Source: Haloglomus salinum
GTDB lineage: Archaea; Halobacteriota; Halobacteria; Halobacteriales; Haloarculaceae
Direction of reading: 5' to 3'
Assembly: GCF_024298825.1 (NCBI RefSeq)
Contig: NZ_CP101153.1
Location: 3,968,001 to 4,032,000 of the forward strand
DNA: 64,000 bases
Both the position numbers and the translations under genes were made by a program. The notes below the pieces were generated by a model. That model saw nothing but the letters and a program-made list of their open reading frames with translations, was not told the DNA's origin and searched no databases. Within the stretch, counting starts at the first letter, position 1. The number at the start of each line of letters is the position of its first letter. Positions 1 to 64,000 of the stretch are shown in pieces.

Positions 1-121
1 GGCCCACCTGGACGACTCGCCGAACGCGAAGCCGACGTATCCCGTGATGCGGATGGTCCCGTTCGTGCTGGCCGAGCAGGGGCGACAGATTCTGGACGGC
101 GAGGTTCCGCTCCGGGAGTGA
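1..121 (+). CDS. C-terminal fragment of an unidentified protein
   Basis: Only the last 39 codons of this gene lie in the window, read from base 2 to a TGA at 119-121. The visible tail contains the segment YPVMRMVPFVLAEQGRQIL followed by an acidic end. Codon use is typical of the neighbouring genes. The fragment is too short for me to assign a family, and I do not recognise it. It is followed after only 6 bases by the stop codon of a convergent gene. Confidence 0.5.
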   Translation, partial: AHLDDSPNAKPTYPVMRMVPFVLAEQGRQILDGEVPLRE

Positions 122-127
122 AACCGT

Positions 128-514
128 CTACTCCTCTTCGAGAATCGACCCGACGGCGGTGGCGACCTCGTCGAAATCACGGAGCGTGAGGCCGTCGGTG
201 GTCAGGAACACGCCCTCGTCGGCGGTCGTGATCCGACACAGGAACCCGTTCTCGAAGACCCGGATGGTGTATTCGTAATCTCCCAGTTCGGAGCCGCGGT
301 ACGCGGTGTTGGCCTGGAAGCCGAGGCTCTCGTGCTCGACGAACCCGGACAGGTCCGCGTCGGAGTCGAGGTCCGAGCGGAGGTACAGCTGCCTGAACTC
401 GTCGGGCGTGAAGTACGTGACCGACCGGACCTGGTCACCCACGGTCGTCCGACAGGCGCTCACCAGTTCCGATGCCCGTGTTCCGTCTATCAGGTCACCC
501 TCGTGTAACGACAT
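128..514 (-). CDS. conserved haloarchaeal protein of unknown function (DUF7522-like)
   Basis: This is a 128-residue soluble acidic protein with no signal peptide or membrane segment. It shows the features I remember for a haloarchaeal-only family, possibly DUF7522: a CRTTVGDQVRSVTYFTPDEF block near residue 21 followed by YLRSDLDSDADL, and a beta-rich second half with YEYTIRVFENGF. The function is unknown. It uses an ATG at 514; an AT-rich stretch at about 532-560 upstream could hold the promoter. It converges with the partial gene on its left and stands alone. The family name is from memory and is low confidence; the reality of the gene is well supported by length and codon use. Confidence 0.7.
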   Translation of the reverse strand: MSLHEGDLIDGTRASELVSACRTTVGDQVRSVTYFTPDEFRQLYLRSDLDSDADLSGFVEHESLGFQANTAYRGSELGDYEYTIRVFENGFLCRITTADEGVFLTTDGLTLRDFDEVATAVGSILEEE

Positions 515-674
515 CCTGCATCACCTACCTTGTCTATTGTTCTCACTGGACATATTTCTGTCTGCAATCCAGGGCGGGAAGCGACCGCTGTCGAGCCGGT
601 TCTCGGACGCTGCGGGCTACAGACAGACGACAACCCCCCTACGCTTTTCCGGGCCACGGACGACGGTCCCACCG

Positions 675-944
675 ATGTCAGGCTGGTCCCCACCGTCGAT
701 ACCCCGACCGTGGCTCGTGGCCGCACTCGGTCTCTACGCGCTCGTGGTGGCGTACAGCGTGCTCATCGCCGGGCAGTTGCTGCTCGGTGTCGTCCCCGGA
801 CTGTTCCTCGTCGGCCTCTACCTCCTGTGGCGGCTCCTCGTCGCTGTCGAGGCCATCGCGGAGGCACAGCAGCGGCTGGCGGACCACCGGACCGAGAGGG
901 GTGAGCAACTGGAAGCACCTGATGAGGCCGAGCGCAGACAGTGA
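675..944 (+). CDS. small two-helix membrane protein, hypothetical
   Basis: An 89-residue protein read from the ATG at 675. Residues about 13-35 and 38-57 are strongly hydrophobic and should form two transmembrane helices separated by a short turn. The C-terminal 30 residues are charged (EAQQRLADHRTERGEQLEAP) and probably form a cytoplasmic helix. The open frame extends upstream to 306, but that part overlaps the opposite gene antisense and lacks haloarchaeal acidic composition, so the internal ATG is preferred. It ends 8 bases before the stop of the convergent isopentenyl phosphate kinase gene. No function can be assigned. Confidence 0.6.
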   Translation: MSGWSPPSIPRPWLVAALGLYALVVAYSVLIAGQLLLGVVPGLFLVGLYLLWRLLVAVEAIAEAQQRLADHRTERGEQLEAPDEAERRQ

Positions 945-952
945 CCGCGGGC

Positions 953-1744
953 CTACTCCTCCCCGTACCTGAAGTACGAGGACGCGACGAGCGTTCCGGG
1001 AGACTCCCCCGCGAGGAAGGCGTCCAGCCCGTCGAGGTCGAAGACAGAGGCCGGGGCACCGAGATCGAGCAGCGTCCGGACCTTCGCGGCCATCCCGCCC
1101 GTCACGTCCGTCGCGTCGCTCCCGCCGAGCGCGTCCGCGACATCGTCGAACGCCTCGATGCGCTCGATGACTGCGCCGTCCGAATCCAGGACCCCCGGCA
1201 CGTCCGAGCAGAGACCGACACGGTCGGCGTCGAGACCGTCCGCGAGTTCGGTCACGAGTTCGTCGCCCGAGACGACGGTGACGCCCTGGCCGGCTGTCGC
1301 GACTACGTCACCGTGGAGGACCGGCACGAACCCCTCCGCGAGGAGGGCGGCCACGGCGTCGGCCGGCTGCTGGAACTCGCCGCCGACCCGGTAGCCGGTC
1401 GAGAGCGGCGCCACCTGCACCGCGGGGACCCTGGCGTCGGCCAGCGCACCGACGACCGCGCGGTTGAGGTCGCGCATCGCACCGTGGATGTCACGGACGG
1501 CACCGTCGTCGTGGGTACCGGCGCTGGTGGTGACGCCGTAACGCTCGGCGTTCGGGTGGCCGAACGAGCCGCCACCGTGGACGACGACGAGCTCGGCCGG
1601 CTCGGGCGTGGTCTCGTCACCCCGGTCGCGCCCGTGGACCGCGCCGACCGCGTCCGCGGCCCGTTCGAGCCGTTCCGTATCGACCTGCTCGACGGCCTCC
1701 TTGTCGGTGACGACGCTCCCGCCGAGTTTGAGAACGGCGGTCAC
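953..1744 (-). CDS. isopentenyl phosphate kinase
   Basis: A 263-residue amino acid kinase-family enzyme that phosphorylates isopentenyl phosphate to isopentenyl diphosphate, the last kinase step of the archaeal mevalonate route, in the cytoplasm. It shows the N-terminal LKLGGS lysine/glycine motif (residues 5-10), the HGGGSFGH motif with the IPK-type histidine (56-63), and a late GGMAAKV motif. Length fits the family. The GTG start overlaps the mevalonate kinase stop as GTGA, which fixes the start and implies translational coupling. Longer in-frame readings upstream run into the mevalonate kinase gene and are rejected. Its neighbour, mevalonate kinase, acts earlier in the same pathway. Confidence 0.92.
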   Translation of the reverse strand: MTAVLKLGGSVVTDKEAVEQVDTERLERAADAVGAVHGRDRGDETTPEPAELVVVHGGGSFGHPNAERYGVTTSAGTHDDGAVRDIHGAMRDLNRAVVGALADARVPAVQVAPLSTGYRVGGEFQQPADAVAALLAEGFVPVLHGDVVATAGQGVTVVSGDELVTELADGLDADRVGLCSDVPGVLDSDGAVIERIEAFDDVADALGGSDATDVTGGMAAKVRTLLDLGAPASVFDLDGLDAFLAGESPGTLVASSYFRYGEE

Positions 1745-2733
1745 GACTCCCTCCGGACGCCGTCGGTGTCGAGTTCGGCCCGGAACGCCTCCTCGCAGCC
1801 GGGCGTGTAGTCGAGCGCGGTCTTCGCGCCCTCGCTGTCGTCGAGCACGACGATGCAGCCACCGCCGCCGGCGCCGGTGAGCTTCGCGCCGTAGGCGCCC
1901 GCCTCGCGGGCGGCCCACACCATCGAGTCCAGCGAGCGCGCGGAGACGCCCAGCGCCGACAGGAGGCCGTGGTTGAAGTTCATCAACTGCCCGAGTTCGT
2001 CGAGCGGCGTGTCCTCGCCCTGGAGCAGGGTCTCGCCCTCCCAGACGAGGTCGCCGATGGCCTCGACCGTATCGGCGGCGAACGGGTGTCGGTCCCGGAG
2101 TTCGCGGACGCCCGCGACCAGTTCGCCCGTGTCGCCCGCGCCGCCGTCGTAGCCGACGACGAACGGGAGGTTGCCCACCTCGTCGAGTTGCCGGCGGTCG
2201 TCACCCTGCACCCGGACGGCCCCACCCATCGTCGAGCAGAACGTGTCTGCCCGGGATGCCTGGCCGTCCTGCACGTCGTGTTCGACCCGGAAGGCGCGGT
2301 CGGCGAGCGCCTCGCGGCCGAGCTCGGTCCCGAGTTCGCGCGCCGCCGCGTCGATGGCGGCCACGACCACCGCCGCCGAGGAACCCAGGCCGGCACCCAG
2401 CGGGATGTCCGACTCGACGCTGATGTCCAGTCCCGCGTCGGGTGCCTCGGCCGCGTCGCGGGCCTGCTCGACGGCGCCGTCGAGGTAGCCCATCGCGGCC
2501 TCGACGAGGTTGTTCGGCACGTTCAGCTCCGGCGCGTCGCTCTCGCCGCCCCACGCGACGGTGAAGCCGTCGAGCGTGAGGTCGTCGGCGTTCACCCGGA
2601 CGCGGTCGTCGTCGCGGCGCTCGACCGTGACTCGCGCCCGGCGCTCGATAGCACATGGGACCGCAGGCTCGCCGTAGACGACGGCGTGCTCCCCGAACAG
2701 GTACACCTTCCCGGGGGCCGAGGAGACTGTCAT
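1741..2733 (-). CDS. mvk: mevalonate kinase
   Basis: A 330-residue GHMP-family kinase making 5-phosphomevalonate from mevalonate and ATP, for isoprenoid lipid synthesis. The start APGKVYLFGEHAVVYG is diagnostic for mevalonate kinases; the GHMP ATP-binding loop PLGAGLGSSAA lies at 111-121; the RADTFCSTMGG segment holds the catalytic Asp region; and KLTGAGGGGC near the C-terminus is the GHMP C-terminal motif. The ATG at 2733 is chosen because the family begins exactly here. Its stop overlaps the GTG of the isopentenyl phosphate kinase gene, forming a two-gene isoprenoid unit downstream of the eno-rps2 cluster, although the divergent NUDIX-like gene and 137 bases separate it from rps2. Confidence 0.94.
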   Translation of the reverse strand: MTVSSAPGKVYLFGEHAVVYGEPAVPCAIERRARVTVERRDDDRVRVNADDLTLDGFTVAWGGESDAPELNVPNNLVEAAMGYLDGAVEQARDAAEAPDAGLDISVESDIPLGAGLGSSAAVVVAAIDAAARELGTELGREALADRAFRVEHDVQDGQASRADTFCSTMGGAVRVQGDDRRQLDEVGNLPFVVGYDGGAGDTGELVAGVRELRDRHPFAADTVEAIGDLVWEGETLLQGEDTPLDELGQLMNFNHGLLSALGVSARSLDSMVWAAREAGAYGAKLTGAGGGGCIVVLDDSEGAKTALDYTPGCEEAFRAELDTDGVRRES

Positions 2734-2842
2734 ACCCCCGCGTCGGGTGGGTGGGCACTTGACTCTGACCACACGAGCGGCGGTTGCCGGCCACGCCCTC
2801 CGAGCCGACACGCCCTTGCCGTCGCCGGTCCTCGACCGAGAT

Positions 2843-3391
2843 GTGTACCGCTCGGGCGCCGCCGACCGACTCCGCCGCCACGTCGCCGCCCTCGTGAGCG
2901 ACCTGGCAGCCGAACACGGGGAGCTGGACGTGGTCCGCCGGGGCTGGGAGTGCGACGCCTCGTCCTACGACGCGCTCGCGGAGACGTTCGAGGCGTTCGA
3001 CGTGGTCGGTGGTGCCACCGCCCGTGTCCGCGACGCCGAGGGGCGCCTCCTGCTGGTCCGTCACGCCGACGGGTGGGCCGACCCCGGCGACGCCCGCCGC
3101 CCCGGCGAGGACTACCGCGAGTGCGCTCGCCGGGCCGTCGCGTCGGCGACCGGCATCGAGGTCCACCTGGACGACCTCGCCGCGATTCACGTCCACGTCG
3201 CCCGCGACCCGTTCGACCGGCCACCGCTGCCGGACCCGGCGCTCGTCTTCGAGGCCACACCCGAGCGCGGCGGCAGTCCCGACCCGACCCCCGGCGACAG
3301 CGTGACGGAGGTCGGCTGGTTCGCCCCCGACGACCTGCCCGACGACCTGCTGTACGGGGACCTGCGGCCGACGGCGCCGGACGTGCAGTGA
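2843..3391 (+). CDS. NUDIX-fold protein with a degenerate catalytic box
   Basis: The open frame encodes a NUDIX-fold protein: GGATARVRDAEGRLLLVRHADGW is a typical first strand pair and the C-terminal half ends EVGWFAPDDLPDDLLYGDL, as in NUDIX hydrolases. The NUDIX box should read GX5EX7REUXEEXGU; here the aligned part reads GEDYRECARRAVASATGIEV, so the first E is present but the REU and EE glutamates are A and SA. Metal-dependent hydrolysis may therefore be lost or altered. Two GTG starts are possible: 2843 (182 residues, used here) and 2747 (214 residues); the latter would overlap the mevalonate kinase promoter region. It is transcribed divergently from mvk and converges on rps2. Confidence 0.75.
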   Translation: MYRSGAADRLRRHVAALVSDLAAEHGELDVVRRGWECDASSYDALAETFEAFDVVGGATARVRDAEGRLLLVRHADGWADPGDARRPGEDYRECARRAVASATGIEVHLDDLAAIHVHVARDPFDRPPLPDPALVFEATPERGGSPDPTPGDSVTEVGWFAPDDLPDDLLYGDLRPTAPDVQ

Positions 3392-3528
3392 GTTCCAGCC
3401 CAGATAAGACATATATTCGGACAGTCTGCCGATAGTATTCGAATTTCTCGCCGAAAGTCCCAGATTATCGCCCTGTCCGGCACTGTCGCTGGCCGGTCGA
3501 TGGCTGGAGAACGAAAGTCGTCGCGCGA

Positions 3529-4311
3529 TTACAGTTCGGTCTCGAAGTCCTCGAGGGCGTAGGTCGGCTCGGCGCCGCGGTTGTCGAGCGTCTCGTTGGC
3601 CAGCAGCCAGTAGACGACCGACAGGGCCTTGCGCCCCTTGTTGTTGGACGGGACGACCAGGTCCACGTTGGACGTGGTGTTGTTGGAGTCGCACATCGCC
3701 ACGACCGGGATACCGACCGTGATGGCCTCCTTGACGGCCTGGCTGTCACCGATGGGGTCGGTGACGACCACGACGTCCGGCTCGATGTAGCCGTCGTACT
3801 TCGGGTTCGTCAGCGTGCCCGGGATGAACCGGCCGGTCCGGGCGCGGGCGCCGACGGCCTCGGCGAACTTCTCGGCCGGGAACCGGCCGTACTGTCGCGA
3901 GGACGCGACCAGAATCTGCTCGGGGGCGTAGTTCGAGAGGAACGACGCCGCCGTGCGGATGCGCTGGTCGGTCTGGGAGACGTCCAGCACGTACAGGCCG
4001 TCCGTGCGGACGCGATGGATGAACCGCTCCATCGATTTGGTCTTCTGCTGGGTGCCGATGTGGACCCCGTTCTGGAGGTACTCCTCGACCGGGATGAGGA
4101 GGTCGGCCTCCTCGTCGGGCATGACGTCCTCGTCGAGGACGGGCGTCTCCTCGGCCTCCTCGGCCTCAGCCTCGTCCTCGCCTGTCTCCTCGGCCGCCTC
4201 CTCGGCGGCGGGCGGTGCTTCTTCGTCGTCGACCTCGGCGACCTCGGCCGGCGTGTCCTCCTCGGACTCGGCGTCGGCGTCGGCCTCCAGGCCTTCCTCG
4301 TTGTCGCTCAT
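3529..4311 (-). CDS. rps2: 30S ribosomal protein uS2
   Basis: A 260-residue archaeal ribosomal protein uS2, part of the small-subunit body. The core from about residue 68 shows [50 protein letters not shown] and the [11 protein letters not shown] segment typical of the family. The first 65 residues are an extreme Asp/Glu/Ala extension, longer than bacterial homologues and common in haloarchaea. The ATG overlaps the enolase stop as ATGA, so the gene is the last one of the rpl18e-rpl13-rps9-rpoN-rpoK-eno-rps2 cluster. It converges with the NUDIX-like gene across 137 bases. Confidence 0.97.
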
Positions 4312-5507
4312 GCGGATTCCTCGATTCTGATGAGTTCGTTCAGCTTGGCGGTTCGCTCGCCACCGACCGCGCCCGTCTTGATGAACGGGGCCGCGGTCGC
4401 GACGGCGAGGTGTGCGATGGTCGTGTCCTCGGTCTCTCCGGAGCGGTGCGAGACGACAGCGTCGTAGCCCGCGCGATGGGCCGTCTCGACGGCGTCGAAC
4501 GCGTCCGAGAGCGTGCCGATCTGGTTGGGCTTGACGAGGATGCTGTTGGCGGCACCCTGGTCGATGCCCTCCTGCAGGCGCGCGACGTTCGTGACGAACA
4601 GGTCGTCACCACAGACCAGACAGTCCTCGACCCGCTCGGTCAGGTCGGCGAAGCCAGCGTAGTCGTCCTCGTCCAGCGGGTCCTCCACGTAGACGAGGTC
4701 GTAGTCGTCGGCCAGGTCGGCGATGTAGTCGCGCTGCTCCGCGGGGGTGCGCTCGCGCTCGCCGTACCGGTAGACGCCGGCGTCGTTGTCGTACAGCTCG
4801 GCGCCGGCGACGTCCAGACCCATGCGGATCTCGAAGCCGACGGCCTCCTCGACCTGTGCGATGGCCTCGTCGACGATCTCGAACGCGGTCGCGTCGTCGA
4901 TGCTGGGTGCCCAGGCGCCCTCGTCACCCTTGGCGGCCGGGACGTCCCGGTCGTCGAGGATGTCGGCGACGGCGGCGTGGACCTCGGCGTTCGCGAACAC
5001 GGCGTCCGCGACCGAGGGTGCGCCGACCGGCGCGGCGAGGAACTCCTGGATGTGCGTGGCGTCGGCGGCGTGCTCGCCGCCGCCCACGACGTTGCCCAGC
5101 GGCGTCGGGAACTCGTTGCCGCGGAAGGCGCCACCGAGGTGCTGGTACAGCGGGGCGCCGAGCACGTCCGCGGCGGCCTTCGCCGCGGCCATCGAGATGG
5201 CGACGGCGGAGTTGGCGCCGATCTCGGAGAAGTCCTCGGTGCCGTCGGCCGCGCGGAGTGCGGCGTCGACCGACCGCTGGTCGCCGGCGTACACCTGCCC
5301 CTCGATACGCGGGACCGCCAGTTCGCGGGCGGCGGCGATGGCCTCGCCCGCCGGCCGCTCGACGGCCTCGTACTCGCCGGTCGACGCCCCGGAGGGCGCC
5401 GCGGCGCGGCCGTGACCGCCGGACTCCGTTCGGACCTCGGCCTCGACCGTGGGCGAGCCACGGGAGTCGAGGATGCGACGGAGTCGCACCTCGGTGACGA
5501 GCGTCAT
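4308..5507 (-). CDS. eno: enolase (phosphopyruvate hydratase)
   Basis: A 399-residue enolase interconverting 2-phosphoglycerate and phosphoenolpyruvate in glycolysis and gluconeogenesis. Visible motifs are [12 protein letters not shown] (14-25), the mobile loop SGASTGEYE (39-47), KGDEGAW with the probable general-acid Glu (193-199), metal ligands in LDVAGAE (231-237), VEDPLDE (274-280) and GDDLF (300-304), and the catalytic lysine in [13 protein letters not shown] (K326). [11 protein letters not shown] and [15 protein letters not shown] follow as expected. Its position between rpoK and rps2 with 4-base overlaps on both sides is the conserved archaeal gene order. Confidence 0.97.
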
Positions 5508-5701
5508 GTCTCCTCGGCCCCCGGCTTGTCGCCCCGGCGGACGGTGAACGGGAGGACGCCCGCGTCGTACTCCTCGGCGGCGATGAGGATGGGCTCGGTC
5601 TGTTCCGTGTCGATGAGCACGGGCGCCCCGAAGGACACCTGCAGCGCTCGTGCGCCGATGATGCGTGCTTTCTCGTAGCGATTGCTGGGCCCCGCCATCA
5701 T
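5504..5701 (-). CDS. rpoK: DNA-directed RNA polymerase subunit K (Rpo6/omega-like)
   Basis: A 65-residue protein carrying the hallmark [20 protein letters not shown] of archaeal subunit K, the counterpart of eukaryotic Rpb6 and bacterial omega, which stabilises the polymerase core. Two adjacent ATGs (5701 and 5698) are possible; the first overlaps the rpoN stop as ATGA and is used here. The stop overlaps the enolase ATG. A much longer frame exists upstream but it is only the antisense-like extension through rpoN. Confidence 0.95.
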
Positions 5702-5892
5702 TGATAGGGTGCCACCACGTCGACCAGGTCCTTGTGCGAGACGAGCATCCGGCGACAGCAGTGTCGCTCGACGCCGAGTTCGTCGAGCACCTGTTCGGGG
5801 TCGTCGTCTCCCTCGCGGGTGCGGGACTTGAACTCCTCCCAGTGCTCGCCGACGACCTTGCCGCACGTGAAGCAGCGGACGGGTACCATCAT
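5698..5892 (-). CDS. rpoN: DNA-directed RNA polymerase subunit N (Rpo10)
   Basis: A 64-residue zinc-binding RNA polymerase subunit, the homologue of eukaryotic Rpb10. The start [11 protein letters not shown] and the later HCCRRML provide the atypical CX2C...CC zinc site of the family. It sits in the assembly platform with subunits D, L and P. It follows rps9 after a 42-base gap and overlaps rpoK by 4 bases. Confidence 0.96.
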
Positions 5893-5934
5893 TGGTGTAT
5901 CACCTTGTGTGTTGGATTCTGGGGTGTGCGGCTG

Positions 5935-6333
5935 TTAGCGGTACGACTTCTGGTAGCGGGCCCGTGCGCCGGGGCCGCCCCACTTCTTGGGCTCGGACTG
6001 GCGCACGTCGTTGACCAGTAGCGAGCGGTCGAAGCTCATGTACGCCTCGCGCAGCTCGGCGTCGTTGGTGTGCTGGACCAGCCCGCGGGCGATTGCGGTC
6101 CGGGCGGCGTCGGCCTGCCCGGAGAACCCGCCACCCTGCACGGTGACGTCGATGTCGACGCCCTCGCGGAGTTCGTCCTCGGCGATGCGGAACGGCTCCG
6201 TCATCTTGAGGCGGGCGAGTTCCGGCTCGACCAGCTCGACCGGCTGGGAGTTGATACGTACCTTGCCGCTCCCGTCCGTGACGGTGGCGCGGGCGACGGC
6301 GGTCTTCTTCTTGCCTGAGGTGTTCGTGACCAT
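5935..6333 (-). CDS. rps9: 30S ribosomal protein uS9
   Basis: A 132-residue uS9, whose conserved C-terminal tail reaches the ribosomal P site. TAVARATV near the start, the [20 protein letters not shown] block and the basic terminal [17 protein letters not shown] are diagnostic. The gene follows rpl13 with 5 bases between stop and start, and precedes rpoN, the standard archaeal order. Confidence 0.97.
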
Positions 6334-6338
6334 ACTGG

Positions 6339-6779
6339 TTACCAGGTGACGTTGGCGCCGAGTTCCTCACTGATGTCGCCCAGCGAGGTGAAGCGGATGT
6401 TCGACAGCCGGTCCAGCGAGGTGCCCTCGATGACCTCGGCCTCCTCGTCGTCGTAGGGGTCGCCGACGTAGACCCGGACGCGCTCGAACGCCTCGCGCCC
6501 GCGGGTCGTCTTGTACGGGACCATGCCACGGACGGCGCGCTTGAAGATGCCGTCCGGCCGCTTCGGGTAGTACGGCCCACGGTCGGAGCCGACCTCTCGG
6601 CGGCTGCGGTACTTCTCCATCGTCGACTCCTCGCGGCCGGTGATGACCGCGTCCTCGGCGTTGACGATGGCGACGCGCTCGCCGTCGAGCGCGCGTTCTG
6701 CGACCTCGCTGGCGACGCGACCCAGGATGCAGTCCCGTGCGTCGACGACGATATCGGCGTCGTACTCGGCGTAGCTCAT
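6339..6779 (-). CDS. rpl13: 50S ribosomal protein uL13
   Basis: A 146-residue uL13 of the large subunit. [21 protein letters not shown] at the start and the [19 protein letters not shown] segment identify the family. The ATG at 6779 overlaps the rpl18e stop as ATGA, which excludes the longer upstream reading that runs through rpl18e in another frame. Confidence 0.97.
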
Positions 6780-7132
6780 CGGATCACCCGGACGTCGGAG
6801 CCCTCGTGGTTGCGGTCCAGTGCCTCTTCCAGTGTGATGGCCTCGCCAGCTGCGTCGATCTTCGTCTCGGCGGTGCCGGAGAAGTTCACGGCCGCCACCG
6901 TGACGTCCGTGCGGAGCGCGCCGGAGCCGAGCACCTTGCCCGGCACGACGATCGTCTCGTCGGGCTGGGCGTAGCGGTCGATGCGGCCCAGGTTGACCTC
7001 CGCGTGGGTGCGGCGCGGCTTCTCCAGCCGCTCCGCGATGTCGCCCCACACGTCGCCGCCGCCGTTGCGGGCGGCAGATTTGAGGTCGGCGATGAGGCTG
7101 GCGAGCCTCGGATTCGTCTTGTTACTGCTCAT
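6776..7132 (-). CDS. rpl18e: 50S ribosomal protein eL18
   Basis: A 118-residue archaeal/eukaryotic-type ribosomal protein eL18. The start [18 protein letters not shown] and the [22 protein letters not shown] motif are typical. It is the first protein gene after tRNA-Leu, as known for the haloarchaeal tRNA-Leu/L18e/L13/S9 transcription unit, so the tRNA promoter may also drive this operon. Only 29 bases separate the tRNA 3' end from the ATG. Confidence 0.96.
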
Positions 7133-7161
7133 TGTTGTGCAAGTTCCGCAGAAGGGTGGAG

Positions 7162-7246
7162 TGCAGGGAGCAGGATTTGAACCTGCGGACCCCTACGGGA
7201 CAGCGCCCTGAACGCTGCGCCGTTGGCCAGACTTGGCTATCCCTGC
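7162..7246 (-). tRNA. tRNA-Leu (anticodon CAG)
   Basis: An 85-base class II tRNA. On the minus strand the acceptor GCAGGGA pairs with TCCCTGC, followed by a discriminator A; the T arm is GCAGG-TTCAAAT-CCTGC; and the anticodon stem CAGCG/CGCTG encloses the loop TTCAGGG, giving anticodon CAG (reads CUG). A long variable arm is present, as expected for tRNA-Leu. No CCA is encoded. It lies between rpoD and rpl18e and probably leads the rpl18e transcript. Confidence 0.96.
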
Positions 7247-7272
7247 GCGCATCCACCCGTTCGGTGTATCCC

Positions 7273-7280
7273 TTCAAACC
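7273..7280 (-). promoter_or_regulatory. TATA-like element for tRNA-Leu/rpl18e operon
   Basis: Reading the minus strand, GGTTTGAA lies 27-34 bases before the tRNA 5' end, a plausible archaeal TATA position with a very short leader. The rest of 7281-7473, between this element and the rpoD stop, is GC-rich with no supported gene. Confidence 0.4.
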
Positions 7281-7473
7281 GCTTTCGGTCCCGTGGTCGG
7301 GGTCGGCACGGGTCACGACATCCAGCGTCCGCTCGTCGGCCCATGTACCCGTCGACGGCGTGGCCGCCGCGGGTGTCGGGCCCCATGCGAGCGCGTCGGT
7401 GCCGGCGAGGCCGGCGTGGAGTCGTGGGGTCACGGTTGTCGGGTTCATGTTGGTGTGTGTTCGGTTCGTCCGG

Positions 7474-8235
7474 TTACAGCTGGACGGCCTGTTCGAGTTC
7501 GTCCGCGCGGTCGGCGATGGTGTCGACGGCGTTCAGGACGAGGTCCTCGACCGAGAGCGAGCCGTCGCTCTCGATGCTGAACACGAACGCGTTCGGCACG
7601 TCGTGGACCTCGACCTCCTTGCCCGGGTAGCGCTTCGAGAGGTCGTGGTCGAACTCCTCGGTCGGCACGAGCTCGCCGTCATCCTCGATGACGCCACGCA
7701 GGACGTTCGGTTCGTCCGCCTCGAACTCCTCGGCGTCGCCGACGACCTCCACGGTCTGGAGGTGTCGGTAGCCGACGGCCACGCCACCCTGGTGCTTGGC
7801 GTGGGCCTTTCCGCGGTCCATCACGGCCTCGGCCTCGACCTCGAGGCGCTGGGGCGAATCCGCCCCCTCGGGGTACTTGAGGTCGATGATGGGGATGTTC
7901 TCGTCGGCGGGCTGGACCTGGTCGTCGGCCGACACGAGGTCGCCCGAGTACGCGGTGTCGGGGCCCTCGACGTCGAGCGCGAGCGTGACCGTGTCGCCCT
8001 CCCGGTAGTCGTCGGGCGTCGTCAGCGGGACGAGCCCGAGGCGGAGCGAGATCTGCTCGTCGAACATCACCGACGAGTTCTCGATGACACGGACGGTGTC
8101 GATGCTCAGGGTCGGCACGTCGGCCACGATGGCACGCCTGATGCCGTTGGCGAAGGCCGGCGTGATATTGCGGACGACGAACCGGGCGTCGCGTTCGTCC
8201 CGGTCGATGAACTCCACCTCGTAGTCCTCGCTCAT
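7474..8235 (-). CDS. rpoD: DNA-directed RNA polymerase subunit D (Rpo3)
   Basis: A 253-residue subunit D, the archaeal counterpart of Rpb3 and bacterial alpha, forming the assembly platform with L, N and [18 protein letters not shown] at the start and [19 protein letters not shown] are diagnostic, as is [14 protein letters not shown]. The protein contains no cysteine at all, so the iron-sulphur cluster found in domain 3 of some archaeal Rpo3 proteins cannot be present. It follows rps11 by one base and ends the rps13-rps4-rps11-rpoD group before tRNA-Leu. Confidence 0.97.
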
Positions 8236-8236
8236 G

Positions 8237-8635
8237 TCAGAACCCGCTGTTCTTGGGTGCCCGCGTCCCGTCGTGCGGGATGGGAGTCACGTCCTCGATG
8301 CGACCGATCTCGAGACCGGCGCGTGCGAGCGCCCGGATGGTCGCCTGTGCGCCCGGGCCGGGGCTCTTCTGCAGGTTGCCACCGGGGCCACGCACCTTGA
8401 CGTGCAGGCCCTCCAGGCCGGCGGCCTGGACCTCCTCGGCGACGACCTCGGCCATCTGCATCGCGGCGTACGGCGAGGCCTCGTCGCGGTTCTGCTTCAC
8501 CACGGTCCCGCCGGAGGACTTGGCGATGGTCTCGGCGCCGGTCAGGTCCGTCACGGTGATGACGGTGTTGTTGAACGACGCGTAGACGTGGGCGACACCC
8601 CACCGGTCCTGTGGTACGTCTTCTTCTGAGCTCAT
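8237..8635 (-). CDS. rps11: 30S ribosomal protein uS11
   Basis: A 132-residue uS11 of the small-subunit platform. [29 protein letters not shown] and the glycine-rich [18 protein letters not shown] are characteristic, and the end [16 protein letters not shown] is typical of archaeal members. It overlaps the rps4 stop by 4 bases and is followed by rpoD. Confidence 0.97.
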
Positions 8636-9156
8636 TCCTGCTCACCTGCTCGTTCCGGGTGAAGGTCGTCGGCCAGCGGGCTGTTCTCGTCGAAGTCGAT
8701 GTGGTCCTCCTCGGCCACCTCGACGGTGTAGCCCGGTCGCGTGACGCGGGCGCCGCGCACGGTGACGTGCCCGTGGACGATGAACTGTCGTGCCTGGTCG
8801 GCGGTGTTGCCCAGGCCCTGGCGGTAGGCCACGGTCTGGAGGCGCCGTTCGAGGACGTCGGTGACGTCCAGTGCCAGCACGTCGCCCAGGCCGTCGTCGT
8901 CGCCGAGGACGCCGATACGGCGGAGTCGGGCGAGGAACTGGTCGCGGGCGCGCTCTGCGGCCGCGTCGGCCTCCGTCTGCCCTAGCAGCGAGCGGGCCTC
9001 GCGACGGAACGAGCGAAGCGTCGACTGGGTCCGCCACAGCTCCTCCTTGTTCTTCAGCCCGTAGCGGTCCAGCAGGCTCGCCTCCTCGTCGATACGCTCG
9101 CCCTGGTACGGGTGGTTGGGCGTCTCGTAGAACTTGGTGTTGCTACCGAGTGCCAT
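8632..9156 (-). CDS. rps4: 30S ribosomal protein uS4
   Basis: A 174-residue uS4, a primary 16S rRNA binder. It has the archaeal N-terminus [20 protein letters not shown], and the S4 RNA-binding domain from about residue 105 ([31 protein letters not shown]). The ATG shares one base with the rps13 stop (TAATG), and the stop overlaps rps11. Confidence 0.97.
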
Positions 9157-9689
9157 TATTCCTCGTCACCTGCGGCGGCCTCCTCGGCCTGCTCTTCCTT
9201 GATCGCCTCGACGTTGACGCCGATGGTGCCCTCCGTCCGGCCGGTGGACTTCGTGCGCTGTCCACGGACCTTCTGGCCGCGCTCGTGTCGGACGCCCTTG
9301 TACGAGTCGATCATCTTCATGCGGTTGATGTCCTGACGACGCGTCATCTCGAGCTCGTTGCCGATCTGGTGCGTCGTCTCACCGCTGAAGTAGTCGTTCC
9401 GATGGTTGTTCATCCAGTCGGGCACCTCGTCGGCGTAGCCTTCGACCAGCTCGACGACGCTGTCGATGACATCGTCGTCGAGCTTGCCGAAGACGGCGCG
9501 CCGGTCGACGCCTGCCTTCTCAGCGATGAGGCGGGCGGCCCGGTGCCCGATGCCGTTCATCTCGGTCAGCGACCGCTCGACGGACTTCGTGCCGTCGAGG
9601 TCGGTCTGTCCAATGCGGACGAAGTAACGGATGTCCTCCTCTTCCTCGGACTCCGTGTCCTCCGCCGCGTCTGGGTCTTCTGCACTCAT
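9156..9689 (-). CDS. rps13: 30S ribosomal protein uS13
   Basis: A 177-residue uS13 of the small-subunit head. After about 20 acidic residues comes YFVRIGQTDLDGTKSVERSL, then MNGIGHRAARLIAEKAGVD and the basic HERGQKVRGQRTKSTGRT end, followed by an acidic tail. The ATG at 9689 is used because the much longer upstream frame runs through tRNA-Ser. It is the first protein gene of this transcription unit, 21 bases after the tRNA. Confidence 0.97.
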   Translation of the reverse strand: MSAEDPDAAEDTESEEEEDIRYFVRIGQTDLDGTKSVERSLTEMNGIGHRAARLIAEKAGVDRRAVFGKLDDDVIDSVVELVEGYADEVPDWMNNHRNDYFSGETTHQIGNELEMTRRQDINRMKMIDSYKGVRHERGQKVRGQRTKSTGRTEGTIGVNVEAIKEEQAEEAAAGDEE

Positions 9690-9710
9690 GTCTTGTTGTG
9701 GTGTGGCTAG

Positions 9711-9792
9711 CGCGGCGGCGGGGATTCGAACCCCGGAGGCTTGCGCCACAGAGTTAGCAACCCTGCGCCTTAGACCACTCGGCCACCGCCGC
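9711..9792 (-). tRNA. tRNA-Ser (anticodon GCT)
   Basis: An 82-base class II tRNA. On the minus strand the acceptor GCGGCGG pairs with CCGCCGC with discriminator G; the T arm is CGGGG-TTCGAAT-CCCCG; the anticodon stem CAGGG/CTCTG holds loop TTGCTAA, giving GCT, which reads AGC/AGU. A long variable arm lies between. It leads the rps13 operon. An AT-rich stretch at 9809-9817 and another at 9893-9903 upstream could serve as its promoter. Confidence 0.95.
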
Positions 9793-9942
9793 TCAGCCGT
9801 TGTGTGTGTTAATTTCGCCCCGGTCGAGCCGGAACTCGCGGGTGCCAGACACCCGCTACAGTGTTTGCGTCTCCTCGTACCGGGCAGGTGCATAAAAACG
9901 TAGTGATGCTGCCCGCGTGTGCGAGGGCGTCTCTCGGGACAG

Positions 9943-11046
9943 TCACGGCTGTAGTCGGCGGTATCGCTCCCGGGAGTCAATGGCCCACTTGTAGGCGAAC
10001 CCCGGTGGGGCTGGACCCAGCCAGTCGAGTAGTTCCTGGTGTTCCACCTTCGGGAAGCGCAGGCCATACGGCTCCACAGTGGGGTGAAACCCGTGACTTT
10101 CGAACAGTGAGCGTACCCGCACTGGGGCGTGGTCGACGTAATCGGCACAGTAGAGTCGGAGGCTGACACCGTCCCCCCACGAGAGTGATCCATCAGAGAC
10201 GTACCATACCATAGCTGCCACAGGAGTAAGAGTGTAGGTCTCCGGAACGATCGTCCGGCCGTTGCGGTACCAGTCGTGGTATCGGTCGAGCCAGGGGAGC
10301 GACCGTGTCCGGATGGAGTGGACGGCACATCGGTGATCGGTTGCCTTCCGGTTGAGTCTAGCACCAGTCGAGATACCGCCGAACTGTCGGTCGAGCCAGG
10401 CGACGAACCTGGAGTTCGTCATCCTGACCTGGAGGTAGCCGGGGCGTTGAGAACCAGGAAAACGTACATGTCCATCACCGAGAACTAGCCCATCAACCAG
10501 CTTCCGAATAGACGGAGACGGGGTCGGAGGGTCGCACTCCGTCCGGTTCCAGTGCGTCCCGACCGAGAGGAACCGTTCCTCGCAGTCCGGACAGACCGTG
10601 GTCGCGCGTCGGGTCGTCGGCTCGTGTGAGTCTCCAGAGCGCTCCGGTGAGTGGATGCGTCCGTGCTCGGAGGGACCGACCAGCGCGAGGTTCTCCGGAC
10701 GGTTATCCCAGTGAACGCCGTTGCGGTGGTGAACCTCGCAATCTCGAATGCTGCTCAGCCCGTACTCCGCGACGGCGAGTAGTCGGTGGTGACGGACGCA
10801 GTGGTCGTCGTGCCAGACGAGTTCGTACCCCTGGTTGGTCGAACCCGGGGAGGTGACCGTCAACGGCCGCGGGAGCCGTTCCGATTTCTGGGTACGTCGC
10901 TCGATGTCGTGTTTCTCCATCCAGTTGAGAACGGTCACGTCCGAGCAGCCCAGACGGTCGGCAATGCCGTCGAGCGACAGTCCCTCGCCCCAGTAGAGCC
11001 GTTCGAGCGTCGCGGCATCACGCCAGGGGGCGTCGGCCTCGGACAC
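9943..11046 (-). CDS. probable homing endonuclease: HTH + HNH + zinc knuckle + LAGLIDADG
   Basis: A 367-residue protein from a GTG at 11046. Residues 11-50 look like a helix-turn-helix (LSLDGIADRLGCSDVTVLNW). Residues 75-132 form an HNH nuclease: VWHDDHCVRHHRLLAVAEYG, then HHRNGVHWDNRPENL with His106/107, Asn115 and Asn119, and His128. C152, C155, H165 and C171 form a zinc knuckle. The C-terminal half shows two LAGLIDADG-type motifs, LVDGLVLGDG (183-192) and AAMVWYVSDGS (277-287). Such architectures are known for free-standing selfish homing endonucleases in haloarchaea. It lies between tRNA-Ser and the mrp operon and shares no pathway with either, so lateral acquisition is likely. The open frame continues upstream to 11598 antisense-like through other genes; that part is rejected. 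Confidence 0.8.
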   Translation of the reverse strand: MSEADAPWRDAATLERLYWGEGLSLDGIADRLGCSDVTVLNWMEKHDIERRTQKSERLPRPLTVTSPGSTNQGYELVWHDDHCVRHHRLLAVAEYGLSSIRDCEVHHRNGVHWDNRPENLALVGPSEHGRIHSPERSGDSHEPTTRRATTVCPDCEERFLSVGTHWNRTECDPPTPSPSIRKLVDGLVLGDGHVRFPGSQRPGYLQVRMTNSRFVAWLDRQFGGISTGARLNRKATDHRCAVHSIRTRSLPWLDRYHDWYRNGRTIVPETYTLTPVAAMVWYVSDGSLSWGDGVSLRLYCADYVDHAPVRVRSLFESHGFHPTVEPYGLRFPKVEHQELLDWLGPAPPGFAYKWAIDSRERYRRLQP

Positions 11047-11099
11047 ACGGGCGAGTGCTGCGCGACCGGATATGAATCTACGCCCCGCCGAGCAGACTC

Positions 11100-11348
11100 C
11101 TAGTCCCGGTCCCGCTCCAGCGTCCCCCGCTCGCTCACCTGCAGGATGGTCCGCATGTTCCGGTAGATGGCCTCGGGGTCGGTCTCCTCGTCGGGGTCGT
11201 AGAGGTCCGACACCCGGAACAGGACGGCCGCGACCCGCTCGGACTCGTCGCTGTCGCCCCGAACCTCGCGGGCCACGTCGCGGAGCATGGCCGCACGCTC
11301 GGGGTCGTCGCTGGGCTGCTCGGGACTCCCGGAACCGTCGTCGCTCAC
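11100..11348 (-). CDS. small acidic haloarchaeal protein linked to mrp
   Basis: An 82-residue hypothetical protein, helix-rich and acidic (RAAMLRDVAREVRGDSDESE; DPEAIYRNMRTILQVSERG), without cysteines or membrane segments. Its GTG start overlaps the stop of the upstream Mrp-type ATPase gene as GTGA, so it is almost certainly translated from the same mRNA and may work with it. No family function is known to me. Confidence 0.75.
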   Translation of the reverse strand: MSDDGSGSPEQPSDDPERAAMLRDVAREVRGDSDESERVAAVLFRVSDLYDPDEETDPEAIYRNMRTILQVSERGTLERDRD

Positions 11349-12403
11349 TGCTCCGGGGCGCCGGCCTGCTGCTGGTGTCGCCGCCGGTGGACGATGCCCT
11401 GCATGTCGGCGGTCGTGCGGACGAAGTCACGGAACGACTCGCCCGTGTCGCTGTCGTCGTCGAGGACGACCGGTTTCCCCGCGTCGCCGCCCTCGCGGAC
11501 GGACGTATCGAGCGGGATGCTCCCGAGGAACGGCATGTCGTTCTCCTCGGCGAAGCGCTCGCCGCCGCCCGAGCCGAAGATGTCGTGCGTGCTGCCACAG
11601 TCGGGGCAGTGGAACCCGGCCATGTTCTCGACGATGCCGAGGACGGGGGTGTCGTGCTTGCCGAACATCCGGAGCCCCTTGCGGGCGTCGTCGAGCGCGA
11701 CCTCCTGGGGGGTCGTGACGATGACCGCCCCCGACACCGGAACCGACTGGAGCATCGTCAGCTGGGTGTCACCCGTGCCGGGCGGCAGGTCGACTACCAT
11801 GTAGTCCAGCGCGCCCCACTCCACGTCCTCCCACAGCTGGGTGATGACCTTGTGGACCATCGGCCCCCGCCAGATGACGGGGTCGTCCTCGCCCAGCAGG
11901 AAGTCCATCGACATCAGCTTCATGCCGAACTTCTCGGGGGGGACCATCGTCTCGTCCTGTGTCGCCTTCGGTGCCTCGCCGGCGTCCAGCATCCGTGGGA
12001 CGTTCGGGCCGTACACGTCGGCGTCGAACAGCCCGACACGGGCTCCGCGGTCGGCGAGGCCGGCTGCGAGGTTGACGGCCACCGTCGACTTGCCGACGCC
12101 ACCCTTGCCGGAGGCGACGGCGATGATGTTCTTGACGCCCGGGAGAATCTGGTCCTCGGCCGCGACGCCGCGGTCGACGTTCGCGGACAGTTCGACCGAC
12201 AGCCCGAACCCCGAGAGCGCTGTCCGGACGTCCTCGGCGATGCCGGTCTCGGTCGGCGAGTACGGGGCCCCGAGCGCCAGGTCCACATCGATGGCGTCCC
12301 CGACGGTCACGTCGTTGACGAGTCCGAGCGAGACGATATCCTCCCCGAGGTCGGGGTCCTCCACGGAGCGCAGCGCATCGAGAACCTCGTTCCGGTCTAC
12401 CAT
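11345..12403 (-). CDS. Mrp/NBP35-family P-loop ATPase (iron-sulphur cluster carrier)
   Basis: A 352-residue cytoplasmic protein. Residues 1-85 form a DUF59/MIP18 domain, and the rest is a deviant-Walker NTPase: VASGKGGVGKSTVAVNLA (P-loop GKGGVGKS, 99-106), FDADVYGPNVPRML, VVDLPPGTGDTQL, and a FHCPDCGS CX2C pair that binds the cluster at the dimer interface in relatives. It is inferred to assemble or deliver Fe-S clusters. The ATG at 12403 is chosen because the family starts at this point. The downstream 82-residue gene overlaps it, and the proteasome genes diverge upstream. Confidence 0.93.
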   Translation of the reverse strand: MVDRNEVLDALRSVEDPDLGEDIVSLGLVNDVTVGDAIDVDLALGAPYSPTETGIAEDVRTALSGFGLSVELSANVDRGVAAEDQILPGVKNIIAVASGKGGVGKSTVAVNLAAGLADRGARVGLFDADVYGPNVPRMLDAGEAPKATQDETMVPPEKFGMKLMSMDFLLGEDDPVIWRGPMVHKVITQLWEDVEWGALDYMVVDLPPGTGDTQLTMLQSVPVSGAVIVTTPQEVALDDARKGLRMFGKHDTPVLGIVENMAGFHCPDCGSTHDIFGSGGGERFAEENDMPFLGSIPLDTSVREGGDAGKPVVLDDDSDTGESFRDFVRTTADMQGIVHRRRHQQQAGAPEQ

Positions 12404-12565
12404 TACCGGCGATAGGCCCCGTGCGGGCGATAAGGATTGTGACGCCGACCGGACAGGGGCGACCGGCACTGGGGAGACAGTATCCCACGGGAAGCACAGA
12501 CAAAGGTCGAGAGACAGATGTTCGGATGGAATGTGCTGAGTTACTGACCAACCCGCAGCTAAATG

Positions 12566-12575
12566 AAATTTTAGC
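12566..12575 (+). promoter_or_regulatory. TATA-like element for psmB-psmA
   Basis: AAATTTTAGC sits in a short AT-rich island (12561-12590) in an otherwise GC-rich 209-base divergent region, about 40 bases before the psmB ATG. This suggests a transcript with a short leader. Confidence 0.45.
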
Positions 12576-12612
12576 GAGAAGATATCCCTCCCTCGGCCTT
12601 CCCCTCGGGTGC

Positions 12613-13407
12613 ATGAACCCCAACGACCGCCCGAGCCTCGACCTGGACGGGTCGCTCGACCCGCTCGGCGTAGCGCCGGGCACGAACGCGGCCGGCAGCA
12701 GCGGTGGCGGCATCCCCGCAGCTGGCGGGAGCGACACCCCCGCGGCCAGCGGCGAGAACGCGGTGGAGTACAGCACCGGGACGACGACGGTCGGCCTCGT
12801 TGCCCACGACGGCGTGGTCCTCGCGACGGACCGACGAGCGTCGCTGGGCGGCCGCTTCGTCTCCAACAAGAACGTCGTGAAGGTCGAGCAGGTCCACCCG
12901 ACCGCGGCCGTCACCATCGCCGGCTCCGTCGGCGCGGCACAGGCGTACCTGAAGCAGCTCCGTGCCGAGGCCGACCTCTACGAGAACCGGCGCGGGCGCC
13001 GGATGAGCATGGAGGCGCTCTCCACGGTCGGGAGCGCCATCCTCCGCGGGCTCCCGGTGAGTCCGCTCCTCGGCGGCGTCGACCCGGCACGCGACGCTGA
13101 AGCCGACGCCGAACCTCGCCTCTACCAGCTCGACGGCGCGGGCGGCCGCATCGAGGAGTCGGCGTTCGCGGCGACCGGCAGCGGGATGACGGTCGCGACG
13201 GGTGCCCTCGAACGCGAGTACGACCCCGAGGGCGATGTCGAGTCGGCCGTCCCCACGGCCGTCGACGCCGTGCTGGCGGCCAGCGAGCGGGATACGGCCT
13301 CCGGGAACGGGGTCGTCGTCGCGCGCGTGACCGCCGACGGCGTGGAGACGGAGCTACGTGACGCGACCGGTGCTCTCATGAACGGGGCGGCCGGAGGTGT
13401 CCGATAA
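12613..13407 (+). CDS. psmB: proteasome beta subunit (catalytic, with propeptide)
   Basis: A 264-residue precursor of the 20S core beta subunit, an N-terminal threonine protease. The first 56 residues are a Gly/Ala/Ser-rich propeptide; autocleavage after VEYSTG would expose Thr57 in TTTVGLVAHDGVVLATDRRAS, with the conserved Asp 17 and the lysine of NKNVVKV as partners. IAGSVGAAQAYLKQLR and ATGSGMTVATGALE are family motifs. Start: the first ATG after the AT-rich island; the longer upstream frame crosses the promoter. Its stop overlaps the alpha-subunit ATG as TAATG, so the two subunits are made from one mRNA. Confidence 0.95.
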   Translation: MNPNDRPSLDLDGSLDPLGVAPGTNAAGSSGGGIPAAGGSDTPAASGENAVEYSTGTTTVGLVAHDGVVLATDRRASLGGRFVSNKNVVKVEQVHPTAAVTIAGSVGAAQAYLKQLRAEADLYENRRGRRMSMEALSTVGSAILRGLPVSPLLGGVDPARDAEADAEPRLYQLDGAGGRIEESAFAATGSGMTVATGALEREYDPEGDVESAVPTAVDAVLAASERDTASGNGVVVARVTADGVETELRDATGALMNGAAGGVR

Positions 13408-14162
13408 TGCAGAACAGCCAACAGCAGGCGTACGACCGCGGTATCACCATCTTCTCGCCGGACGGCCGGCTCTACCAGGTGGAGTACGCCCGCGAGGCGG
13501 TGAAGCGCGGCACGGCGGCGGTCGGCATCCGAACGCCCGAGGGCGTCGTCCTCGCGGCGGACGGCCGGCTCCGCTCGGAACTGCAGGTCGCCGAGAGCGT
13601 CGAGAAGATCCACAAGGCCGACGACCACCTCGGTGTCGCGACCGCCGGCCACGCGGCCGACGCGCGCCGGCTCGTCGACATGGCCCGCCGGCGTGCACAG
13701 GTCGAGAAGCTCCGCTACGGCGAGGCCGTCGACACGGAGACGCTCACGAAGGCCATCACGGACAACATCCAGGAGTTCACCCAGACCGGCGGGGCGCGCC
13801 CGTTCGGCTGTGCGCTCCTCATCGCCGGCGTCGACGACGGCGGCGAGCCCCGCCTGTTCGAGACGGACCCGTCCGGCACGCCGTACGAGTGGAAGGCGGT
13901 CGCCGTCGGCGGCAACCAGCGCGAGGCACAGGACCGTCTCGAGGAGGGCTACGACGACCTGCAGACGGTCGACGACGGCCTCCGACTGGCGTTCGAGGCC
14001 CTCGCCGCCACGGCCGACGGCGACCTCACGCCCGAGGGGATGAGCGCCGCGACCATCGACGCCGAGACGGCCACCTTCGAGGCGCTCGAGCGTAGCGAAA
14101 TCGGCGACCACCTGGACGAGCACGGCCTGCTCGACGAGGAGAACGGCAGCGAAGAGGAGTAA
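13407..14162 (+). CDS. psmA: proteasome alpha subunit
   Basis: A 251-residue alpha subunit of the 20S proteasome, forming the outer gating rings. The start QQQAYDRGITIFSPDGRLYQ and VEYAREAVKRGTAAVGI are the alpha-type signature; GNQREAQDRLEEGYDDL follows. The N-terminal catalytic threonine is absent, as expected. The C-terminal 25 residues are acidic. It overlaps psmB by one base and is followed after 16 bases by a convergent gene. Confidence 0.96.
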   Translation: MQNSQQQAYDRGITIFSPDGRLYQVEYAREAVKRGTAAVGIRTPEGVVLAADGRLRSELQVAESVEKIHKADDHLGVATAGHAADARRLVDMARRRAQVEKLRYGEAVDTETLTKAITDNIQEFTQTGGARPFGCALLIAGVDDGGEPRLFETDPSGTPYEWKAVAVGGNQREAQDRLEEGYDDLQTVDDGLRLAFEALAATADGDLTPEGMSAATIDAETATFEALERSEIGDHLDEHGLLDEENGSEEE

Positions 14163-14178
14163 CGGCCCGACGGGGAGC

Positions 14179-15348
14179 TCACGCGGTCGCCGAATCCGGC
14201 TCGCCGACGGCGGGCTGGTCGGCCCCCGCGTCCGTATCTTCTGTCTCGCCGCCCGCGCTCTCGACCGACTGGTCCGCCCCAGCACCGGCGCCCGGAACGT
14301 CGGCGCCGGAGCGGCGGCCGTCGCCGTCGTCGTCCGGCGTGACGCGGTCCGTGTAGACCACCGAGAGGTCACGGCCGACGAAGCAGGCGAGTTCACCATC
14401 CCCGACCTGCGCGGTTACGCGGACTGCGAGCGGGTCCGTCGAGACGACGCACTCGCGCCACTCCGGGCCGACGTTCCACAGTGGTCGCTCCGAGAGGTCG
14501 ATACCGGCGGCGTGGAAGGCCGCGACGACGGCTGGCTCGTCCAGCACCGTCAGCGTCACTGGACAGCGGAGCCGATAGCCACACGCGTCGCAGGTCATGC
14601 GCGCGTGGGCGACGGGCTCCCCGTCGTGGTCGTCGGAACGGTCGTGTGTGTCGCCACCGTCGGCGCCGGGACCGTCCCCGCGGTGGTCGTGCCGGGCCAG
14701 TTCGGCGGCTGTCTCGACGACCCCTCCGCACTCCGGGCAGGTCCCGTCACGCATCGTCGCGATTCGGCCCCGATAGTAGCTGTCCACGGCGGCCGGGAGG
14801 GAGCCGTCGTCGTGAGCCCGATAGCCGGCCGGCGGGAACGGCAGCGCGAGGACCTCGCGCTCGCACGCCCCACAGGCGACCGTGAGGACCGTGTCGTCGC
14901 CGGCAGCCACCAGGTCCGTCTCGGCACAGAACGGACAGGGGGCCTCGAGGTCGACCGGGTCCCGGTCGGCGCTCTCGGTCAGCGTGCCGGCCGCGATGGC
15001 CCGGGCGACCCGGCGACCGGCGGCCGTCAGGCGGTAACCCGCCTCGTCGTCGGCGGTGTCGGCCGCCGTCGGTTCGGTCTTCCGGAGGTACGTCTCGGGG
15101 AGCTCTCGCAGGTGGTAGGCGAACCCGGCGGTAGTCTCCTCGTCGCTGGCCTCGAACAGTGCCGAGAACGAGCACGTCACCGGGCGTCCCGCGTCGCGCT
15201 CGGCCTCGAACAGCGTCCGGACGATACCCATCCGCGTCTCGCCGCCGAGTGCGGCGAAGGCGTCGCTCGGAGCCACGACGGGGCCGGTTGCGGCCGACCG
15301 CTCCCCATCGTCACCGGTTCCGGCTTCGTCCGAAACGGCGTCACTCAT
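14179..15348 (-). CDS. winged-helix ArsR-like regulator with zinc ribbons
   Basis: A 389-residue haloarchaeal protein. Residues about 25-115 look like a winged helix (DAFAALGGETRMGIVRTLFE, FAYHLRELPETYLRKTE, YRLTAAGRRVARAI). It is followed by two cysteine pairs, CPFCAETD and CGACERE, then CPECGG and CDACGYRLRCP, consistent with zinc ribbons. The tail is a low-complexity acidic segment. It probably regulates transcription; its targets are unknown. The ATG at 15348 has a TATA-like GCTTAACC 24-31 bases before it, which supports a leaderless transcript and excludes the longer upstream reading into the moaA promoter. Confidence 0.8.
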   Translation of the reverse strand: MSDAVSDEAGTGDDGERSAATGPVVAPSDAFAALGGETRMGIVRTLFEAERDAGRPVTCSFSALFEASDEETTAGFAYHLRELPETYLRKTEPTAADTADDEAGYRLTAAGRRVARAIAAGTLTESADRDPVDLEAPCPFCAETDLVAAGDDTVLTVACGACEREVLALPFPPAGYRAHDDGSLPAAVDSYYRGRIATMRDGTCPECGGVVETAAELARHDHRGDGPGADGGDTHDRSDDHDGEPVAHARMTCDACGYRLRCPVTLTVLDEPAVVAAFHAAGIDLSERPLWNVGPEWRECVVSTDPLAVRVTAQVGDGELACFVGRDLSVVYTDRVTPDDDGDGRRSGADVPGAGAGADQSVESAGGETEDTDAGADQPAVGEPDSATA

Positions 15349-15371
15349 TGCCACGGATTGGGCGGCGAGTC

Positions 15372-15379
15372 GGTTAAGC
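15372..15379 (-). promoter_or_regulatory. TATA-like element of the ArsR-like regulator gene
   Basis: GCTTAACC on the minus strand ends 24 bases before the start codon at 15348, the usual spacing for leaderless haloarchaeal genes. Confidence 0.5.
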
Positions 15380-15449
15380 AGCGTGGCACCCGCAACCCCC
15401 ACCTCGATGTGACCGAATCCGGTTACGTATTGTCGAATCGTGGCCACAC

Positions 15450-15457
15450 GATTAAGC
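15450..15457 (+). promoter_or_regulatory. TATA-like element of moaA
   Basis: GATTAAGC lies 23-30 bases before the moaA ATG at 15480. With the opposite element at 15372-15379 it makes a compact divergent promoter region of 131 bases. Confidence 0.5.
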
Positions 15458-15479
15458 GTCGTCGGGCGAACGGTCAGGT

Positions 15480-16475
15480 ATGCTGGTCGACGGGCACGGG
15501 CGCGAGCTGACGGGGGTCCGGGTATCACTGACGGACCGCTGTAACTTCGACTGCGTCTACTGCCACAACGAGGGCCTGGGGGACACGCGAGGACCGATGG
15601 AACCGGCCGACGGTGAGATGAGCACCGACGACGTGGTTCGGTTCCTTGAGGTCGCGGCGGAGTTCGACGTGGACAGCGTGAAGTTCACTGGCGGCGAGCC
15701 GATGCTCCGCGAGGACCTGGAAGAGATCGTCCGACGCGCGCCGGACGAGATGGAGACCTCTCTTACAACGAACGGGACCTTCCTACCCGGTCGTTCCGAG
15801 GCACTCCACGAGGCCGGGCTCGACCGCGTCAACGTCTCGCAGGACGCACTCGACCCAACTGCCTTCCAGGAGGTCACCCAGAGCACCCAGTACGACGCGG
15901 TGCTGGAGGGTGTGCAAGCGGCCGTCGATGCCGGACTCACGCCGGTGAAGCTCAACATGGTCGTCTTCGAGCAGACCGCGGGCTACGTCCCCGAGATGGT
16001 CGACCACGTCGCCGAGAACGAGGGACTCCAGCTCCAGCTCATCGAGTACATGCCCGAACTGGCCGGGCGCCCGGAGTGGGCGGTCGACATCGACCGCGTC
16101 CACGACTGGCTGGCGGACCAGGCCGACCACATCGAACACCGCGAGATGCACGACCGCCGTCGCTACTGGGTCAGTCCCGACGACTCGGAAGCGACCGAGA
16201 CGGGGATGGTCGAGATTGTCGACCCCGTCGGCAACGAGGCGTTCTGTGCCAACTGCCACCGCGTCCGCGTCACGCATCAGGGCTTCCTGAAGGGCTGTCT
16301 CAACCGCAACGACGACCTCAAGCCGATGGGCGAGATGACGAAACCCGAAATCCGCGAAGCCCTCCGCGAGACCGTCGACGAGCGCGTCCCCTACTACGGC
16401 GAGTACATGGTCCGCGACGACGACGGCGAGTGGGTCGTCAACGAGGAATACCTCGACGACTACGTGAAGGCGTAG
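15480..16475 (+). CDS. moaA: GTP 3',8-cyclase MoaA
   Basis: A 331-residue radical SAM enzyme for the first step of molybdenum cofactor synthesis, making 3',8-cyclo-GTP. The radical SAM cluster motif CNFDCVYC is at 21-28 (CX3CX2C), the SAM-binding [10 protein letters not shown] at 68-77, and the second cluster ligands are C256, C259 and C273 ([19 protein letters not shown]). Length is typical. The protein ends DDYVKA and lacks the C-terminal double glycine that many bacterial MoaA proteins insert into the active site. The ATG follows a TATA-like element at 15450. It converges with a lipoprotein gene. Confidence 0.92.
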
Positions 16476-16478
16476 CGC

Positions 16479-17558
16479 TCAGAGATCGATTCCACACTCG
16501 GCTTCCGTCGCCTCCAGCGCGTCCTTTGCCGCCCGATACCGCTCGCGACCCGTCTCCGCCTGCCCCTCACGGTACGCTCGCGCTGCCGACTGGTAGTGCT
16601 CTCCAGCGGTGTGCAGTCCGTCACAGAGACAGCGGTCCTGCTCGAACACGTCCCGGAAGTGCCGAACGTCCCGCTCGAACGCGGTGGCGGTGAACCGACG
16701 CCCGTTCTCCGCCGCAGTCACGGCGTTGGTCGCGAACTCCTCGGCCTGTGCGTACTCGCCGCGCTCGATAGCCGGGGCCGTCGCACTCGTGAGCCCGTAC
16801 GCCCGTAGCATCGAGCGCGTGCCCGCGAACGCCGGTTCGAACTCCCGACCGATGGACTGGAACACGCGCTGTCGCTTCCGGGCCGACCGGAGGTCGAACC
16901 CTTCGACGCCGAGCGCATCGGCTCGCGGTTCGACACGGTCCAGTAGCTCCCCGGCGGTCCGCGCCCGCTCCTGTAGTGCCTGCATGTCTCCGATAGCCGC
17001 CGACGCAGCATCCAGTTTCAATTCGGCCGGGAACGCCCGGTTCGCCTGATAGAACGACGAGAACCCGTCGACGATACGGTCGTGTTCGACGGCCCGCGTA
17101 TCGAGGTACTCACAGAGGAACAGCAACCCGTTCACGCTCCGTCCGCGGTCACCGGTCGCCCGGTCGGAGACGAAGTCGAGGCGCTCGCGCGCCTCCCGAA
17201 CCGGCGACCGCGGGTCCTTCGCCGCGGCGTACTCGGCGAACGCGTCCTCCGTCACGAGCGCGACCCGCCCGTCCGCGACGACCGCAGCCGACTCGAGTCG
17301 AGCGATCGCCGTCTCGATGTCTCCTCGGGCCGCTGCGAGCGCCTCCGCGACGGGGTCGGGCGTCTCGGTCGGCTCGTCGGTCGGAGTCTCGGTGGGTGTC
17401 GCTGTGTCCTCGGCAGTGGGCGTGGGCGTCGTGAAGGTGACCGACGGAGTCCCGCCGTCGCGGGTGGGCGTACTCTCCCGTTCGGATGCACCACACCCGC
17501 CGAGCAGGGTCGCGCTGCCCGCCAGTGCGGTCAGCAGCGAGCGCCGACTGCGCGTCAC
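16479..17558 (-). CDS. Tat lipoprotein of unknown function
   Basis: A 359-residue exported protein. TRSRRSLLTALAGSATLLGGC is a twin-arginine signal with a lipobox, so the mature protein should begin at Cys22 anchored outside the membrane. A Thr/Pro-rich spacer (residues about 28-70) links it to a helical domain with scattered cysteines near the end (DRCLCDGL, EAECGIDL). It starts with a GTG that overlaps the stop of the upstream CAP-domain gene (GTGA), so the two lipoproteins form an operon and probably act together at the cell surface. No catalytic motif is visible. Confidence 0.75.
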   Translation of the reverse strand: MTRSRRSLLTALAGSATLLGGCGASERESTPTRDGGTPSVTFTTPTPTAEDTATPTETPTDEPTETPDPVAEALAAARGDIETAIARLESAAVVADGRVALVTEDAFAEYAAAKDPRSPVREARERLDFVSDRATGDRGRSVNGLLFLCEYLDTRAVEHDRIVDGFSSFYQANRAFPAELKLDAASAAIGDMQALQERARTAGELLDRVEPRADALGVEGFDLRSARKRQRVFQSIGREFEPAFAGTRSMLRAYGLTSATAPAIERGEYAQAEEFATNAVTAAENGRRFTATAFERDVRHFRDVFEQDRCLCDGLHTAGEHYQSAARAYREGQAETGRERYRAAKDALEATEAECGIDL

Positions 17559-18211
17559 GGGCGCTCACCCCCGTAGTAGCAGTCCTCCGAGGGGGTTCCC
17601 GTGGCAGCGTCCTCGGCGTCGGCCGGGTCGTGCGTGCAGAACAGGTTGGTGACGTAGATATCGTTGTCTCGGGTGATGTAGCAGCCCACACCGGCGACTT
17701 CGACCGGTTCGCTCCACATTGCTCGCCGATGTGGTGGCGATTCTTCCCACCAAGCTACCGCTTCTCTACCTATGGGAAGTATATCATGGTTATACTCCGA
17801 ATAATATCGATAAATTCGGAATATATTCTCTGAAAAGGAATGCTGGCACCCGTACCGAAATCCGCGAATCCTATCCCCGGGGCCCCTACCTGACGTATCC
17901 TCGTGGGCCAAGTACCCGTTCCTCGCCATATTCCGGCTATGCAGTCGAGAGATGTAGGCCAGCACTTCGTCCCACTCAACGGGCTCGATTCCCTGTGACC
18001 GACGCGATTCGTTCACCCGCTCGAAGACGGCTCGCTCGAACGGTTCGATACGGTCGTACTCGTCGCTGGCGACGGCATCGAACCGGGGCATCGGACAGGG
18101 GGTGGGTTGTTCGGTAGTATCGTCACCGATACCGAAGCGCTCGGTACAACCGCTGGCGAGTCCGAACGCTACGCTCGCTCCGGACGCACGGAGGAGTGCC
18201 CGCCGTTTCAT
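17555..18211 (-). CDS. CAP/SCP-domain Tat lipoprotein
   Basis: A 218-residue exported protein with signal KRRALLRASGASVAFGLASGC (twin arginine, lipobox with Cys22). Residues 58-190 form a CAP (SCP-like, CAP/PR1) domain: VFERVNESRRSQGIEPVEWD, LHSRNMARNGYLAHED, SENIF and the WWEESPPHRRAMW signature, then VAGVGCYI. Function of archaeal CAP proteins is unclear. Bases 17755-17860 inside the gene are strikingly AT-rich (encoding FRIYRYYSEYNHDILPIG) compared with its surroundings. It leads the operon with the following lipoprotein. Confidence 0.85.
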   Translation of the reverse strand: MKRRALLRASGASVAFGLASGCTERFGIGDDTTEQPTPCPMPRFDAVASDEYDRIEPFERAVFERVNESRRSQGIEPVEWDEVLAYISRLHSRNMARNGYLAHEDTSGRGPGDRIRGFRYGCQHSFSENIFRIYRYYSEYNHDILPIGREAVAWWEESPPHRRAMWSEPVEVAGVGCYITRDNDIYVTNLFCTHDPADAEDAATGTPSEDCYYGGERP

Positions 18212-18257
18212 ACGATTTCACCCGGTTGAGGTACTGGCTGTGCGAATCGGTGTAGAA

Positions 18258-20336
18258 TCATATGATGCCACCCCAGCTATCGCTGCCGTCGATGGTCGGT
18301 TCGTCGGACGAGTCGGATGAGCCGGACGAGTCGGATGAGCCGGACGAGTCGGATGAGCCGGACGAGTCGGATGAGCCGGACGGGTCAGATGAGCCGGACG
18401 AATCCGAACCGATGCCGTCGGATTCGTCCGCGGAGGTGTCGACGATACCGTCGAGTGCAGGGACGGTGCCTCCTCCGGAGGAGCCAGAATCGTCGTCCGC
18501 GGCGGACTCCGAACTGTCAGCAGACGAGGCTTCGGTCTCCGGGTCCCGGCTCTCGGTGTCGCTGCCACCGCTGCCCGAATCAGATTCCGCATCGTCGCTC
18601 CCGAGTAAGCTCCCGACACTCTCAACTGCGTCTCCAACTGGATCAGTGATATCCGACACGGTATCGGCGATTCCGGGGTCGTTGTCGATTACGGTCTGGT
18701 CAGTGTTGGAAGACAGCTCGGGCGAGGGCGACTCACCCGATTGGCTGGCCTGGGAGCGTTCGGACGACGAGTCGACGGCTGCAGCGGGGTCACTATCAGT
18801 CCGATTCTCTCCGGTGAACCGGTCCGGATTTCCGGTGTTATCTTTCCCGAGGCGAACGACGACCTTGACCCTGCCACGCTCCGTCTCCACTCGGTCCTCG
18901 ACACGGGCGTTGCGCAGCCGTTCGTGTTCGTTGATCCGAGGACCATTCGCCCCTGCGACGACTTCGTCGTCAGGGGTCGTGCGGATGTTCTGACCTAATC
19001 GACTGGCATTCTCAGCGGACATGTAGAAGACGAGCGTCTCCTCGTTCCCAGTCGCGTGCTCGGCGGCCCCCTCGCCGACACGACCGAGACCCGCGCCGAC
19101 GTCAGCAAGTTTCTCGACCGGACCCGAGTCCGGTACGTTCCCGCGTGCCCGCATGACCGAGGAGATTCTGCTACCTTCCACCAGGTTGTCATCGGCAGCT
19201 CTGATGAGGAGTTTGTCTGTGGCGTTGTTCCCACCGCCAGTACGGCCACCGAGAGGTTCACACACCCGCTTCTCTCGAACCGCCACGGTATGCTGGGTAC
19301 GCGCCGTCTGAGCCTGCGTGTCCTGCGCGGAGAACCCGACGACGTACTGTCCGGGATGCTGTGGGACGAACGTCGGGTCGCCGTGCCATGTCGTCTCGAC
19401 GACCTCGTCGTGTTGCTCGGAGGCGATAGCGTACCCCTCGAGTTCGACCGGTTCGCCGACACAGGTCGCGACTGGGCCCTCGATACGGACCTCCGGCGGA
19501 GCGTTGTCCGTGACGACGTGGACGACGACGGCATCCGAGGAGGTGTGCCCCTCGCCGTCGTCGACGGTGGCTGCGATGCGGACAGTCGACCCCGGTGGCT
19601 CCGTGAAGAGGTGGGTCGCCGAGTACCCGGAGCCGAGGCCACCAGACCAGGAGATATCGGCGATACCCTCCGGAGGGTCGCTGACGGTCGCAGTGTAGGT
19701 ATGGACGCTTCCCTGCCGGACGTAGAGTGCCCCGGAGACCTCGACCGTGGCCGGTGGGTCTCCCTCCAGACAGTCGGACTGGCCGTCTGAGGTCGCTCCT
19801 TCCGGACAGACGCCCGTGCCCGCCGCGCCACTGCCGTCGGAATCAGCCGGGTCGACCGAGAGCGGCGCGTCCGGGGTGGCCGGGTCGACGACGCCGTCGG
19901 AAGCCGGCTCTGCAGAGTCCGTGAGTCCGGGCGTCGTGTCCGAAGCCGCCGGGGACGACGGGGATGTGGCAGCTGGGTCCACGTCGACGTACAGCGTGTC
20001 CGATGCCGTCTGTCCCTCGTCGTCGGTGACGGTGACGGTCACCTCGTACCGACCAGTCCGTTGGGCGACGAACGATGTCCGGGGCGCATCCGCGTCGCGA
20101 GGCTGGACCGTCCGGCCGTCCGGCGTCTCGATGGTCCACCGGTACGAGCGGATGGTTCCATCGGCGTCGCGAGAGCCGGCAGCGTCGAGCAGGACCGTCG
20201 CGTTCCGTTCGACCTGCTGGTCGAGGCCGGCGTCGGCAAGCGGCGGTTCACCCCCTGCAGCGACACCACCTCCACCCAGCAGAAGGACCGTGAGGAGCAA
20301 CAGGTACGCAACCTCCCGAAGGTGTGTTGATTTCAT
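18258..20336 (-). CDS. secreted multidomain PKD-repeat protein with Ser/Asp-rich tail
   Basis: A 692-residue exported protein. The start KSTHLREVAYLLLLTVLLLG is a Sec-type signal. Residues about 30-118 form a clear PKD/Ig-like domain (ADAGLDQQVERNATVLLDAA, SYRWTIETPDG, GRYEVTVTVTDDEGQ). Two weaker PKD-like folds follow (SVHTYTATVSDPPEGIADIS; PEVRIEGPVATCVGEPVELEG). The C-terminal third is low-complexity Ser/Asp/Gly with SSGSSD repeats and ends DSWGGII, with no obvious membrane anchor. It is probably a surface or adhesive protein. The ATG at 20336 follows a TATA box at 20369. A longer reading adds 10 residues only. Confidence 0.75.
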   Translation of the reverse strand: MKSTHLREVAYLLLLTVLLLGGGGVAAGGEPPLADAGLDQQVERNATVLLDAAGSRDADGTIRSYRWTIETPDGRTVQPRDADAPRTSFVAQRTGRYEVTVTVTDDEGQTASDTLYVDVDPAATSPSSPAASDTTPGLTDSAEPASDGVVDPATPDAPLSVDPADSDGSGAAGTGVCPEGATSDGQSDCLEGDPPATVEVSGALYVRQGSVHTYTATVSDPPEGIADISWSGGLGSGYSATHLFTEPPGSTVRIAATVDDGEGHTSSDAVVVHVVTDNAPPEVRIEGPVATCVGEPVELEGYAIASEQHDEVVETTWHGDPTFVPQHPGQYVVGFSAQDTQAQTARTQHTVAVREKRVCEPLGGRTGGGNNATDKLLIRAADDNLVEGSRISSVMRARGNVPDSGPVEKLADVGAGLGRVGEGAAEHATGNEETLVFYMSAENASRLGQNIRTTPDDEVVAGANGPRINEHERLRNARVEDRVETERGRVKVVVRLGKDNTGNPDRFTGENRTDSDPAAAVDSSSERSQASQSGESPSPELSSNTDQTVIDNDPGIADTVSDITDPVGDAVESVGSLLGSDDAESDSGSGGSDTESRDPETEASSADSSESAADDDSGSSGGGTVPALDGIVDTSADESDGIGSDSSGSSDPSGSSDSSGSSDSSGSSDSSGSSDSSDEPTIDGSDSWGGII
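18307..18396. repeat. 18-bp tandem repeat, five copies
   Basis: Five head-to-tail copies of GACGAGTCGGATGAGCCG, four identical and the fifth with two changes (GACGGGTCAGATGAGCCG), then a decayed partial. On the coding (minus) strand each unit gives the hexapeptide with Ser, Asp, Gly and Ser in the tail of the PKD protein. The copy number is likely to vary by slippage. Confidence 0.9.
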
Positions 20337-20368
20337 CGAAGGTCTGCGCGATTTTACTGACGGCACCT

Positions 20369-20376
20369 CTTATAAG
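20369..20376 (-). promoter_or_regulatory. TATA box of the PKD-protein gene
   Basis: CTTATAAG (a perfect palindrome) in an AT-rich stretch lies 33-40 bases before the ATG at 20336. The opposite gene at 20463 probably uses GGTTTAG near 20424-20430. Confidence 0.5.
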
Positions 20377-20462
20377 ATTTCACACTCTGGCGCGCGAGTA
20401 CAACGTCGGACAGTGACCACTAGGGTTTAGACGGCGTGGTCCAGAGTGAGACGTAACGCGAG

Positions 20463-21998
20463 ATGGGGACGGGGATCGTACTGCTTCCGGCGACCGCCGC
20501 GATGGACGACGTGGCGGCGGCGCTGGACGTGTCAGCAGCGCGCTACGAGGGCGTCCACGACGCGAGGGCCCGACTTCGGGCCGGAGGCGTCATCTGCGTC
20601 GTGGTCGATACGGGGGCTGACAGCGGAGCGGCAGACGGGAGGGTCCGGCGGTTCCGCCGGGAATCGAGCGCGGCAGTGGTGCTGGCCGTCGACCCCGACG
20701 GCGGTGCCGCGGCGATCGGCGCCGACGCGGCAGCCGTCGTCGACCGGACCGCGCCAGCAGCAACCGCCCGGAGGCTCGAAGAGATTCGCTCCGACGAACT
20801 GTTCGACCGCTCGGCACGCCGGAGCGCCGGAGCGGAGACACTCCTGCGAGCGGCGGCCGAGACCATCCGGAGCGGCGACGAGGACGACATCGAGCCGCTG
20901 GCGGACGACATCGTCACGTCGATCGGTGGAACCCGTCCGTACCCAGTGGTCTGGGCCGGCCAGCACGATGCCGAACGGCAGGTGGTTCGACCGCTGGCCG
21001 CCGTGGGAACGCCGAGGAACCATCTCCGGGCTGTTCCAGTCGGAGGCAGGGCCGGCAGCGACGGCGGCATCGGGGACGAAACCGACGGGGAGGGGGCCAC
21101 GTGGGCGACGAGGAACGCAGTGACCGCTGACGGCGGTGCAGCGGTGTTCACCGTGCCGCTCGATGGGAGCGACCGTTCGTCCACCGACGGTGGCGGAACC
21201 CATCTGGTGGCGTTACGGGTTCCCACCAGCCCGGTGGTGGTGCTCCATCTCGTCGCCGAGCGGCACGGGGGCATCCCGGTAGTGGAGCGGCAAGCGCTCA
21301 CGACCCTCGGGTCGGCACTGGCGGCCGCCGTGGCAGACGGCGCGGCCGGCGGAGGAAACGAGGACCGACTCCGGCTGCTGGCCGACGTACTGGCCCACGA
21401 GTTGAGCAACCAGCTCGGTGCCGCGAGCCTGCAGCTCGACCTCGCGCAGGAACACGGTGACGACGAACATTTCGACCATGTCGCCCGAGCGCTCGACCGA
21501 CTGGAGGGGCTCACCGCGGAGACCCGAGCGCTGGCCCGGCCCGAGCCCGACCGCGAATGGACCGACCTCGGGACGGTGGTCGACTCGGCGTGGGCGGCGA
21601 TATCGACATCGAACGCGACGCTGCAGGTAACGGACGCCACACTGAACGTCGACACCCCGCTCGTTCGCCTGGCGGCCATCAACCTCCTGCGGAACGCGGT
21701 GGAGCACGGGCGGGCGGACACCGGAGCCGGCGACGAGGACGACGACGCCCCGGGTCTCCGGGTCGAGGTCGGCCCCGTCGGCGACGACGAGGGGTTCTAC
21801 GTGGCCGATAACGGCCACGGTATCCCGGAGGCCGAGCGCGACCGGGTACTGGAGTGGGGGTACTCGAGTGGCGACAGCACGGGCGTCGGACTCGGCCTGG
21901 TCCGTGTCGTGGCGGAGCGACACGGCTGGGAGGTCGCGGTCGAAGAGAGCGAGGCAGGAGGGACACGTGTGGCGCTGGGGCCCGAAGAATCGCTGTGA
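20463..21998 (+). CDS. sensor histidine kinase (cytoplasmic)
   Basis: A 511-residue kinase without membrane segments. The N-terminal 130 residues resemble a degraded receiver- or PAS-like region without phospho-acceptor motif. Residues 150-290 contain a possible GAF/HalX-type sensor (PYPVVWAGQHDAERQVVRPL ... VVVLHLVAERHGGIPVVERQ). The kinase core has ADVLAHELSNQLG as H-box (His about 311), INLLRNAVEHG (N box), VADNGHGIP and STGVGLGLVRVVAERHG. It would autophosphorylate and pass phosphate to a response regulator. A HalX regulator lies convergently just downstream, a plausible partner. Confidence 0.85.
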   Translation: MGTGIVLLPATAAMDDVAAALDVSAARYEGVHDARARLRAGGVICVVVDTGADSGAADGRVRRFRRESSAAVVLAVDPDGGAAAIGADAAAVVDRTAPAATARRLEEIRSDELFDRSARRSAGAETLLRAAAETIRSGDEDDIEPLADDIVTSIGGTRPYPVVWAGQHDAERQVVRPLAAVGTPRNHLRAVPVGGRAGSDGGIGDETDGEGATWATRNAVTADGGAAVFTVPLDGSDRSSTDGGGTHLVALRVPTSPVVVLHLVAERHGGIPVVERQALTTLGSALAAAVADGAAGGGNEDRLRLLADVLAHELSNQLGAASLQLDLAQEHGDDEHFDHVARALDRLEGLTAETRALARPEPDREWTDLGTVVDSAWAAISTSNATLQVTDATLNVDTPLVRLAAINLLRNAVEHGRADTGAGDEDDDAPGLRVEVGPVGDDEGFYVADNGHGIPEAERDRVLEWGYSSGDSTGVGLGLVRVVAERHGWEVAVEESEAGGTRVALGPEESL

Positions 21999-22033
21999 CA
22001 TCGGGGAGCGCTCTCCTATCGCGGCGTGACCAC

Positions 22034-22645
22034 TCAGTCACCGCCCGCGCACGGCTCCCGGCCAGTCCGCTCTTCGGTGACGATATCGTCGACGGCGACG
22101 GCGTATCCCTCGGTCGTCCGGAGTTCGTCCAGCGTGTCGTCCAGGTGGGAGCGGAGTACCTGCCGCCGGTCAAGGAGCCGCTGGTATGCCTCGTTCCCGT
22201 CGAGTTCCTGTGGGTCGTGGTCGGCCTCTATCAGCGCGACACGGCGCGCGACGGAGTAGAACTCCCGTAGCCCCGCGTCGTAGGCCTGCCGCGCGACGAG
22301 TTTCTCCACGACATCGAACAGTGAGGCCTCGTCGACGGGTTTCCTGATGTAGTCGTCGAACCCCATCTCGGCGATGTCGAACGAGGGCTCGACCCCCGTG
22401 AGCATGGCGACCCGACAGTCGTATCCCTCCGAACGGAGGCGCTCCAGCACCTCGTCACCGGAAAGATCCGGCATCCGACGGTCGAGAAGGGCGACATCGA
22501 CCGTCTCGTCCAGCCGTTCGAGTGCCTCACGCCCCCCGTAGGCCCGTCGGATTCGGTACTGTCGCTCCAGCCGGGAGGCCTGGCCGTCGACGATGGCGGG
22601 CTCGTCGTCTGCAATCAGGACGGTCGGGGGTTCACCATCGGACAT
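22034..22645 (-). CDS. HalX-type response regulator
   Basis: A 203-residue regulator. Residues 7-122 form a receiver domain with acidic pair ADDE (12-15), phospho-acceptor D55 in LLDRRMPDLSG, and the switch lysine in YIRKPVDE. The C-terminal 75 residues form a helical HalX domain (FYSVARRVALIEADHDPQEL ... LDDTLDELRTTEGYAVAV), common in haloarchaeal regulators and of uncertain output function. The ATG at 22645 follows an AT-rich promoter at 22711-22720. It converges with a histidine kinase gene 35 bases away. Confidence 0.9.
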   Translation of the reverse strand: MSDGEPPTVLIADDEPAIVDGQASRLERQYRIRRAYGGREALERLDETVDVALLDRRMPDLSGDEVLERLRSEGYDCRVAMLTGVEPSFDIAEMGFDDYIRKPVDEASLFDVVEKLVARQAYDAGLREFYSVARRVALIEADHDPQELDGNEAYQRLLDRRQVLRSHLDDTLDELRTTEGYAVAVDDIVTEERTGREPCAGGD

Positions 22646-22710
22646 GGGCGGAAGGCTCCTGTGAGAACCACCTGCACGGCGACTGGATAGTTCTTCCGTC
22701 AGACAAATGT

Positions 22711-22720
22711 AATATATATT
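22711..22720 (-). promoter_or_regulatory. TATA-like element of the HalX regulator gene
   Basis: AATATATATT lies within an AT-rich island at 22704-22738 that stands out from the flanks. It is about 66-75 bases before the start codon, implying a leader of roughly 40 bases. Confidence 0.4.
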
Positions 22721-22779
22721 GAAGTTAGACAATAATAGCCGCTTCAGCCCGGGGACGTGGCCGATATTATTTCACGGCA

Positions 22780-23229
22780 TCAGGCGGTCGGCTGGTGGCC
22801 GAGTTCGTCGAGTGCCCACTGGACCACCCGGGCCTCGACGAGGTCACGTTCGGAGTGGAGCGCATCCGGGTCGTCGTACTCGTCGACGACCCGCTCGGCG
22901 TCGGCCAGCATCTCCTGCTCCAGCGGGGTCTGGTCCGGCTCGTCACGGACGTCGTTCAGTAGCGCCTCGAAGTCCTCCCGGAGGACGAAGTCGGCCCGGG
23001 CGGCGTTGCATCGAGGGAGCGGCGTCATCCCCGCATCCAGCACCACGTCATGGACCGTCGTCCAGTCGGACTCACAGAAATGCAGCGAGACATCCCCCTC
23101 GATGTCACGCCAGGCGATGGGACCCGAGTTGTCCAGCAGCTGGACCGCCCGCGGCGGGATATCCATCCGGACCGCCGTCTCCTCGCGGCCACAGAGACAG
23201 CACGGCTGCTGGGTCTTCCCCGTGTACAT
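22780..23229 (-). CDS. haloarchaeal protein with N-terminal cysteine cluster, hypothetical
   Basis: A 149-residue soluble protein beginning YTGKTQQPCCLCGREE, with C10, C11 and C13 near the start and another cysteine in LHFCESDW, which could bind a metal. The rest is helical and acidic (DFVLREDFEALLNDVRDEPD; ARVVQWALDELGHQP). I do not recognise a function. The ATG at 23229 is preferred; the frame extends 24 codons upstream but the family-like cysteine motif starts here. Confidence 0.7.
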   Translation of the reverse strand: MYTGKTQQPCCLCGREETAVRMDIPPRAVQLLDNSGPIAWRDIEGDVSLHFCESDWTTVHDVVLDAGMTPLPRCNAARADFVLREDFEALLNDVRDEPDQTPLEQEMLADAERVVDEYDDPDALHSERDLVEARVVQWALDELGHQPTA

Positions 23230-23319
23230 ACGTAGACGAAGGAGCGTCGGGCGCAAAGGTCCCGCGCTCCCGGCGGGGACCACCCGTTCCGGAATCGACA
23301 TCCGCCACCGGGACGCGGC

Positions 23320-24336
23320 TCAGTCCTCGTGGTCGAACAGGCCCGTCGACATGTAGCGCTCGCCCGAGTCCCAGAACACCGTCACGACGAGCGGGCAGTC
23401 GTCCGGGATGCTCGCACCGCCGGCGGTGCCGCCGATGGGCGACGGGTCGTCTTCCAGCACCCGGGTCTCATTGTCCGGTTCGGGGCACTCGCCACCGGCC
23501 GCCGGGTCCATGTCGACGAGGGCTCGAGCCCGTCGCTTCGCGGCCAGGTTCGACGCCGCCGAGGACTGGCCCACGAGAATGCCCTCCTCGCGGGCGAGAC
23601 GCCGGACCTCGGCCTCGGCTGCCTCGATGCTAACCGTCTCGACGCCGTCGAGCAGGTCCGTATCGAGGTTCGGGCTGACGAAGCCAGGGCCCATCCCCTG
23701 GAAGTCGTCGTCGCTGGGCTCGTCACCCGTCAGAACGGCGTTCTCGGCCGGCTCGACGCCGAGGATATCCATCTCCGGGAACTCCTCGCGAAGCCGCCGG
23801 CCGATACCAGTGATGGTACCGCCCGTCCCGATGCCGGCGACCAGTGCGTCGATCTCGGCGTCGCCGACCTGCTCCAGTATCTCCGGGCCGGTCGTCCGGT
23901 AGTGTGCCTCGGGGTTGGCGGGGTTCTCGAACTGACGCAGCTGGACCGCCCCCTCCTCCGCTTCGATCTCGTCGGCGCGCTCTTTCGCCGCGGAGATGTC
24001 CCCATCGACGAGTTCGAGATCTGCACCGTAGGCCTGCATGATATTGCGCCGCTCGGGCGATTTCGAGCCGGGCATCACGAGCGTCGCGTCGTACCCCTTC
24101 GCGGCCGCGACCAGCGCGATGCCGATACCCGTGTTCCCGGAGGTCGGCTCGACGATACGGTCGCCGGGTTCGAGCTCCCCGTCTCGCTCTGCGGCCTCGA
24201 CCATCGCCACGGCCGGGCGGTCCTTCGCGCTCCCGCCGGGGTTCTTCGATTCCACCTTGGCGGCGATGACGCTCCCCGGTGGCGACCGGACCTGTACCAG
24301 CGGCGAGCCGAGCGTATCGAGGATTCCGCGCTTCAT
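23320..24336 (-). CDS. cysteine synthase / PLP-dependent beta-substituting enzyme
   Basis: A 338-residue fold-type II PLP enzyme. K38 in ESKNPGGSAKDRPAVAM is the PLP lysine, PTSGNTGIGIA binds the substrate carboxylate, and GIGTGGTITGIGRRLRE binds PLP phosphate. It would make cysteine from O-acetylserine (or O-phosphoserine) and sulphide. There is a 35-residue insertion near the C-terminus (AAGGECPEPDNETRVLEDDP), which carries two cysteines and is not typical of CysK. The ATG at 24336 follows TATA-like TTCAAACC at 24363. Confidence 0.88.
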   Translation of the reverse strand: MKRGILDTLGSPLVQVRSPPGSVIAAKVESKNPGGSAKDRPAVAMVEAAERDGELEPGDRIVEPTSGNTGIGIALVAAAKGYDATLVMPGSKSPERRNIMQAYGADLELVDGDISAAKERADEIEAEEGAVQLRQFENPANPEAHYRTTGPEILEQVGDAEIDALVAGIGTGGTITGIGRRLREEFPEMDILGVEPAENAVLTGDEPSDDDFQGMGPGFVSPNLDTDLLDGVETVSIEAAEAEVRRLAREEGILVGQSSAASNLAAKRRARALVDMDPAAGGECPEPDNETRVLEDDPSPIGGTAGGASIPDDCPLVVTVFWDSGERYMSTGLFDHED

Positions 24337-24409
24337 GATGATGCGCCGGTTCGGGACCGGGAGGTTTGAACCCGACGGAGGCTGACGCGGGAGGCGATGG
24401 TCCGTCCCG

Positions 24410-25690
24410 TCACTCGGTGCGCTGGAACTCGAAGACGAACGCCGCGCCACCCAGGTCGGCGTCCTCGATGCGTAGGCCACCGCCGTACTGCTCCATCATC
24501 CGGTCGACGAAGAAGAGACCGAAGCCGCCATCACCGCTGGACTCGCCGCGGTGGAACACCTCCGACTTCCGGTCGTCGTCGATTCCCGGCCCGTCGTCGG
24601 CGATGCGGACCGTCACCGTCTCCTCGTCCTCGGTGACGGTTATCTCGACGGTCGGGGCGGTCCCACCGTGGTGGACGACGGCGTTGGTGAGCACGTTTCC
24701 GAGCACGTCCGGGAGGACCTGATTGGCGAGGACGGACGGCCCGTCACCGTCGTCGAGGCCGTCGACTCGGAGGTCCACGTCGAACGAGTTCCGGACGGTC
24801 GTCGCCTGTTCCTCGATGGCAGCCCCGAGGTCCGTGGTCTGCAGGTCCGGGTCCTCGTCGGTGATGGTCTCGATGACCGCACCCGTCCGCTCGACCTCGC
24901 GCTCTATCTCCTCTGCCTGCGCGACGATGGTATCGAGGAACTCCCCGGCCCGGTCGTCGATATCGTCGGTCGCCGCGCCCTCGAGGTCGTCACCGAGGAA
25001 CTCCGCCCGCGACTCGATGACCATGATACTATTCTTGATATCGTGGCGGAGGACGCGGTTGATGAGCCGGAGGTCGTCCCTGGTCTTGCGGGCCTCCGCG
25101 AGCAGGCGCTCGGTCTCGGCCTGTGCCTCCTCGAGCTGTTTCCGGTTCTCCTCGGCGTCAGCGCGGGCACGCTCGGCACGGTTCTGTGCCTGCTCGGCCT
25201 CGGCACGCGCGAACTCGGCGACGCGAGCGTCCCGGCGGGCCTTGGCGTAGAGGCCCCCCACGAGGCTTCCCGCGATGCCTCCACCACCGGTGGACGCGAG
25301 CAGCACGAACGGCGCCTCCGAGACGGGACGCCCCTCGGCAACCCGGATGAGCATGGTCAGGATGATGATGCCGGCGAAGACGGCGCCACCGCCGAGCGTG
25401 CTCTGGGCGACCAGCCAGCGTTCGTCCTGGTCGAGCCCGGACCGTGCCAGCCTGGTGCCGGCGTACAGCAGCCCGCTCGCCAGCACGAGGCCGAGAAGCG
25501 CCGCAGCCAGCGGCGGCAGGTCGGCCGAGACCGTCCGCTGCTCACGCAGGAAGTTCCACGCTGTCACGGTCAGTATCCCGAGCCCGAAGGCGACGACCGT
25601 CAGCGACGGGGTCCGCGCCTGAACCGACCCGACGGGCCCCTCCGGGTCGACATCGTCGGGCGACGTGTTCGTCTCGACGCGGGTACCCAT
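24410..25690 (-). CDS. membrane histidine kinase with four N-terminal helices
   Basis: A 426-residue kinase. Four hydrophobic segments lie at about 30-50, 58-83, 98-120 and 126-148, followed by a coiled coil (residues 150-205, RAEAEQAQNRAERARADAEE), then an H-box with RVLRHDIKNSIMVIESRAEF (His about 216). The catalytic domain shows LGNVLTNAVVHHGG, RIADDGPGIDDD and GGFGLFFVDRMMEQYGG. No extracellular sensor domain is seen, so it may sense membrane state. Start at the ATG 25690; a GTG nine codons upstream is an alternative. Downstream of it is cysteine synthase on the same strand. Confidence 0.88.
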   Translation of the reverse strand: MGTRVETNTSPDDVDPEGPVGSVQARTPSLTVVAFGLGILTVTAWNFLREQRTVSADLPPLAAALLGLVLASGLLYAGTRLARSGLDQDERWLVAQSTLGGGAVFAGIIILTMLIRVAEGRPVSEAPFVLLASTGGGGIAGSLVGGLYAKARRDARVAEFARAEAEQAQNRAERARADAEENRKQLEEAQAETERLLAEARKTRDDLRLINRVLRHDIKNSIMVIESRAEFLGDDLEGAATDDIDDRAGEFLDTIVAQAEEIEREVERTGAVIETITDEDPDLQTTDLGAAIEEQATTVRNSFDVDLRVDGLDDGDGPSVLANQVLPDVLGNVLTNAVVHHGGTAPTVEITVTEDEETVTVRIADDGPGIDDDRKSEVFHRGESSGDGGFGLFFVDRMMEQYGGGLRIEDADLGGAAFVFEFQRTE

Positions 25691-25768
25691 TCGGTCCAGA
25701 CCACTGCCCGACACCACTTCAGACCTGCGGCCGCCCGTGGACCGGGGACACAGCCGCCGAACGACGCC

Positions 25769-26686
25769 TCAGTAGTGCCAGGGGAATCCGGAGAAGTCGG
25801 GTTCGCGCCCCTCGTTGAACGCGTCCCGGCCCTCGGCGGCCTCCTCGGTCATGTACCCCAGCCGCGTCGCCTCGCCGGCGAACACCTGCTGCCCCACGAG
25901 TCCGTCCGTGTCCATGTTGAACGCGTACTTCAGCATCCGCATCGCCATCGGTGACTTGCTGGTCATCTCCGCGGCCCACTCCAGCGCGACCTCCTCCAGT
26001 TCCTCGTGCGGGACGGCGGCGTTGGCCATCCCCATGTCGACGGCCTCCTCCGCGGAGTAGGTCTTCCCCAGGAAGAACACCTCGCGGGCCCGCTTGTGGC
26101 CGACCTGATTGGCGAGATAGGCACTCCCGAAACCGGCGTCGAAGCTCGCCACGTCGGGGTCCGTCTGGAGGAACTTCGCGTGCTCCTCCGACGCGAGCGT
26201 CATGTCACAGACCACGTGCAGCGAGTGACCGCCGCCGACGGCCCATCCCGGCACCACGCACAGGACGGGTTTTGGGATGTGCCGGATGAGCCGCTGAACC
26301 TCGAGGATGTGGAGCCGAGGGGCCTGCTGCTGGCTCTCGGTCGGCGCCCCGCCGGCATCCGGGTCCTCCCCGGCGGTGTACTCGTACCCCGCGTCGCCGC
26401 GGATGGCCTGGTCGCCGCCCGAGCAGAACGACCGGCCGCCGTCCTTCGGGGCGGGACCGTTCCCGGTGAGGATGACACAGCCGATGTCGGTCTGGCGCTT
26501 CGCGTGGTCGAGCGCGGTGTAGAGTTCGTCCACCGTCTCGGGCCGGAAGGCGTTGCGCTTCGCCGGGCGGTCGAAGGCGATGCGGACGGCCGCCACGTCC
26601 GTACCGCGGTGGTAGGTCAAATCGCGGAAGTCGAAGTCCGCGACGGGCTCCCATCGGTCGGCGTCGAACGTCTCCGAGACTGACAT
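25769..26686 (-). CDS. menB: 1,4-dihydroxy-2-naphthoyl-CoA synthase (MenB)
   Basis: A 305-residue crotonase-fold enzyme forming the naphthoquinone ring in menaquinone synthesis. RIAFDRPAKRNAFRPETVDEL, the oxyanion loop GGRSFCSGGDQAIRG, GWAVGGGHSLHVVCDMTLAS and the typical MenB terminus GREPDFSGFPWHY are all visible. The ATG at 26686 follows a TATA-like CTTTTGG about 27 bases upstream, which fixes the start. Other men genes are not in the window. Confidence 0.93.
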   Translation of the reverse strand: MSVSETFDADRWEPVADFDFRDLTYHRGTDVAAVRIAFDRPAKRNAFRPETVDELYTALDHAKRQTDIGCVILTGNGPAPKDGGRSFCSGGDQAIRGDAGYEYTAGEDPDAGGAPTESQQQAPRLHILEVQRLIRHIPKPVLCVVPGWAVGGGHSLHVVCDMTLASEEHAKFLQTDPDVASFDAGFGSAYLANQVGHKRAREVFFLGKTYSAEEAVDMGMANAAVPHEELEEVALEWAAEMTSKSPMAMRMLKYAFNMDTDGLVGQQVFAGEATRLGYMTEEAAEGRDAFNEGREPDFSGFPWHY

Positions 26687-26753
26687 ACAGTCTCTGGTGC
26701 CGGGACGGACCAAAAGCACCCGGACGGCGGCGATTCGGGCCGGGGTCGGGCCG

Positions 26754-27089
26754 TCACCGAGTGGACCAACGGTCCATCAGCGACGGGCCAGTGAGCCAGA
26801 CGGCGAGCAGGAACAGGCCGCCGGCGAGGGCACCGAGCGCCGGGCGCCCCGTGAGCGCCGCCTGCAACGCCACGGCCAGTTCGACGGCGACCACCGCCGG
26901 CACCGCACGCACCGGTACGGTCCCGACGAACCCGTTCGGCCCGTGCGCTCGCTCCCCGGCGACCACGAGCGACCCGACCAGCACCGCGACCAGCGGCCGC
27001 GCGACCACCAGCCAGTAACAGGACGTGAGCCCCCCGACCGCGAGCCCCGCCGCCCAGCGGTCGTCCGTCCCGGTCGCGGTGACGCCCAT
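26754..27089 (-). CDS. small multi-helix membrane protein, menB-linked
   Basis: A 111-residue hydrophobic protein with about four membrane segments (GLAVGGLTSCYWLVVARPLV; VLVGSLVVAGE; AVVAVELAVALQAAL; ALGALAGGLFLLAVW). No motif identifies it. It ends 67 bases before the menB ATG on the same strand, so it may be co-transcribed, though menB has its own TATA-like element. Its own ATG at 27089 follows GGTTTTGC (27114-27121). Confidence 0.6.
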   Translation of the reverse strand: MGVTATGTDDRWAAGLAVGGLTSCYWLVVARPLVAVLVGSLVVAGERAHGPNGFVGTVPVRAVPAVVAVELAVALQAALTGRPALGALAGGLFLLAVWLTGPSLMDRWSTR

Positions 27090-27288
27090 CGGTCCGGAGT
27101 CCGGCCCACCCGAGCAAAACCGTACTGCCGAAGGCTTCCGGCGGTTTATCCAGCATCGCGCGATACGGCTCCGGTATCTTCAGCAGGAGCAACGATTAGC
27201 TTCGAGGACGCCAGATACACAGATTGTGAAACAGTTACTACCTTTATTGGCGACCCCCAGAGATAATCGGGTAGACAAGGTGGTTACG

Positions 27289-27582
27289 TCACCGGTACAG
27301 CGAGAGATATATCATCGCGAACCCGATGATGAAGGGTACCGTCTCGGAGATCTGGATCAGGACCAGTTCCGTCCCGGCGGCCGCCCCGGAGGTTCCGATC
27401 TGTGTCGAGAGGTTCGTGACCGCGACGCCCATGCTGATGAATGCAAAGCCGATGAAGGCGTACTGGAGCCGCTGCGACTGGCGGCGCTGGTAGGACTGGA
27501 AGCTGATGACGGTCAGGCCGAGTGAGAGGCCGAACAGAATCAGTCGCATCAGCACCAGCACCGCATTCAAGATATTGACCAT
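27289..27582 (-). CDS. small three-helix membrane protein (DUF7521-like)
   Basis: A 97-residue membrane protein with three hydrophobic helices (LVLMRLILFGLSLGLTVISF; YAFIGFAFISMGVAVTNL; ISETVPFIIGFAMIYLSL). It resembles a haloarchaeal family, which I recall as DUF7521, that occurs next to winged-helix regulators, as here. The function is unknown. The ATG at 27582 is used; upstream extension is short. It lies 74 bases downstream of the HTH gene on the same strand. Confidence 0.7.
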   Translation of the reverse strand: MVNILNAVLVLMRLILFGLSLGLTVISFQSYQRRQSQRLQYAFIGFAFISMGVAVTNLSTQIGTSGAAAGTELVLIQISETVPFIIGFAMIYLSLYR

Positions 27583-27656
27583 CCTTGCGGGGTAGGCGGC
27601 GCAATACCTCAAAAAACCCCCGTTCGGTTACTCGTCGTGAGAGAGCCGGTGTCGGG

Positions 27657-28019
27657 TCACTCCGACTCCGAGCCGAGCTCGTCCCAGAGCTGGCCGAACC
27701 GGTCGGGGAGGTTCTCCTTCCGGTAGATGCGGACCTTGTACTCCTGGTCCTCCAGCGTGATGACCGTGGAGTCGAAGTTGCACTCGTAGATGTTGTAGTG
27801 GTTCCCGTCCTCCGCGACCGCAGTGCGCTCGGTGATGAGGTCGTGCTCCTGGAGGAGCTCCAGTCGCCGGTAGATGGTCGGAAGCGAGAGGTCACACTCC
27901 TCTGCGAGCTCCTTCGCAGACCGAGGGTTACGACTGATGGCCGCGAGGACCGTCCTAGCGTGCTCGTCGCCGATGGTATTCAGTATCTCCTCGATACTGC
28001 GGTTCTCGTCCACGAGCAC
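27657..28019 (-). CDS. winged-helix transcriptional regulator (ArsR-like)
   Basis: A 120-residue DNA-binding protein. IEEILNTIGDEHARTVLAAI, then SAKELAEECDLSLPTIYRRLELLQEHDLI form a clear winged helix, followed by a wing and a C-terminal strand pair (YNIYECNFDSTVITL). Start choice: GTG 28019 is used because the family begins shortly before DENRSIEEIL and an AAAAGCCTTT stretch lies about 25 bases upstream; a GTG at 28064 would add 15 atypical residues. It precedes the small membrane gene, which it may regulate. Confidence 0.85.
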   Translation of the reverse strand: MLVDENRSIEEILNTIGDEHARTVLAAISRNPRSAKELAEECDLSLPTIYRRLELLQEHDLITERTAVAEDGNHYNIYECNFDSTVITLEDQEYKVRIYRKENLPDRFGQLWDELGSESE

Positions 28020-28144
28020 CCGTCGGGTGGCGCCGGACAAAGGCTTTTCTCCCACGGCCAGCACGCCGCCGCCCGCCGGCAGCCGTTTCCCGACCGCCGG
28101 CAGCGAGAGTCGGTTTCAAGTACGCCCCCGGCCTGCCGTTCGGT

Positions 28145-28582
28145 ATGTACGACGCCATCCTGTTCGCGACCGACGGGAGCGAGGCCGCCGCGACCGCCCT
28201 CGACCACGCGATTTCGACAGCCGACGCCCACGGCGCGACGCTCCACGTGCTCTCCGTGGCCGACGAACGCCTCGCGCTCGCGGCCGACGACACCGAGGCG
28301 ACACGCGATGACCTCCGCGAGCGCGCACAGGAGGCCGTCGATGACGCCGCCAACGCGGCCAGCGGCTCCGGCGTCCACGTCGAGACGAGCGTCACCGACG
28401 GGGTGCCGTTCCGGGAGATTCTGGCGTACGCCGAGTCCGAAGGCGTGGGATTAGTGGTGGTTGGCACGCACGGGCGCGAAGGGCGCGAGAAGCGGGTGAA
28501 TATGGGGTCGACGGCGGAGCGGGTGGTGAATCAGGCTGACCGACCGGTGCTGGTGGTACGGGAGACGGAGGAATCGGGGTAG
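28145..28582 (+). CDS. universal stress protein (UspA family)
   Basis: A 145-residue cytoplasmic UspA-fold protein. MYDAILFATDGSEAA at the start and GTHGREGREKRVNMGSTAERVV near the end contain the ATP-binding pattern GX2GX9GS, so it should bind ATP. The ATG follows TATA-like GGTTTCAAG centred 29 bases upstream. It is divergent from the winged-helix gene and converges on a pilin-like gene. Confidence 0.93.
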   Translation: MYDAILFATDGSEAAATALDHAISTADAHGATLHVLSVADERLALAADDTEATRDDLRERAQEAVDDAANAASGSGVHVETSVTDGVPFREILAYAESEGVGLVVVGTHGREGREKRVNMGSTAERVVNQADRPVLVVRETEESG

Positions 28583-28599
28583 TAGATTCGGGGGCGGGT

Positions 28600-30270
28600 C
28601 TACGACTGGCCGTCCGGGACCACGAAGTACCGGGAGATGGACCCGTCCTCGAACTCGATGGAGTAGATGAAGAAGTCGCCTTCATCGACATCGAACGGGT
28701 TACCGTCCTCGTCCCAGAACTCCATGCGGTAGGTCTTCTCCTCGCCCGGCTGGTAATCGATCTTGAACCCGGTGGCGAAACTGTTGATGTAGTCGCCCCC
28801 GACGAACACCTGCGTCCCGTTGATGACGGCGTAGTCGGGGTGCTTCTTGTTGCTCGCGGACTGGGAGTTATCGACGAACGAGTTGATACGGACGGCCTCG
28901 ATGCTCACCTGGTCCCCCTTGTTCTCGAACGTCACGTACGCGACGCCGATGTTGTTCTTGTTCCCGACCTTCTCCTGGGTCAGGGTGGCGGACTTGAGCT
29001 CGAAGGCCTCACTGGCGGCCGGGTTGATCTCCGAGTCGCCCCCACCGTCACCACCGCCGCCGCTGATGACTGCGATATCCTCGAAGATGATAATCTCGTT
29101 GTCGTCGGGGTTGGCCCCGGGGTAGCCGAAGTCGGCCGTCGCGGAAATCGTGGCGGTGGTGCCGCCGGTCGGCTTGAACACGACTTTCGCGAGCCCGTTC
29201 TCGTCGCTCGTCACGACGTGGGTCCCGCCGACGTTGGTTCCCTGGCTGTCGATGAAGTACCCCTGTCCGTCGTCGAGGTTGTAGGTCACGTCGACACCGG
29301 GCTTGACCGTGTTGAACTGGTCGCGGACCTCGACCGAGATGGTGTTCCCGCCGAGTTCGACGAACCGCGGTGCCACCGCGCCGTTCGCGAGATAGATCGG
29401 CTGTTCGTCGGTGTAGCCGCTCCCGACGCCGATCTTCGCCAGCCGCATGTCGTAGATGACGTCCTCGTCGAGAACGATGGTGAGCTCGCCACCCGAGAGG
29501 GACCAGCTATCGATGTTGTTCGGTTCGTCATCGAGGAGTTCGGACCAGGCCTTCTGGGTCATTCCCGTCTGTAACGTGAGGATGATATTGTCGCCCGTAA
29601 CGTCCGGGTTATCGCGTACGCTGACACTCTGCATAGGAGCACTCAGCGGTTCCGATTCCAGAGCCAGCGCCGAGGCGCTGGCCGTTGAGAGGGACCCGTT
29701 CACCGCGATGAGGGTGATTCGGTTCCCGTCGATGACCTCGGCAGTCCCCATTAGCGTCGTCTCACCGTTCGGGTGCCTGTTGTAGGCGACGCCGTGCTCG
29801 TAGGCAGTCTCGGGCGCACTGTCGTAGACGTTGTAGTTCGGGCGGAAGACGACGACACTCGAGTCGTACTCCCGGAGGCTACCTGCCCAGAACTGTGCGG
29901 TCTCAGAATCGACCGCCCGGGCGTTCTCGATGCTGAAGCCCGAGACCTCGGTCGTGATGCTTCCAGCTGCCTCGGGAGGGTTCCGGAGCAGGAACCGGTT
30001 CGGGTAACGGGTGCCCGCCTCGACGTTCACGGACCGAGCGGACCCCTGCGTCGCGGTCACGTCGGCCGCCTGCTGGAACTCGAGGAAGTCGTTCTGCACT
30101 CGCTGGTTGTGATTGAACTCCACCTCCTCGTTCGCGGCCGGGACTCCGCTGAGCTGCACGATTGCAAGCACTGCAAGGACGAGGCCGAAGATCAGCATCG
30201 AACCGAGGACTTCGGATACACCTCGCAAGTCACTCTGATCGACATCGAATGTCGAGAATCGAATATTCAT
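28600..30270 (-). CDS. giant pilin-like protein with Ig-like domain (cassette 1)
   Basis: A 556-residue exported protein. LRGVSEVLGSMLIFGLVLAV is a class III (type IV pilin) signal: basic stretch, RG cleavage site, then a hydrophobic helix that would pack in a pilus core. A soluble region follows; residues about 300-385 resemble an invasin-type Ig domain (ISVEVRDQFNTVKPGVDVTY, ATISATADF). The C-terminal domain (residues 420-556) follows a Gly/Asp linker and is beta-rich. Far larger than ordinary haloarchaeal pilins (about 130-170 residues). It is paralogous to the gene at 34775. It lies downstream of tadC1 and has its own TATA-like element, so it may be made in higher amount than the machine. 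Confidence 0.85.
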   Translation of the reverse strand: MNIRFSTFDVDQSDLRGVSEVLGSMLIFGLVLAVLAIVQLSGVPAANEEVEFNHNQRVQNDFLEFQQAADVTATQGSARSVNVEAGTRYPNRFLLRNPPEAAGSITTEVSGFSIENARAVDSETAQFWAGSLREYDSSVVVFRPNYNVYDSAPETAYEHGVAYNRHPNGETTLMGTAEVIDGNRITLIAVNGSLSTASASALALESEPLSAPMQSVSVRDNPDVTGDNIILTLQTGMTQKAWSELLDDEPNNIDSWSLSGGELTIVLDEDVIYDMRLAKIGVGSGYTDEQPIYLANGAVAPRFVELGGNTISVEVRDQFNTVKPGVDVTYNLDDGQGYFIDSQGTNVGGTHVVTSDENGLAKVVFKPTGGTTATISATADFGYPGANPDDNEIIIFEDIAVISGGGGDGGGDSEINPAASEAFELKSATLTQEKVGNKNNIGVAYVTFENKGDQVSIEAVRINSFVDNSQSASNKKHPDYAVINGTQVFVGGDYINSFATGFKIDYQPGEEKTYRMEFWDEDGNPFDVDEGDFFIYSIEFEDGSISRYFVVPDGQS

Positions 30271-30289
30271 GAGATACTATCGCCTTCTG

Positions 30290-30298
30290 TATTAATAG
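30290..30298 (-). promoter_or_regulatory. TATA-like element of pilin-like gene 1
   Basis: CTATTAATA on the minus strand lies 20-28 bases before the ATG at 30270, in the 121-base gap between tadC1 and this gene. A CCCC-TAC-GGGG hairpin at about 30338-30350 may lie at the end of the tadC1 message. Confidence 0.45.
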
Positions 30299-30391
30299 CA
30301 CTTGCTATCCAAATGAATACCAGAATCGGCGAGATAGCCCCCGTAGGGGACAATACTGCAGAAGGGCCGAAGCGCGGTAGCCGTCCTCGTT

Positions 30392-32428
30392 TCAGACGAG
30401 GATGAACACGACCATCGTCAGCACGACCAGCCCGATGGCGTATTTCAGGCCCGCGAGGGCGTCGTTCTCGGCGAGTTTGCCTGCCAGCAGCCCGCTCCCG
30501 ATAGCCTGGATGAGTGCCGAGTGCAGGAACAGCATCCGGTAGAGGTCCACCGGGATGTTCTCGAACGACAGCGGCAGGTCCTGACCCGTGCCGCCCGTGT
30601 CCAGCGTGGCGATGGGTCGGAGGTAGCTGGCGTCGAGGATGACGATCACCATCAGGTAGACGAGGAAGCCGATGACGACGACGGCGATGTAGGCCGTCAG
30701 CTCGCGGCGGCGCGCACGCTCGATGCGGGCGCGGTCGCGGGCGTCCTCGGCGGCGATGCTGAGGACCCGCGCGAGGTCGCCGGACGAGCGCAGGCCGTCC
30801 GCGAGGAGCTTCATGCTCCGGGAGAGCTGCGGCGTCTTGAGCCGAGCGCCGAACGATATCAGCGCGCGGCTCACATCGTGGTTCCACGCGATGTCGTTCT
30901 TGACCGACCGGAGCTCCTGGGCGACGGGGCCGGTCTGGTACCGGGAGATGAGCTCCAGCGCGTCCGGGAGCGGGATGCCCATCTTGTTCGCCGAGGCGAG
31001 GATGTTCAGCGTGTCCGGGAAGCGCTCGGTGATCGCCTTCTGCCGGGCCGCTCGCATCTCGACGAACACCGAGAGCGGGACCGCGACCAGCAGGAACGGC
31101 GCGACGACGAGCCAGCCGGTCGTACTGACGGGGTCACTGCTGAACGCCGCAATCGAGGGCTCCACGAGTCCACCGAGGATGGCCCCGGCTACCGCCAGCA
31201 CCGCGAGCGGGACCGTCAGGAACAGCGTGTTCACGGGTTCGTCCTTGAACGTCGCTGCCGGGTCCGAGAACATCTCCCGGAACGCGAGTCGGCGCGCACG
31301 GCTCTGGTAGGAGCCATATCGCTGGTCCTCGTCGAGGTTCTCGTGGTCGAACGGCAGTTCCTCGGTGGGCTCCGGGGGCGTGGTCGTCGAGGGCGTCTCG
31401 AACGGTGCCGAGAGCACGTCGATGAAGACGAGGAACGCCAGCATGCCCACGGGCAGGACCAGGTAGATGAGCGAGCTCATCGCGCTGATGGTGCTCCCAC
31501 CGATGAGGCTGATGACGACCATCGTCACGACGAGGAACAGCGGCGCGGCGACGAAGCCGACGACGAAGACCTCGGCCATGATGGCCAGCGTCTCGAGGAA
31601 GTCCGACTGCTCCTCCTCGGCGGCGCGGAGGTAGGACTCGGCCTCGCTCTCGAAGAACGTGGTGACGTCACCACCCGCATCGAGGACACCGAGCATGTCG
31701 TCGAGGAAGCCCTCGAAGCGATCCGAGGGCGTCAGGTTGCGCGCACTCTGGAGCGCGCTGTACATGTCGCTGCCGAACAGGTCGATGTCGTTGACGACCA
31801 TCTCGAACTCGTTGGCGACCTCACCGTACACCTCCTCTGCGTCCGCGATATCCCGCAGCACACTGAGCAGGTCCTGCCCGCCGTACGACAGCGCGTACAT
31901 GTAGACGATGGCGTGTGGCAGGGTCACGTCGATGGCCTGGCGGCGTGAGGTGACCACGCTGGCTGGGTAGTAGTACCGCCCGAACCAGATGCCGGCTCCG
32001 ACGAGCCCGGTCAACACGCTGGTGATGGCGACGCCGGCGAACAGCGACCGGTTGGCCTCGATGTAGCGCGCGAGCCCACCGCTGAACTGGATGGGACTGC
32101 GCAGGTCAGAGAGCACGCCGAACTGGACGAGGAGGGCCGTCAGGAACACACCGAACACGGCGCCCAGGAGGCCACCGAAGAGGGCGAACCAGAGACTCCG
32201 TGCGAGGTACTCGTCGTAGGTCGCCCCGATGCGAGCCTGGTTGAGGGAGCGCTGGATGCCTGCGTAGCGGGATGGGTGCAGCTTGAAGTACGTACGGACA
32301 CGGCCGTACTCGGCGCGCATCCGGCGACGCTCCTCGGCCGTGACGGGGCGGTCGCTGGGCCGGGAGACGAGCCCGATCTCGGTCATCTCCGTGTCCTCCA
32401 GGGGCGTCCCCTCGAACTCGCTGCTCAT
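30392..32428 (-). CDS. TadC/PilC-type membrane platform protein (cassette 1)
   Basis: A 678-residue polytopic membrane protein with two T2SSF (GspF/TadC) domains. The first includes YALSYGGQDLLSVLRDIADA and FLDDMLGVLDAGGDVTTFFE, the second FPDTLNILASANKMGIPLPD, LRSSGDLARVLSIAAEDARD. Each is accompanied by paired hydrophobic helices, and an extra helix pair lies at the C-terminus. It would anchor the ATPase and assemble pilin-like subunits through the membrane. Its ATG overlaps the tadA1 stop as ATGA. Paralogue: 36534-39059. Confidence 0.93.
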   Translation of the reverse strand: MSSEFEGTPLEDTEMTEIGLVSRPSDRPVTAEERRRMRAEYGRVRTYFKLHPSRYAGIQRSLNQARIGATYDEYLARSLWFALFGGLLGAVFGVFLTALLVQFGVLSDLRSPIQFSGGLARYIEANRSLFAGVAITSVLTGLVGAGIWFGRYYYPASVVTSRRQAIDVTLPHAIVYMYALSYGGQDLLSVLRDIADAEEVYGEVANEFEMVVNDIDLFGSDMYSALQSARNLTPSDRFEGFLDDMLGVLDAGGDVTTFFESEAESYLRAAEEEQSDFLETLAIMAEVFVVGFVAAPLFLVVTMVVISLIGGSTISAMSSLIYLVLPVGMLAFLVFIDVLSAPFETPSTTTPPEPTEELPFDHENLDEDQRYGSYQSRARRLAFREMFSDPAATFKDEPVNTLFLTVPLAVLAVAGAILGGLVEPSIAAFSSDPVSTTGWLVVAPFLLVAVPLSVFVEMRAARQKAITERFPDTLNILASANKMGIPLPDALELISRYQTGPVAQELRSVKNDIAWNHDVSRALISFGARLKTPQLSRSMKLLADGLRSSGDLARVLSIAAEDARDRARIERARRRELTAYIAVVVIGFLVYLMVIVILDASYLRPIATLDTGGTGQDLPLSFENIPVDLYRMLFLHSALIQAIGSGLLAGKLAENDALAGLKYAIGLVVLTMVVFILV

Positions 32429-34476
32429 CGCTCCTCACGCTCTTGGCTGTCGGTGCCGTCGTTCGCGACGCTGGCGCCGTCGGTGGCGGACTCCGGTTCG
32501 AAGAACCCGTCGTCCGCCGGCGTGTCAGACGACGCTCGGCCGTCACCATCGGTCTGCTCGGCGTCCGTCGTTTCTGGACGGTCCTCGGAGACGTCTTCGG
32601 ACGTGGCCTGGAGCAGTTCCTCGTAGGTCGTGGCGTCCAGCGCCGGCGCGGTGCCGGCACCGGGGGGAGCCGCTCCGTCGCCCGTGACCATGTCGTGGAC
32701 CGCGGCACCAGCCCCACCGTGGGAGCGGACGTCGAAGTCGGTCGGGTCGAAGGTCCCCTCGATTACGGCCTCGAGCACCTCGTCGGGGCTGCGGGCGTAG
32801 GTCTGGACCGCGGTCGCCACCGCCTCGTACTCCCGGATGTCCTCGTCGACGAGGTACTGGAGGATGCGGCGGCGGGCGTCGAACTCGGCGTCGAGTTCGT
32901 CGTCGGTCCAGCCGCGCTCGCGAGCGATGTCGGTCAGGACGTCGGAGTCACCGACACGGTCGTGCGTGTCGGTCTCCGGGTCCCACTCGAAGATCTCCTT
33001 CCACGCGACGCGGTCCTGGTCCGTCTCGTCGACCTTGATCTCCGCGACGGTGGCGTTCCGGCGAACGCGGCGGTCGCCGAGGAACGTCTGCCGCTGGATA
33101 CTGATGACGTCGAGGTCCTGCAGCATCTGCGTCGGCACCGACAGCGGCGGGTTCTGCAGCCGCGAGATGGCTGTCTCCACGCTGTCGGCGTGGATGGTCG
33201 TGTACGCGGTGTGTCCGGTCCCCATCGCCTGGAAGAACGTCAGGGCGACGTTCTGCTCGGTCCGTATCTCGCCGACGAGGAGGTACTCGGGCCGCTGGCG
33301 GAGCGCGGCCTGAAGGAGGTTGTACATCGTGACCTCGCCGCGGCCCTCGCCGCTGGCCGAGGACCGGGTCACGGACTGGATCCAGTTCTGGTGGGGCAGG
33401 TCGATCTCGCGGGTATCCTCGATGGAGACGACCTTCGAGTGCTGCGGGATAAAGAAGGACACCCCGTTCATCGAGGTAGTCTTCCCCGAACCGGTGCCGC
33501 CGGCGAAGACCAGCGACTTGTTGTTCTCGATGGCGAGCCAGAAGTACGCCATCTCCTCGACGCTGAACGTGTTCCACGACGCGAGGTCGACCGGCGTGTA
33601 CGGCACGTCGGCGAACTTGCGGATGGTGAAGTTCGCGCCCCGGGTGGAGATGTCGCCGCCCAGCGTGAGCTGGACCCGCGAGCCGTCCGGGAGCGAGGCG
33701 TCGACGAGCGGGTCCGCGATGCTCACCGACCGCCCGGAGCGCTGGGCCAGCTGGACGACGAACGCGTTGAGCCGGCGTTCGGTGAACGTGACGTTCGAGG
33801 GCAGGTCGCGGTACTCGCGGTGGTAGACGTACACCGGGACGCCGGTCCCATCACAGGAGATGTCCTCGATGTTCGGGTCCCGCATGATGGGGTCGATGGG
33901 GCCGAAACCGAGGAACGTTCGTCGGAGATGGTAGAGGACCTTGTGGAGCGTTCCAGGGGCGACCGTGGCCGCGTGCTCGTCGATGAGGTCGCGGGCCTGG
34001 GCCATGAAGGCGCCCTCCCGGTCGCCGGGCGCGAAATCCATGTAGATGAGCTCGTTCCGGAGCAGGGTCACCAGGTCCGCACGGACGTACTGTTCGAACT
34101 GGTCGAGCGTCGGCTCGACAACGTGGTAGCGGTACTCGTTGCGGTTCGCGTCGTACAGCACGGAGATGTAGGCGAACGGCTCCCTGACCCACTGGCGGTC
34201 GACCTCCTCGTACCGTTCGAGGTAGGAGAAGTCGAAGAACGACGCCGAGACGAACGCGTCGGTAGGCGCGCCGAACGGCTCGGCGCCCTCGTCGGCGAAA
34301 TACTCACGCACGTCCGCGAGAACGGCCTCGACAGTCGGGTGGAGCGGCTCCATCTCGGGCTGTGGCTCAGGGTCGACGACCACCTCGTCGGCCGGTTCGA
34401 CCCGCCGGATGGCCGGCCGGGGAATCTCGTCGACCCCACCGTCGGTGAGTGACGCGGGTGGCTCCCGGACCGTCAT
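32425..34476 (-). CDS. TadA/PilB-type secretion ATPase (cassette 1)
   Basis: A 683-residue type II/IV secretion ATPase that powers assembly of pilin-like subunits at the cytoplasmic face. N-terminal domain to about residue 190; then FGPIDPIMRDPNIEDISCDG, ATPase core with Walker A GGTGSGKT (326-333), the aspartate-box IEDTREIDLP, LLVGEIRTEQNV (Walker B) and GHTAYTTIHADS. The last 140 residues are acidic low complexity, absent from the cassette 2 copy. The ATG at 34476 opens the tadA1-tadC1-pilin1 group. Confidence 0.94.
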   Translation of the reverse strand: MTVREPPASLTDGGVDEIPRPAIRRVEPADEVVVDPEPQPEMEPLHPTVEAVLADVREYFADEGAEPFGAPTDAFVSASFFDFSYLERYEEVDRQWVREPFAYISVLYDANRNEYRYHVVEPTLDQFEQYVRADLVTLLRNELIYMDFAPGDREGAFMAQARDLIDEHAATVAPGTLHKVLYHLRRTFLGFGPIDPIMRDPNIEDISCDGTGVPVYVYHREYRDLPSNVTFTERRLNAFVVQLAQRSGRSVSIADPLVDASLPDGSRVQLTLGGDISTRGANFTIRKFADVPYTPVDLASWNTFSVEEMAYFWLAIENNKSLVFAGGTGSGKTTSMNGVSFFIPQHSKVVSIEDTREIDLPHQNWIQSVTRSSASGEGRGEVTMYNLLQAALRQRPEYLLVGEIRTEQNVALTFFQAMGTGHTAYTTIHADSVETAISRLQNPPLSVPTQMLQDLDVISIQRQTFLGDRRVRRNATVAEIKVDETDQDRVAWKEIFEWDPETDTHDRVGDSDVLTDIARERGWTDDELDAEFDARRRILQYLVDEDIREYEAVATAVQTYARSPDEVLEAVIEGTFDPTDFDVRSHGGAGAAVHDMVTGDGAAPPGAGTAPALDATTYEELLQATSEDVSEDRPETTDAEQTDGDGRASSDTPADDGFFEPESATDGASVANDGTDSQEREER

Positions 34477-34774
34477 CGCCGGAAACCCCCCTCTCCACGT
34501 AGATTTTGCGAAGTAGACATACCTGTTTTAAGTCATCAGTGGGTAGTAAGCATTGCGGCGTGGTATGTCCCCACACAGGGACAGAATGGCCGTATTGGTC
34601 CTTCAATTTCCCATTCTGCCCCACGTGGTACAAGATATTACAGAGGGCAGCCCTCCCTGGATGGACCGCTGGAGCGGTAAGCGAGAAGTCCCCCGTGGTC
34701 GTCACCCGTCACCTCGTCGGACGACTGCCGCGAGGGTACTCTCTTCACGGTCGCGGCGTCACCATCGTCTCGTC
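34477..34774. other. 298-base region between the two secretion cassettes
   Basis: No coding gene is supported. AT-rich stretches at 34499-34536 (CGCAAAATC and ACTTAAAAC on the minus strand) are likely promoter parts for tadA1, and GGTACAAGATATTACAGAGG around 34625-34646 is another AT-rich island. The rest is ordinary GC-rich sequence that forms the 3' end of the pilin-like gene 2 message. Confidence 0.5.
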
Positions 34775-36508
34775 TCACCCGGAGTCGGCAGTGAGTGTCA
34801 CCGCCCCGTCGTTCTCGACGACGCGGATGGTGACCGTGTTCTGCCGCAGGAAGTTGCGGAGTTCGACGATGCCCGGGTCGGTCCTCCGATAGGAGCTCCC
34901 GTCCAGAAGGTCGAGCGAGCCCCCCTGATAGAAGTTATCGAGTGCGCCGTCGGTCAGGTCGGTGTCGGCGATGCGTCGATACTTCCCGTCGCCGGCGCGC
35001 TTGAACACGTGTACCTTCTTGTTGCCCCAGTTGCCGTCGTCGAACTGGCGCGAGACGCCCTCCCTGTTGTCCGGGACCTCGAGCAGGTACGTGGTGTTGC
35101 CGTCCGTGACCACCATGGCGAGCCGGAGGTACTGCTTGCCCGGGTCGACCGTACCGTCCGCCTTCAGCGGGGTCATTGCGGGGTTCGAGAGCGACAGCCT
35201 GTCGACGCGCCCCACGCCGCTCCAGGTGCACTCCTCTGCGTTCTCGAGACGCAGGCTCGTGGTGGTGCTCGACCAGTCAGGGACCGAACAGGCCGCCCCG
35301 GCGCTACCGCCGCCGCCATCGCGACCAGCCGAACTGGCGGTCAGGTCGTACACGACACTCAGCGGGTCACCATCGGCGCCGGTCCCGCCATCGACGGTCG
35401 CCGTCACCGTCACGGACTCTGACGGCGTGTACGAGAGACTCGCACGCCCCTCGTCGTCCGTAGGCACCGTCTCCGTCGTGGGGGCGCCGTCGCCGTCGTC
35501 CACGGAGAAGGTCACCTGCTCGCCGGCCACGGGCGCGTTGTACTGGTCCCTGACCTCGACGGTCAGGTCGGTCGCCGTACCGACGGTGACCGTCCGGGTC
35601 GTCGGGCCGACCGAGGTGACGTACGCCGGCGTCGCGGTGTACGGTGCGGACCCGACAGAGACCCGGGCGAGTTCGAGCTCGTAGGTGACGCCCTCCTCGA
35701 GGACGACCTTGACCGTTCCCGGCTCGACGTCGGGGGCGTCACCGGCACCGAGGACCGCCTCGACGTGCTCCTCGTCCTCGAGGAACCGGGTCCAGTTGGT
35801 AGCCGTCGCCTCCGTCCGGAGCGTGAGATTGACGTTGTCGCCTCCCGGGCCGTCGCTGACGCGGACGGTCTCCGTGGGCGCGGCCTGTGCCGTGACCGGC
35901 ACCGAGACGACACCGACCCGTGACTCGTTGCGTCGGCCATCGAGTGCGGTCAGTTCGATGGAACGGCCGTCGACGAGGCCACCGGCATCGATGCGGCGGG
36001 TCGGCCCGTCCTCGAAGCGGTCGTAGACGACGCCGTGGGCGAGGACGGTCTCCGGCGCCTCGTCGTAGACGTTGTAGTCGACGCGGTAGACCAGTCGCCG
36101 GGAGGTGTACTCGTGGGGAACCGATGACTCGGTACTGTTCCAGTAGTCGTCGGTCTCGTTGTCCTCGACTGCGACCGCGTTCTCGATGGTGAATCGCGAG
36201 GTCTCCGTCGTGAGGCTGCCGGAGACGGGTGGCGGGTTCCGGAACAGGAACCGCGTCGGGTAGTCCATCCCGACGGTGACGACGGCGGTGCCGCCGTGAC
36301 CGCTGGCGGCCGCGTCGCTCAACTCCGCGTCCAGACCGATGAGGTCGGACTGGACCTCCTGGTTGTGGTCGAACTCCACCTCCTCGTTGGCCGAGGGGAC
36401 GGCGTTGGTCTGGAAGATGACCAGCGAGAGGACGACCAGCCCGAACACCAGTATCGCCCCGATTATCTCCGAGACACCCCGGTTGTCGGTTTTAGCGCGC
36501 AATTTCAT
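34775..36508 (-). CDS. giant pilin-like protein with Ig-like domain (cassette 2)
   Basis: A 577-residue exported protein with class III signal NRGVSEIIGAILVFGLVVLS. It shares with its paralogue at 28600 the sequence ANEEVEFDHNQEVQSDL, RFLFRNPPPVSG, TIENAVAVEDN and YNVYDEAPETVLAHGVVYDR. An invasin-type Ig domain follows at about 325-400 (VEVRDQYNAPVAGEQVTFSV, VTVTATVDGG). The C-terminal domain (about 420-577) contains two cysteines and differs from copy 1. It starts 26 bases after tadC2 and has no separate TATA-like element visible, so it is probably in the tadA2-tadC2 transcript. Confidence 0.85.
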   Translation of the reverse strand: MKLRAKTDNRGVSEIIGAILVFGLVVLSLVIFQTNAVPSANEEVEFDHNQEVQSDLIGLDAELSDAAASGHGGTAVVTVGMDYPTRFLFRNPPPVSGSLTTETSRFTIENAVAVEDNETDDYWNSTESSVPHEYTSRRLVYRVDYNVYDEAPETVLAHGVVYDRFEDGPTRRIDAGGLVDGRSIELTALDGRRNESRVGVVSVPVTAQAAPTETVRVSDGPGGDNVNLTLRTEATATNWTRFLEDEEHVEAVLGAGDAPDVEPGTVKVVLEEGVTYELELARVSVGSAPYTATPAYVTSVGPTTRTVTVGTATDLTVEVRDQYNAPVAGEQVTFSVDDGDGAPTTETVPTDDEGRASLSYTPSESVTVTATVDGGTGADGDPLSVVYDLTASSAGRDGGGGSAGAACSVPDWSSTTTSLRLENAEECTWSGVGRVDRLSLSNPAMTPLKADGTVDPGKQYLRLAMVVTDGNTTYLLEVPDNREGVSRQFDDGNWGNKKVHVFKRAGDGKYRRIADTDLTDGALDNFYQGGSLDLLDGSSYRRTDPGIVELRNFLRQNTVTIRVVENDGAVTLTADSG

Positions 36509-36533
36509 TGATATGAACGTATTCTGGATGTTG

Positions 36534-39059
36534 TCAGATGATTGCGAACACGACCACGGACAGCGCGACGAGTCCGAGCCCGTACTTGAGCCCGCTCCGG
36601 ATGCTGTTGTCGGCCAGTTTCCCCGCGAGGAGTCCGCTCCCGAACCCCTGGATGATGGCCGAGTGGAAGAAGAGGAGCTGGTACTCCTCGATGGGGACGT
36701 CGCTGAACGAGATGGGGGCGCGCTGTTCGCCGACGTACTCGACCTGTTCGGCCGCGGTCTCGGAGACGGGGGCGAGATAGCTCGCCTCCAGCGCCACCAC
36801 CACGAGCAGGTAGACGAGGAAGCCGATGACGACGATGGCGATGTACGAGACCATCTCGCGCTGGCGGTCGCGTTCGAGCCGATAGCGGCCGCGGGCGTCC
36901 TCCGCCGCCACCGACAGCACCCGTGCGAGGTCGCCCGAGGAGCGCAGCCCCTCGGCCAGCAGGCGCGTAGTGCGGGCGAGCTGGGGGACCTCCAGTCGGG
37001 AGCCGAACGCCAGCAGCGCCTCTCCGGTGGAGGCGTTCCAGATGATGTCGTTGCGGACCTTCCGGAGCTCCTCGGCGACCAGCCCGGACGAGGAGCGGAC
37101 GACCAGCCCCAGCCCCTCCGTCAGCCCGATACCCATCTTGTTCGCGGAGGCGAGGATGTTCAGCGTGTCCGGAAACCGCTCGGCGAGTTTCCGCTCGCGC
37201 CGGGTCTTGCGCTCGTGGTAGTAGGTCAGCGGGAGCGTGGCGAGGAACAGCGGGAGCACCACCAGCCCGGTGGTCGTGAAGACAGGAGCGTCCAGCAGCG
37301 CCCCGTAGGTCGTCTCGACAACCCCCGTGACGACCAGCGCGGCGGCAACCAGAACCGCCACCGGGACCGAGACCAGAAGCGTCGCGTTGGGGCGCTGGCG
37401 GAACAGGCCCATCGGATTCGACGCGATGCTCCGGAGCGAGTCCAGTTGCCGCGCACGCCGGTACGACCGGATGCGCTCGTCTGGTGGCTCGGCGGCGGCC
37501 TCCTGCTGGTCCGCTTCCCCCTCCCCGGAGCCGTCCGTGGCTCCGTCGGCGGGGCCGTCAGCGGTCGGACCGGACCGGTCGGCCGGTCTCGCCGGCATCG
37601 AGGGGGGTCCCCCCTCGTCACTCACGGCCGCTGTGGTCCGTTCCAGCAGCGACTGCTCGTGTGTGGTCGGCTGGTCCGCCGCGGTCCGTTCGAGCCGTTC
37701 CGTGTCGGCCGTCGGTGCGGTATCCCCGGCCTGTGAACCCGAGAACGGCCCCCGATGGGGCTCGTCCTCGTCCGCCCAGGCAGCGGCGCCGATGGGCTGG
37801 AACTCCCCGGCCCCGGCCCCGCCGTCGAACGCCCCCCTGTCGGGCGCCTCCACGTGGCCCGTCTGGACGAACGGCGAGGAGAGCACGTCGACGAGGACGA
37901 TGAACGACGCCATCCCCACCGGGATGACCAGGTAGACCAGCGAGGCCACCTGCAGGAGCGTCTGCCCGCCGACCAGACTGATGACGACGAGGATGACGAT
38001 GAGGAAGAGTGGCGCGGCGACGAAGCCGACGATGAACACCTCGCTGAGGATGGCCAGCGTCTCGAGGAAGTCCGCCTGCTCGTCGCGGGCCTCCTCGAGG
38101 TAGTCCGCGGCGGCGTCCTCGAGGAAGACCGTCACGTCGCCGCCCGACTCCAGCAGGCCCAGCAGGTCGTCGAGGAACTCCTCTAGCCCGTCGCTGGGCG
38201 TGCTGTTCCGGAGGTTCTGGAGCGCGGTGAACGTGTCGTTGCCGAACAGTTCGAGGTCGCGCAACACCGTGTCGAACTCCGCTGCGACCTCGCCGTAGGT
38301 GTCGTCGGCCTCGGCCACGGCCCGGAGTATCTCGGTCAGGTTCATCCCCCCGTACGAGAGGGCGTACATGAACACGATGGCCTGTGGCAGGGTGATCTCG
38401 ATCTCCTGCCGGCGCCCGGAGACGGTCAACACCGGCGCGTAGTAGAAGCCGGCGAACGTGAGCCCGCCGAGGACCGCGGCCAGGACGACACCGAGGCCGA
38501 CGGCCGCGAACGGGAGGCGGTACTGCCCGACGAACGTCCCGAACTCGCCGCCCAGCCCCGTCGTGATACCGGCGAGGACGCCGGTTCGCGCGAGCAGGAC
38601 GGCCAGCAGCACACCCAGCAACGCACCGGCCAGCCCCGCCGCCAGCGAGACCAGCGTCGCCCGGGTGAGATACTCATCGTAGGACCGGGCCATCCGGGCC
38701 TGATTGAGGAGGCGCTGGTAGTCGGCGAACTCCCGATGCCGGGACCGGAAGAACGTCTCGAGGTAGCCGATGTCGGAGCGGTACCGCTTCTGGAAGGACT
38801 CGTCCGGGCCGCCCGGGCCGGGGAGCCCCTCGATTATCTCCTCCGGGTTCTCCTCGTCAGGCGTCGACGGGGGGGATTCGTCGTCCAGTTGGGGGTCCTC
38901 CTCCCGGTCACCGTCCGGGCGACGGCTCCCCGCGCTCGCGTGGCGGGACGAGAGCCCGTCCGGGTCACCGGGAACGGGGTCCGCCGTCGGCGCGCCGGGG
39001 CGATCGTCGACGGGGTCATCCGGCGCTGGCTCGTCCTCTGGTGCTGGCTCGTCGGTCAT
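36534..39059 (-). CDS. TadC/PilC-type membrane platform protein (cassette 2)
   Basis: An 841-residue membrane protein with the same two T2SSF domains as the cassette 1 copy (LSYGGMNLTEILRAVAEADD, FLDDLLGLLESGGDVTVFLE; FPDTLNILASANKMGIGLTE, LRSSGDLARVLSVAAEDARG). It is longer because of an acidic and proline-rich N-terminus of about 90 residues and a disordered central linker (about residues 400-535). The ATG shares one base with the tadA2 stop (TGATG). This implies tight stoichiometry with the ATPase. Confidence 0.92.
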   Translation of the reverse strand: MTDEPAPEDEPAPDDPVDDRPGAPTADPVPGDPDGLSSRHASAGSRRPDGDREEDPQLDDESPPSTPDEENPEEIIEGLPGPGGPDESFQKRYRSDIGYLETFFRSRHREFADYQRLLNQARMARSYDEYLTRATLVSLAAGLAGALLGVLLAVLLARTGVLAGITTGLGGEFGTFVGQYRLPFAAVGLGVVLAAVLGGLTFAGFYYAPVLTVSGRRQEIEITLPQAIVFMYALSYGGMNLTEILRAVAEADDTYGEVAAEFDTVLRDLELFGNDTFTALQNLRNSTPSDGLEEFLDDLLGLLESGGDVTVFLEDAAADYLEEARDEQADFLETLAILSEVFIVGFVAAPLFLIVILVVISLVGGQTLLQVASLVYLVIPVGMASFIVLVDVLSSPFVQTGHVEAPDRGAFDGGAGAGEFQPIGAAAWADEDEPHRGPFSGSQAGDTAPTADTERLERTAADQPTTHEQSLLERTTAAVSDEGGPPSMPARPADRSGPTADGPADGATDGSGEGEADQQEAAAEPPDERIRSYRRARQLDSLRSIASNPMGLFRQRPNATLLVSVPVAVLVAAALVVTGVVETTYGALLDAPVFTTTGLVVLPLFLATLPLTYYHERKTRRERKLAERFPDTLNILASANKMGIGLTEGLGLVVRSSSGLVAEELRKVRNDIIWNASTGEALLAFGSRLEVPQLARTTRLLAEGLRSSGDLARVLSVAAEDARGRYRLERDRQREMVSYIAIVVIGFLVYLLVVVALEASYLAPVSETAAEQVEYVGEQRAPISFSDVPIEEYQLLFFHSAIIQGFGSGLLAGKLADNSIRSGLKYGLGLVALSVVVFAII

Positions 39060-40909
39060 CAGGCGACCTCGTAGCCGCGGCTGCGCACCTGGTCGAGGAC
39101 GTAGTCAGGGTCCTTCTGGTAGAGGTGGATGACGGAGGCCACGTCGCGGTAATCGGTGATGTCCTCCTCGACGAGGAACTCCAGAACAGCCTCGCGGCGG
39201 TCGATCTCCCGGCGGAGTTCCGCGTCGGTCCACCCGCGCTCGTCGGCCACCTGGGCCATCACGTCGGACTCGCCGACCCGCTCGTGGGTGTCGGTCTGGG
39301 CGTCCCAGTCGAAGATGTCGCGCGTCCGCACGCTCGTCGGGTCGGGCTGGTCGTCGACCACCTCCACGATGGTCTGGTTGCGCCGGACGCGCTCGTCGCC
39401 CAGGAACGACTGCTTCTGGATGCTCACGATGTCGAGGTCCTGTATCATCGCCGTCGGCACCGACAGCGGCGGGTTCTGGAGCCGGTTCAGCACCGTGTCG
39501 ATGCCGTCCGCGTGCATCGTCGTGTAGGCGGTGTGGCCGGTGCCCATCGCCTGGAAGAAGGTCAGTGCGACCCGCTCCTGGGTCCGTATCTCGCCGACGA
39601 GGAGGTACTCGGGGCGCTGGCGGAGCGCGGCCTGCAGCAGGTCGTACATCGTGACCTCGCCGCGGCCCTCGCGGGTCGTCGACGAGCGCGTGACCGACTG
39701 TATCCAGTTCGAGTGGGGGAGGTCCACCTCGCGGGTGTCCTCGATGGAGATGACCTTGCTGTTGGGCGGGATGAAGAAGGAGATGGCGTTCATCGAACTC
39801 GTCTTCCCCGACCCCGTGCCACCCGCGAAGATGAGCGACTTGTTGTTCTCGATGGCGAGCCAGAAGTAGACCATCTCCGCCAGCGAGAACGTGTTCCAGT
39901 TTATCATGTCGACCGGGGAGAACGGCACGTCGGAGAACTTCCGGATGGTGAAGTTCGCACCCCGGGTGGCGACCTCGCCGCCCAGCGTGAGCTGGAGGCG
40001 CGAGCCGTCCGGCAGCGTCGCGTCCAGCAGCGGGTCGGAGACGCTGATGGTCTTGCCGGCCCGCTGGGCCAGCCGGACCGTGTACGAGGAGAGCCGCCGG
40101 GCCTCGAAGACGACGTTCGTGTCGAGGTCTCGGTAGGCCCGGTGGTAGACGAAGACGGGCACCCCGGCGCCGTCACAGGAGACGTCCTCGATGGCGGGGT
40201 CCCGCATGATGGGGTCGATGGGACCGAACTCGAGGAAGTCACGGCGGAGATAGTAGAGCAGTTTCCGCCGCGCCAGCCGGGATGCGCTGCGGGCCCGGTC
40301 GGCGACGATATCGGTCACCTCGGACTCGAACACCTCCCGCCGGTTGGCCACGGAGTCGACGTCCTTGTACAGCAGCGTGTTCCGGAGGTACTCGACGAGG
40401 TCGGTCCGGACGTAGCTCTCGAACTCGTCGAGGTCCGGCTCGGTCACCCGGTAGCGGTACTCGCGCTCCGACGGGTCGTACACCACGGAGACGTACGCGT
40501 ACGGCCGGTTCACCCATCGCCGCTCGACCTCCTCGTACCGTTCGAGGTAGGAGAAGTCGAAGAACTCGGAGATATCGAGCGAATCGGCATCGATTTCTGG
40601 GTCCTTCAGGAGCGACTCACGGACGTCCGACAGTACCTCCTCGCGGACCGCCTCGAGGTCGCTGTCGAACGAGTCGGGTTCGTCCGGCGTCTCGTCACCC
40701 AGGACGCGGGCCGCCCGCTGGCCACCGATGTCGGCGTCCTCGTCGGGAACGTCCCCATCGCTGTCGAGCGAGGCCTCGGCCACCCCCGGCAGTGGTTCCT
40801 CACCCACGGCGCTCCCGCCCTCGCCGTCGGCAACGACGCCCCGGGAGTCAGCTCCGACCTCGCTGCCGTCCGGCGAACTGCCATCACTCGCCGGGTCCTC
40901 GTTACTCAT
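39059..40909 (-). CDS. TadA/PilB-type secretion ATPase (cassette 2)
   Basis: A 616-residue secretion ATPase. A disordered acidic N-terminus of about 110 residues precedes FFDFSYLERYEEVERRWV, then FGPIDPIMRDPAIEDVSCDG, Walker A GGTGSGKT, LLVGEIRTQERV and GHTAYTTMHADG. It is closely similar to the cassette 1 ATPase through the core but lacks the acidic C-terminal tail. The ATG at 40909 follows a TATA element at 40932; the reading upstream to 41413 overlaps the FAH gene antisense and is rejected. Confidence 0.94.
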   Translation of the reverse strand: MSNEDPASDGSSPDGSEVGADSRGVVADGEGGSAVGEEPLPGVAEASLDSDGDVPDEDADIGGQRAARVLGDETPDEPDSFDSDLEAVREEVLSDVRESLLKDPEIDADSLDISEFFDFSYLERYEEVERRWVNRPYAYVSVVYDPSEREYRYRVTEPDLDEFESYVRTDLVEYLRNTLLYKDVDSVANRREVFESEVTDIVADRARSASRLARRKLLYYLRRDFLEFGPIDPIMRDPAIEDVSCDGAGVPVFVYHRAYRDLDTNVVFEARRLSSYTVRLAQRAGKTISVSDPLLDATLPDGSRLQLTLGGEVATRGANFTIRKFSDVPFSPVDMINWNTFSLAEMVYFWLAIENNKSLIFAGGTGSGKTSSMNAISFFIPPNSKVISIEDTREVDLPHSNWIQSVTRSSTTREGRGEVTMYDLLQAALRQRPEYLLVGEIRTQERVALTFFQAMGTGHTAYTTMHADGIDTVLNRLQNPPLSVPTAMIQDLDIVSIQKQSFLGDERVRRNQTIVEVVDDQPDPTSVRTRDIFDWDAQTDTHERVGESDVMAQVADERGWTDAELRREIDRREAVLEFLVEEDITDYRDVASVIHLYQKDPDYVLDQVRSRGYEVA

Positions 40910-40931
40910 TGGAGGGTACGGACACGGAACG

Positions 40932-40940
40932 CTGATAAAG
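40932..40940 (-). promoter_or_regulatory. TATA-like element of cassette 2
   Basis: CTTTATCAG on the minus strand lies 23-31 bases before the tadA2 ATG and would drive tadA2-tadC2-pilin2 as a leaderless operon. Confidence 0.5.
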
Positions 40941-41010
40941 ACTGGCCCACGCCCGGTTTCGACCCGTTCCACTATCCCCGGGTAGCGTCGTGCGGGACCG
41001 ACGGAACCGG

Positions 41011-41739
41011 TCAGGCGTCCCGCTCGTCGACCGTGTTCCGGAGGGTGCCAATCCCCTCGTAGCGGATCTCGATGGCGTCGCCCGGCTCGACCAGTCCCGG
41101 GTTGGCCGGCGACCCGAAGGAGATGACATCGCCCGGCTTCAGCGTGAACCGCTCGGACATGAACGCGACGACCTCGCGGGGCTCGATGAACATGTTCTCG
41201 GTGTTGTCGTGCTGGCGGCGCTCGCCGTTGATGTGGGTCTCCATCTCCAGCCCCACCGGGTCGACATCCGTGTCGACGACCGGCCCCAGCGGGCCGCTCG
41301 CGTCGAACGCCTTCCGCGCGGTGCGGCGCTCCTGGTCGAGGCAATCGAGGTCGTTGAGGATGGTGTACCCCTCGACCACGTCGTCGACCTCGCTCTCGTC
41401 GACGTCCTTGCAACGCTCGCCGATGACCGCGGCCAGCTCGCCGGCGTAGGTGAGTTCGTCCGAGAACGTCGGGTACGGGATGGGCTGCTCGGGTGGGTGG
41501 AGCGAGACGGGCGGCTTGATGAAGAAATCCGGCTCGTCGGGGATGTCGTAGTCCATCTGGTCGACCTTCTCGCCGAAGTTCCGGCCGACACAGTAGAACA
41601 CCGACGGCTCACAGGGCGCCAGCAGTGTGGCCTCGTCGGTCGTCGTGTCGTACGTTCCGGAGTCGACCGTGACGACGCCGTCCTCGTACTCGCCGCGCTC
41701 GACACCCGCGTCGGTTTCGATCCGTGCAAGCTTGGGCAT
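41011..41739 (-). CDS. fumarylacetoacetate hydrolase-family protein
   Basis: A 242-residue FAH-fold enzyme. VFYCVGRNFGEKVDQMDYDI, FFIKPPVSL, ELAAVIGERCKD (metal-ligand Glu region), GYTILNDLDCLDQERR and LKPGDVISFGSPANPG are family motifs. Members cleave or decarboxylate various 2-oxo or acylpyruvate substrates, so the exact reaction is not known. It stands alone between cassette 2 and the REC-GAF-PAS kinase. Confidence 0.9.
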   Translation of the reverse strand: MPKLARIETDAGVERGEYEDGVVTVDSGTYDTTTDEATLLAPCEPSVFYCVGRNFGEKVDQMDYDIPDEPDFFIKPPVSLHPPEQPIPYPTFSDELTYAGELAAVIGERCKDVDESEVDDVVEGYTILNDLDCLDQERRTARKAFDASGPLGPVVDTDVDPVGLEMETHINGERRQHDNTENMFIEPREVVAFMSERFTLKPGDVISFGSPANPGLVEPGDAIEIRYEGIGTLRNTVDERDA

Positions 41740-41796
41740 TGTCGGCCTGCCGACCGACGCGGGTACGAGTCTGTCGGTTTCCGGTTCGGACCGGTG

Positions 41797-43854
41797 TCAG
41801 TCGATGACATCGACGCCCGTGAACTCGAACCGGGCGCCGCCGGCAGCCGAGTCGGTCACGGCGACATCCCAGCCGTGAGCCGCCGCGATCCGCTGGACGA
41901 TACGGAGTCCGAACCCGGTCCCGTCGTCGCTGGTCGAGTAGGCCTCCTGGAAGACGAGCTCCCGGCGCTCCGGCGGGATGCCGGTGCCGTTGTCGGCCAC
42001 GGAGAACCCGGAGCGTCCCGGGGCGAGTGGCTCGACGGTGACGACCAGGCGGTCGCCGCATGAGTCACCTCCGCCGGAACTCCCGCCGGCCGGGACCGCC
42101 GGGGTCGACTGGCCCGCATCCTGTGAGGACCGGCCGTGGTCGACGGCGTTGGCGAACAGGTTCTCGAACAGTTGGCGGAGCCGGGTCGCGTCGGCGAACA
42201 CGGTCTGCTGGGAGTCGATACGGAACTCGACGGCCGGCGCCTCCACCAGCCCGGCCGCTTCCGTCGCAACCTCGCCGAGCGCGACCGGCTCGAACGTCGA
42301 GACCGCCTTGCCCTCCTGCGCCAGCGTCAGGAGGTCGTCGATGAGCGTCCGCATCCGTTCGACCCCCCGGCGGGCCCGGTCCAGTTCGTCCACGTCGTCC
42401 GTGGCCTGCGCGAGGTCGACCGAGCCCCGAACCACGTTCAGCGGGTTCCGGAGGTCGTGGCTCACGACGGACGCGAACTCCTCGAGCCGTTCGTTCTGTC
42501 GTTCCAGTTCCCGCTCGCGTTCCTTCCGCCGCGAGATGTCACGGACGACGCCGACCGTCCCCCGGAACGACTCCTCGAACGGGAGTAGGGAGACGTGGTT
42601 CTCGCAGGCCCGGCGCTCCCCGTCGGCCGTCACGATGGTCATCTCGTAGGTGCCGCGCTGGCCGCCGCTCTCGAGCAGCGACCGGATGAGCACCTCCCCC
42701 TGTGCCACGTCGTCCGGCGGGAGGACGATATCGACCGTCTCGCCGACGAGCGTCGCCTCGTCGTATCCGGTCATCTGGACCAGCCGGTCGTTCACGTAGC
42801 GGAACCGCCCCTCGTCGTCGATGACGTACACGGGGTCGCCCGAGGCCTCGACGATGTTCTCGTAGCGCTCCAGTTCCCGCTCGCGCCGTTCCAGGCGGCG
42901 TCGGGCCGCGGCGCCGTCGAGGGCGCCAGCGATGGTGTCGGCCAGTTCCTCCAGCACCGTCAGTTCGCCCTCGTCGAAGGCGTCACGGCGGTCGGCGTAC
43001 ACCGCGAGGATGCCGTGCCACGACGCTGGCCCCTGCAACGGCAGCACGGCGACGGACCGGAACCCGTAGTCCGCGGCCGCGTCCCGCCACGGGGCGAACG
43101 TCGGGTCCTCCGGAATCGCCTGCGCGACCTGCGTCTCGCCGGTCCGAACGGCCCTGCCGGCCGGGCCACCACCCTGCGGGCTCTCGTCCGCACGGATGTC
43201 CACGGCGTCCACGTAGTCGGTCGCGTCACCTCCGGTGGCCCGGACGCGTATCTCGTCGGTCGGCTCGTCGCGGTCACCGAGCCAGGCGAAGCGGTACGGC
43301 TCCGCCCCGGCGATGGTCTCGCAGATGGTCCGCTCGATGCCCCCGGCGCTGTCGAGCCGGGCGATTCGACGGTTGAGGCGGCGGATGAGGCGATTGACAC
43401 GTTCGAGGTCGTCCGCCCGTGCGCGCTCCCGTGCCCCGTCGACGGCGTTACGGATGCGGTTCGCGAGCACGGCGTACTGTTCGGCCTCCCGACCCTTCTG
43501 GATGTAGTCGGTCACCCCCGCGGCGATGGCCTCGCTGGCGACCGCCTCGCTGCCGCTCGCCGTGAACAGGACGAACGGGAGGTCCCCGTGCGACGCCCGG
43601 ACCTCGCGAAGCAGTTCCAGCCCGGTCAGCCCGGGCATCTCGTGGTCGCTGACGACCGCGTCGAACGACTCGTCCGCGAGTCGGTCGAGGACCCGGGTCG
43701 GGTCGGCCTCCGCGACGACCGTCAGTGACCCATCGGCTCGTTCGAGCTGCCTGGCGGTCAGGTCGGCGAACGTCGCATCGTCGTCCACGTGGATGACGCG
43801 AACGTCCTCCCCGGCCCCCGAGATGGACCCATCCCCCACGCTCGAGTGGCGCAT
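41797..43854 (-). CDS. REC-GAF-PAS hybrid histidine kinase
   Basis: A 685-residue cytoplasmic hybrid kinase. Residues 18-135 form a receiver (RVIHVDDDATFADLTARQLE, phospho-acceptor in AVVSDHEMPGLTG, DYIQKGRE). A GAF-like domain follows (ARLDSAGGIERTICETIAGA ... ELTVLEELADTIAGALD), then a PAS domain (YVIDDEGRFRYVNDRLVQMT). HisKA has FASVVSHDLRNPLNVVRGSV (His about 465), and the ATPase has LFENLFANAVDHG, VADNGTGIP and GTGFGLRIVQRIAAAHGW. ATG start; TATA box at 43878. Confidence 0.93.
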   Translation of the reverse strand: MRHSSVGDGSISGAGEDVRVIHVDDDATFADLTARQLERADGSLTVVAEADPTRVLDRLADESFDAVVSDHEMPGLTGLELLREVRASHGDLPFVLFTASGSEAVASEAIAAGVTDYIQKGREAEQYAVLANRIRNAVDGARERARADDLERVNRLIRRLNRRIARLDSAGGIERTICETIAGAEPYRFAWLGDRDEPTDEIRVRATGGDATDYVDAVDIRADESPQGGGPAGRAVRTGETQVAQAIPEDPTFAPWRDAAADYGFRSVAVLPLQGPASWHGILAVYADRRDAFDEGELTVLEELADTIAGALDGAAARRRLERRERELERYENIVEASGDPVYVIDDEGRFRYVNDRLVQMTGYDEATLVGETVDIVLPPDDVAQGEVLIRSLLESGGQRGTYEMTIVTADGERRACENHVSLLPFEESFRGTVGVVRDISRRKERERELERQNERLEEFASVVSHDLRNPLNVVRGSVDLAQATDDVDELDRARRGVERMRTLIDDLLTLAQEGKAVSTFEPVALGEVATEAAGLVEAPAVEFRIDSQQTVFADATRLRQLFENLFANAVDHGRSSQDAGQSTPAVPAGGSSGGGDSCGDRLVVTVEPLAPGRSGFSVADNGTGIPPERRELVFQEAYSTSDDGTGFGLRIVQRIAAAHGWDVAVTDSAAGGARFEFTGVDVID

Positions 43855-43877
43855 GCTCCGACCGTTTCGGACAGTGC

Positions 43878-43886
43878 AGTATAAAC
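43878..43886 (-). promoter_or_regulatory. TATA box of the REC-GAF-PAS kinase gene
   Basis: GTTTATACT on the minus strand lies 24-32 bases before the ATG at 43854, the expected spacing for a leaderless transcript. Confidence 0.55.
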
Positions 43887-44011
43887 GAGCCGTCTATCCC
43901 GGGGAGGCTCGCCGGGACGCGGCATACTCCGGTGGAATGTCGTTCGACCGCCCGCCGGCGGCGGGTCGAATGGGGACCGCCGCCGCGGACCGGATACCGC
44001 CTGGCACCGGA

Positions 44012-44668
44012 TTACAGCGGCGCGACGAGGTCGGCCAGCGCCGCCCGCGGGTCGTCGGCCTTCGCGACGCCCGAGGCGAGCAGGACGCCCTCCGCACCGA
44101 GGTCACGGGCCGCGACCACGTCCTCGCCGGTCGAGATGCCCGCACCACAGAAGACGGAGACGTCCTCGTCGACGGCGTCCACGGCGGCGACGGCGTCCTC
44201 GACGATATCGGGGTCGGCGGCCGAGACGGGCGTGCCGGTACCGATGAGTTCGGGCGGTTCGACGGCGACGGCGTCCGGCCCCAGGGCCGCGGCGGCGGCG
44301 ACCTGTTCGGGGGTGTTCCCGCAGACGACCGTCTCCAGGCCGACGCGCTCGGCGGCCGCCACCGCGCCGTCGATGCGGTCGAGCCGGAGGCGGCGCTCGG
44401 AGTGGTTACAGAGCGTCCCCGTGGCACCAGCGTCGGCGACCGTCTCGGCCAGGGTGTGGCCGGTGTTGCTCCCCGGCTCCACGGGGTCGACGTGCTGGGC
44501 GAACGCCTCGGCCGCGGTCCCGTCGAGCACTGTCGCGACCCGCCGGAGGTCGGTCGCCTCCGGCGCGACGGCGACGCGCGCGTCGGTGTCGGCGGCGACG
44601 TCGGCGGCCGCCTCGGCCACCGCGACGGGGTCACACGGGTACGTCTTGAGGTTGACCAGAACGAACAT
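44012..44668 (-). CDS. tpiA: triosephosphate isomerase (archaeal type)
   Basis: A 218-residue compact archaeal TIM interconverting glyceraldehyde 3-phosphate and dihydroxyacetone phosphate. N6 and K8 in [15 protein letters not shown], catalytic H89 in CNHSERR and catalytic E137 in [11 protein letters not shown], and the FCGAGI phosphate-binding turn are all visible. Length is shorter than the 250-residue bacterial type, as usual in archaea. It is monocistronic; 157 bases separate it from the kinase start. Confidence 0.96.
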
Positions 44669-44758
44669 ACCGGCAGCCCGGCCGCTCGGCGCAAGTAGAT
44701 ACCGCTTCGGGACCGGCGGGAGCGCCCCGCGGCCCCGACACGACCGCGTCCGGAGCCG

Positions 44759-45010
44759 TTACCGCATCTCCGACGGCTCCAGACAGTCGTCGGCGTCGAC
44801 CGTGATCCAGGTGGACATCCGCTCGATGCTGCTCATCCCCGGCGGGTAGACCGTCACCTGGTCGGGTTCGCCGTCGTACCGCACCAGGGTACTCGCGAGC
44901 TGGGGGAGTTCCTCGGCCGCCGGCTCGCCGGTCGCGTCCCCCGCCTCGCTCGCGGCGCTTCCGTCGTTCGTCCACTGTTCACCCGTCTCGTTCGGTTCGT
45001 TCATCGACAT
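44759..45010 (-). CDS. small haloarchaeal protein, DUF7511-like (copy 1)
   Basis: An 83-residue acidic protein ending QVTVYPPGMSSIERMSTWITVDADDCLEPSEM. The last 40 residues align with the gene at 45479 (TIYPHGTTSVARMSTWLTAD), so the two are paralogues. I recall this as the haloarchaeal family DUF7511; no function is known. The ATG at 45010 is used, with another in-frame ATG two codons later. Confidence 0.7.
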   Translation of the reverse strand: MSMNEPNETGEQWTNDGSAASEAGDATGEPAAEELPQLASTLVRYDGEPDQVTVYPPGMSSIERMSTWITVDADDCLEPSEMR

Positions 45011-45139
45011 ACGTCCCGTGTCCCTTCCCCCACGGTCGGCTGGGGCCGCTCCCCGCACGACCGCGAGTTGGTAGGAGGTTCGGGCCGCCGGGTAAGGCGT
45101 TGGCGCTTGATATTTACGGGTCGCGACCAACGACCTGCC

Positions 45140-45325
45140 ATGACCGACCTCGACGGGGCGACAGTCGCGGTGACCGTTGACGGGCAGCAGCGGACGGGTA
45201 CGGTCCTCCGGACGACGTACACGACGAAGTACGGACAGCCGCTGGTCGCGGTGGCGCTCGACGAACCGCTTCCCGACGGACGCGAGCAGTACCTCGCGCG
45301 GGCGGACACGGTCGAGCGAGTGTAG
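45140..45325 (+). CDS. 61-residue beta-rich protein, hypothetical
   Basis: A 61-residue acidic protein (VAVTVDGQQRTGTVLRTTYT, GQPLVAVALDEPLPDG) that looks like a single small beta-barrel. It uses the ATG at 45140; a long upstream frame is less likely because it starts inside the opposite gene's upstream region. TATA-like TGATATTTACG lies at 45108-45118, about 27 bases upstream. It is enclosed by two minus-strand DUF7511-like paralogues. Confidence 0.65.
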   Translation: MTDLDGATVAVTVDGQQRTGTVLRTTYTTKYGQPLVAVALDEPLPDGREQYLARADTVERV

Positions 45326-45369
45326 GAACCCGCAGACAGGAGAATTAGTGTCGATATACGCCGACAAGT

Positions 45370-45402
45370 CACTGTACAGTGCTTCAAACCCGCAGATATC
45401 TG
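45370..45402. repeat. two perfect palindromes, 12 and 10 bp
   Basis: CACTGTACAGTG at 45370-45381 and CAGATATCTG at 45393-45402, with a third, CGATATCG, at about 45409-45416. The 153-base gap 45326-45478 is unusually AT-rich and also has a direct repeat AACCCGCAGA at 45327 and 45387. Could be binding sites or mRNA ends of the two converging genes. Confidence 0.6.
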
Positions 45403-45478
45403 GATAACCGATATCGTTCGGTCCGGGCGCCGGCGAGCACCGACGCGACTGGCCGGCACCGTTCCGGTCGATGCCGGC

Positions 45479-45679
45479 CTACCGCATCGATTCGAGGGCG
45501 ACGAACGCGTCGGCGTCGGCGGTGAGCCAGGTCGACATCCGGGCGACGCTCGTCGTTCCGTGTGGGTAGATGGTTCGGCGGTCGGGACGGTCGGTGTACG
45601 CCACGAGCGTGGCGGACAGCCGTTCGACGGGGGGCGAGTCGTCGGGAGCCTCCACTTCCGTGCGGCGGGACGCGGGCAT
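45479..45679 (-). CDS. small haloarchaeal protein, DUF7511-like (copy 2)
   Basis: A 66-residue paralogue of the gene at 44759: ERLSATLVAYTDRPDRRTIY and ARMSTWLTADADAFVALESM match its ELPQLASTLVRYDGEPDQVT and ERMSTWITVDADDCLEPSEM. ATG at 45679; a GTG three codons upstream (45688) is possible. No function known. Confidence 0.7.
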   Translation of the reverse strand: MPASRRTEVEAPDDSPPVERLSATLVAYTDRPDRRTIYPHGTTSVARMSTWLTADADAFVALESMR

Positions 45680-45758
45680 CGGGTGCACCTCCCGAGGGGG
45701 TGCTGATAAGCGCTGCTAGGAGGGCTATGGACCGCTCGATACGAGTGGGGACACCGGG

Positions 45759-46301
45759 TCAGTCCTTGCGTTTGACCACGTCGCCGAGCGTGGTGGTCCC
45801 GGCCGAGGAACTCCCCTCCCACTCCGTCTCGCCGTCGTCGCCACCCTCGGTCAGCGTGATGTCGAGGGCGCGCTCGAGCTTGTTCTGGACGGAGTCGCTG
45901 GGGAGGACATCACCGCGCTCCAGCTTGCGGATGAGGCTGGCCTTCTCGTTGAGCTGGTTCGCGAGTTCCTCCTGGCTCAGCCCCTCGGACTCCCGGGCCG
46001 AGCGGATACGCTGGTCGTAATCCTGTGCGACCTCGTCCATGTCGTCGAACATGTCCCGGCGGCGCCCCTTCGAGGAGCCGCCGCCCGAGGACGACGAGCT
46101 GGAGCTCGAACCGCCCCCGCCGGAACTGGACGAGGACGAGGACGACGATGTCGAGTACTTCGTCGACCCGCTGGAACTGCTCTCGGTGCGGACCTCGGTC
46201 CCGAAGTCGGCGCAGTCGGCACAGACCTCGAGTTCGGCCCCCTCGACCTTCACCGTCTTCGGGGCGCCAGTCTCGGCCCCGCACATCTCACACTGGACCA
46301 T
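45759..46301 (-). CDS. multiprotein bridging factor 1 (aMBF1)
   Basis: A 180-residue archaeal transcription/translation factor. The N-terminal zinc ribbon has C4, C7, C27 and C30 (CEMCG ... CADC). A Ser/Gly linker of about 35 residues follows, then an XRE-type helix-turn-helix (RIRSARESEGLSQEELANQL, ASLIRKLERGDVLPSDSV). Archaeal members bind the ribosome or bridge TBP. The ATG at 46301 follows a TATA-like GTTTTATGC at 46325-46333. Confidence 0.93.
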   Translation of the reverse strand: MVQCEMCGAETGAPKTVKVEGAELEVCADCADFGTEVRTESSSSGSTKYSTSSSSSSSSSGGGGSSSSSSSSGGGSSKGRRRDMFDDMDEVAQDYDQRIRSARESEGLSQEELANQLNEKASLIRKLERGDVLPSDSVQNKLERALDITLTEGGDDGETEWEGSSSAGTTTLGDVVKRKD

Positions 46302-46324
46302 ACCACGGGGTTGGCCACGCCGAC

Positions 46325-46333
46325 GCATAAAAC
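46325..46333 (-). promoter_or_regulatory. TATA-like element of the aMBF1 gene
   Basis: GTTTTATGC on the minus strand, 24-32 bases before the start codon. A second AT-rich spot (GACATAAACG) lies at 46374-46383. Confidence 0.45.
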
Positions 46334-46460
46334 GTGTGCCGCCGGGTCGACGGCTTCCGGCAGACGAGCGTCCGACATAAACGCCCGTCCGATTCCGGGG
46401 GCTCCCGGCCACGCCCGGGTACGCCAACGGTACATCACCAAGCGGCGCCTGCGTCGTGGT

Positions 46461-47906
46461 ATGTCATCCAGTGCGACCGGTGCAACGGGGCGGGATTCGG
46501 GGGACGGGACTGACGGGGGGCCGGTGACGCTCCACCGGACGGTCGAGCGGCTCGACCAGGGAATCGTGGTCACCTACGAGCTGACCGCCGAGGCGGACAC
46601 ACCGGTCGCGGTCGACCTGACACAGCCCCTCCCAGACGAGCTGGCGATGGCCGATGTCGGCTTCCGGACGGACGCGGCGCCGGGGGAGTGGTCGGTGGAC
46701 GGGGAGACGGTCCACGGAACCGGGACGGTCCCCGACGACGAGGCCGTGGAGTACGTCCTGGGGCTGAAACTTCCCGAGGCGCCGGACCGCCTGCCGACGT
46801 TCCCGGAGCCGGACCTGTCGGACGCGGACGCCGGAACGGCGGCGGCCGATGCCACAGCGGACTCGGAGCCGGGCGCGGCTGCGGAGTCGGACGACGACAC
46901 GGAGCCCGAAGCCGGGGCGTCGACGGCAGCGACCGACGAGACACCGGACGACGAGGGAACCGACACGGGGGACGATGACGGCCCGGCGCTCGTCGGGAAC
47001 ACCGACGGCGCGCTGGCGGAGTCCGTCCGGCAGGTCATCGGGGACGATTCCGACGAGGGGAACGGTACGCCCGGAACAGCCGCGACGGACGGCGGTCCGG
47101 AGACGGTGGGGGCGGGCGGCTCCGGAGACACCCCAGCACCCCGGGGAACCCCCGAGGACACCGACTCCGGACTGGAAGCGGCCGTCGCCGCCGTGGAGTC
47201 CGAACTGGACGAGGCGGCTGATGACCCGCTCTCGGCGGGTAACGATACCGCCGACGAGGACCCACCCGAGCTGGACCTGTCGCCGCCCGAACCGGATGCC
47301 GCGGAGGGGGACGAGGAGGCGGAGACGACGGAGAAGGAAGGCGGGGCAGCCGAGGAGCCCGACGCCGGCGGCTCGACGGCCGACGCGCCCCACGACGGCG
47401 AGTCGACCGGGACTACCGCGGCAGCCGGGGCGAGGGTCGACGAACTGGCCGACCGCCTCGCGGCCGCGGACGAGGCCGACCAGCGCGCTATCCGGAGCGC
47501 GCTTGGACTCGACGACGAGGGCGGAGCCGACCACGGCGGGACGGTGACGGTCCGGCTGGAGCAGCTGGAGTCACGGCTCTCGGCCTTCGAGGCCTACGAG
47601 GACGCGCTGGCCGACTTCATCGAGGATACCGGAACGGTCGAGTCGGTGGCGGCGACGGCGACCGAGGCCGCCGAGGCCGCCGAGGAGCTCCAGGCCGAGG
47701 TCGCCGACCTTCGCGAGGAGGTGGCGGCGGCGCGGGAGTCGGTCGAGGAAGCCAGCGAGGAGCGTGCGGCACTCCGCGAGGACGTGGCCGCGCTCCGGGC
47801 CGATGTCGAGGAGGCACGCGGCCTGCGCCAGCAGCTCCTCGGAGCGCTCCAGAACGCGGGCAGCACGGACGACGCCGCCTCGGGGAGCGCCGGCGGCGGA
47901 GAGTAG
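46461..47906 (+). CDS. acidic protein with N-terminal domain and C-terminal coiled coil, unknown
   Basis: A 481-residue protein. The first 95 residues form a beta-rich domain (VTLHRTVERLDQGIVVTYEL, VAVDLTQPLPDELAMADVGF). A 230-residue acidic, disordered linker follows, and the C-terminal 130 residues (from about GARVDELADRLAAADEADQR) form a helical coiled coil (ELQAEVADLREEVAAARESV). No enzyme motif. The combination suggests a scaffold. Start at 46461; upstream reading runs over the opposite aMBF1 gene. Confidence 0.7.
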   Translation: MSSSATGATGRDSGDGTDGGPVTLHRTVERLDQGIVVTYELTAEADTPVAVDLTQPLPDELAMADVGFRTDAAPGEWSVDGETVHGTGTVPDDEAVEYVLGLKLPEAPDRLPTFPEPDLSDADAGTAAADATADSEPGAAAESDDDTEPEAGASTAATDETPDDEGTDTGDDDGPALVGNTDGALAESVRQVIGDDSDEGNGTPGTAATDGGPETVGAGGSGDTPAPRGTPEDTDSGLEAAVAAVESELDEAADDPLSAGNDTADEDPPELDLSPPEPDAAEGDEEAETTEKEGGAAEEPDAGGSTADAPHDGESTGTTAAAGARVDELADRLAAADEADQRAIRSALGLDDEGGADHGGTVTVRLEQLESRLSAFEAYEDALADFIEDTGTVESVAATATEAAEAAEELQAEVADLREEVAAARESVEEASEERAALREDVAALRADVEEARGLRQQLLGALQNAGSTDDAASGSAGGGE

Positions 47907-47925
47907 GCAGCGGAGAGTAGGCAGC
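47898..47925. repeat. 14-bp tandem duplication across the stop codon
   Basis: GGAGAGTAGGCAGC occurs twice head to tail, the first copy containing the TAG that ends the acidic coiled-coil gene, with a decayed third copy after it. It is in the 3' end and is likely neutral slippage. Confidence 0.85.
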
Positions 47926-48059
47926 GGAGAGCACCGGCGGCAGCGAGCAGGCGGCGGAGAGCGAACGGCGGTTTCGGGGAGTACCGTCTCCCGAACGGAC
48001 CACGGCTCCAGCTCGTCACGCGGGCTACCATTACAACCCATCCCCCTGTAGCGGCGCGT

Positions 48060-49034
48060 ATGCAGGAGACACGGAGGCGGGTGCTGGACGCACTGTCGGC
48101 CGGCCCAGTGACGGGGCCGGAGCTGGCCGAGCAACTCGATGTCTCGCGGGCCGCCGTCTGGAAACACGTCGAGGCGCTCCGCGAGGCCGACTTCGAGGTC
48201 GAGGGGACCGACGATGGGTACGTCCTCCAGTCCATCCCGGAGTACGGGGGGGCGGCCATCGAGTACGGCCTCGAGGCCCCGTTCGAGGTCGAGTTCCACG
48301 ACTCACTGGGGTCGACCAACGAGCGGGCCCGCGAGCTGGCGGCCGACGGGGCCACGGACACCGTCGTCGTCGCGGCCGAGCAGACCGGCGGCCGGGGGCG
48401 ACTGGACCGGGAGTGGTCCTCGCCGGCGGGCGGCGTCTGGCTCTCGGTTGTCTGCCGCCCGGACCTCCCGCCCGCACAGGTGCCCGTCTACACGCTCGCG
48501 GCCGCCGTGGCCGTCGCGCGGGCGGCCCGCGAGGCCGGCGTCGAGGCGCGCATCAAGTGGCCCAACGACGTGCTCGTACCGGTCGGCGACGGCGAGGACG
48601 CCGAGGAGCGAAAGCTCTGTGGTATCCTCACGGAGATGGAGGGCGAGGCCGACCGCGTCTCGTGGGTCGTCGTCGGCATCGGGGTGAACGTCAACTTCGA
48701 CGAGAGCGACCTGCCGCCCGAGGCGAACGCGACGACCCTCCGGGCCGCTCGCGAGCGCACCGGCCACGACGAGGCGGACGTTCCCCGGCGACTGTTCGTC
48801 CAGCGGCTGCTGGAGACGTTCGACGAGCTTCGCGCGGCTCCCGAGCGCGTCCTGCCGGCGTGGCGCGAGTACGCCAGCACCCTCGGCCGACGCGTGCGCG
48901 TTGAGACGCCCGGCGGCGAGGTGGTCGGCGAGGCCGTCGACATCGAGTTCCCGGGCACGCTCGTCGTGGAGACCGACGAGGGGACCCGGCGCGTCTCCGC
49001 CGGCGACTGCGAGCACCTGCGCCCCGCGGAGTGA
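48060..49034 (+). CDS. birA: biotin--[acetyl-CoA-carboxylase] ligase / biotin operon repressor type
   Basis: A 324-residue BirA with an N-terminal winged helix (residues 4-58, RRRVLDALSAGPVTGPELAE, VSRAAVWKHVEAL), so it may also regulate biotin genes. The catalytic domain has GRGRLDREWSS (111-121), IKWPNDVLV with the catalytic lysine, and GIGVNVNFD. It attaches biotin to carboxylase carrier proteins. TATA-like ATTACAAC lies about 27 bases before the ATG. Confidence 0.94.
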   Translation: MQETRRRVLDALSAGPVTGPELAEQLDVSRAAVWKHVEALREADFEVEGTDDGYVLQSIPEYGGAAIEYGLEAPFEVEFHDSLGSTNERARELAADGATDTVVVAAEQTGGRGRLDREWSSPAGGVWLSVVCRPDLPPAQVPVYTLAAAVAVARAAREAGVEARIKWPNDVLVPVGDGEDAEERKLCGILTEMEGEADRVSWVVVGIGVNVNFDESDLPPEANATTLRAARERTGHDEADVPRRLFVQRLLETFDELRAAPERVLPAWREYASTLGRRVRVETPGGEVVGEAVDIEFPGTLVVETDEGTRRVSAGDCEHLRPAE

Positions 49035-49055
49035 GCCGGGCGTGAGGGTGGCAGG

Positions 49056-49697
49056 TCAGGTCGGCCGGTCGCGGTCGCCGGGGGTCCCGCTCCCGGTGAC
49101 CGTCCCCGGGTCGGAGAAGGCGCCGCTGGCCGGGTCGGTCTCGGCCTCCAGCAGCAGCTCCCCGTCGATGGAGAGCCCGGCCTCGATGCCGCGGACGCCG
49201 GCGTGTGCCCGGACGCCGAGCACGCGGCGCCGGTCGGCGGCCTCGACGGTGACCCGGTAGTCGCCCTGCTCGGTCACGGCGTCCTCGGCGGCCGCGAACT
49301 CGGGGCCGGGGACCACGGTGCGGTTCTCGCCGTCCCCGAAGACGAGCGAGACGCTCATCCCGGAGTACGAGCCGTCGTCGCCGGTGTCGAACCCCGGCGC
49401 ACGGAGCGTCCCCTCGTACACCGTCTCGCCGGGGCCGTCGCAGGCCGACCCGTCCGCTGTCGGCCGGGCTCCACAGGAGAGCCGCTCGATGGTGACGGTG
49501 AACGTCGCGGTGGTGTCGGCCCGGCCGTTGATGGCGCGAACCCAGAGTGGCCCCTCCCAGAACGACCCACCCGGCGAGTAGGTCGGCGTCCCGGTCTTCG
49601 TCGGCGTCCCCTCGAACTCGTCGGCGTAGCGGAGGGTTCGACCGCATCCGGCGGTCACGGTCAGGGCACCGGTAGCCAGGAACGTGCGACGGCGCAT
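49056..49697 (-). CDS. lipoprotein of unknown function
   Basis: A 213-residue protein beginning RRRTFLATGALTVTAGC, a Tat-type signal with lipobox, so Cys18 would be lipidated. The mature part is beta-rich (TATFTVTIERLSC, EGTLRAPGFDTGDDGSYSGM, YRVTVEAADRRRVLGVRAHA), suggesting an Ig-like fold with two cysteines that may form a disulphide (C75 region, SACDGPG). Unknown role. The ATG at 49697; it follows uspA by 17 bases and could be in the same transcript. Confidence 0.7.
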   Translation of the reverse strand: MRRRTFLATGALTVTAGCGRTLRYADEFEGTPTKTGTPTYSPGGSFWEGPLWVRAINGRADTTATFTVTIERLSCGARPTADGSACDGPGETVYEGTLRAPGFDTGDDGSYSGMSVSLVFGDGENRTVVPGPEFAAAEDAVTEQGDYRVTVEAADRRRVLGVRAHAGVRGIEAGLSIDGELLLEAETDPASGAFSDPGTVTGSGTPGDRDRPT

Positions 49698-49714
49698 CGA
49701 TGGGTCCAGGCTGG

Positions 49715-50176
49715 CTACTCCTCGGACTCGTCCGGAATCTCGCCGACCCGAACCGTGAGCACCGGGACCGGCGATTTCCGGACGACGCGCTCGGCGACGC
49801 TCCCGAGCAGGAGGCGATTGATACCACCCCGGCCGTGGGTACCCATCGTGATGACATCGCACCCGCTGTCCGTGGCGTACGAGACGATCTCGGGCGCGGG
49901 CGACCCCTCGCGGATGGCGCGCTCGACCGTCACGTCGGGCGCGACCCGTTCGACGGTCTCCGCGGCGTCGTCCAGTGCGGTTTCGCCCTCCTGTTCCAGC
50001 ATCGAGGCGACCCCCTCGTACGAGGACTCCATCGGGAGATTGGCGAACGACGCAGTGTTGACGACGTACAGGAGGTGAAGCGTCGAACCGTGCTCGTCTG
50101 CGAGCGCGGCCGCGTGTTCCACGATGCGGTCTGTGCCCGGGGAACCATCGGTCGGAACGAGGATATCGGCGTACAT
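49715..50176 (-). CDS. universal stress protein (UspA family, copy 2)
   Basis: A 153-residue UspA-fold protein. YADILVPTDGSPGTDRIVEH and GTHGRGGINRLLLGSVAERVV carry the ATP-binding signature. It differs from the copy at 28145 in its middle region. ATG at 50176, with TATA-like GATTTAATC at 50203 on the other side of the divergent thioredoxin reductase promoter. Confidence 0.93.
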   Translation of the reverse strand: MYADILVPTDGSPGTDRIVEHAAALADEHGSTLHLLYVVNTASFANLPMESSYEGVASMLEQEGETALDDAAETVERVAPDVTVERAIREGSPAPEIVSYATDSGCDVITMGTHGRGGINRLLLGSVAERVVRKSPVPVLTVRVGEIPDESEE

Positions 50177-50202
50177 GCGTACGCTGGCGTAGCACGGGTG
50201 GG

Positions 50203-50211
50203 GATTTAATC
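50203..50211 (-). promoter_or_regulatory. TATA-like element of uspA copy 2
   Basis: GATTAAATC (minus strand) lies 27-35 bases before the start codon at 50176. Confidence 0.45.
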
Positions 50212-50311
50212 GTGTGCCACGTTTCCCAGCAGCACGATTTCGGGCCGCAACGGGCTCCAGCCCCGCCATTTAGCCGTTGTGCGTGTGCGCCAGGGGCACC
50301 GGAGGGGCGTG

Positions 50312-50319
50312 ATTTATTA
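50312..50319 (+). promoter_or_regulatory. TATA box of the thioredoxin reductase gene
   Basis: ATTTATTA lies 25-32 bases before the ATG at 50344, typical of a leaderless haloarchaeal gene. Confidence 0.55.
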
Positions 50320-50343
50320 CGGCTTCGTGGCCTACTGTCGGGC

Positions 50344-51408
50344 ATGAGCGAGGACGACATCGAACACCGGCGGCTCATCGTCGCCGGCACGGGAATGGCA
50401 GGACTGACGGCGGCCATCTACGCCGGCCGGTCGAACAACGAGCCGCTGGTGCTCGAGGGGGACGAGCCCGGCGGCCAGCTTACGCTGACGACCGACGTGG
50501 CCAACTACACCGGCTTCCCGGACGGTATCTCCGGCCCGGACCTCATCAACAACGCGAAGGAGCAGGCCGAGCAGTTCGGCGCCGAAATCGACCACGGTAT
50601 CGTGACGAACGTCGAGAAGCGCGCGGACGACACGTTCCGGGTCGAGCTGAAGGACGGCACCGTCTACACGGCGGACGCGTTCATCGCCGCCTCCGGCGCG
50701 TCGGCGCGTACCCTCGGCGTCCCCGGTGAGGAGACGATGATGGGCTACGGGCTCTCGACCTGTGCGACCTGCGACGGCGCGTTCTTCCGCGACGAGGACA
50801 TGCTCGTCGTGGGCGGCGGCGACGCCGCGATGGAGGAGGCCCACTTCCTCACGAAGTTCGCCGACACCGTCTACCTCGCCCACCGCCGCGAGGAGTTCCG
50901 CGCCGAGGACCACTGGATCGAGCGGGTGATGGAGAAGGTCGACGCCGGCGACATCGAGATCATGCGCAACACCGAGCTTCTGGAGATCCACGGCACCCAG
51001 GAGGAAGGCGTCGACCACGTCACACTCGCCCGGAACGAGGCCGGCCACCCGAAGGAGAACCTCGACGACCCCGAGACCGAGCAGTTCGATATGGACGTCG
51101 GGGCCGTCTTCTACGCCATCGGCCACACACCGAACACGGAGTACCTCCAGGGGACGGGCGTGGAGATGGACGAGGAGGGCTACCTGGAGACGCTGGGCGG
51201 TGACGGGGGCGGGCAGACCCGCACCGCCGTCGAGGGAATCTTCGGCGCCGGCGACGTGGTGGACTACCACTATCAACAGGCTGTCACGGCCGCCGGGATG
51301 GGCTGCAAGGCCGCCATCGACGCCGACGGCTACCTCGAGGACCTGGAACGGGCCGGCGAACTCGGCGTGGCCGACGCGGAAGTCGAACCCGCCGCGGGCG
51401 ACGACTGA
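50344..51408 (+). CDS. trxB: thioredoxin-disulphide reductase
   Basis: A 354-residue FAD/NADPH flavoprotein that reduces thioredoxin. The FAD loop is IVAGTGMAGLTAAIYAGR, the redox pair is C140-A-T-C143 in STCATCDGAFF, the NADPH site is VVGGGDAAMEEA (about 155-166) with AHRREEFRAED binding the 2'-phosphate, and the end has GIFGAGDVVD. An NADPH preference is likely from HRRXXFR. A short C-terminal acidic tail ends the protein. Start ATG after a TATA box. Confidence 0.95.
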   Translation: MSEDDIEHRRLIVAGTGMAGLTAAIYAGRSNNEPLVLEGDEPGGQLTLTTDVANYTGFPDGISGPDLINNAKEQAEQFGAEIDHGIVTNVEKRADDTFRVELKDGTVYTADAFIAASGASARTLGVPGEETMMGYGLSTCATCDGAFFRDEDMLVVGGGDAAMEEAHFLTKFADTVYLAHRREEFRAEDHWIERVMEKVDAGDIEIMRNTELLEIHGTQEEGVDHVTLARNEAGHPKENLDDPETEQFDMDVGAVFYAIGHTPNTEYLQGTGVEMDEEGYLETLGGDGGGQTRTAVEGIFGAGDVVDYHYQQAVTAAGMGCKAAIDADGYLEDLERAGELGVADAEVEPAAGDD

Positions 51409-51504
51409 CGACCGCGAGGCCGCACGTTTCTACGCGGAGCAGAGGTACCGAGAACCGAGAACAGGGAGCGGAGCGACCCGACACCAGCGAGGGGGCCGGC
51501 GCGA

Positions 51505-52461
51505 CTACTCGGGCACCCGCGCCAGCCACTGCTCGGGGTTGTCGAGTTCCTCATCGGTCGGCAGGAGGTCGGGGTCCGACCAGACGACGCCCGCCGCCTC
51601 GACGGAGCGGGCGTCGGCAACCGCGTCGAAGAACGCCTTCCCGCGCTCGTACTGGCGGCGCTTCATCCCGAGGCCGAGCAGGCGGCGGAGGAGTTTCGAG
51701 AGCGGCCCGCGACCGGAGCGCCGGGCCTCCAGCTTCGCACGCAGGTCCTCGTACTCGTCGTCGAACGCGCGGTCCATCACGAGCTCGGCGTACCCTTCGA
51801 CGGAGGTCATCACGGTGTCGAGTTCGCCGATGGCGTCGCGGTTGAGGCTCCCCTCCGTGAGGTCGTCGACGGCGTCCTCCATCCGTGTCTCGAGGTGCTC
51901 GGAGAGCCACGGCGCGGCACCGAACTCGGCGGCGTGGGTCACCTCGTGGAAGGCGATCCAGCGGCGGAACCGCTCGGTCTCGACATCGAGCGACTCGGCC
52001 ACGTGGTCGATGTTGGGGTGGACGAAGTAGAGCGCGTGGTCGTCGCCATCCGCGAGGAGGAGTGGGTCGTACTGCCCGAGGACGTTGTTGGCGAGGAACG
52101 AGAGCATCACGGCCATCGACCCGGTGTTCGTCGTGCGCGCGATGCCGAAGGCGTCCGTCTCGAGGTCGGCCAGCGGCCCCATCACGCGTCGGAAGGTCGC
52201 GATGTTGGCGTCGATCCAGTGGTGGCGATGCTGGACCTCGACGGTCTCGGGCAGGTCGAAGCCGAGTCCCGTCACCTCGCGGACACGGTTGCGTGCGTCG
52301 CGGACATCGGTCGCGTACCCCTCGCGTTCCGCCGGTGTGAGTTCGATGTTGCCGGGGCTGACGGTCGCCTTGGCAGCGTCGGCGGCGCCGTTCCAGTCGA
52401 CCGGCCCGTCACCGCTCCGGGGAGCGTCCGCGACAGCGCGTATCGCGCCGAAAATCGTCAT
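51505..52461 (-). CDS. zinc-dependent metalloprotease (DUF2342 / F420-linked family)
   Basis: A 318-residue protein. The motif HEVTH (172-176, in RWIAFHEVTHAAEFGAAPWL) is a zinc HEXXH site. The surrounding VDWNGAADAAKATVSPGN, FVHPNIDHVAESLDVE and SVEGYAELVMDRAFD match the DUF2342 family that in bacteria is listed as putative hydrolase or coenzyme F420 biosynthesis-associated. The substrate is unknown. A triple direct repeat lies just upstream. Confidence 0.85.
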   Translation of the reverse strand: MTIFGAIRAVADAPRSGDGPVDWNGAADAAKATVSPGNIELTPAEREGYATDVRDARNRVREVTGLGFDLPETVEVQHRHHWIDANIATFRRVMGPLADLETDAFGIARTTNTGSMAVMLSFLANNVLGQYDPLLLADGDDHALYFVHPNIDHVAESLDVETERFRRWIAFHEVTHAAEFGAAPWLSEHLETRMEDAVDDLTEGSLNRDAIGELDTVMTSVEGYAELVMDRAFDDEYEDLRAKLEARRSGRGPLSKLLRRLLGLGMKRRQYERGKAFFDAVADARSVEAAGVVWSDPDLLPTDEELDNPEQWLARVPE

Positions 52462-52769
52462 ACATCCGATAGCCGTGTTCGGGTCAAAGGCCTTCCGGCA
52501 GGTACGTGGCAGGTATTCGCAGGTATCTCCGTCGTCGTTCCCATCGTTAGAGAGCGCGAGGGCTACGTAGGCGTTCCTGATGTCGACAGGCCAGTCGTCA
52601 GGGAGTATTCAATCGTTACAGAACACGTAATGCTATAATTCCAAAATTACTGAACGAAATCCGTATTAAGATTCTGGAGAGAGGACTTTAGACCGAACGG
52701 TCCATCCCGTTCCACTTCCACTCCGGGGTGCCAAGCTTCAGACCCCCTCGCCGGCATACAACCGCATAG
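52462..52769. other. 308-base divergent region between the metalloprotease and polymerase genes
   Basis: No gene is supported in any frame. The left part holds a TATA-like GGCCTTTGACC at about 52483-52493 for the metalloprotease and three GCAGGTA repeats. The middle (52605-52680) is a strongly AT-rich island (TGCTATAATTCC, AAATCCGTATTAAGATTC) of unknown role. The right end has GCATACAAC about 9-16 bases before the dinB ATG. Confidence 0.5.
52498..52525. repeat. three helically phased GCAGGTA direct repeats
   Basis: GCAGGTA begins at 52498, 52509 and 52519, spacing 11 and 10 bases, so the copies lie on one face of the helix. They are just upstream of the metalloprotease TATA-like element, a typical activator-site position. 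Confidence 0.6.
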
Positions 52770-54149
52770 ATGCCCGAGCGCGCGGAACTCCCGGGAGCGC
52801 CAGAGCCCGAGGACCGAGTGGTGGCCCACCTCGACCTCGACTGCTTCTACGCCAGCGCAGAGCGGCTCCGCGAGCCCGAACTCGAAGGCGAACCTGTCGT
52901 CGTCGGGATGGGGTACGAGCCGGGCGACACCATTGGTGCGGTCGCCACCGCCTCCTACGAGGCCCGGGAGTTCGGCGTCGAGAGCGCGATGCCCATCGAG
53001 GAGGCGCTCGAACGGCTACCGCGGCGCGCGAACGTCGACAGGTCGGCGCCACGGGCCGACGGAACGGACGACCCCGATGCCCCGGCCCCCGACGAATCCG
53101 GGTTCTACCGTCCCGTGGACATGGCCTTCTACGAGGAGACCGCGGCCGAGGTGAAGTCAATCCTCCACGACGAGGCCGAGACCGTCCGCGAGGTGAGCAT
53201 CGACGAGGCGTACCTGGACCTGACCCCGGAGGGCTGGGACGGCGCTCGCGCGGCCGTCGAGCACATCCGCGAACGCATCCGCGAGGAGGTGGGCGTCGTC
53301 GCGAGCGTCGGCGTCGCGCCGAACATGTCCACGGCCAAGGTCGCCTCCGACCACGACAAGCCCGACGGTCTCGTCGTCGTCGGTCCCGACGAGGTCCGTG
53401 AGTTCCTCGCGCCCATCCCCGTCGACGACCTGCACGGCGTGGGGCCCGTGACGGCCCGGACGCTGCGCGAGCGCGGCATCGAGACGGCAGGCGACGTGGC
53501 CGAGGCGGACCTCGTCGAACTGGAGCGCGAATTCGGCGAGCGGGGTCGGGAACTGTACGACCGCGCGCGGGGACGCGACGACCGGGCGGTCGAACCACGG
53601 GGACGGCCCAAGAGTCTCTCCAGCGAGTCCGCGCTGGAGGCGACCGACGACGGGGCGACGAAACGTGACCTCGTGCGCTCGCTTGCGGCCGACGTGAGCG
53701 AGCGCGCCCGGGCGAAAGACGCCCTCTACCGCACCATCGGCATCAAGGTCGTCCAACCACCCTTCGACGTGAACACGCGCGCCCGGTCGCTCTCGGGGCC
53801 CGTCGACGACCCCGAGCTGGTCGAGGCGGTGGCGCTGGACCTCCTCGGCGAGTTCTCGGACGCCGAGGTCCGCAAACTCGGTGTCCGGGTGTCGAACCTC
53901 GATTTCACGGCAGCCGACCAGGCGACCATCGACGGCTGGGAAGGTGGCGGGGAGTCGGCGCCCCGCGACGAGCCCACTCGGACCGGTGCGGCGGACACAT
54001 CGCCGGACGGGGAGGTTCCGACCGAGGCGGAGCAGGCGACCATCGGCGGCTGGGAGCACGGGACGGCGGACGACGGCACGGAGGAGGACTCTGCCTGGCA
54101 CATCCGCCGGGGACAGACCCGGCTCCCGGAGTTCGTCGACGAGGAGTGA
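52770..54149 (+). CDS. dinB: DNA polymerase IV, Y family (DinB)
   Basis: A 459-residue translesion polymerase. The catalytic motifs are VVAHLDLDCFYASAERL and VREVSIDEAYLDLT, with the thumb/HhH part LHGVGPVTARTLRERGI and a little-finger domain. The C-terminal 80 residues are acidic and disordered but contain three PCNA-interaction-like motifs: QATIDGW (about 384), QATIGGW (about 421) and the terminal QTRLPEF (about 449-455). An insert of about 25 residues (VDRSAPRADGTDDPDAPAPD) follows the finger. ATG start; promoter not clear. Confidence 0.93.
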   Translation: MPERAELPGAPEPEDRVVAHLDLDCFYASAERLREPELEGEPVVVGMGYEPGDTIGAVATASYEAREFGVESAMPIEEALERLPRRANVDRSAPRADGTDDPDAPAPDESGFYRPVDMAFYEETAAEVKSILHDEAETVREVSIDEAYLDLTPEGWDGARAAVEHIRERIREEVGVVASVGVAPNMSTAKVASDHDKPDGLVVVGPDEVREFLAPIPVDDLHGVGPVTARTLRERGIETAGDVAEADLVELEREFGERGRELYDRARGRDDRAVEPRGRPKSLSSESALEATDDGATKRDLVRSLAADVSERARAKDALYRTIGIKVVQPPFDVNTRARSLSGPVDDPELVEAVALDLLGEFSDAEVRKLGVRVSNLDFTAADQATIDGWEGGGESAPRDEPTRTGAADTSPDGEVPTEAEQATIGGWEHGTADDGTEEDSAWHIRRGQTRLPEFVDEE

Positions 54150-54189
54150 CGACCGACGGCCTTTCGACGCTGGCCGACCGACCACTGGC

Positions 54190-54465
54190 GTGAACAAGCT
54201 CCCCGTCGCCGGCGAGGACGCGTGGCGGCTCCCGCGACACGCCCACATCATCGTCTACGAGACCGAGGACGGGAACGAGTTCCTCACCATCTACGACTGC
54301 GGCGCGGCCCAGAAACCCCCCTCCGCGCAGGTCATCGGCAACCTCGTCCGCGTCGACGCCGCCCACGAGACCGAACGCCAGCCGACGGGCTACGTGGTGC
54401 GGATGCGCGAGGAGTCGCGGCTCGAACGGCTGGACGAGGACCACTGGGTCGTCCGGGCGGAGTGA
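54190..54465 (+). CDS. small conserved haloarchaeal protein, unknown
   Basis: A 91-residue protein from a GTG at 54190. It reads NKLPVAGEDAWRLPRHAHII, VYETEDGNEFLTIYDCG and YVVRMREESRLERLDEDHWV, a small alpha/beta fold with one cysteine. It follows dinB on the same strand after 40 bases and may share its transcript. Function unknown; the longer upstream reading overlaps dinB. Confidence 0.65.
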   Translation: MNKLPVAGEDAWRLPRHAHIIVYETEDGNEFLTIYDCGAAQKPPSAQVIGNLVRVDAAHETERQPTGYVVRMREESRLERLDEDHWVVRAE

Positions 54466-54525
54466 TGGCCTGCCGGACGCGACCCGTCCCGAAGACCTAT
54501 GCGGAACACCGCCGCAAACCCGACC

Positions 54526-54747
54526 ATGGCTGCACCCTCCATCGAGGACACGTTCGTGGCCCGCCTCTTCCTCGGACTGCTCGTCATCGCAGCGATGTTC
54601 GCTGGCGGTGGCGCGCTCGCACAGGTCCTCCTGGCCCTGGGCGTTCCGTTCGGTGACTGGATCGGCGCGGGCGTCGGGGCGTTGGCGGTGTTCCTGGGGT
54701 TCGCCGTCCTGTACAACCGCCTCTTCGAGGCGCCCGAGACGGCGTAG
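54526..54747 (+). CDS. small two-helix membrane protein (tandem copy 1)
   Basis: A 73-residue membrane protein, AAPSIEDTFVARLFLGLLVI, with two hydrophobic segments. It is a paralogue of the gene at 54835: AGPSIVDTLAGRLVAGAATF. ATG at 54526 aligns with that start; an ATG at 54499 would add nine residues. No function known. Confidence 0.6.
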   Translation: MAAPSIEDTFVARLFLGLLVIAAMFAGGGALAQVLLALGVPFGDWIGAGVGALAVFLGFAVLYNRLFEAPETA

Positions 54748-54834
54748 TGACGGTCACGCCCGGCCCCGTGTTCCTCCCCGGCCGTGGCCCGGACCAGCCG
54801 AGGACGTATCCTCATCACGCTGCGACGACCCGCT

Positions 54835-55056
54835 ATGGCGGGGCCCTCCATCGTCGACACCCTGGCCGGTCGACTCGTGGCCGGCGCCGCTACCTTCGTG
54901 ACAATGGTGGTCGTCGCGGCTGCGGTCGCTCCCCACATCCGGGCGACAGGCGTCCCGTACACGGACCTGGTCGCCACCGGAATCGGTGGGCTCGTGGCCT
55001 TCCTCGCCGTGATGGGACGGTACCGAATCTACCGGGGGTCCATCGGAGGCGGCTAG
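54835..55056 (+). CDS. small two-helix membrane protein (tandem copy 2)
   Basis: A 73-residue membrane protein starting AGPSIVDTLAGRLVAGAATF, then VVVAAAVAPHIRATGVPYTD and a second helix. Same length and layout as its tandem neighbour at 54526, to which it is related. It converges with the acyl-CoA synthetase gene, 9 bases between stops. Confidence 0.6.
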   Translation: MAGPSIVDTLAGRLVAGAATFVTMVVVAAAVAPHIRATGVPYTDLVATGIGGLVAFLAVMGRYRIYRGSIGGG

Positions 55057-55065
55057 CCAGCGCGG

Positions 55066-56757
55066 TCAGTCCTCGGTCGGGTCCTCGGTCCGGTCGCGGA
55101 GCTCGGTCCGGCGGATCTTCCCGGTGACCGTCTTCGGCAGCTCGTCGACGAACTCGATCTCGCGGGGGTACTCGTGGGCCGCGAGTTCGTTCCGGACGTG
55201 CTCCCGGATGTCCTCCTTCAGGTCGTCGGTGCCCTCGGTGCCCTCGGCCAGCCGGATGTAGGCCTTCACGATGGTCCCGCGCTGGCGGTCCGGCTTGGGA
55301 ACGACGGCGCCCTCGGCGACCGAGGGGTGCTCGCCGAGCGCCGACTCGACCTCGAACGGGCCGATGCGGTAGCCCGACGAGATGATGACGTCGTCCGCGC
55401 GCCCCTCGAACCAGAAGTAGCCGTCCTCGTCGACGTGGCCGAGGTCGCCGGAGAGATACCACTCGCCGTCCGGGCCGTCGACGAAGCAGTCGGCGGTCTT
55501 CTCGGGCTTCTCCCAGTAGCCCGCGAAGAAGCAGGGGTAATCGCCCCGTTCGGCGATTTCACCCGTCTCGCCCGGGTCGAGTACCTCGCCGGTGTCGGGG
55601 TCGACGACGGCGGCCTCGACGCCGGGAAGCGGGCGGCCCATGCTGCCGGGCTTCAGCTCCATCGACGGGTAGTTGTTGATTATCATGTTCCCCGTCTCGG
55701 TCTGTCCGTAGGTGTCGTGGATGGTGACGCCGAGCGTCTCCTCACCCCACTCCACGACGCCCGCCGAGAGCGGTTCGCCGATGGAGAGCGCGTGGCGAAG
55801 GTCCAGGTCGACACCGCCGAGGACGGACTCGTGCTCGCGGAGCATCCGGTACGCGGTGGGGACCGAGAACAGGACGGTGATGGGGTAGTCGTCGAGCAGC
55901 GCGGCCCACTCCTCGGGGTCGAACTCGTCCTCGTAGGTGAACAGCGAGGTGCCCCAGAACCACGCGCCGAGCGTGTTGATGGGGCCGGTCAGCCATCCGA
56001 GGTCGCCGGTCGACCAGTAGAGGTCCTCGCCCGGTTCGAGGTCGACGGCGAACTGCTGTGTGGCAGCGACGCCGGCCACCCAGCGGTGCTTGTGGCGGAC
56101 GCCCTTCGCGGGGCCGGTCGTGCCCGAGGTGTAGTAGAGGAGCGCGTCGTCGTCACCGCTGGTCCGGACGGTCTCGAACTCGTCGTCCGCGGCGTCGACG
56201 GCCTCGTGGTAGTCGATATCGCCCTCGCTGGCCTCACCCTCCTCGCTGTCGACCACGATGACCTGCTCGACGCTCGGGATCTGCTCCATCGCCTCGGCGA
56301 CGGTGTCGCGGTTGCCCGTCGTCGTGACGACCACCTTCGCGTCGCAGTCGCCGAGCCGGTAAGCGATACCGTCCGGACCGAACCGCTCGTTGACACTGCC
56401 CCAGACGGCGCCGGTCTTCAGCGTCCCGATGAGCGCGGCGTAGTGCTCCGGGACGCGGGGCATGTACGAGAACACGCGGTCGCCCCGCTCGACGTACTCG
56501 TCGAGGACGTTGGCGAAGCGGTTCGACTCCGCCGCGAGGTCGGCGAAGGTGACGGTCTCCTCCTCGCCGTCGGCACCGACGTACTGGAGGGCGGTCCGCT
56601 CGGGGGTCGCCGCTGCGTGGCGGTCGACGGTCTCGTGCGCGATGTTCAGTTCGTCCGGTGCGGACCAGTCGGCCTCGGCGTACAGCCGGTCCCACTCGAA
56701 CGACTCGTACTCCTGCTCGTAGTTCGCAAGGTTCGGCTGGGACTCCTGTTGTGACAT
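55066..56757 (-). CDS. acyl-CoA / acetyl-CoA synthetase (medium-chain type)
   Basis: A 563-residue adenylate-forming enzyme that activates a carboxylic acid with ATP and CoA. The P-loop LLYYTSGTTGPAKGVRHKH, IHDTYGQTETGN, the WFEGRADDVIISSGYRIGPF hinge and KTVTGKIRR with the catalytic lysine are clear. The sequence most resembles medium-chain/acyl-CoA synthetases. The ATG at 56757 follows a TATA-like element with a perfect palindrome next to it. Other acyl-CoA genes lie 2.7-6 kb downstream on the opposite strand. Confidence 0.9.
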   Translation of the reverse strand: MSQQESQPNLANYEQEYESFEWDRLYAEADWSAPDELNIAHETVDRHAAATPERTALQYVGADGEEETVTFADLAAESNRFANVLDEYVERGDRVFSYMPRVPEHYAALIGTLKTGAVWGSVNERFGPDGIAYRLGDCDAKVVVTTTGNRDTVAEAMEQIPSVEQVIVVDSEEGEASEGDIDYHEAVDAADDEFETVRTSGDDDALLYYTSGTTGPAKGVRHKHRWVAGVAATQQFAVDLEPGEDLYWSTGDLGWLTGPINTLGAWFWGTSLFTYEDEFDPEEWAALLDDYPITVLFSVPTAYRMLREHESVLGGVDLDLRHALSIGEPLSAGVVEWGEETLGVTIHDTYGQTETGNMIINNYPSMELKPGSMGRPLPGVEAAVVDPDTGEVLDPGETGEIAERGDYPCFFAGYWEKPEKTADCFVDGPDGEWYLSGDLGHVDEDGYFWFEGRADDVIISSGYRIGPFEVESALGEHPSVAEGAVVPKPDRQRGTIVKAYIRLAEGTEGTDDLKEDIREHVRNELAAHEYPREIEFVDELPKTVTGKIRRTELRDRTEDPTED

Positions 56758-56768
56758 CAGCGGCGTGT

Positions 56769-56790
56769 ATTGCCGGCAATGTCTTAAACT
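56769..56790. promoter_or_regulatory. palindromic operator candidate beside the acyl-CoA synthetase TATA box
   Basis: ATTGCCGGCAAT at 56769-56780 is a perfect 12-bp palindrome placed directly between the TATA-like AGTTTAAGAC (minus strand, 56781-56790) and the start codon (56757). This is where a repressor would block transcription start. Confidence 0.55.
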
Positions 56791-56899
56791 TCGTTCCACT
56801 TCCCGCGACACGAGAAGAGCCGGGACACGCCAGTTCGAGCCGCGTCGGTCGTCCGTCTGACGCGGGTTCTTGTGCCCGGAGCGCCCCGCTCGTAACAAC

Positions 56900-59374
56900 A
56901 TGGGCGACGAGGACACCGAAGCGATTCGGGTCGGCGAGACGAGCGAGGGCGTCGCGGCCGACGCGCCAGCCGGGAACAACGTCGAACTCCCGGTCGTGGA
57001 GCTGATGACCGGGCGCGGGTTCGTGACCGGGAAGAGCGGAGGAGGTAAGTCGAATACAGCGAGCGTTGTCATCGAGAAACTGCTCGATAGGGGACTACCC
57101 GTCATGATTGTCGATATAGATGGCGAATATTATGGCTTGAAGGAAGAATACGAGATTCTCCACGTCGGCGCCGACGAGGAGTGCGACCTCGTGGTCAACG
57201 AGGAGCACGCGGGGAAACTGTCCGAACTCGCCCTCGAACAGAACGTCCCCATCATCCTCGACGTCTCCTCGTTCCTCGACGAGTCCGACGCGCGGGACCT
57301 GCTGACCGCCGTGGCGCGCAACCTGTTCGCGAAGGAGAAGAAGCTCAAGCAGCCCTTCCTGCTCGTCGTGGAGGAGGTCCACGAGTACATTCCGGAGGGC
57401 GGTGGGCTCGACGAGTGCGGGCGGATGCTCATCAAGGCGGCCAAGCGCGGCCGCAAGCACGGGCTGGGGGTGGTCGGCGTCTCCCAGCGCCCGGCCGACG
57501 TGAAGAAGGACTTCATCACGCAGTGCGACTGGCTCGTCTGGCACCGCCTCACCTGGGAGAACGACACGAAGGTCGTCAGCCGCATCCTCGGGCGGGAGTA
57601 CGCCGACGCCATCGAGGACATGGACGACGGCGAGGCGTTCGTCCTCACGGACTGGTCCGAGCGGGTGCGGCGGGTCCAGTTCGACCGCAAGGAGACGTTC
57701 GACGCCGGTGCGACCCCCGGGCTCGACGACTTCGAGCGCCCGGAACTCAAGTCCGTCAGCAGCGACCTCGTCCAGGACCTCGAGGCCATCTCGGAGGCCG
57801 AGGAGCGCCGCGAGTCCCGCATCCAGGAGCTCGAGCGCAAGCTCGCCGACAGGGACGAGCGAATCGAGGAGCTCGAAGAGCAGCTCGCCGAGGCGAAGGA
57901 CCTCTCGAAGATGGCCGAGCGGTTCTCGCGGGCGATGATCGAGCACGCCTCCGGCCGCGCCTTCCGGACGGACGTGACCGTCGGCACCCAGACCGAGATG
58001 GACGACTGGCGCAAGCAGGCACTCCGGGGCGAGCACGTGGAGGCGACCCGGCGGCCGGCCAACCCGACCGACGAGTACCTCGAGGCCGAGGCGGAGGCAC
58101 GGGCCGAGGTCGCCGCCGAGGGGCCGACCGACGCCGGAACCGAGACGGACGACGACCCCGTCCCGGACGAACCACAGACGGAGACGACCGCGCCGCCAGG
58201 CTGGCCCGAGGAGGCCGACGACGGGGCGAACGGGGACGCGGAATCCGGCTCGGGCAGCGCCCCGGACGGGACCGGGAACTCCTCCGCGGGGAGTACCGCG
58301 GCCGAGATCGATGCGGCGTTCGAGGCGCTGACGGGCGCCGAGGAGCCGACGGGCGCCGAGGAGCCGACGGGCGCCGAGGAGCCGACGGGGGAGCGTGAAG
58401 GGACGGCCGAGGTCAGTCGCGAGGACCCGGCGACCGGAAAGACATCGGCGACCGAGTCGCAACCAGGGGCGACCGAGCCGGGGGCTGAATCCGAGGACGG
58501 GACCGTCGGGTCCGCCACCGGTGTCCCGGGAGCGGACGGCGGTGACGACGGCTGGCCGGAGTTCAGCGCGGACGCCGCGGAGTCAGCTACCACGACAGAC
58601 GAGTCGTCGACCGTCGAGACCGTCGTCGAGGCCTCCGACCCCGGCTTCGAGCGCGAGGTGGTGCGCGAGGTCAAAGCGACCATCCGCGGGTTCGACGAGG
58701 TGACCCGGCGGATGCTGGCCCACTACCGGGAGCAGGGCGCCTGCGACCCGGTCGACGCCCACGTCGCGGCGGGCGGTGACGGCAACCGGACCCGCGCGTA
58801 CAGCCGGAACCGGACGCTCCGACAGGCCGACCTCGTCGCACACGCGGGCCGGGGACGGTACGGCTGTCGCCTCGCCGCCCACCTCCGAGAGGCTCACGGC
58901 GACCGGCTCTCGGAGGCGGAACTCGCGGCGGCCATCGAGACGGTCGAGGCGGCGTTCGTCGAGGGCCGCCAGTGCGTGACAGGGTCGGTGGCCGAGGCCG
59001 AGACATCCCCCGAGCCAGCGACGACCGACTCACCCGAGGACGAGCCAGCCTCGGCGGGGGAATCCGCTGGCGAAACAGGCAACGCGGGGACCGACGTGGC
59101 CGACGACGTACTCGCGCCGGACGACGACGCGGAGTTCATCGACGCCGAGGCGGTGCAGGCCGACGAGGAGTCGGCAGTCGGTGCGAGCACGGCGGCACTG
59201 GACGACGACCTGGCCGACGTGCCTCGGGGCACGGAGGACGTGGACCCCGACCAGAGCGTCGCGAACGCCAGCGGCGACGGTGGCGACGGGAGCCGACAGT
59301 TCCAGCCACCCGAGGAGCGAACCGCCTCGGACGGCGGCGAGTCGGACGACTTCCCGAAGTGGCCCGGCGAGTAA
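56900..59374 (+). CDS. HerA/DUF87-type ATPase with coiled coil and acidic tail
   Basis: An 824-residue protein. Residues 28-270 form a HerA/FtsK-like ATPase: Walker A GKSGGGKS (44-51), VDIDGEYYGL, Walker B LLVVEEVHE (154-162) and VSQRPADV. Residues about 290-345 form a coiled coil (RIQELERKLADRDERIEELE). A 230-residue acidic disordered linker with the TGAEEP repeat follows, then a predicted helical domain at about 580-695 (EVVREVKATIRGFDEVTRRM), and another acidic tail. It is related to archaeal DNA translocases but no NurA gene is next to it. The ATG at 56900; base composition dips at 57045-57165. Confidence 0.85.
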   Translation: MGDEDTEAIRVGETSEGVAADAPAGNNVELPVVELMTGRGFVTGKSGGGKSNTASVVIEKLLDRGLPVMIVDIDGEYYGLKEEYEILHVGADEECDLVVNEEHAGKLSELALEQNVPIILDVSSFLDESDARDLLTAVARNLFAKEKKLKQPFLLVVEEVHEYIPEGGGLDECGRMLIKAAKRGRKHGLGVVGVSQRPADVKKDFITQCDWLVWHRLTWENDTKVVSRILGREYADAIEDMDDGEAFVLTDWSERVRRVQFDRKETFDAGATPGLDDFERPELKSVSSDLVQDLEAISEAEERRESRIQELERKLADRDERIEELEEQLAEAKDLSKMAERFSRAMIEHASGRAFRTDVTVGTQTEMDDWRKQALRGEHVEATRRPANPTDEYLEAEAEARAEVAAEGPTDAGTETDDDPVPDEPQTETTAPPGWPEEADDGANGDAESGSGSAPDGTGNSSAGSTAAEIDAAFEALTGAEEPTGAEEPTGAEEPTGEREGTAEVSREDPATGKTSATESQPGATEPGAESEDGTVGSATGVPGADGGDDGWPEFSADAAESATTTDESSTVETVVEASDPGFEREVVREVKATIRGFDEVTRRMLAHYREQGACDPVDAHVAAGGDGNRTRAYSRNRTLRQADLVAHAGRGRYGCRLAAHLREAHGDRLSEAELAAAIETVEAAFVEGRQCVTGSVAEAETSPEPATTDSPEDEPASAGESAGETGNAGTDVADDVLAPDDDAEFIDAEAVQADEESAVGASTAALDDDLADVPRGTEDVDPDQSVANASGDGGDGSRQFQPPEERTASDGGESDDFPKWPGE
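58331..58384. repeat. 18-bp tandem repeat, three identical copies
   Basis: ACGGGCGCCGAGGAGCCG three times without change, encoding TGAEEP three times in the acidic linker of the HerA-type ATPase. It changes linker length by whole codons. Confidence 0.9.
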
Positions 59375-59430
59375 ACAGTTAGCAACCTACTTACAGTTCA
59401 ACGAGTGGTCTATTTTCGGGGTTCCGAAAT

Positions 59431-59439
59431 CGTATAGTG
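59431..59439 (+). promoter_or_regulatory. TATA-like element of the enoyl-CoA hydratase gene
   Basis: CGTATAGTG lies 25-33 bases before the ATG at 59464 in an 89-base intergenic gap that is AT-rich. Confidence 0.45.
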
Positions 59440-59463
59440 GTAACCCGTCGCAAGCCCTGACAC

Positions 59464-60270
59464 ATGGTAGACGCCGACGAACTGTCGAACGAGGACCTCG
59501 ACGTCTCCGTCAGCGACGACGGGCTGGTGGCACGGGCCACCATCGACCGGTACGAGGACCGGAACTCACTGAACGACGCCGTCATCGGCGGGCTGGAGGA
59601 CACCCTCGCGGCGGCCTCCGAGGACGGGACCCGCGTGGTCGTCATCCGCGGTGCCGGTGGCACGTTCTGCGCCGGCGGCGACATCAAGGGGATGGCCTCG
59701 AACATGGGTCAGGGGCCGATGGCGTACCGCGACGGCTTCTCCGGGATGGCGAACCTCATCGAGGCCATCGTCGACGCGAACGTCCTCGTCGTGGCGGCCG
59801 TCGAGGGCTACTGTCTCGCCGGTGGGATGGGTCTCGCAGCCGCCTGCGACGTCATCCTCACGAGTGACGGCGCGACCTTCGGCACTCCGGAGGTCGACAT
59901 CGGCCTGTTCCCGGCGCAGGCACTGGTCCCCATCATGCGCACGGTCAACGAGAAGCAGGCGCTGCACCTGCTGTTCACGGGCGAGCACATCGACCCGGAG
60001 AAGGCCTACGAGATCGGCTTCGTCACGGAGGTCGTCGAGGCGGACCACTTCGAGGAGGAACTGGACGACCTCGTCGACTCGCTGGCCAACTCCTCGCCCG
60101 TCATGATCGAGGTTGGCAAACAGTCCTACTACAACCAGCGCGACATGGGGTTCGACGAAGCGCTCTCGTACATGCGCGAGATTATCTCGCTCATCGCGAT
60201 GAGCGACGACACCGAGGAGGGCATCAACGCGTTCCTCACCGACAGCGAGCCGGACTGGAAGGGTCGCTGA
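59464..60270 (+). CDS. enoyl-CoA hydratase/isomerase family protein
   Basis: A 268-residue crotonase. ARATIDRYEDRNSLNDAVIG, the oxyanion loop GGTFCAGGDIKGM and GYCLAGGMGLAAACDVI are clear, and TPEVDIGLFPAQA follows. The catalytic Glu of typical hydratases would lie in the EVDIGLFPAQA region. Substrate unknown. It is followed after 56 bases by the BKACE gene on the same strand, without a separate promoter visible, so both probably share a transcript. Confidence 0.92.
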   Translation: MVDADELSNEDLDVSVSDDGLVARATIDRYEDRNSLNDAVIGGLEDTLAAASEDGTRVVVIRGAGGTFCAGGDIKGMASNMGQGPMAYRDGFSGMANLIEAIVDANVLVVAAVEGYCLAGGMGLAAACDVILTSDGATFGTPEVDIGLFPAQALVPIMRTVNEKQALHLLFTGEHIDPEKAYEIGFVTEVVEADHFEEELDDLVDSLANSSPVMIEVGKQSYYNQRDMGFDEALSYMREIISLIAMSDDTEEGINAFLTDSEPDWKGR

Positions 60271-60326
60271 GACCACCCTGCCGAAGCATCGCCCGCTAAC
60301 CACCACGAATCCCCCACGACACCACA

Positions 60327-61217
60327 ATGGCAATCGAGCAGGAATCCGTCAAAGGCAACGACCCGGACAAGGCAATCATCAGCGCGTCGCTCACCGGCGC
60401 GCTCACCACGCGCGACCAGTGCGAGGCGATTCCCTACACCCCCGAGGAGATCGCCGAGGACGCCGCCGCCGCCCGCGAGAACGGTGCCGCCGTCGCACAT
60501 ATCCACGCCCGCACCGAGAACGGCTCACCGACGTTCGATACGGAGGTCTACCAGCAGATCTACGACGAGGTGCGCGAGCGGACGGACATCCTCATCAACT
60601 TCTCGACGGGCGCGATGCACGAACCAGTCGAGTCCCGCACCGAGTACATCCGCGAGGTCCAGCCCGATATCGCGGCGCTCAACATGGGCTCGATGAACTA
60701 CGCGAAGTACAGCGAGAACCGCGACGACTTCGTCTTCGACATGGTGTTCGAGAACCCGTTCAACGAGATCCGGGAGTTCCTCACCACCATGGCCGACAAC
60801 GGTGTCAAGCCGGAACTGGAGTGTTTCGACACGGGGCACATCGGCAACATCCGGCCGTTCGTGGAGAACGGCGAACTGGAGTCGCCCGTCAACTTCTCGC
60901 TCGTCATGGGTGTGCTGGGCGGCATCCCGCCGACGGTGGAGAACCTCGCCCACCAGGTCCGGCAGCTCCCCGACGACGCGACCTGGCAGGTCATCGGTAT
61001 CTCGCGCGAGCAGTGGCAACTGGTGTCGGCGGCGCTCGCGATGGGTGGCAACATCCGTGTCGGACTCGAGGACAACTTCTACTTGCCGAACGGCGAGATG
61101 TCCACCAATCCCGAACTCGTCGCGAAGGCCGCCGAGATGACGCGCAACGTCGGGCGCGAACCCGCGACGCCCGCGGAGGCCGCGGACCTGATGGAACTCG
61201 AGCCGCCGCACCTGTAG
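60327..61217 (+). CDS. BKACE family beta-keto acid cleavage enzyme (DUF849)
   Basis: A 296-residue TIM-barrel enzyme of the beta-keto acid cleavage family (first known as 3-keto-5-aminohexanoate cleavage enzyme). IISASLTGALTTRDQCEAIP, NGAAVAHIHARTENGSPTFD (Zn-binding H58 and H60), INFSTGA, NMGSMNYAKY and VMGVLGGIPPTVENL are family motifs. It would condense a beta-keto acid with acetyl-CoA to give acetoacetate or another product; the substrate cannot be read from sequence. Its neighbour is an enoyl-CoA hydratase. Confidence 0.92.
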   Translation: MAIEQESVKGNDPDKAIISASLTGALTTRDQCEAIPYTPEEIAEDAAAARENGAAVAHIHARTENGSPTFDTEVYQQIYDEVRERTDILINFSTGAMHEPVESRTEYIREVQPDIAALNMGSMNYAKYSENRDDFVFDMVFENPFNEIREFLTTMADNGVKPELECFDTGHIGNIRPFVENGELESPVNFSLVMGVLGGIPPTVENLAHQVRQLPDDATWQVIGISREQWQLVSAALAMGGNIRVGLEDNFYLPNGEMSTNPELVAKAAEMTRNVGREPATPAEAADLMELEPPHL

Positions 61218-61318
61218 CCGCGCGGCAGCTCCGGTGAGTCCGACCGGAACGCGAGGCGTTCCCGAACCGTGGGAGCCGTGCAAAAGCTTATCACACCGGC
61301 AGCGTAACCCACGTCTGA

Positions 61319-61633
61319 ATGGGTGTCGTTAGCACACCACTGCTCGACGAGGCACGGACCATCTTCTCCGACCTCGGCTACGAGGTCGAGAAAGAGGGCG
61401 AGGAACTCCGCGCGGAGCGCAAGTGGCGGACGGTCTTCGTGACGACCGCCGACCCGGAGGAGGCGCCGACACACGGCCGTTTGCGCTGTTTCGTGGCCGA
61501 GTCGGACCGGGCCAGGGAGGTCCGGGACCAGCTCGTGTCGCTCGCCCCGGACTACGACTGGGCGGTCGTCGCTGTCGACAGCGGGGACTATCGCATCCTC
61601 CACCCCAACGCCGAGGCGCTGTCGGCACCGTAG
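61319..61633 (+). CDS. conserved haloarchaeal protein, unknown
   Basis: A 104-residue protein (LLDEARTIFSDLGYEVEKEG, RAERKWRTVFVTTADP, YDWAVVAVDSGDYRILHPNA), mixed alpha/beta with one cysteine. It resembles a small haloarchaeal-only family, possibly DUF7116; the name is from memory. The ATG follows AAAAGCTTATC at 61282-61292, about 27-37 bases upstream. Confidence 0.7.
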   Translation: MGVVSTPLLDEARTIFSDLGYEVEKEGEELRAERKWRTVFVTTADPEEAPTHGRLRCFVAESDRAREVRDQLVSLAPDYDWAVVAVDSGDYRILHPNAEALSAP

Positions 61634-61959
61634 TATCGATAACCCAACTCCCCAACTATCCACCCAATCCGCGTAGTAACATCTTTATTGGCCGATTTAG
61701 AGCCGAAAACCAGAGTCTTCTGCATAATCGCCCAGTATCACGCGTCCCACCGACGGAGCGACGCCGGCGACCACGTTCGGAAACGGACTCGGTGTTTGCT
61801 ATAAAGACCCGCGCAACTGATGGGACAGGACCAATCCATCTGATGCCCCTAGATGGTATCAGACGGGCGAGAGCCCGAGACCACGATGGCACCGAACATC
61901 ACCTACACGCCCGAAGCGCTTCCGAACCGCCTCCGCCGGCTCGTCCAGAGGTGGCGCTG
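61634..61959. other. 326-base region with the acyl-CoA dehydrogenase promoter
   Basis: No gene is supported. TGCTATAAAGACC at 61797-61809 is a clear TATA box, which would start transcription near 61830 and leave a leader of about 130 bases before the ATG at 61960. An in-frame ATG at 61843 would add 39 atypical basic residues. AT-rich sequence at 61677-61700 may be a second element. Confidence 0.5.
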
Positions 61960-63174
61960 ATGCAGTTGACCGACGACCAGCAGGCCTTCAAGCAGGACCT
62001 GCGCGACTACCTCGAGACCGAGGTCGAGCCCGACGTCGACGAACTCGACCGGAACGGGCCGGTGAGCCGCGACCGGATGCTCGGCTACATGGACGACCTC
62101 CGCGAGCTGGGCATCGGCCACGACCCCGACACCGTCCAGGAGTACTTCGGCGACCTGTGGCGGTTCGCCATCGCCAGCGAGGAGATCTCCCGCGTGTGGC
62201 CGTCGCTGAACGTCGCCCTGCAGATGTCGTTCCCGGCCGTGTTCGTCGAGCACGCGTCCGAGCGGACCCGCGAGACGATGCTCCCGCGGCTGGAGGACGG
62301 CCAGTGCATCGGCTGTCTCGCCGTCACGGAACCGGAGGGCGGCAGCGACACGGCCCGCCCGAACGTCGTCGCCGAGTACGACGAGGACGAGGAGATGTAC
62401 ACGCTCCGGGGACAGAAGACGTGGGTCGGCAACGGCGGTATCGCCGACGTGGCGCTGGTCGTCGCCGAGGACGAGCAGACCGGCGTCTCGGACATGTTCC
62501 TGGTCGACTACGAGCACCAGCCCTGGGAGGCAGAATCCATCCAGAAGCTCGGCTGGAAGGGCGTCAACAACGCCCGGATGGACTTCACCGGCTGCAAGGT
62601 CCCGCCCGAGAACAAGCTGATGAACATCGTCGGCAACGCGATGGCCGAGGGCGAGGAGATGACCGACATCGTCCCGTTCCCGGAGAGCGTCACCGACCTG
62701 TTCGCCCGGCAGAAGCCGCTGAACGCCACCTTCTCCTTCATGCGGACGGGGATGGCGTTCATGGCCGTCGGCATCATGCAGGCCGCCTTCGAGGAGGCGC
62801 TGGAGTACGTCGACGAGCGCGAGACCTTCGGCAAGCCCATCGCCGGCCACCAGCTCGTCCAGGAGAAGCTGTACGACATGAACGCGGCGCTGGTCTCCTC
62901 GCGGCAGACCGCCCGACGCGCTGCGGAGGCGCTGGAGGCGGGCGCCCCGGAGGCCCGCCGGCTCACCTCGCTCGCGAAGGGGTACTGCTGTGAACGCTCG
63001 AAGGACGTCACCGACGAAGCCATCCAGGTGTTCGGCGGCGAGGGCCTGAAGACCGAGCGTCGGCTCGAACGGTACTACCGCGACGCCCGCGTCATGACCA
63101 TCCCCGACGGCACCACCGAGATCCAGAAGCTCATCGTCGGCAAGGAGCTGACCGGCACGGCCGCGTACAAGTAA
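61960..63174 (+). CDS. acyl-CoA dehydrogenase
   Basis: A 404-residue flavoprotein dehydrogenase. QLTDDQQAFKQDLRDYLE, CLAVTEPEGGSDTA (FAD/substrate loop), LRGQKTWVGNGGIADVAL, GWKGVNNARMDFTGCKVP, DERETFGKPIAGHQLVQEKL and IQVFGGEGLKTE are typical. In the segment that normally reads YEGT with the catalytic glutamate, this protein has TIPDGTTEIQ, so the base would be Asp unless it lies elsewhere. Start at 61960 matches family N-termini. Substrate unknown; the neighbouring CoA enzymes suggest degradation of a fatty or aromatic acid. Confidence 0.93.
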   Translation: MQLTDDQQAFKQDLRDYLETEVEPDVDELDRNGPVSRDRMLGYMDDLRELGIGHDPDTVQEYFGDLWRFAIASEEISRVWPSLNVALQMSFPAVFVEHASERTRETMLPRLEDGQCIGCLAVTEPEGGSDTARPNVVAEYDEDEEMYTLRGQKTWVGNGGIADVALVVAEDEQTGVSDMFLVDYEHQPWEAESIQKLGWKGVNNARMDFTGCKVPPENKLMNIVGNAMAEGEEMTDIVPFPESVTDLFARQKPLNATFSFMRTGMAFMAVGIMQAAFEEALEYVDERETFGKPIAGHQLVQEKLYDMNAALVSSRQTARRAAEALEAGAPEARRLTSLAKGYCCERSKDVTDEAIQVFGGEGLKTERRLERYYRDARVMTIPDGTTEIQKLIVGKELTGTAAYK

Positions 63175-63339
63175 CCGAGCGGGAGGAATCGACGCTCGCG
63201 GTCGGAACTGGAACCGCTGGCGCCGACGCTGACGCTGGAGTGGGAGCACGACACCACCGAAGAACGGCGCACGGGCCGCGTCGAACGCGGTGCGCCGGCG
63301 GCCGAGAGCGGCCAGTCGGGTGCTCTCGAACGGAGTGCG

Positions 63340-63840
63340 TTACGCCGAGTACTTCTCGTCGACGAAGTAGCAGTCGATGCCGGAGGAGATGTCGGTCAGC
63401 GTCGCGGCGGCCTGCGAGTACTGCATGACCTTGTTCATGTCGCCCTCGAGCTCGAACTTGCCGGACATCATGCCGTCGATGGCGCCGATGTTGCCACGGA
63501 GGAGGTCCTTCCAGACGTCGTAGTCCGCGCGCAGGATGAACCCGGCCTCGACATCGTCGGGGTCCTCGATGAGTCGAGCGTCCGTGCACTTGCCGCCCTC
63601 AAGCGCGACGAGCGTGTAGCCCGTGTCACCGTCGACGTACTGGTCCATCTCCTCGCGGAGCTCATCGGGGAGCGCGTCCATGTCGATATCGTCGATGGGC
63701 ATCCCCTCGGTGATGAAGAGGAAGTCGCCGTCGAAGCCGACGCCCCAGTCGGCCGCCGCCTCGGCGTACTCCTCGTCGTTGTTGATCGCTTCCTTGTACT
63801 GGTCGAACCAATCCTGGCTGGGGAACGGAACTTCGCTCAT
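63340..63840 (-). CDS. SCP2 sterol-binding domain protein
   Basis: A 166-residue protein with an SCP2-type lipid-binding fold: FLFITEGMPIDDID, YTLVALEGGKCTDARLI, AGFILRADYDVWKDLLRGNI and GKFELEGDMNKVMQYSQAAA. In other organisms the domain binds fatty acyl-CoA or sterols. It lies next to, and converges on, an acyl-CoA dehydrogenase (166 bases between stops), in keeping with an acyl-CoA carrier role. Confidence 0.9.
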   Translation of the reverse strand: MSEVPFPSQDWFDQYKEAINNDEEYAEAAADWGVGFDGDFLFITEGMPIDDIDMDALPDELREEMDQYVDGDTGYTLVALEGGKCTDARLIEDPDDVEAGFILRADYDVWKDLLRGNIGAIDGMMSGKFELEGDMNKVMQYSQAAATLTDISSGIDCYFVDEKYSA

Positions 63841-63884
63841 CCGTTACGTGTCTCGCGTTACCACCACCTGACCGTTGTGGATTC

Positions 63885-63904
63885 AATCACCGGGTGATTT
63901 AAGA
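63885..63904. promoter_or_regulatory. inverted repeat overlapping the SCP2 gene TATA box
   Basis: AATCACC-G-GGTGATT at 63885-63899 is a perfect 7-bp inverted repeat around one base, and the TATA-like CTTAAATC (minus strand, 63896-63904) overlaps its right arm. About 45 bases separate it from the ATG at 63840. Confidence 0.55.
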
Positions 63905-64000
63905 CCACCAGCAGTGGCTGGGTCGGACAGCGACCCTCTGGTCCCGTACTGCTGTCGCCACCCGGAGAAGTGACTGTGCCCCCCGTGTCGGGGCCGCTCT

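Follow-up and report, generated by a model that had tools for sequence, protein, structure and literature searches.

The locus

The stretch of DNA analysed here (the window, 64,000 nucleotides) belongs to the haloarchaeon Haloglomus salinum, whose genome is a single contig of 4.19 Mb. Between orf82/mrp and the tRNA-Ser/rps13 operon it carries a reading frame of 367 codons, open throughout, which encodes a protein with the features of two nuclease families (Table 1). The ORF is real, and in an alignment its in-frame GTG coincides with the first codon of stand-alone HNH relatives (VSEADAPWRD in the fusion protein, MTDSEYPWRD in the relatives). The gene is an ORF of its own, outside any intron or intein and between intact genes; Rfam revealed no intron at the locus, its sole match being the intact tRNA-Ser.

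Table 1. Features of the fusion gene and its surroundings (positions in the window)
Feature	Position	Strand	Basis or remark
rps13, flanking gene	9156..9689	-	
tRNA-Ser (GCT), intact flanking gene	9710..9792	-	Rfam
Extra DNA without counterpart in three congeners	9938..11099	.	edges approximate, the spacer itself being variable
367-aa ORF, GTG start: HTH-HNH + zinc knuckle + LAGLIDADG fusion	9943..11046	-	ORF and profile matches
LAGLIDADG-like helix 2, residues 275-286, with D285	10189..10224	-	family alignment, model
LAGLIDADG-like helix 1, residues 178-192, with D191	10471..10515	-	family alignment, model
CX2C-H-C knuckle, residues 152-171	10534..10593	-	belongs to the LAGLIDADG family
HNH site, residues 86-130	10657..10791	-	profile, family alignment, fold
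Helix-turn-helix (HTH), residues about 10-46	10909..11019	-	pLDDT about 97; HTH-protein fold matches over 2-55
orf82, flanking gene, function unknown	11100..11348	-	stop codon next to the extra DNA
mrp (NUBPL/ParA-type P-loop NTPase), flanking gene	11345..12469	-	

In three congeners (G001, G002 and G003) the same flanks, 87-95% identical, enclose an empty site, and the spacing between them is about 33-80 bp, compared with about 1.16 kb where the fusion gene is present. Conservation of the tRNA promoter block extends as far as the point where the extra DNA begins. Because the flanks are separated by a spacer of variable length, the insertion point and the target site cannot be read from the alignment. 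The base composition of the gene deviates from its surroundings (GC3 of 0.73, with 0.79 in the N-terminal and 0.70 in the C-terminal half, vs. 0.87-0.95 in the neighbours). Since the gene is absent at this place from all three other species of the genus examined, it is not an old, shared gene. An earlier note, made from the sequence, had proposed a mobile gene in an intergenic site beside tRNA-Ser, free-standing and devoid of intron or intein marks. This proposal fits the unoccupied sites of the congeners, the unusual GC3 of the gene, its free-standing relatives (see below) and the Rfam result, and the position and length that the note gave for the protein were also correct.

Two other kinds of mobile DNA were considered and set aside. 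A tRNA-targeted integrative element does not match an insertion with a single ORF, situated 5' of a tRNA gene that is intact, and no terminal inverted repeats, as expected of a transposon, stand out at the edges. Scans of the locus for sigma-70 promoters and terminators gave nothing; such scans do not suit archaea. A separate observation is that the four species of the genus all share a conserved block between a TATA-like box and tRNA-Ser (9820-9872, minus strand). It contains a GC-rich hairpin (GCGGGTGTCTGGCACCCGC) and perhaps lies within the leader of the tRNA-Ser/rps13 operon.

Two nuclease domains in one protein

The protein comprises an HTH and HNH part (residues about 1-136), a zinc knuckle (152-171) and an I-SceI-like LAGLIDADG domain that extends up to residue 366. 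This is the order of elements in the earlier note, and both nuclease folds have support from profiles, kept catalytic residues and predicted structures. In the N-terminal half, residues 86-130 match Pfam HNH_3 (PF13392; E 1.2e-8, 34.8 bits vs. a curated cut-off of 24.8), and residues 7-144 match phrog_7545 (HNH; E 1e-37). In the C-terminal half, residues 182-305 match Pfam LAGLIDADG_2 (PF03161; E 1.3e-8, 35.4 bits vs. a curated cut-off of 25), and residues 177-355 match phrog_11023 (LAGLIDADG; E 2e-31). Judged by these profile scores, the Pfam and PHROG matches of both halves are far beyond chance. The HTH scores below the Pfam cut-off and is modelled with high confidence given the HNH family alignment.

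Residues expected of working sites are kept in both halves. H87, H106, H107, N115, N119, H128 and H132 are invariant across the HNH family, and the fusion protein, itself excluded from the conservation counts, retains all 22 conserved columns of that family. Within the LAGLIDADG family, the knuckle residues C152, C155, H165 and C171 vary little or not at all, the catalytic acids D191 and D285 are kept on the two LAGLIDADG-like helices, and 32 of the 39 conserved columns are retained, seven being lost. The branch leading to the C-terminal half is long (1.21 changes per column).

For structure prediction, the full protein was modelled with AlphaFold in two runs, each with the alignment of one family, and each run was confident for its own half; a single combined alignment of both families and the fusion protein had been abandoned, as it misaligned the halves. 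The models thus describe each half separately and do not predict their relative placement. In the LAGLIDADG-alignment run, block means of pLDDT were 70-97 from residue 151 on, except for 59 at 301-310; in the HNH-alignment run, they were 93-97 for residues 11-50 and 91-130. The C-terminal half superimposes on I-SceI (1r7m; Z 20.5, rmsd 3.0, 200 residues), and other LAGLIDADG enzymes match too, as does WhiA, a DNA-binding regulator. The best structural chain for the N-terminal half is I-HmuI (1u3e; Z 7.9, rmsd 3.6, 76 residues); Foldseek alone found no confident match, and the sequence-profile match to the I-HmuI chain has an E-value of 6e-4. Model-based support for the HNH fold thus appears weaker than that for the LAGLIDADG fold, yet it is backed by the family profile. 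The claim of two nuclease folds in one chain is supported by separate predictions, with a more modest match on the HNH side. A fold search among viral proteins returned mainly LAGLIDADG relatives.

Relatives of the two halves

Relatives cover either residues about 1-140 or residues about 142-366, never both, among 97 relatives, a 391-genome sample of the class and 146 genomes of the family (overlapping sets). Stand-alone HTH-HNH proteins, 35-45% identical over residues 1-140, stop some 30-50 residues past the HNH site and have no LAGLIDADG domain. Stand-alone LAGLIDADG proteins begin at or near the knuckle and lack the N-terminal HTH-HNH part. From these ends and starts, the junction is placed at about residues 137-149. 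Both halves have relatives on haloviruses and, within the genomes searched, stem from haloarchaeal or haloviral families otherwise found only as separate proteins.

No second HNH and LAGLIDADG fusion was found in the 146 genomes of the family, the 391-genome class sample or the phage and plasmid records, none of which covers 80% of the fusion protein at one place. The search covered haloarchaea, phages and plasmids, and similar fusions may exist elsewhere. Scans of viral and genome contigs with the single protein also gave no relatives; they are based on exact short peptides and are insensitive. Two candidate leads were discarded. The shared knuckle was considered as a crossover point because an HNH protein of phiH matches across the junction, and the C-terminal part of that protein proved to be a different cysteine motif. 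The 'L-fucose mutarotase' matches obtained with phmmer (E 2e-4) align unrelated secondary structure and are absent from the family-profile results.

The LAGLIDADG relatives have their own preferred places. In Halorubrum their frames overlap the stop codon of pcn (sliding clamp) at its 3' end, in Halarchaeum a relative lies about 0.5 kb behind pcn, and in H. salinum itself an intact paralogue directly follows pcn (L086:4094-5718; contig C1, about 1484093-1485717). Loci of this pcn-associated, free-standing lineage include L093:4262-5744, L094-L098, L100-L103, L086 and L090. Other relatives adjoin thyX, both on chromosomes (L012:714-2226 and L130:1272-2778) and in Halorubrum virus VOLN27B (L124:1793-3187), which suggests that virus and host exchange such genes by way of the DNA-metabolism genes they have in common. 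The start annotated for the LAGLIDADG gene of VOLN27B seems to be placed too far downstream. The genome that carries the fusion also contains a LAGLIDADG relative that is broken and frame-shifted (L087:3444-4102; C1, about 4043940-4044607). Free-standing LAGLIDADG_2 genes have already been published for Haloferax (PMC5867893). In phage T4, free-standing homing genes lie between conserved genes, sometimes overlapping the upstream gene, and SegB is located among tRNA genes (PMC2988022); the pcn- and thyX-adjoining habit of the relatives resembles this arrangement.

Probable origin and predicted activity of the fusion gene

We consider it probable (roughly 0.7) that this is a free-standing gene for a homing-type endonuclease, that it was acquired recently, and that it arose when two haloarchaeal or haloviral nuclease genes were fused in frame. 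In one parent, an HTH-HNH gene, the C-terminal tail would have been replaced; the other would have been a zinc-knuckle LAGLIDADG_2 gene. The I-SceI-like domain would recognise and cut a long site in insert-free DNA, while the HTH and HNH domains would provide further contacts to the DNA and perhaps nick it as a second activity. With a gene-carrying copy as the template for repair, the gene would then be inserted, and neither an intron nor an intein would be needed (intronless homing). Cleavage, the target sequence, homing and the working of both active sites are all predictions from the domains and their known counterparts. The HNH homing enzymes MobA, MobE and I-HmuI nick one strand (PMC2988022). 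A bolder version of this proposal, which we regard as rather doubtful, is that the protein might be a natural dual-nuclease homing enzyme, in which LAGLIDADG would make the double-strand cut and HNH would nick or cut at a further position next to it, by analogy with the engineered MegaTev; the target would then not be simply re-sealed, and repair would be biased towards copying the gene in.

It is a serious possibility, only slightly short of even odds, that just one of the two nucleases cuts. The LAGLIDADG domain might cut while the HTH-HNH part binds or targets DNA, or, in reverse, the LAGLIDADG fold might only bind, as in WhiA. Other haloarchaeal LAGLIDADG_2 relatives have acquired DNA-binding parts that are not nucleases (that of L080 has C2H2 fingers, that of L081 homing-associated repeats), WhiA is among the fold matches, and the C-terminal half has lost seven conserved positions. 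However, both sites keep their catalytic residues, namely D191, D285 and the HNH histidines and asparagines. The likelihoods given to this alternative and to the homing-type fusion gene overlap, because the two differ only in whether both active sites cut.

That the gene is a chance fusion heading for decay, its function or mobility gone, would explain why a single copy is known and would be in keeping with the broken LAGLIDADG relative in the same genome; nonetheless, the open frame of 367 codons and the complete set of conserved HNH-family positions make this improbable. We consider it highly improbable that the protein is a nuclease useful to the host, for example against viruses or plasmids, rather than the product of a selfish gene. 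Both halves have haloviral relatives, and the authors of the Haloferax study raise such a role for free-standing homing genes (PMC5867893). Against it, the gene sits directly between housekeeping genes and is missing in congeners, and ZorE, the one defence-related family to be matched, scores far below its cut-off.

Comparison with known systems

Precedents exist for free-standing haloarchaeal LAGLIDADG_2 genes, for homing genes next to tRNA genes and for hybrid homing enzymes, whereas the pairing of HNH with LAGLIDADG is absent from the papers searched; no published fusion of this kind was found in the open-access literature (subscription papers lay outside the search). The closest systems each share a part of the properties of the fusion. 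The LAGLIDADG_2 endonucleases of haloarchaea and haloviruses (PF03161; I-SceI/I-WcaI fold) are likewise free-standing and have a homologous knuckle and LAGLIDADG domain, corresponding to residues about 142-366 (PMC5867893), without the N-terminal HTH-HNH nuclease, and the haloviral and haloarchaeal HTH-HNH endonucleases (phrog_7545; I-HmuI-like HNH) are homologous to residues 1-140 without a LAGLIDADG domain. SegB and SegF of phage T4 are likewise intergenic and intron-free, and SegF has been described as a hybrid (PMC2988022). However, the T4 Seg and other free-standing homing endonucleases of this kind are GIY-YIG or HNH enzymes with no LAGLIDADG domain, encoded by phage genes for which homing has been demonstrated. 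MegaTev, in which the I-TevI nuclease domain was joined to a LAGLIDADG meganuclease, also has two nuclease folds per chain with the second at the N-terminus (PMC5751168), but it is artificial, uses GIY-YIG rather than HNH, and its dual cutting has been demonstrated, whereas cutting by the fusion protein is predicted. A natural in-frame fusion of two homing endonuclease families, LAGLIDADG and GIY-YIG, occurs in a fungal mitochondrial cox1 intron of Leptographium (PMC12308204); unlike the gene described here, it is intron-encoded, fused to an exon, not free-standing, and contains GIY-YIG instead of HNH.

The fusion shows that haloarchaeal homing nucleases are assembled from whole nuclease domains, and the empty sites of the congeners allow homing to be tested directly. 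Should both active sites work, the engineered two-blade design would have a natural counterpart in a free-standing selfish gene. Such a protein would show cleanly whether homing genes benefit when a nickase is combined with a double-strand cutter on a single chain, and could serve as a compact, salt-tolerant scaffold for genome editing. In one genome (L080), about 1 kb separates a C2H2 zinc-finger LAGLIDADG protein (1337-2725) from a stand-alone HTH-HNH gene (3721-4197) on the opposite strand, an arrangement that is a possible setting for the origin of such fusions.
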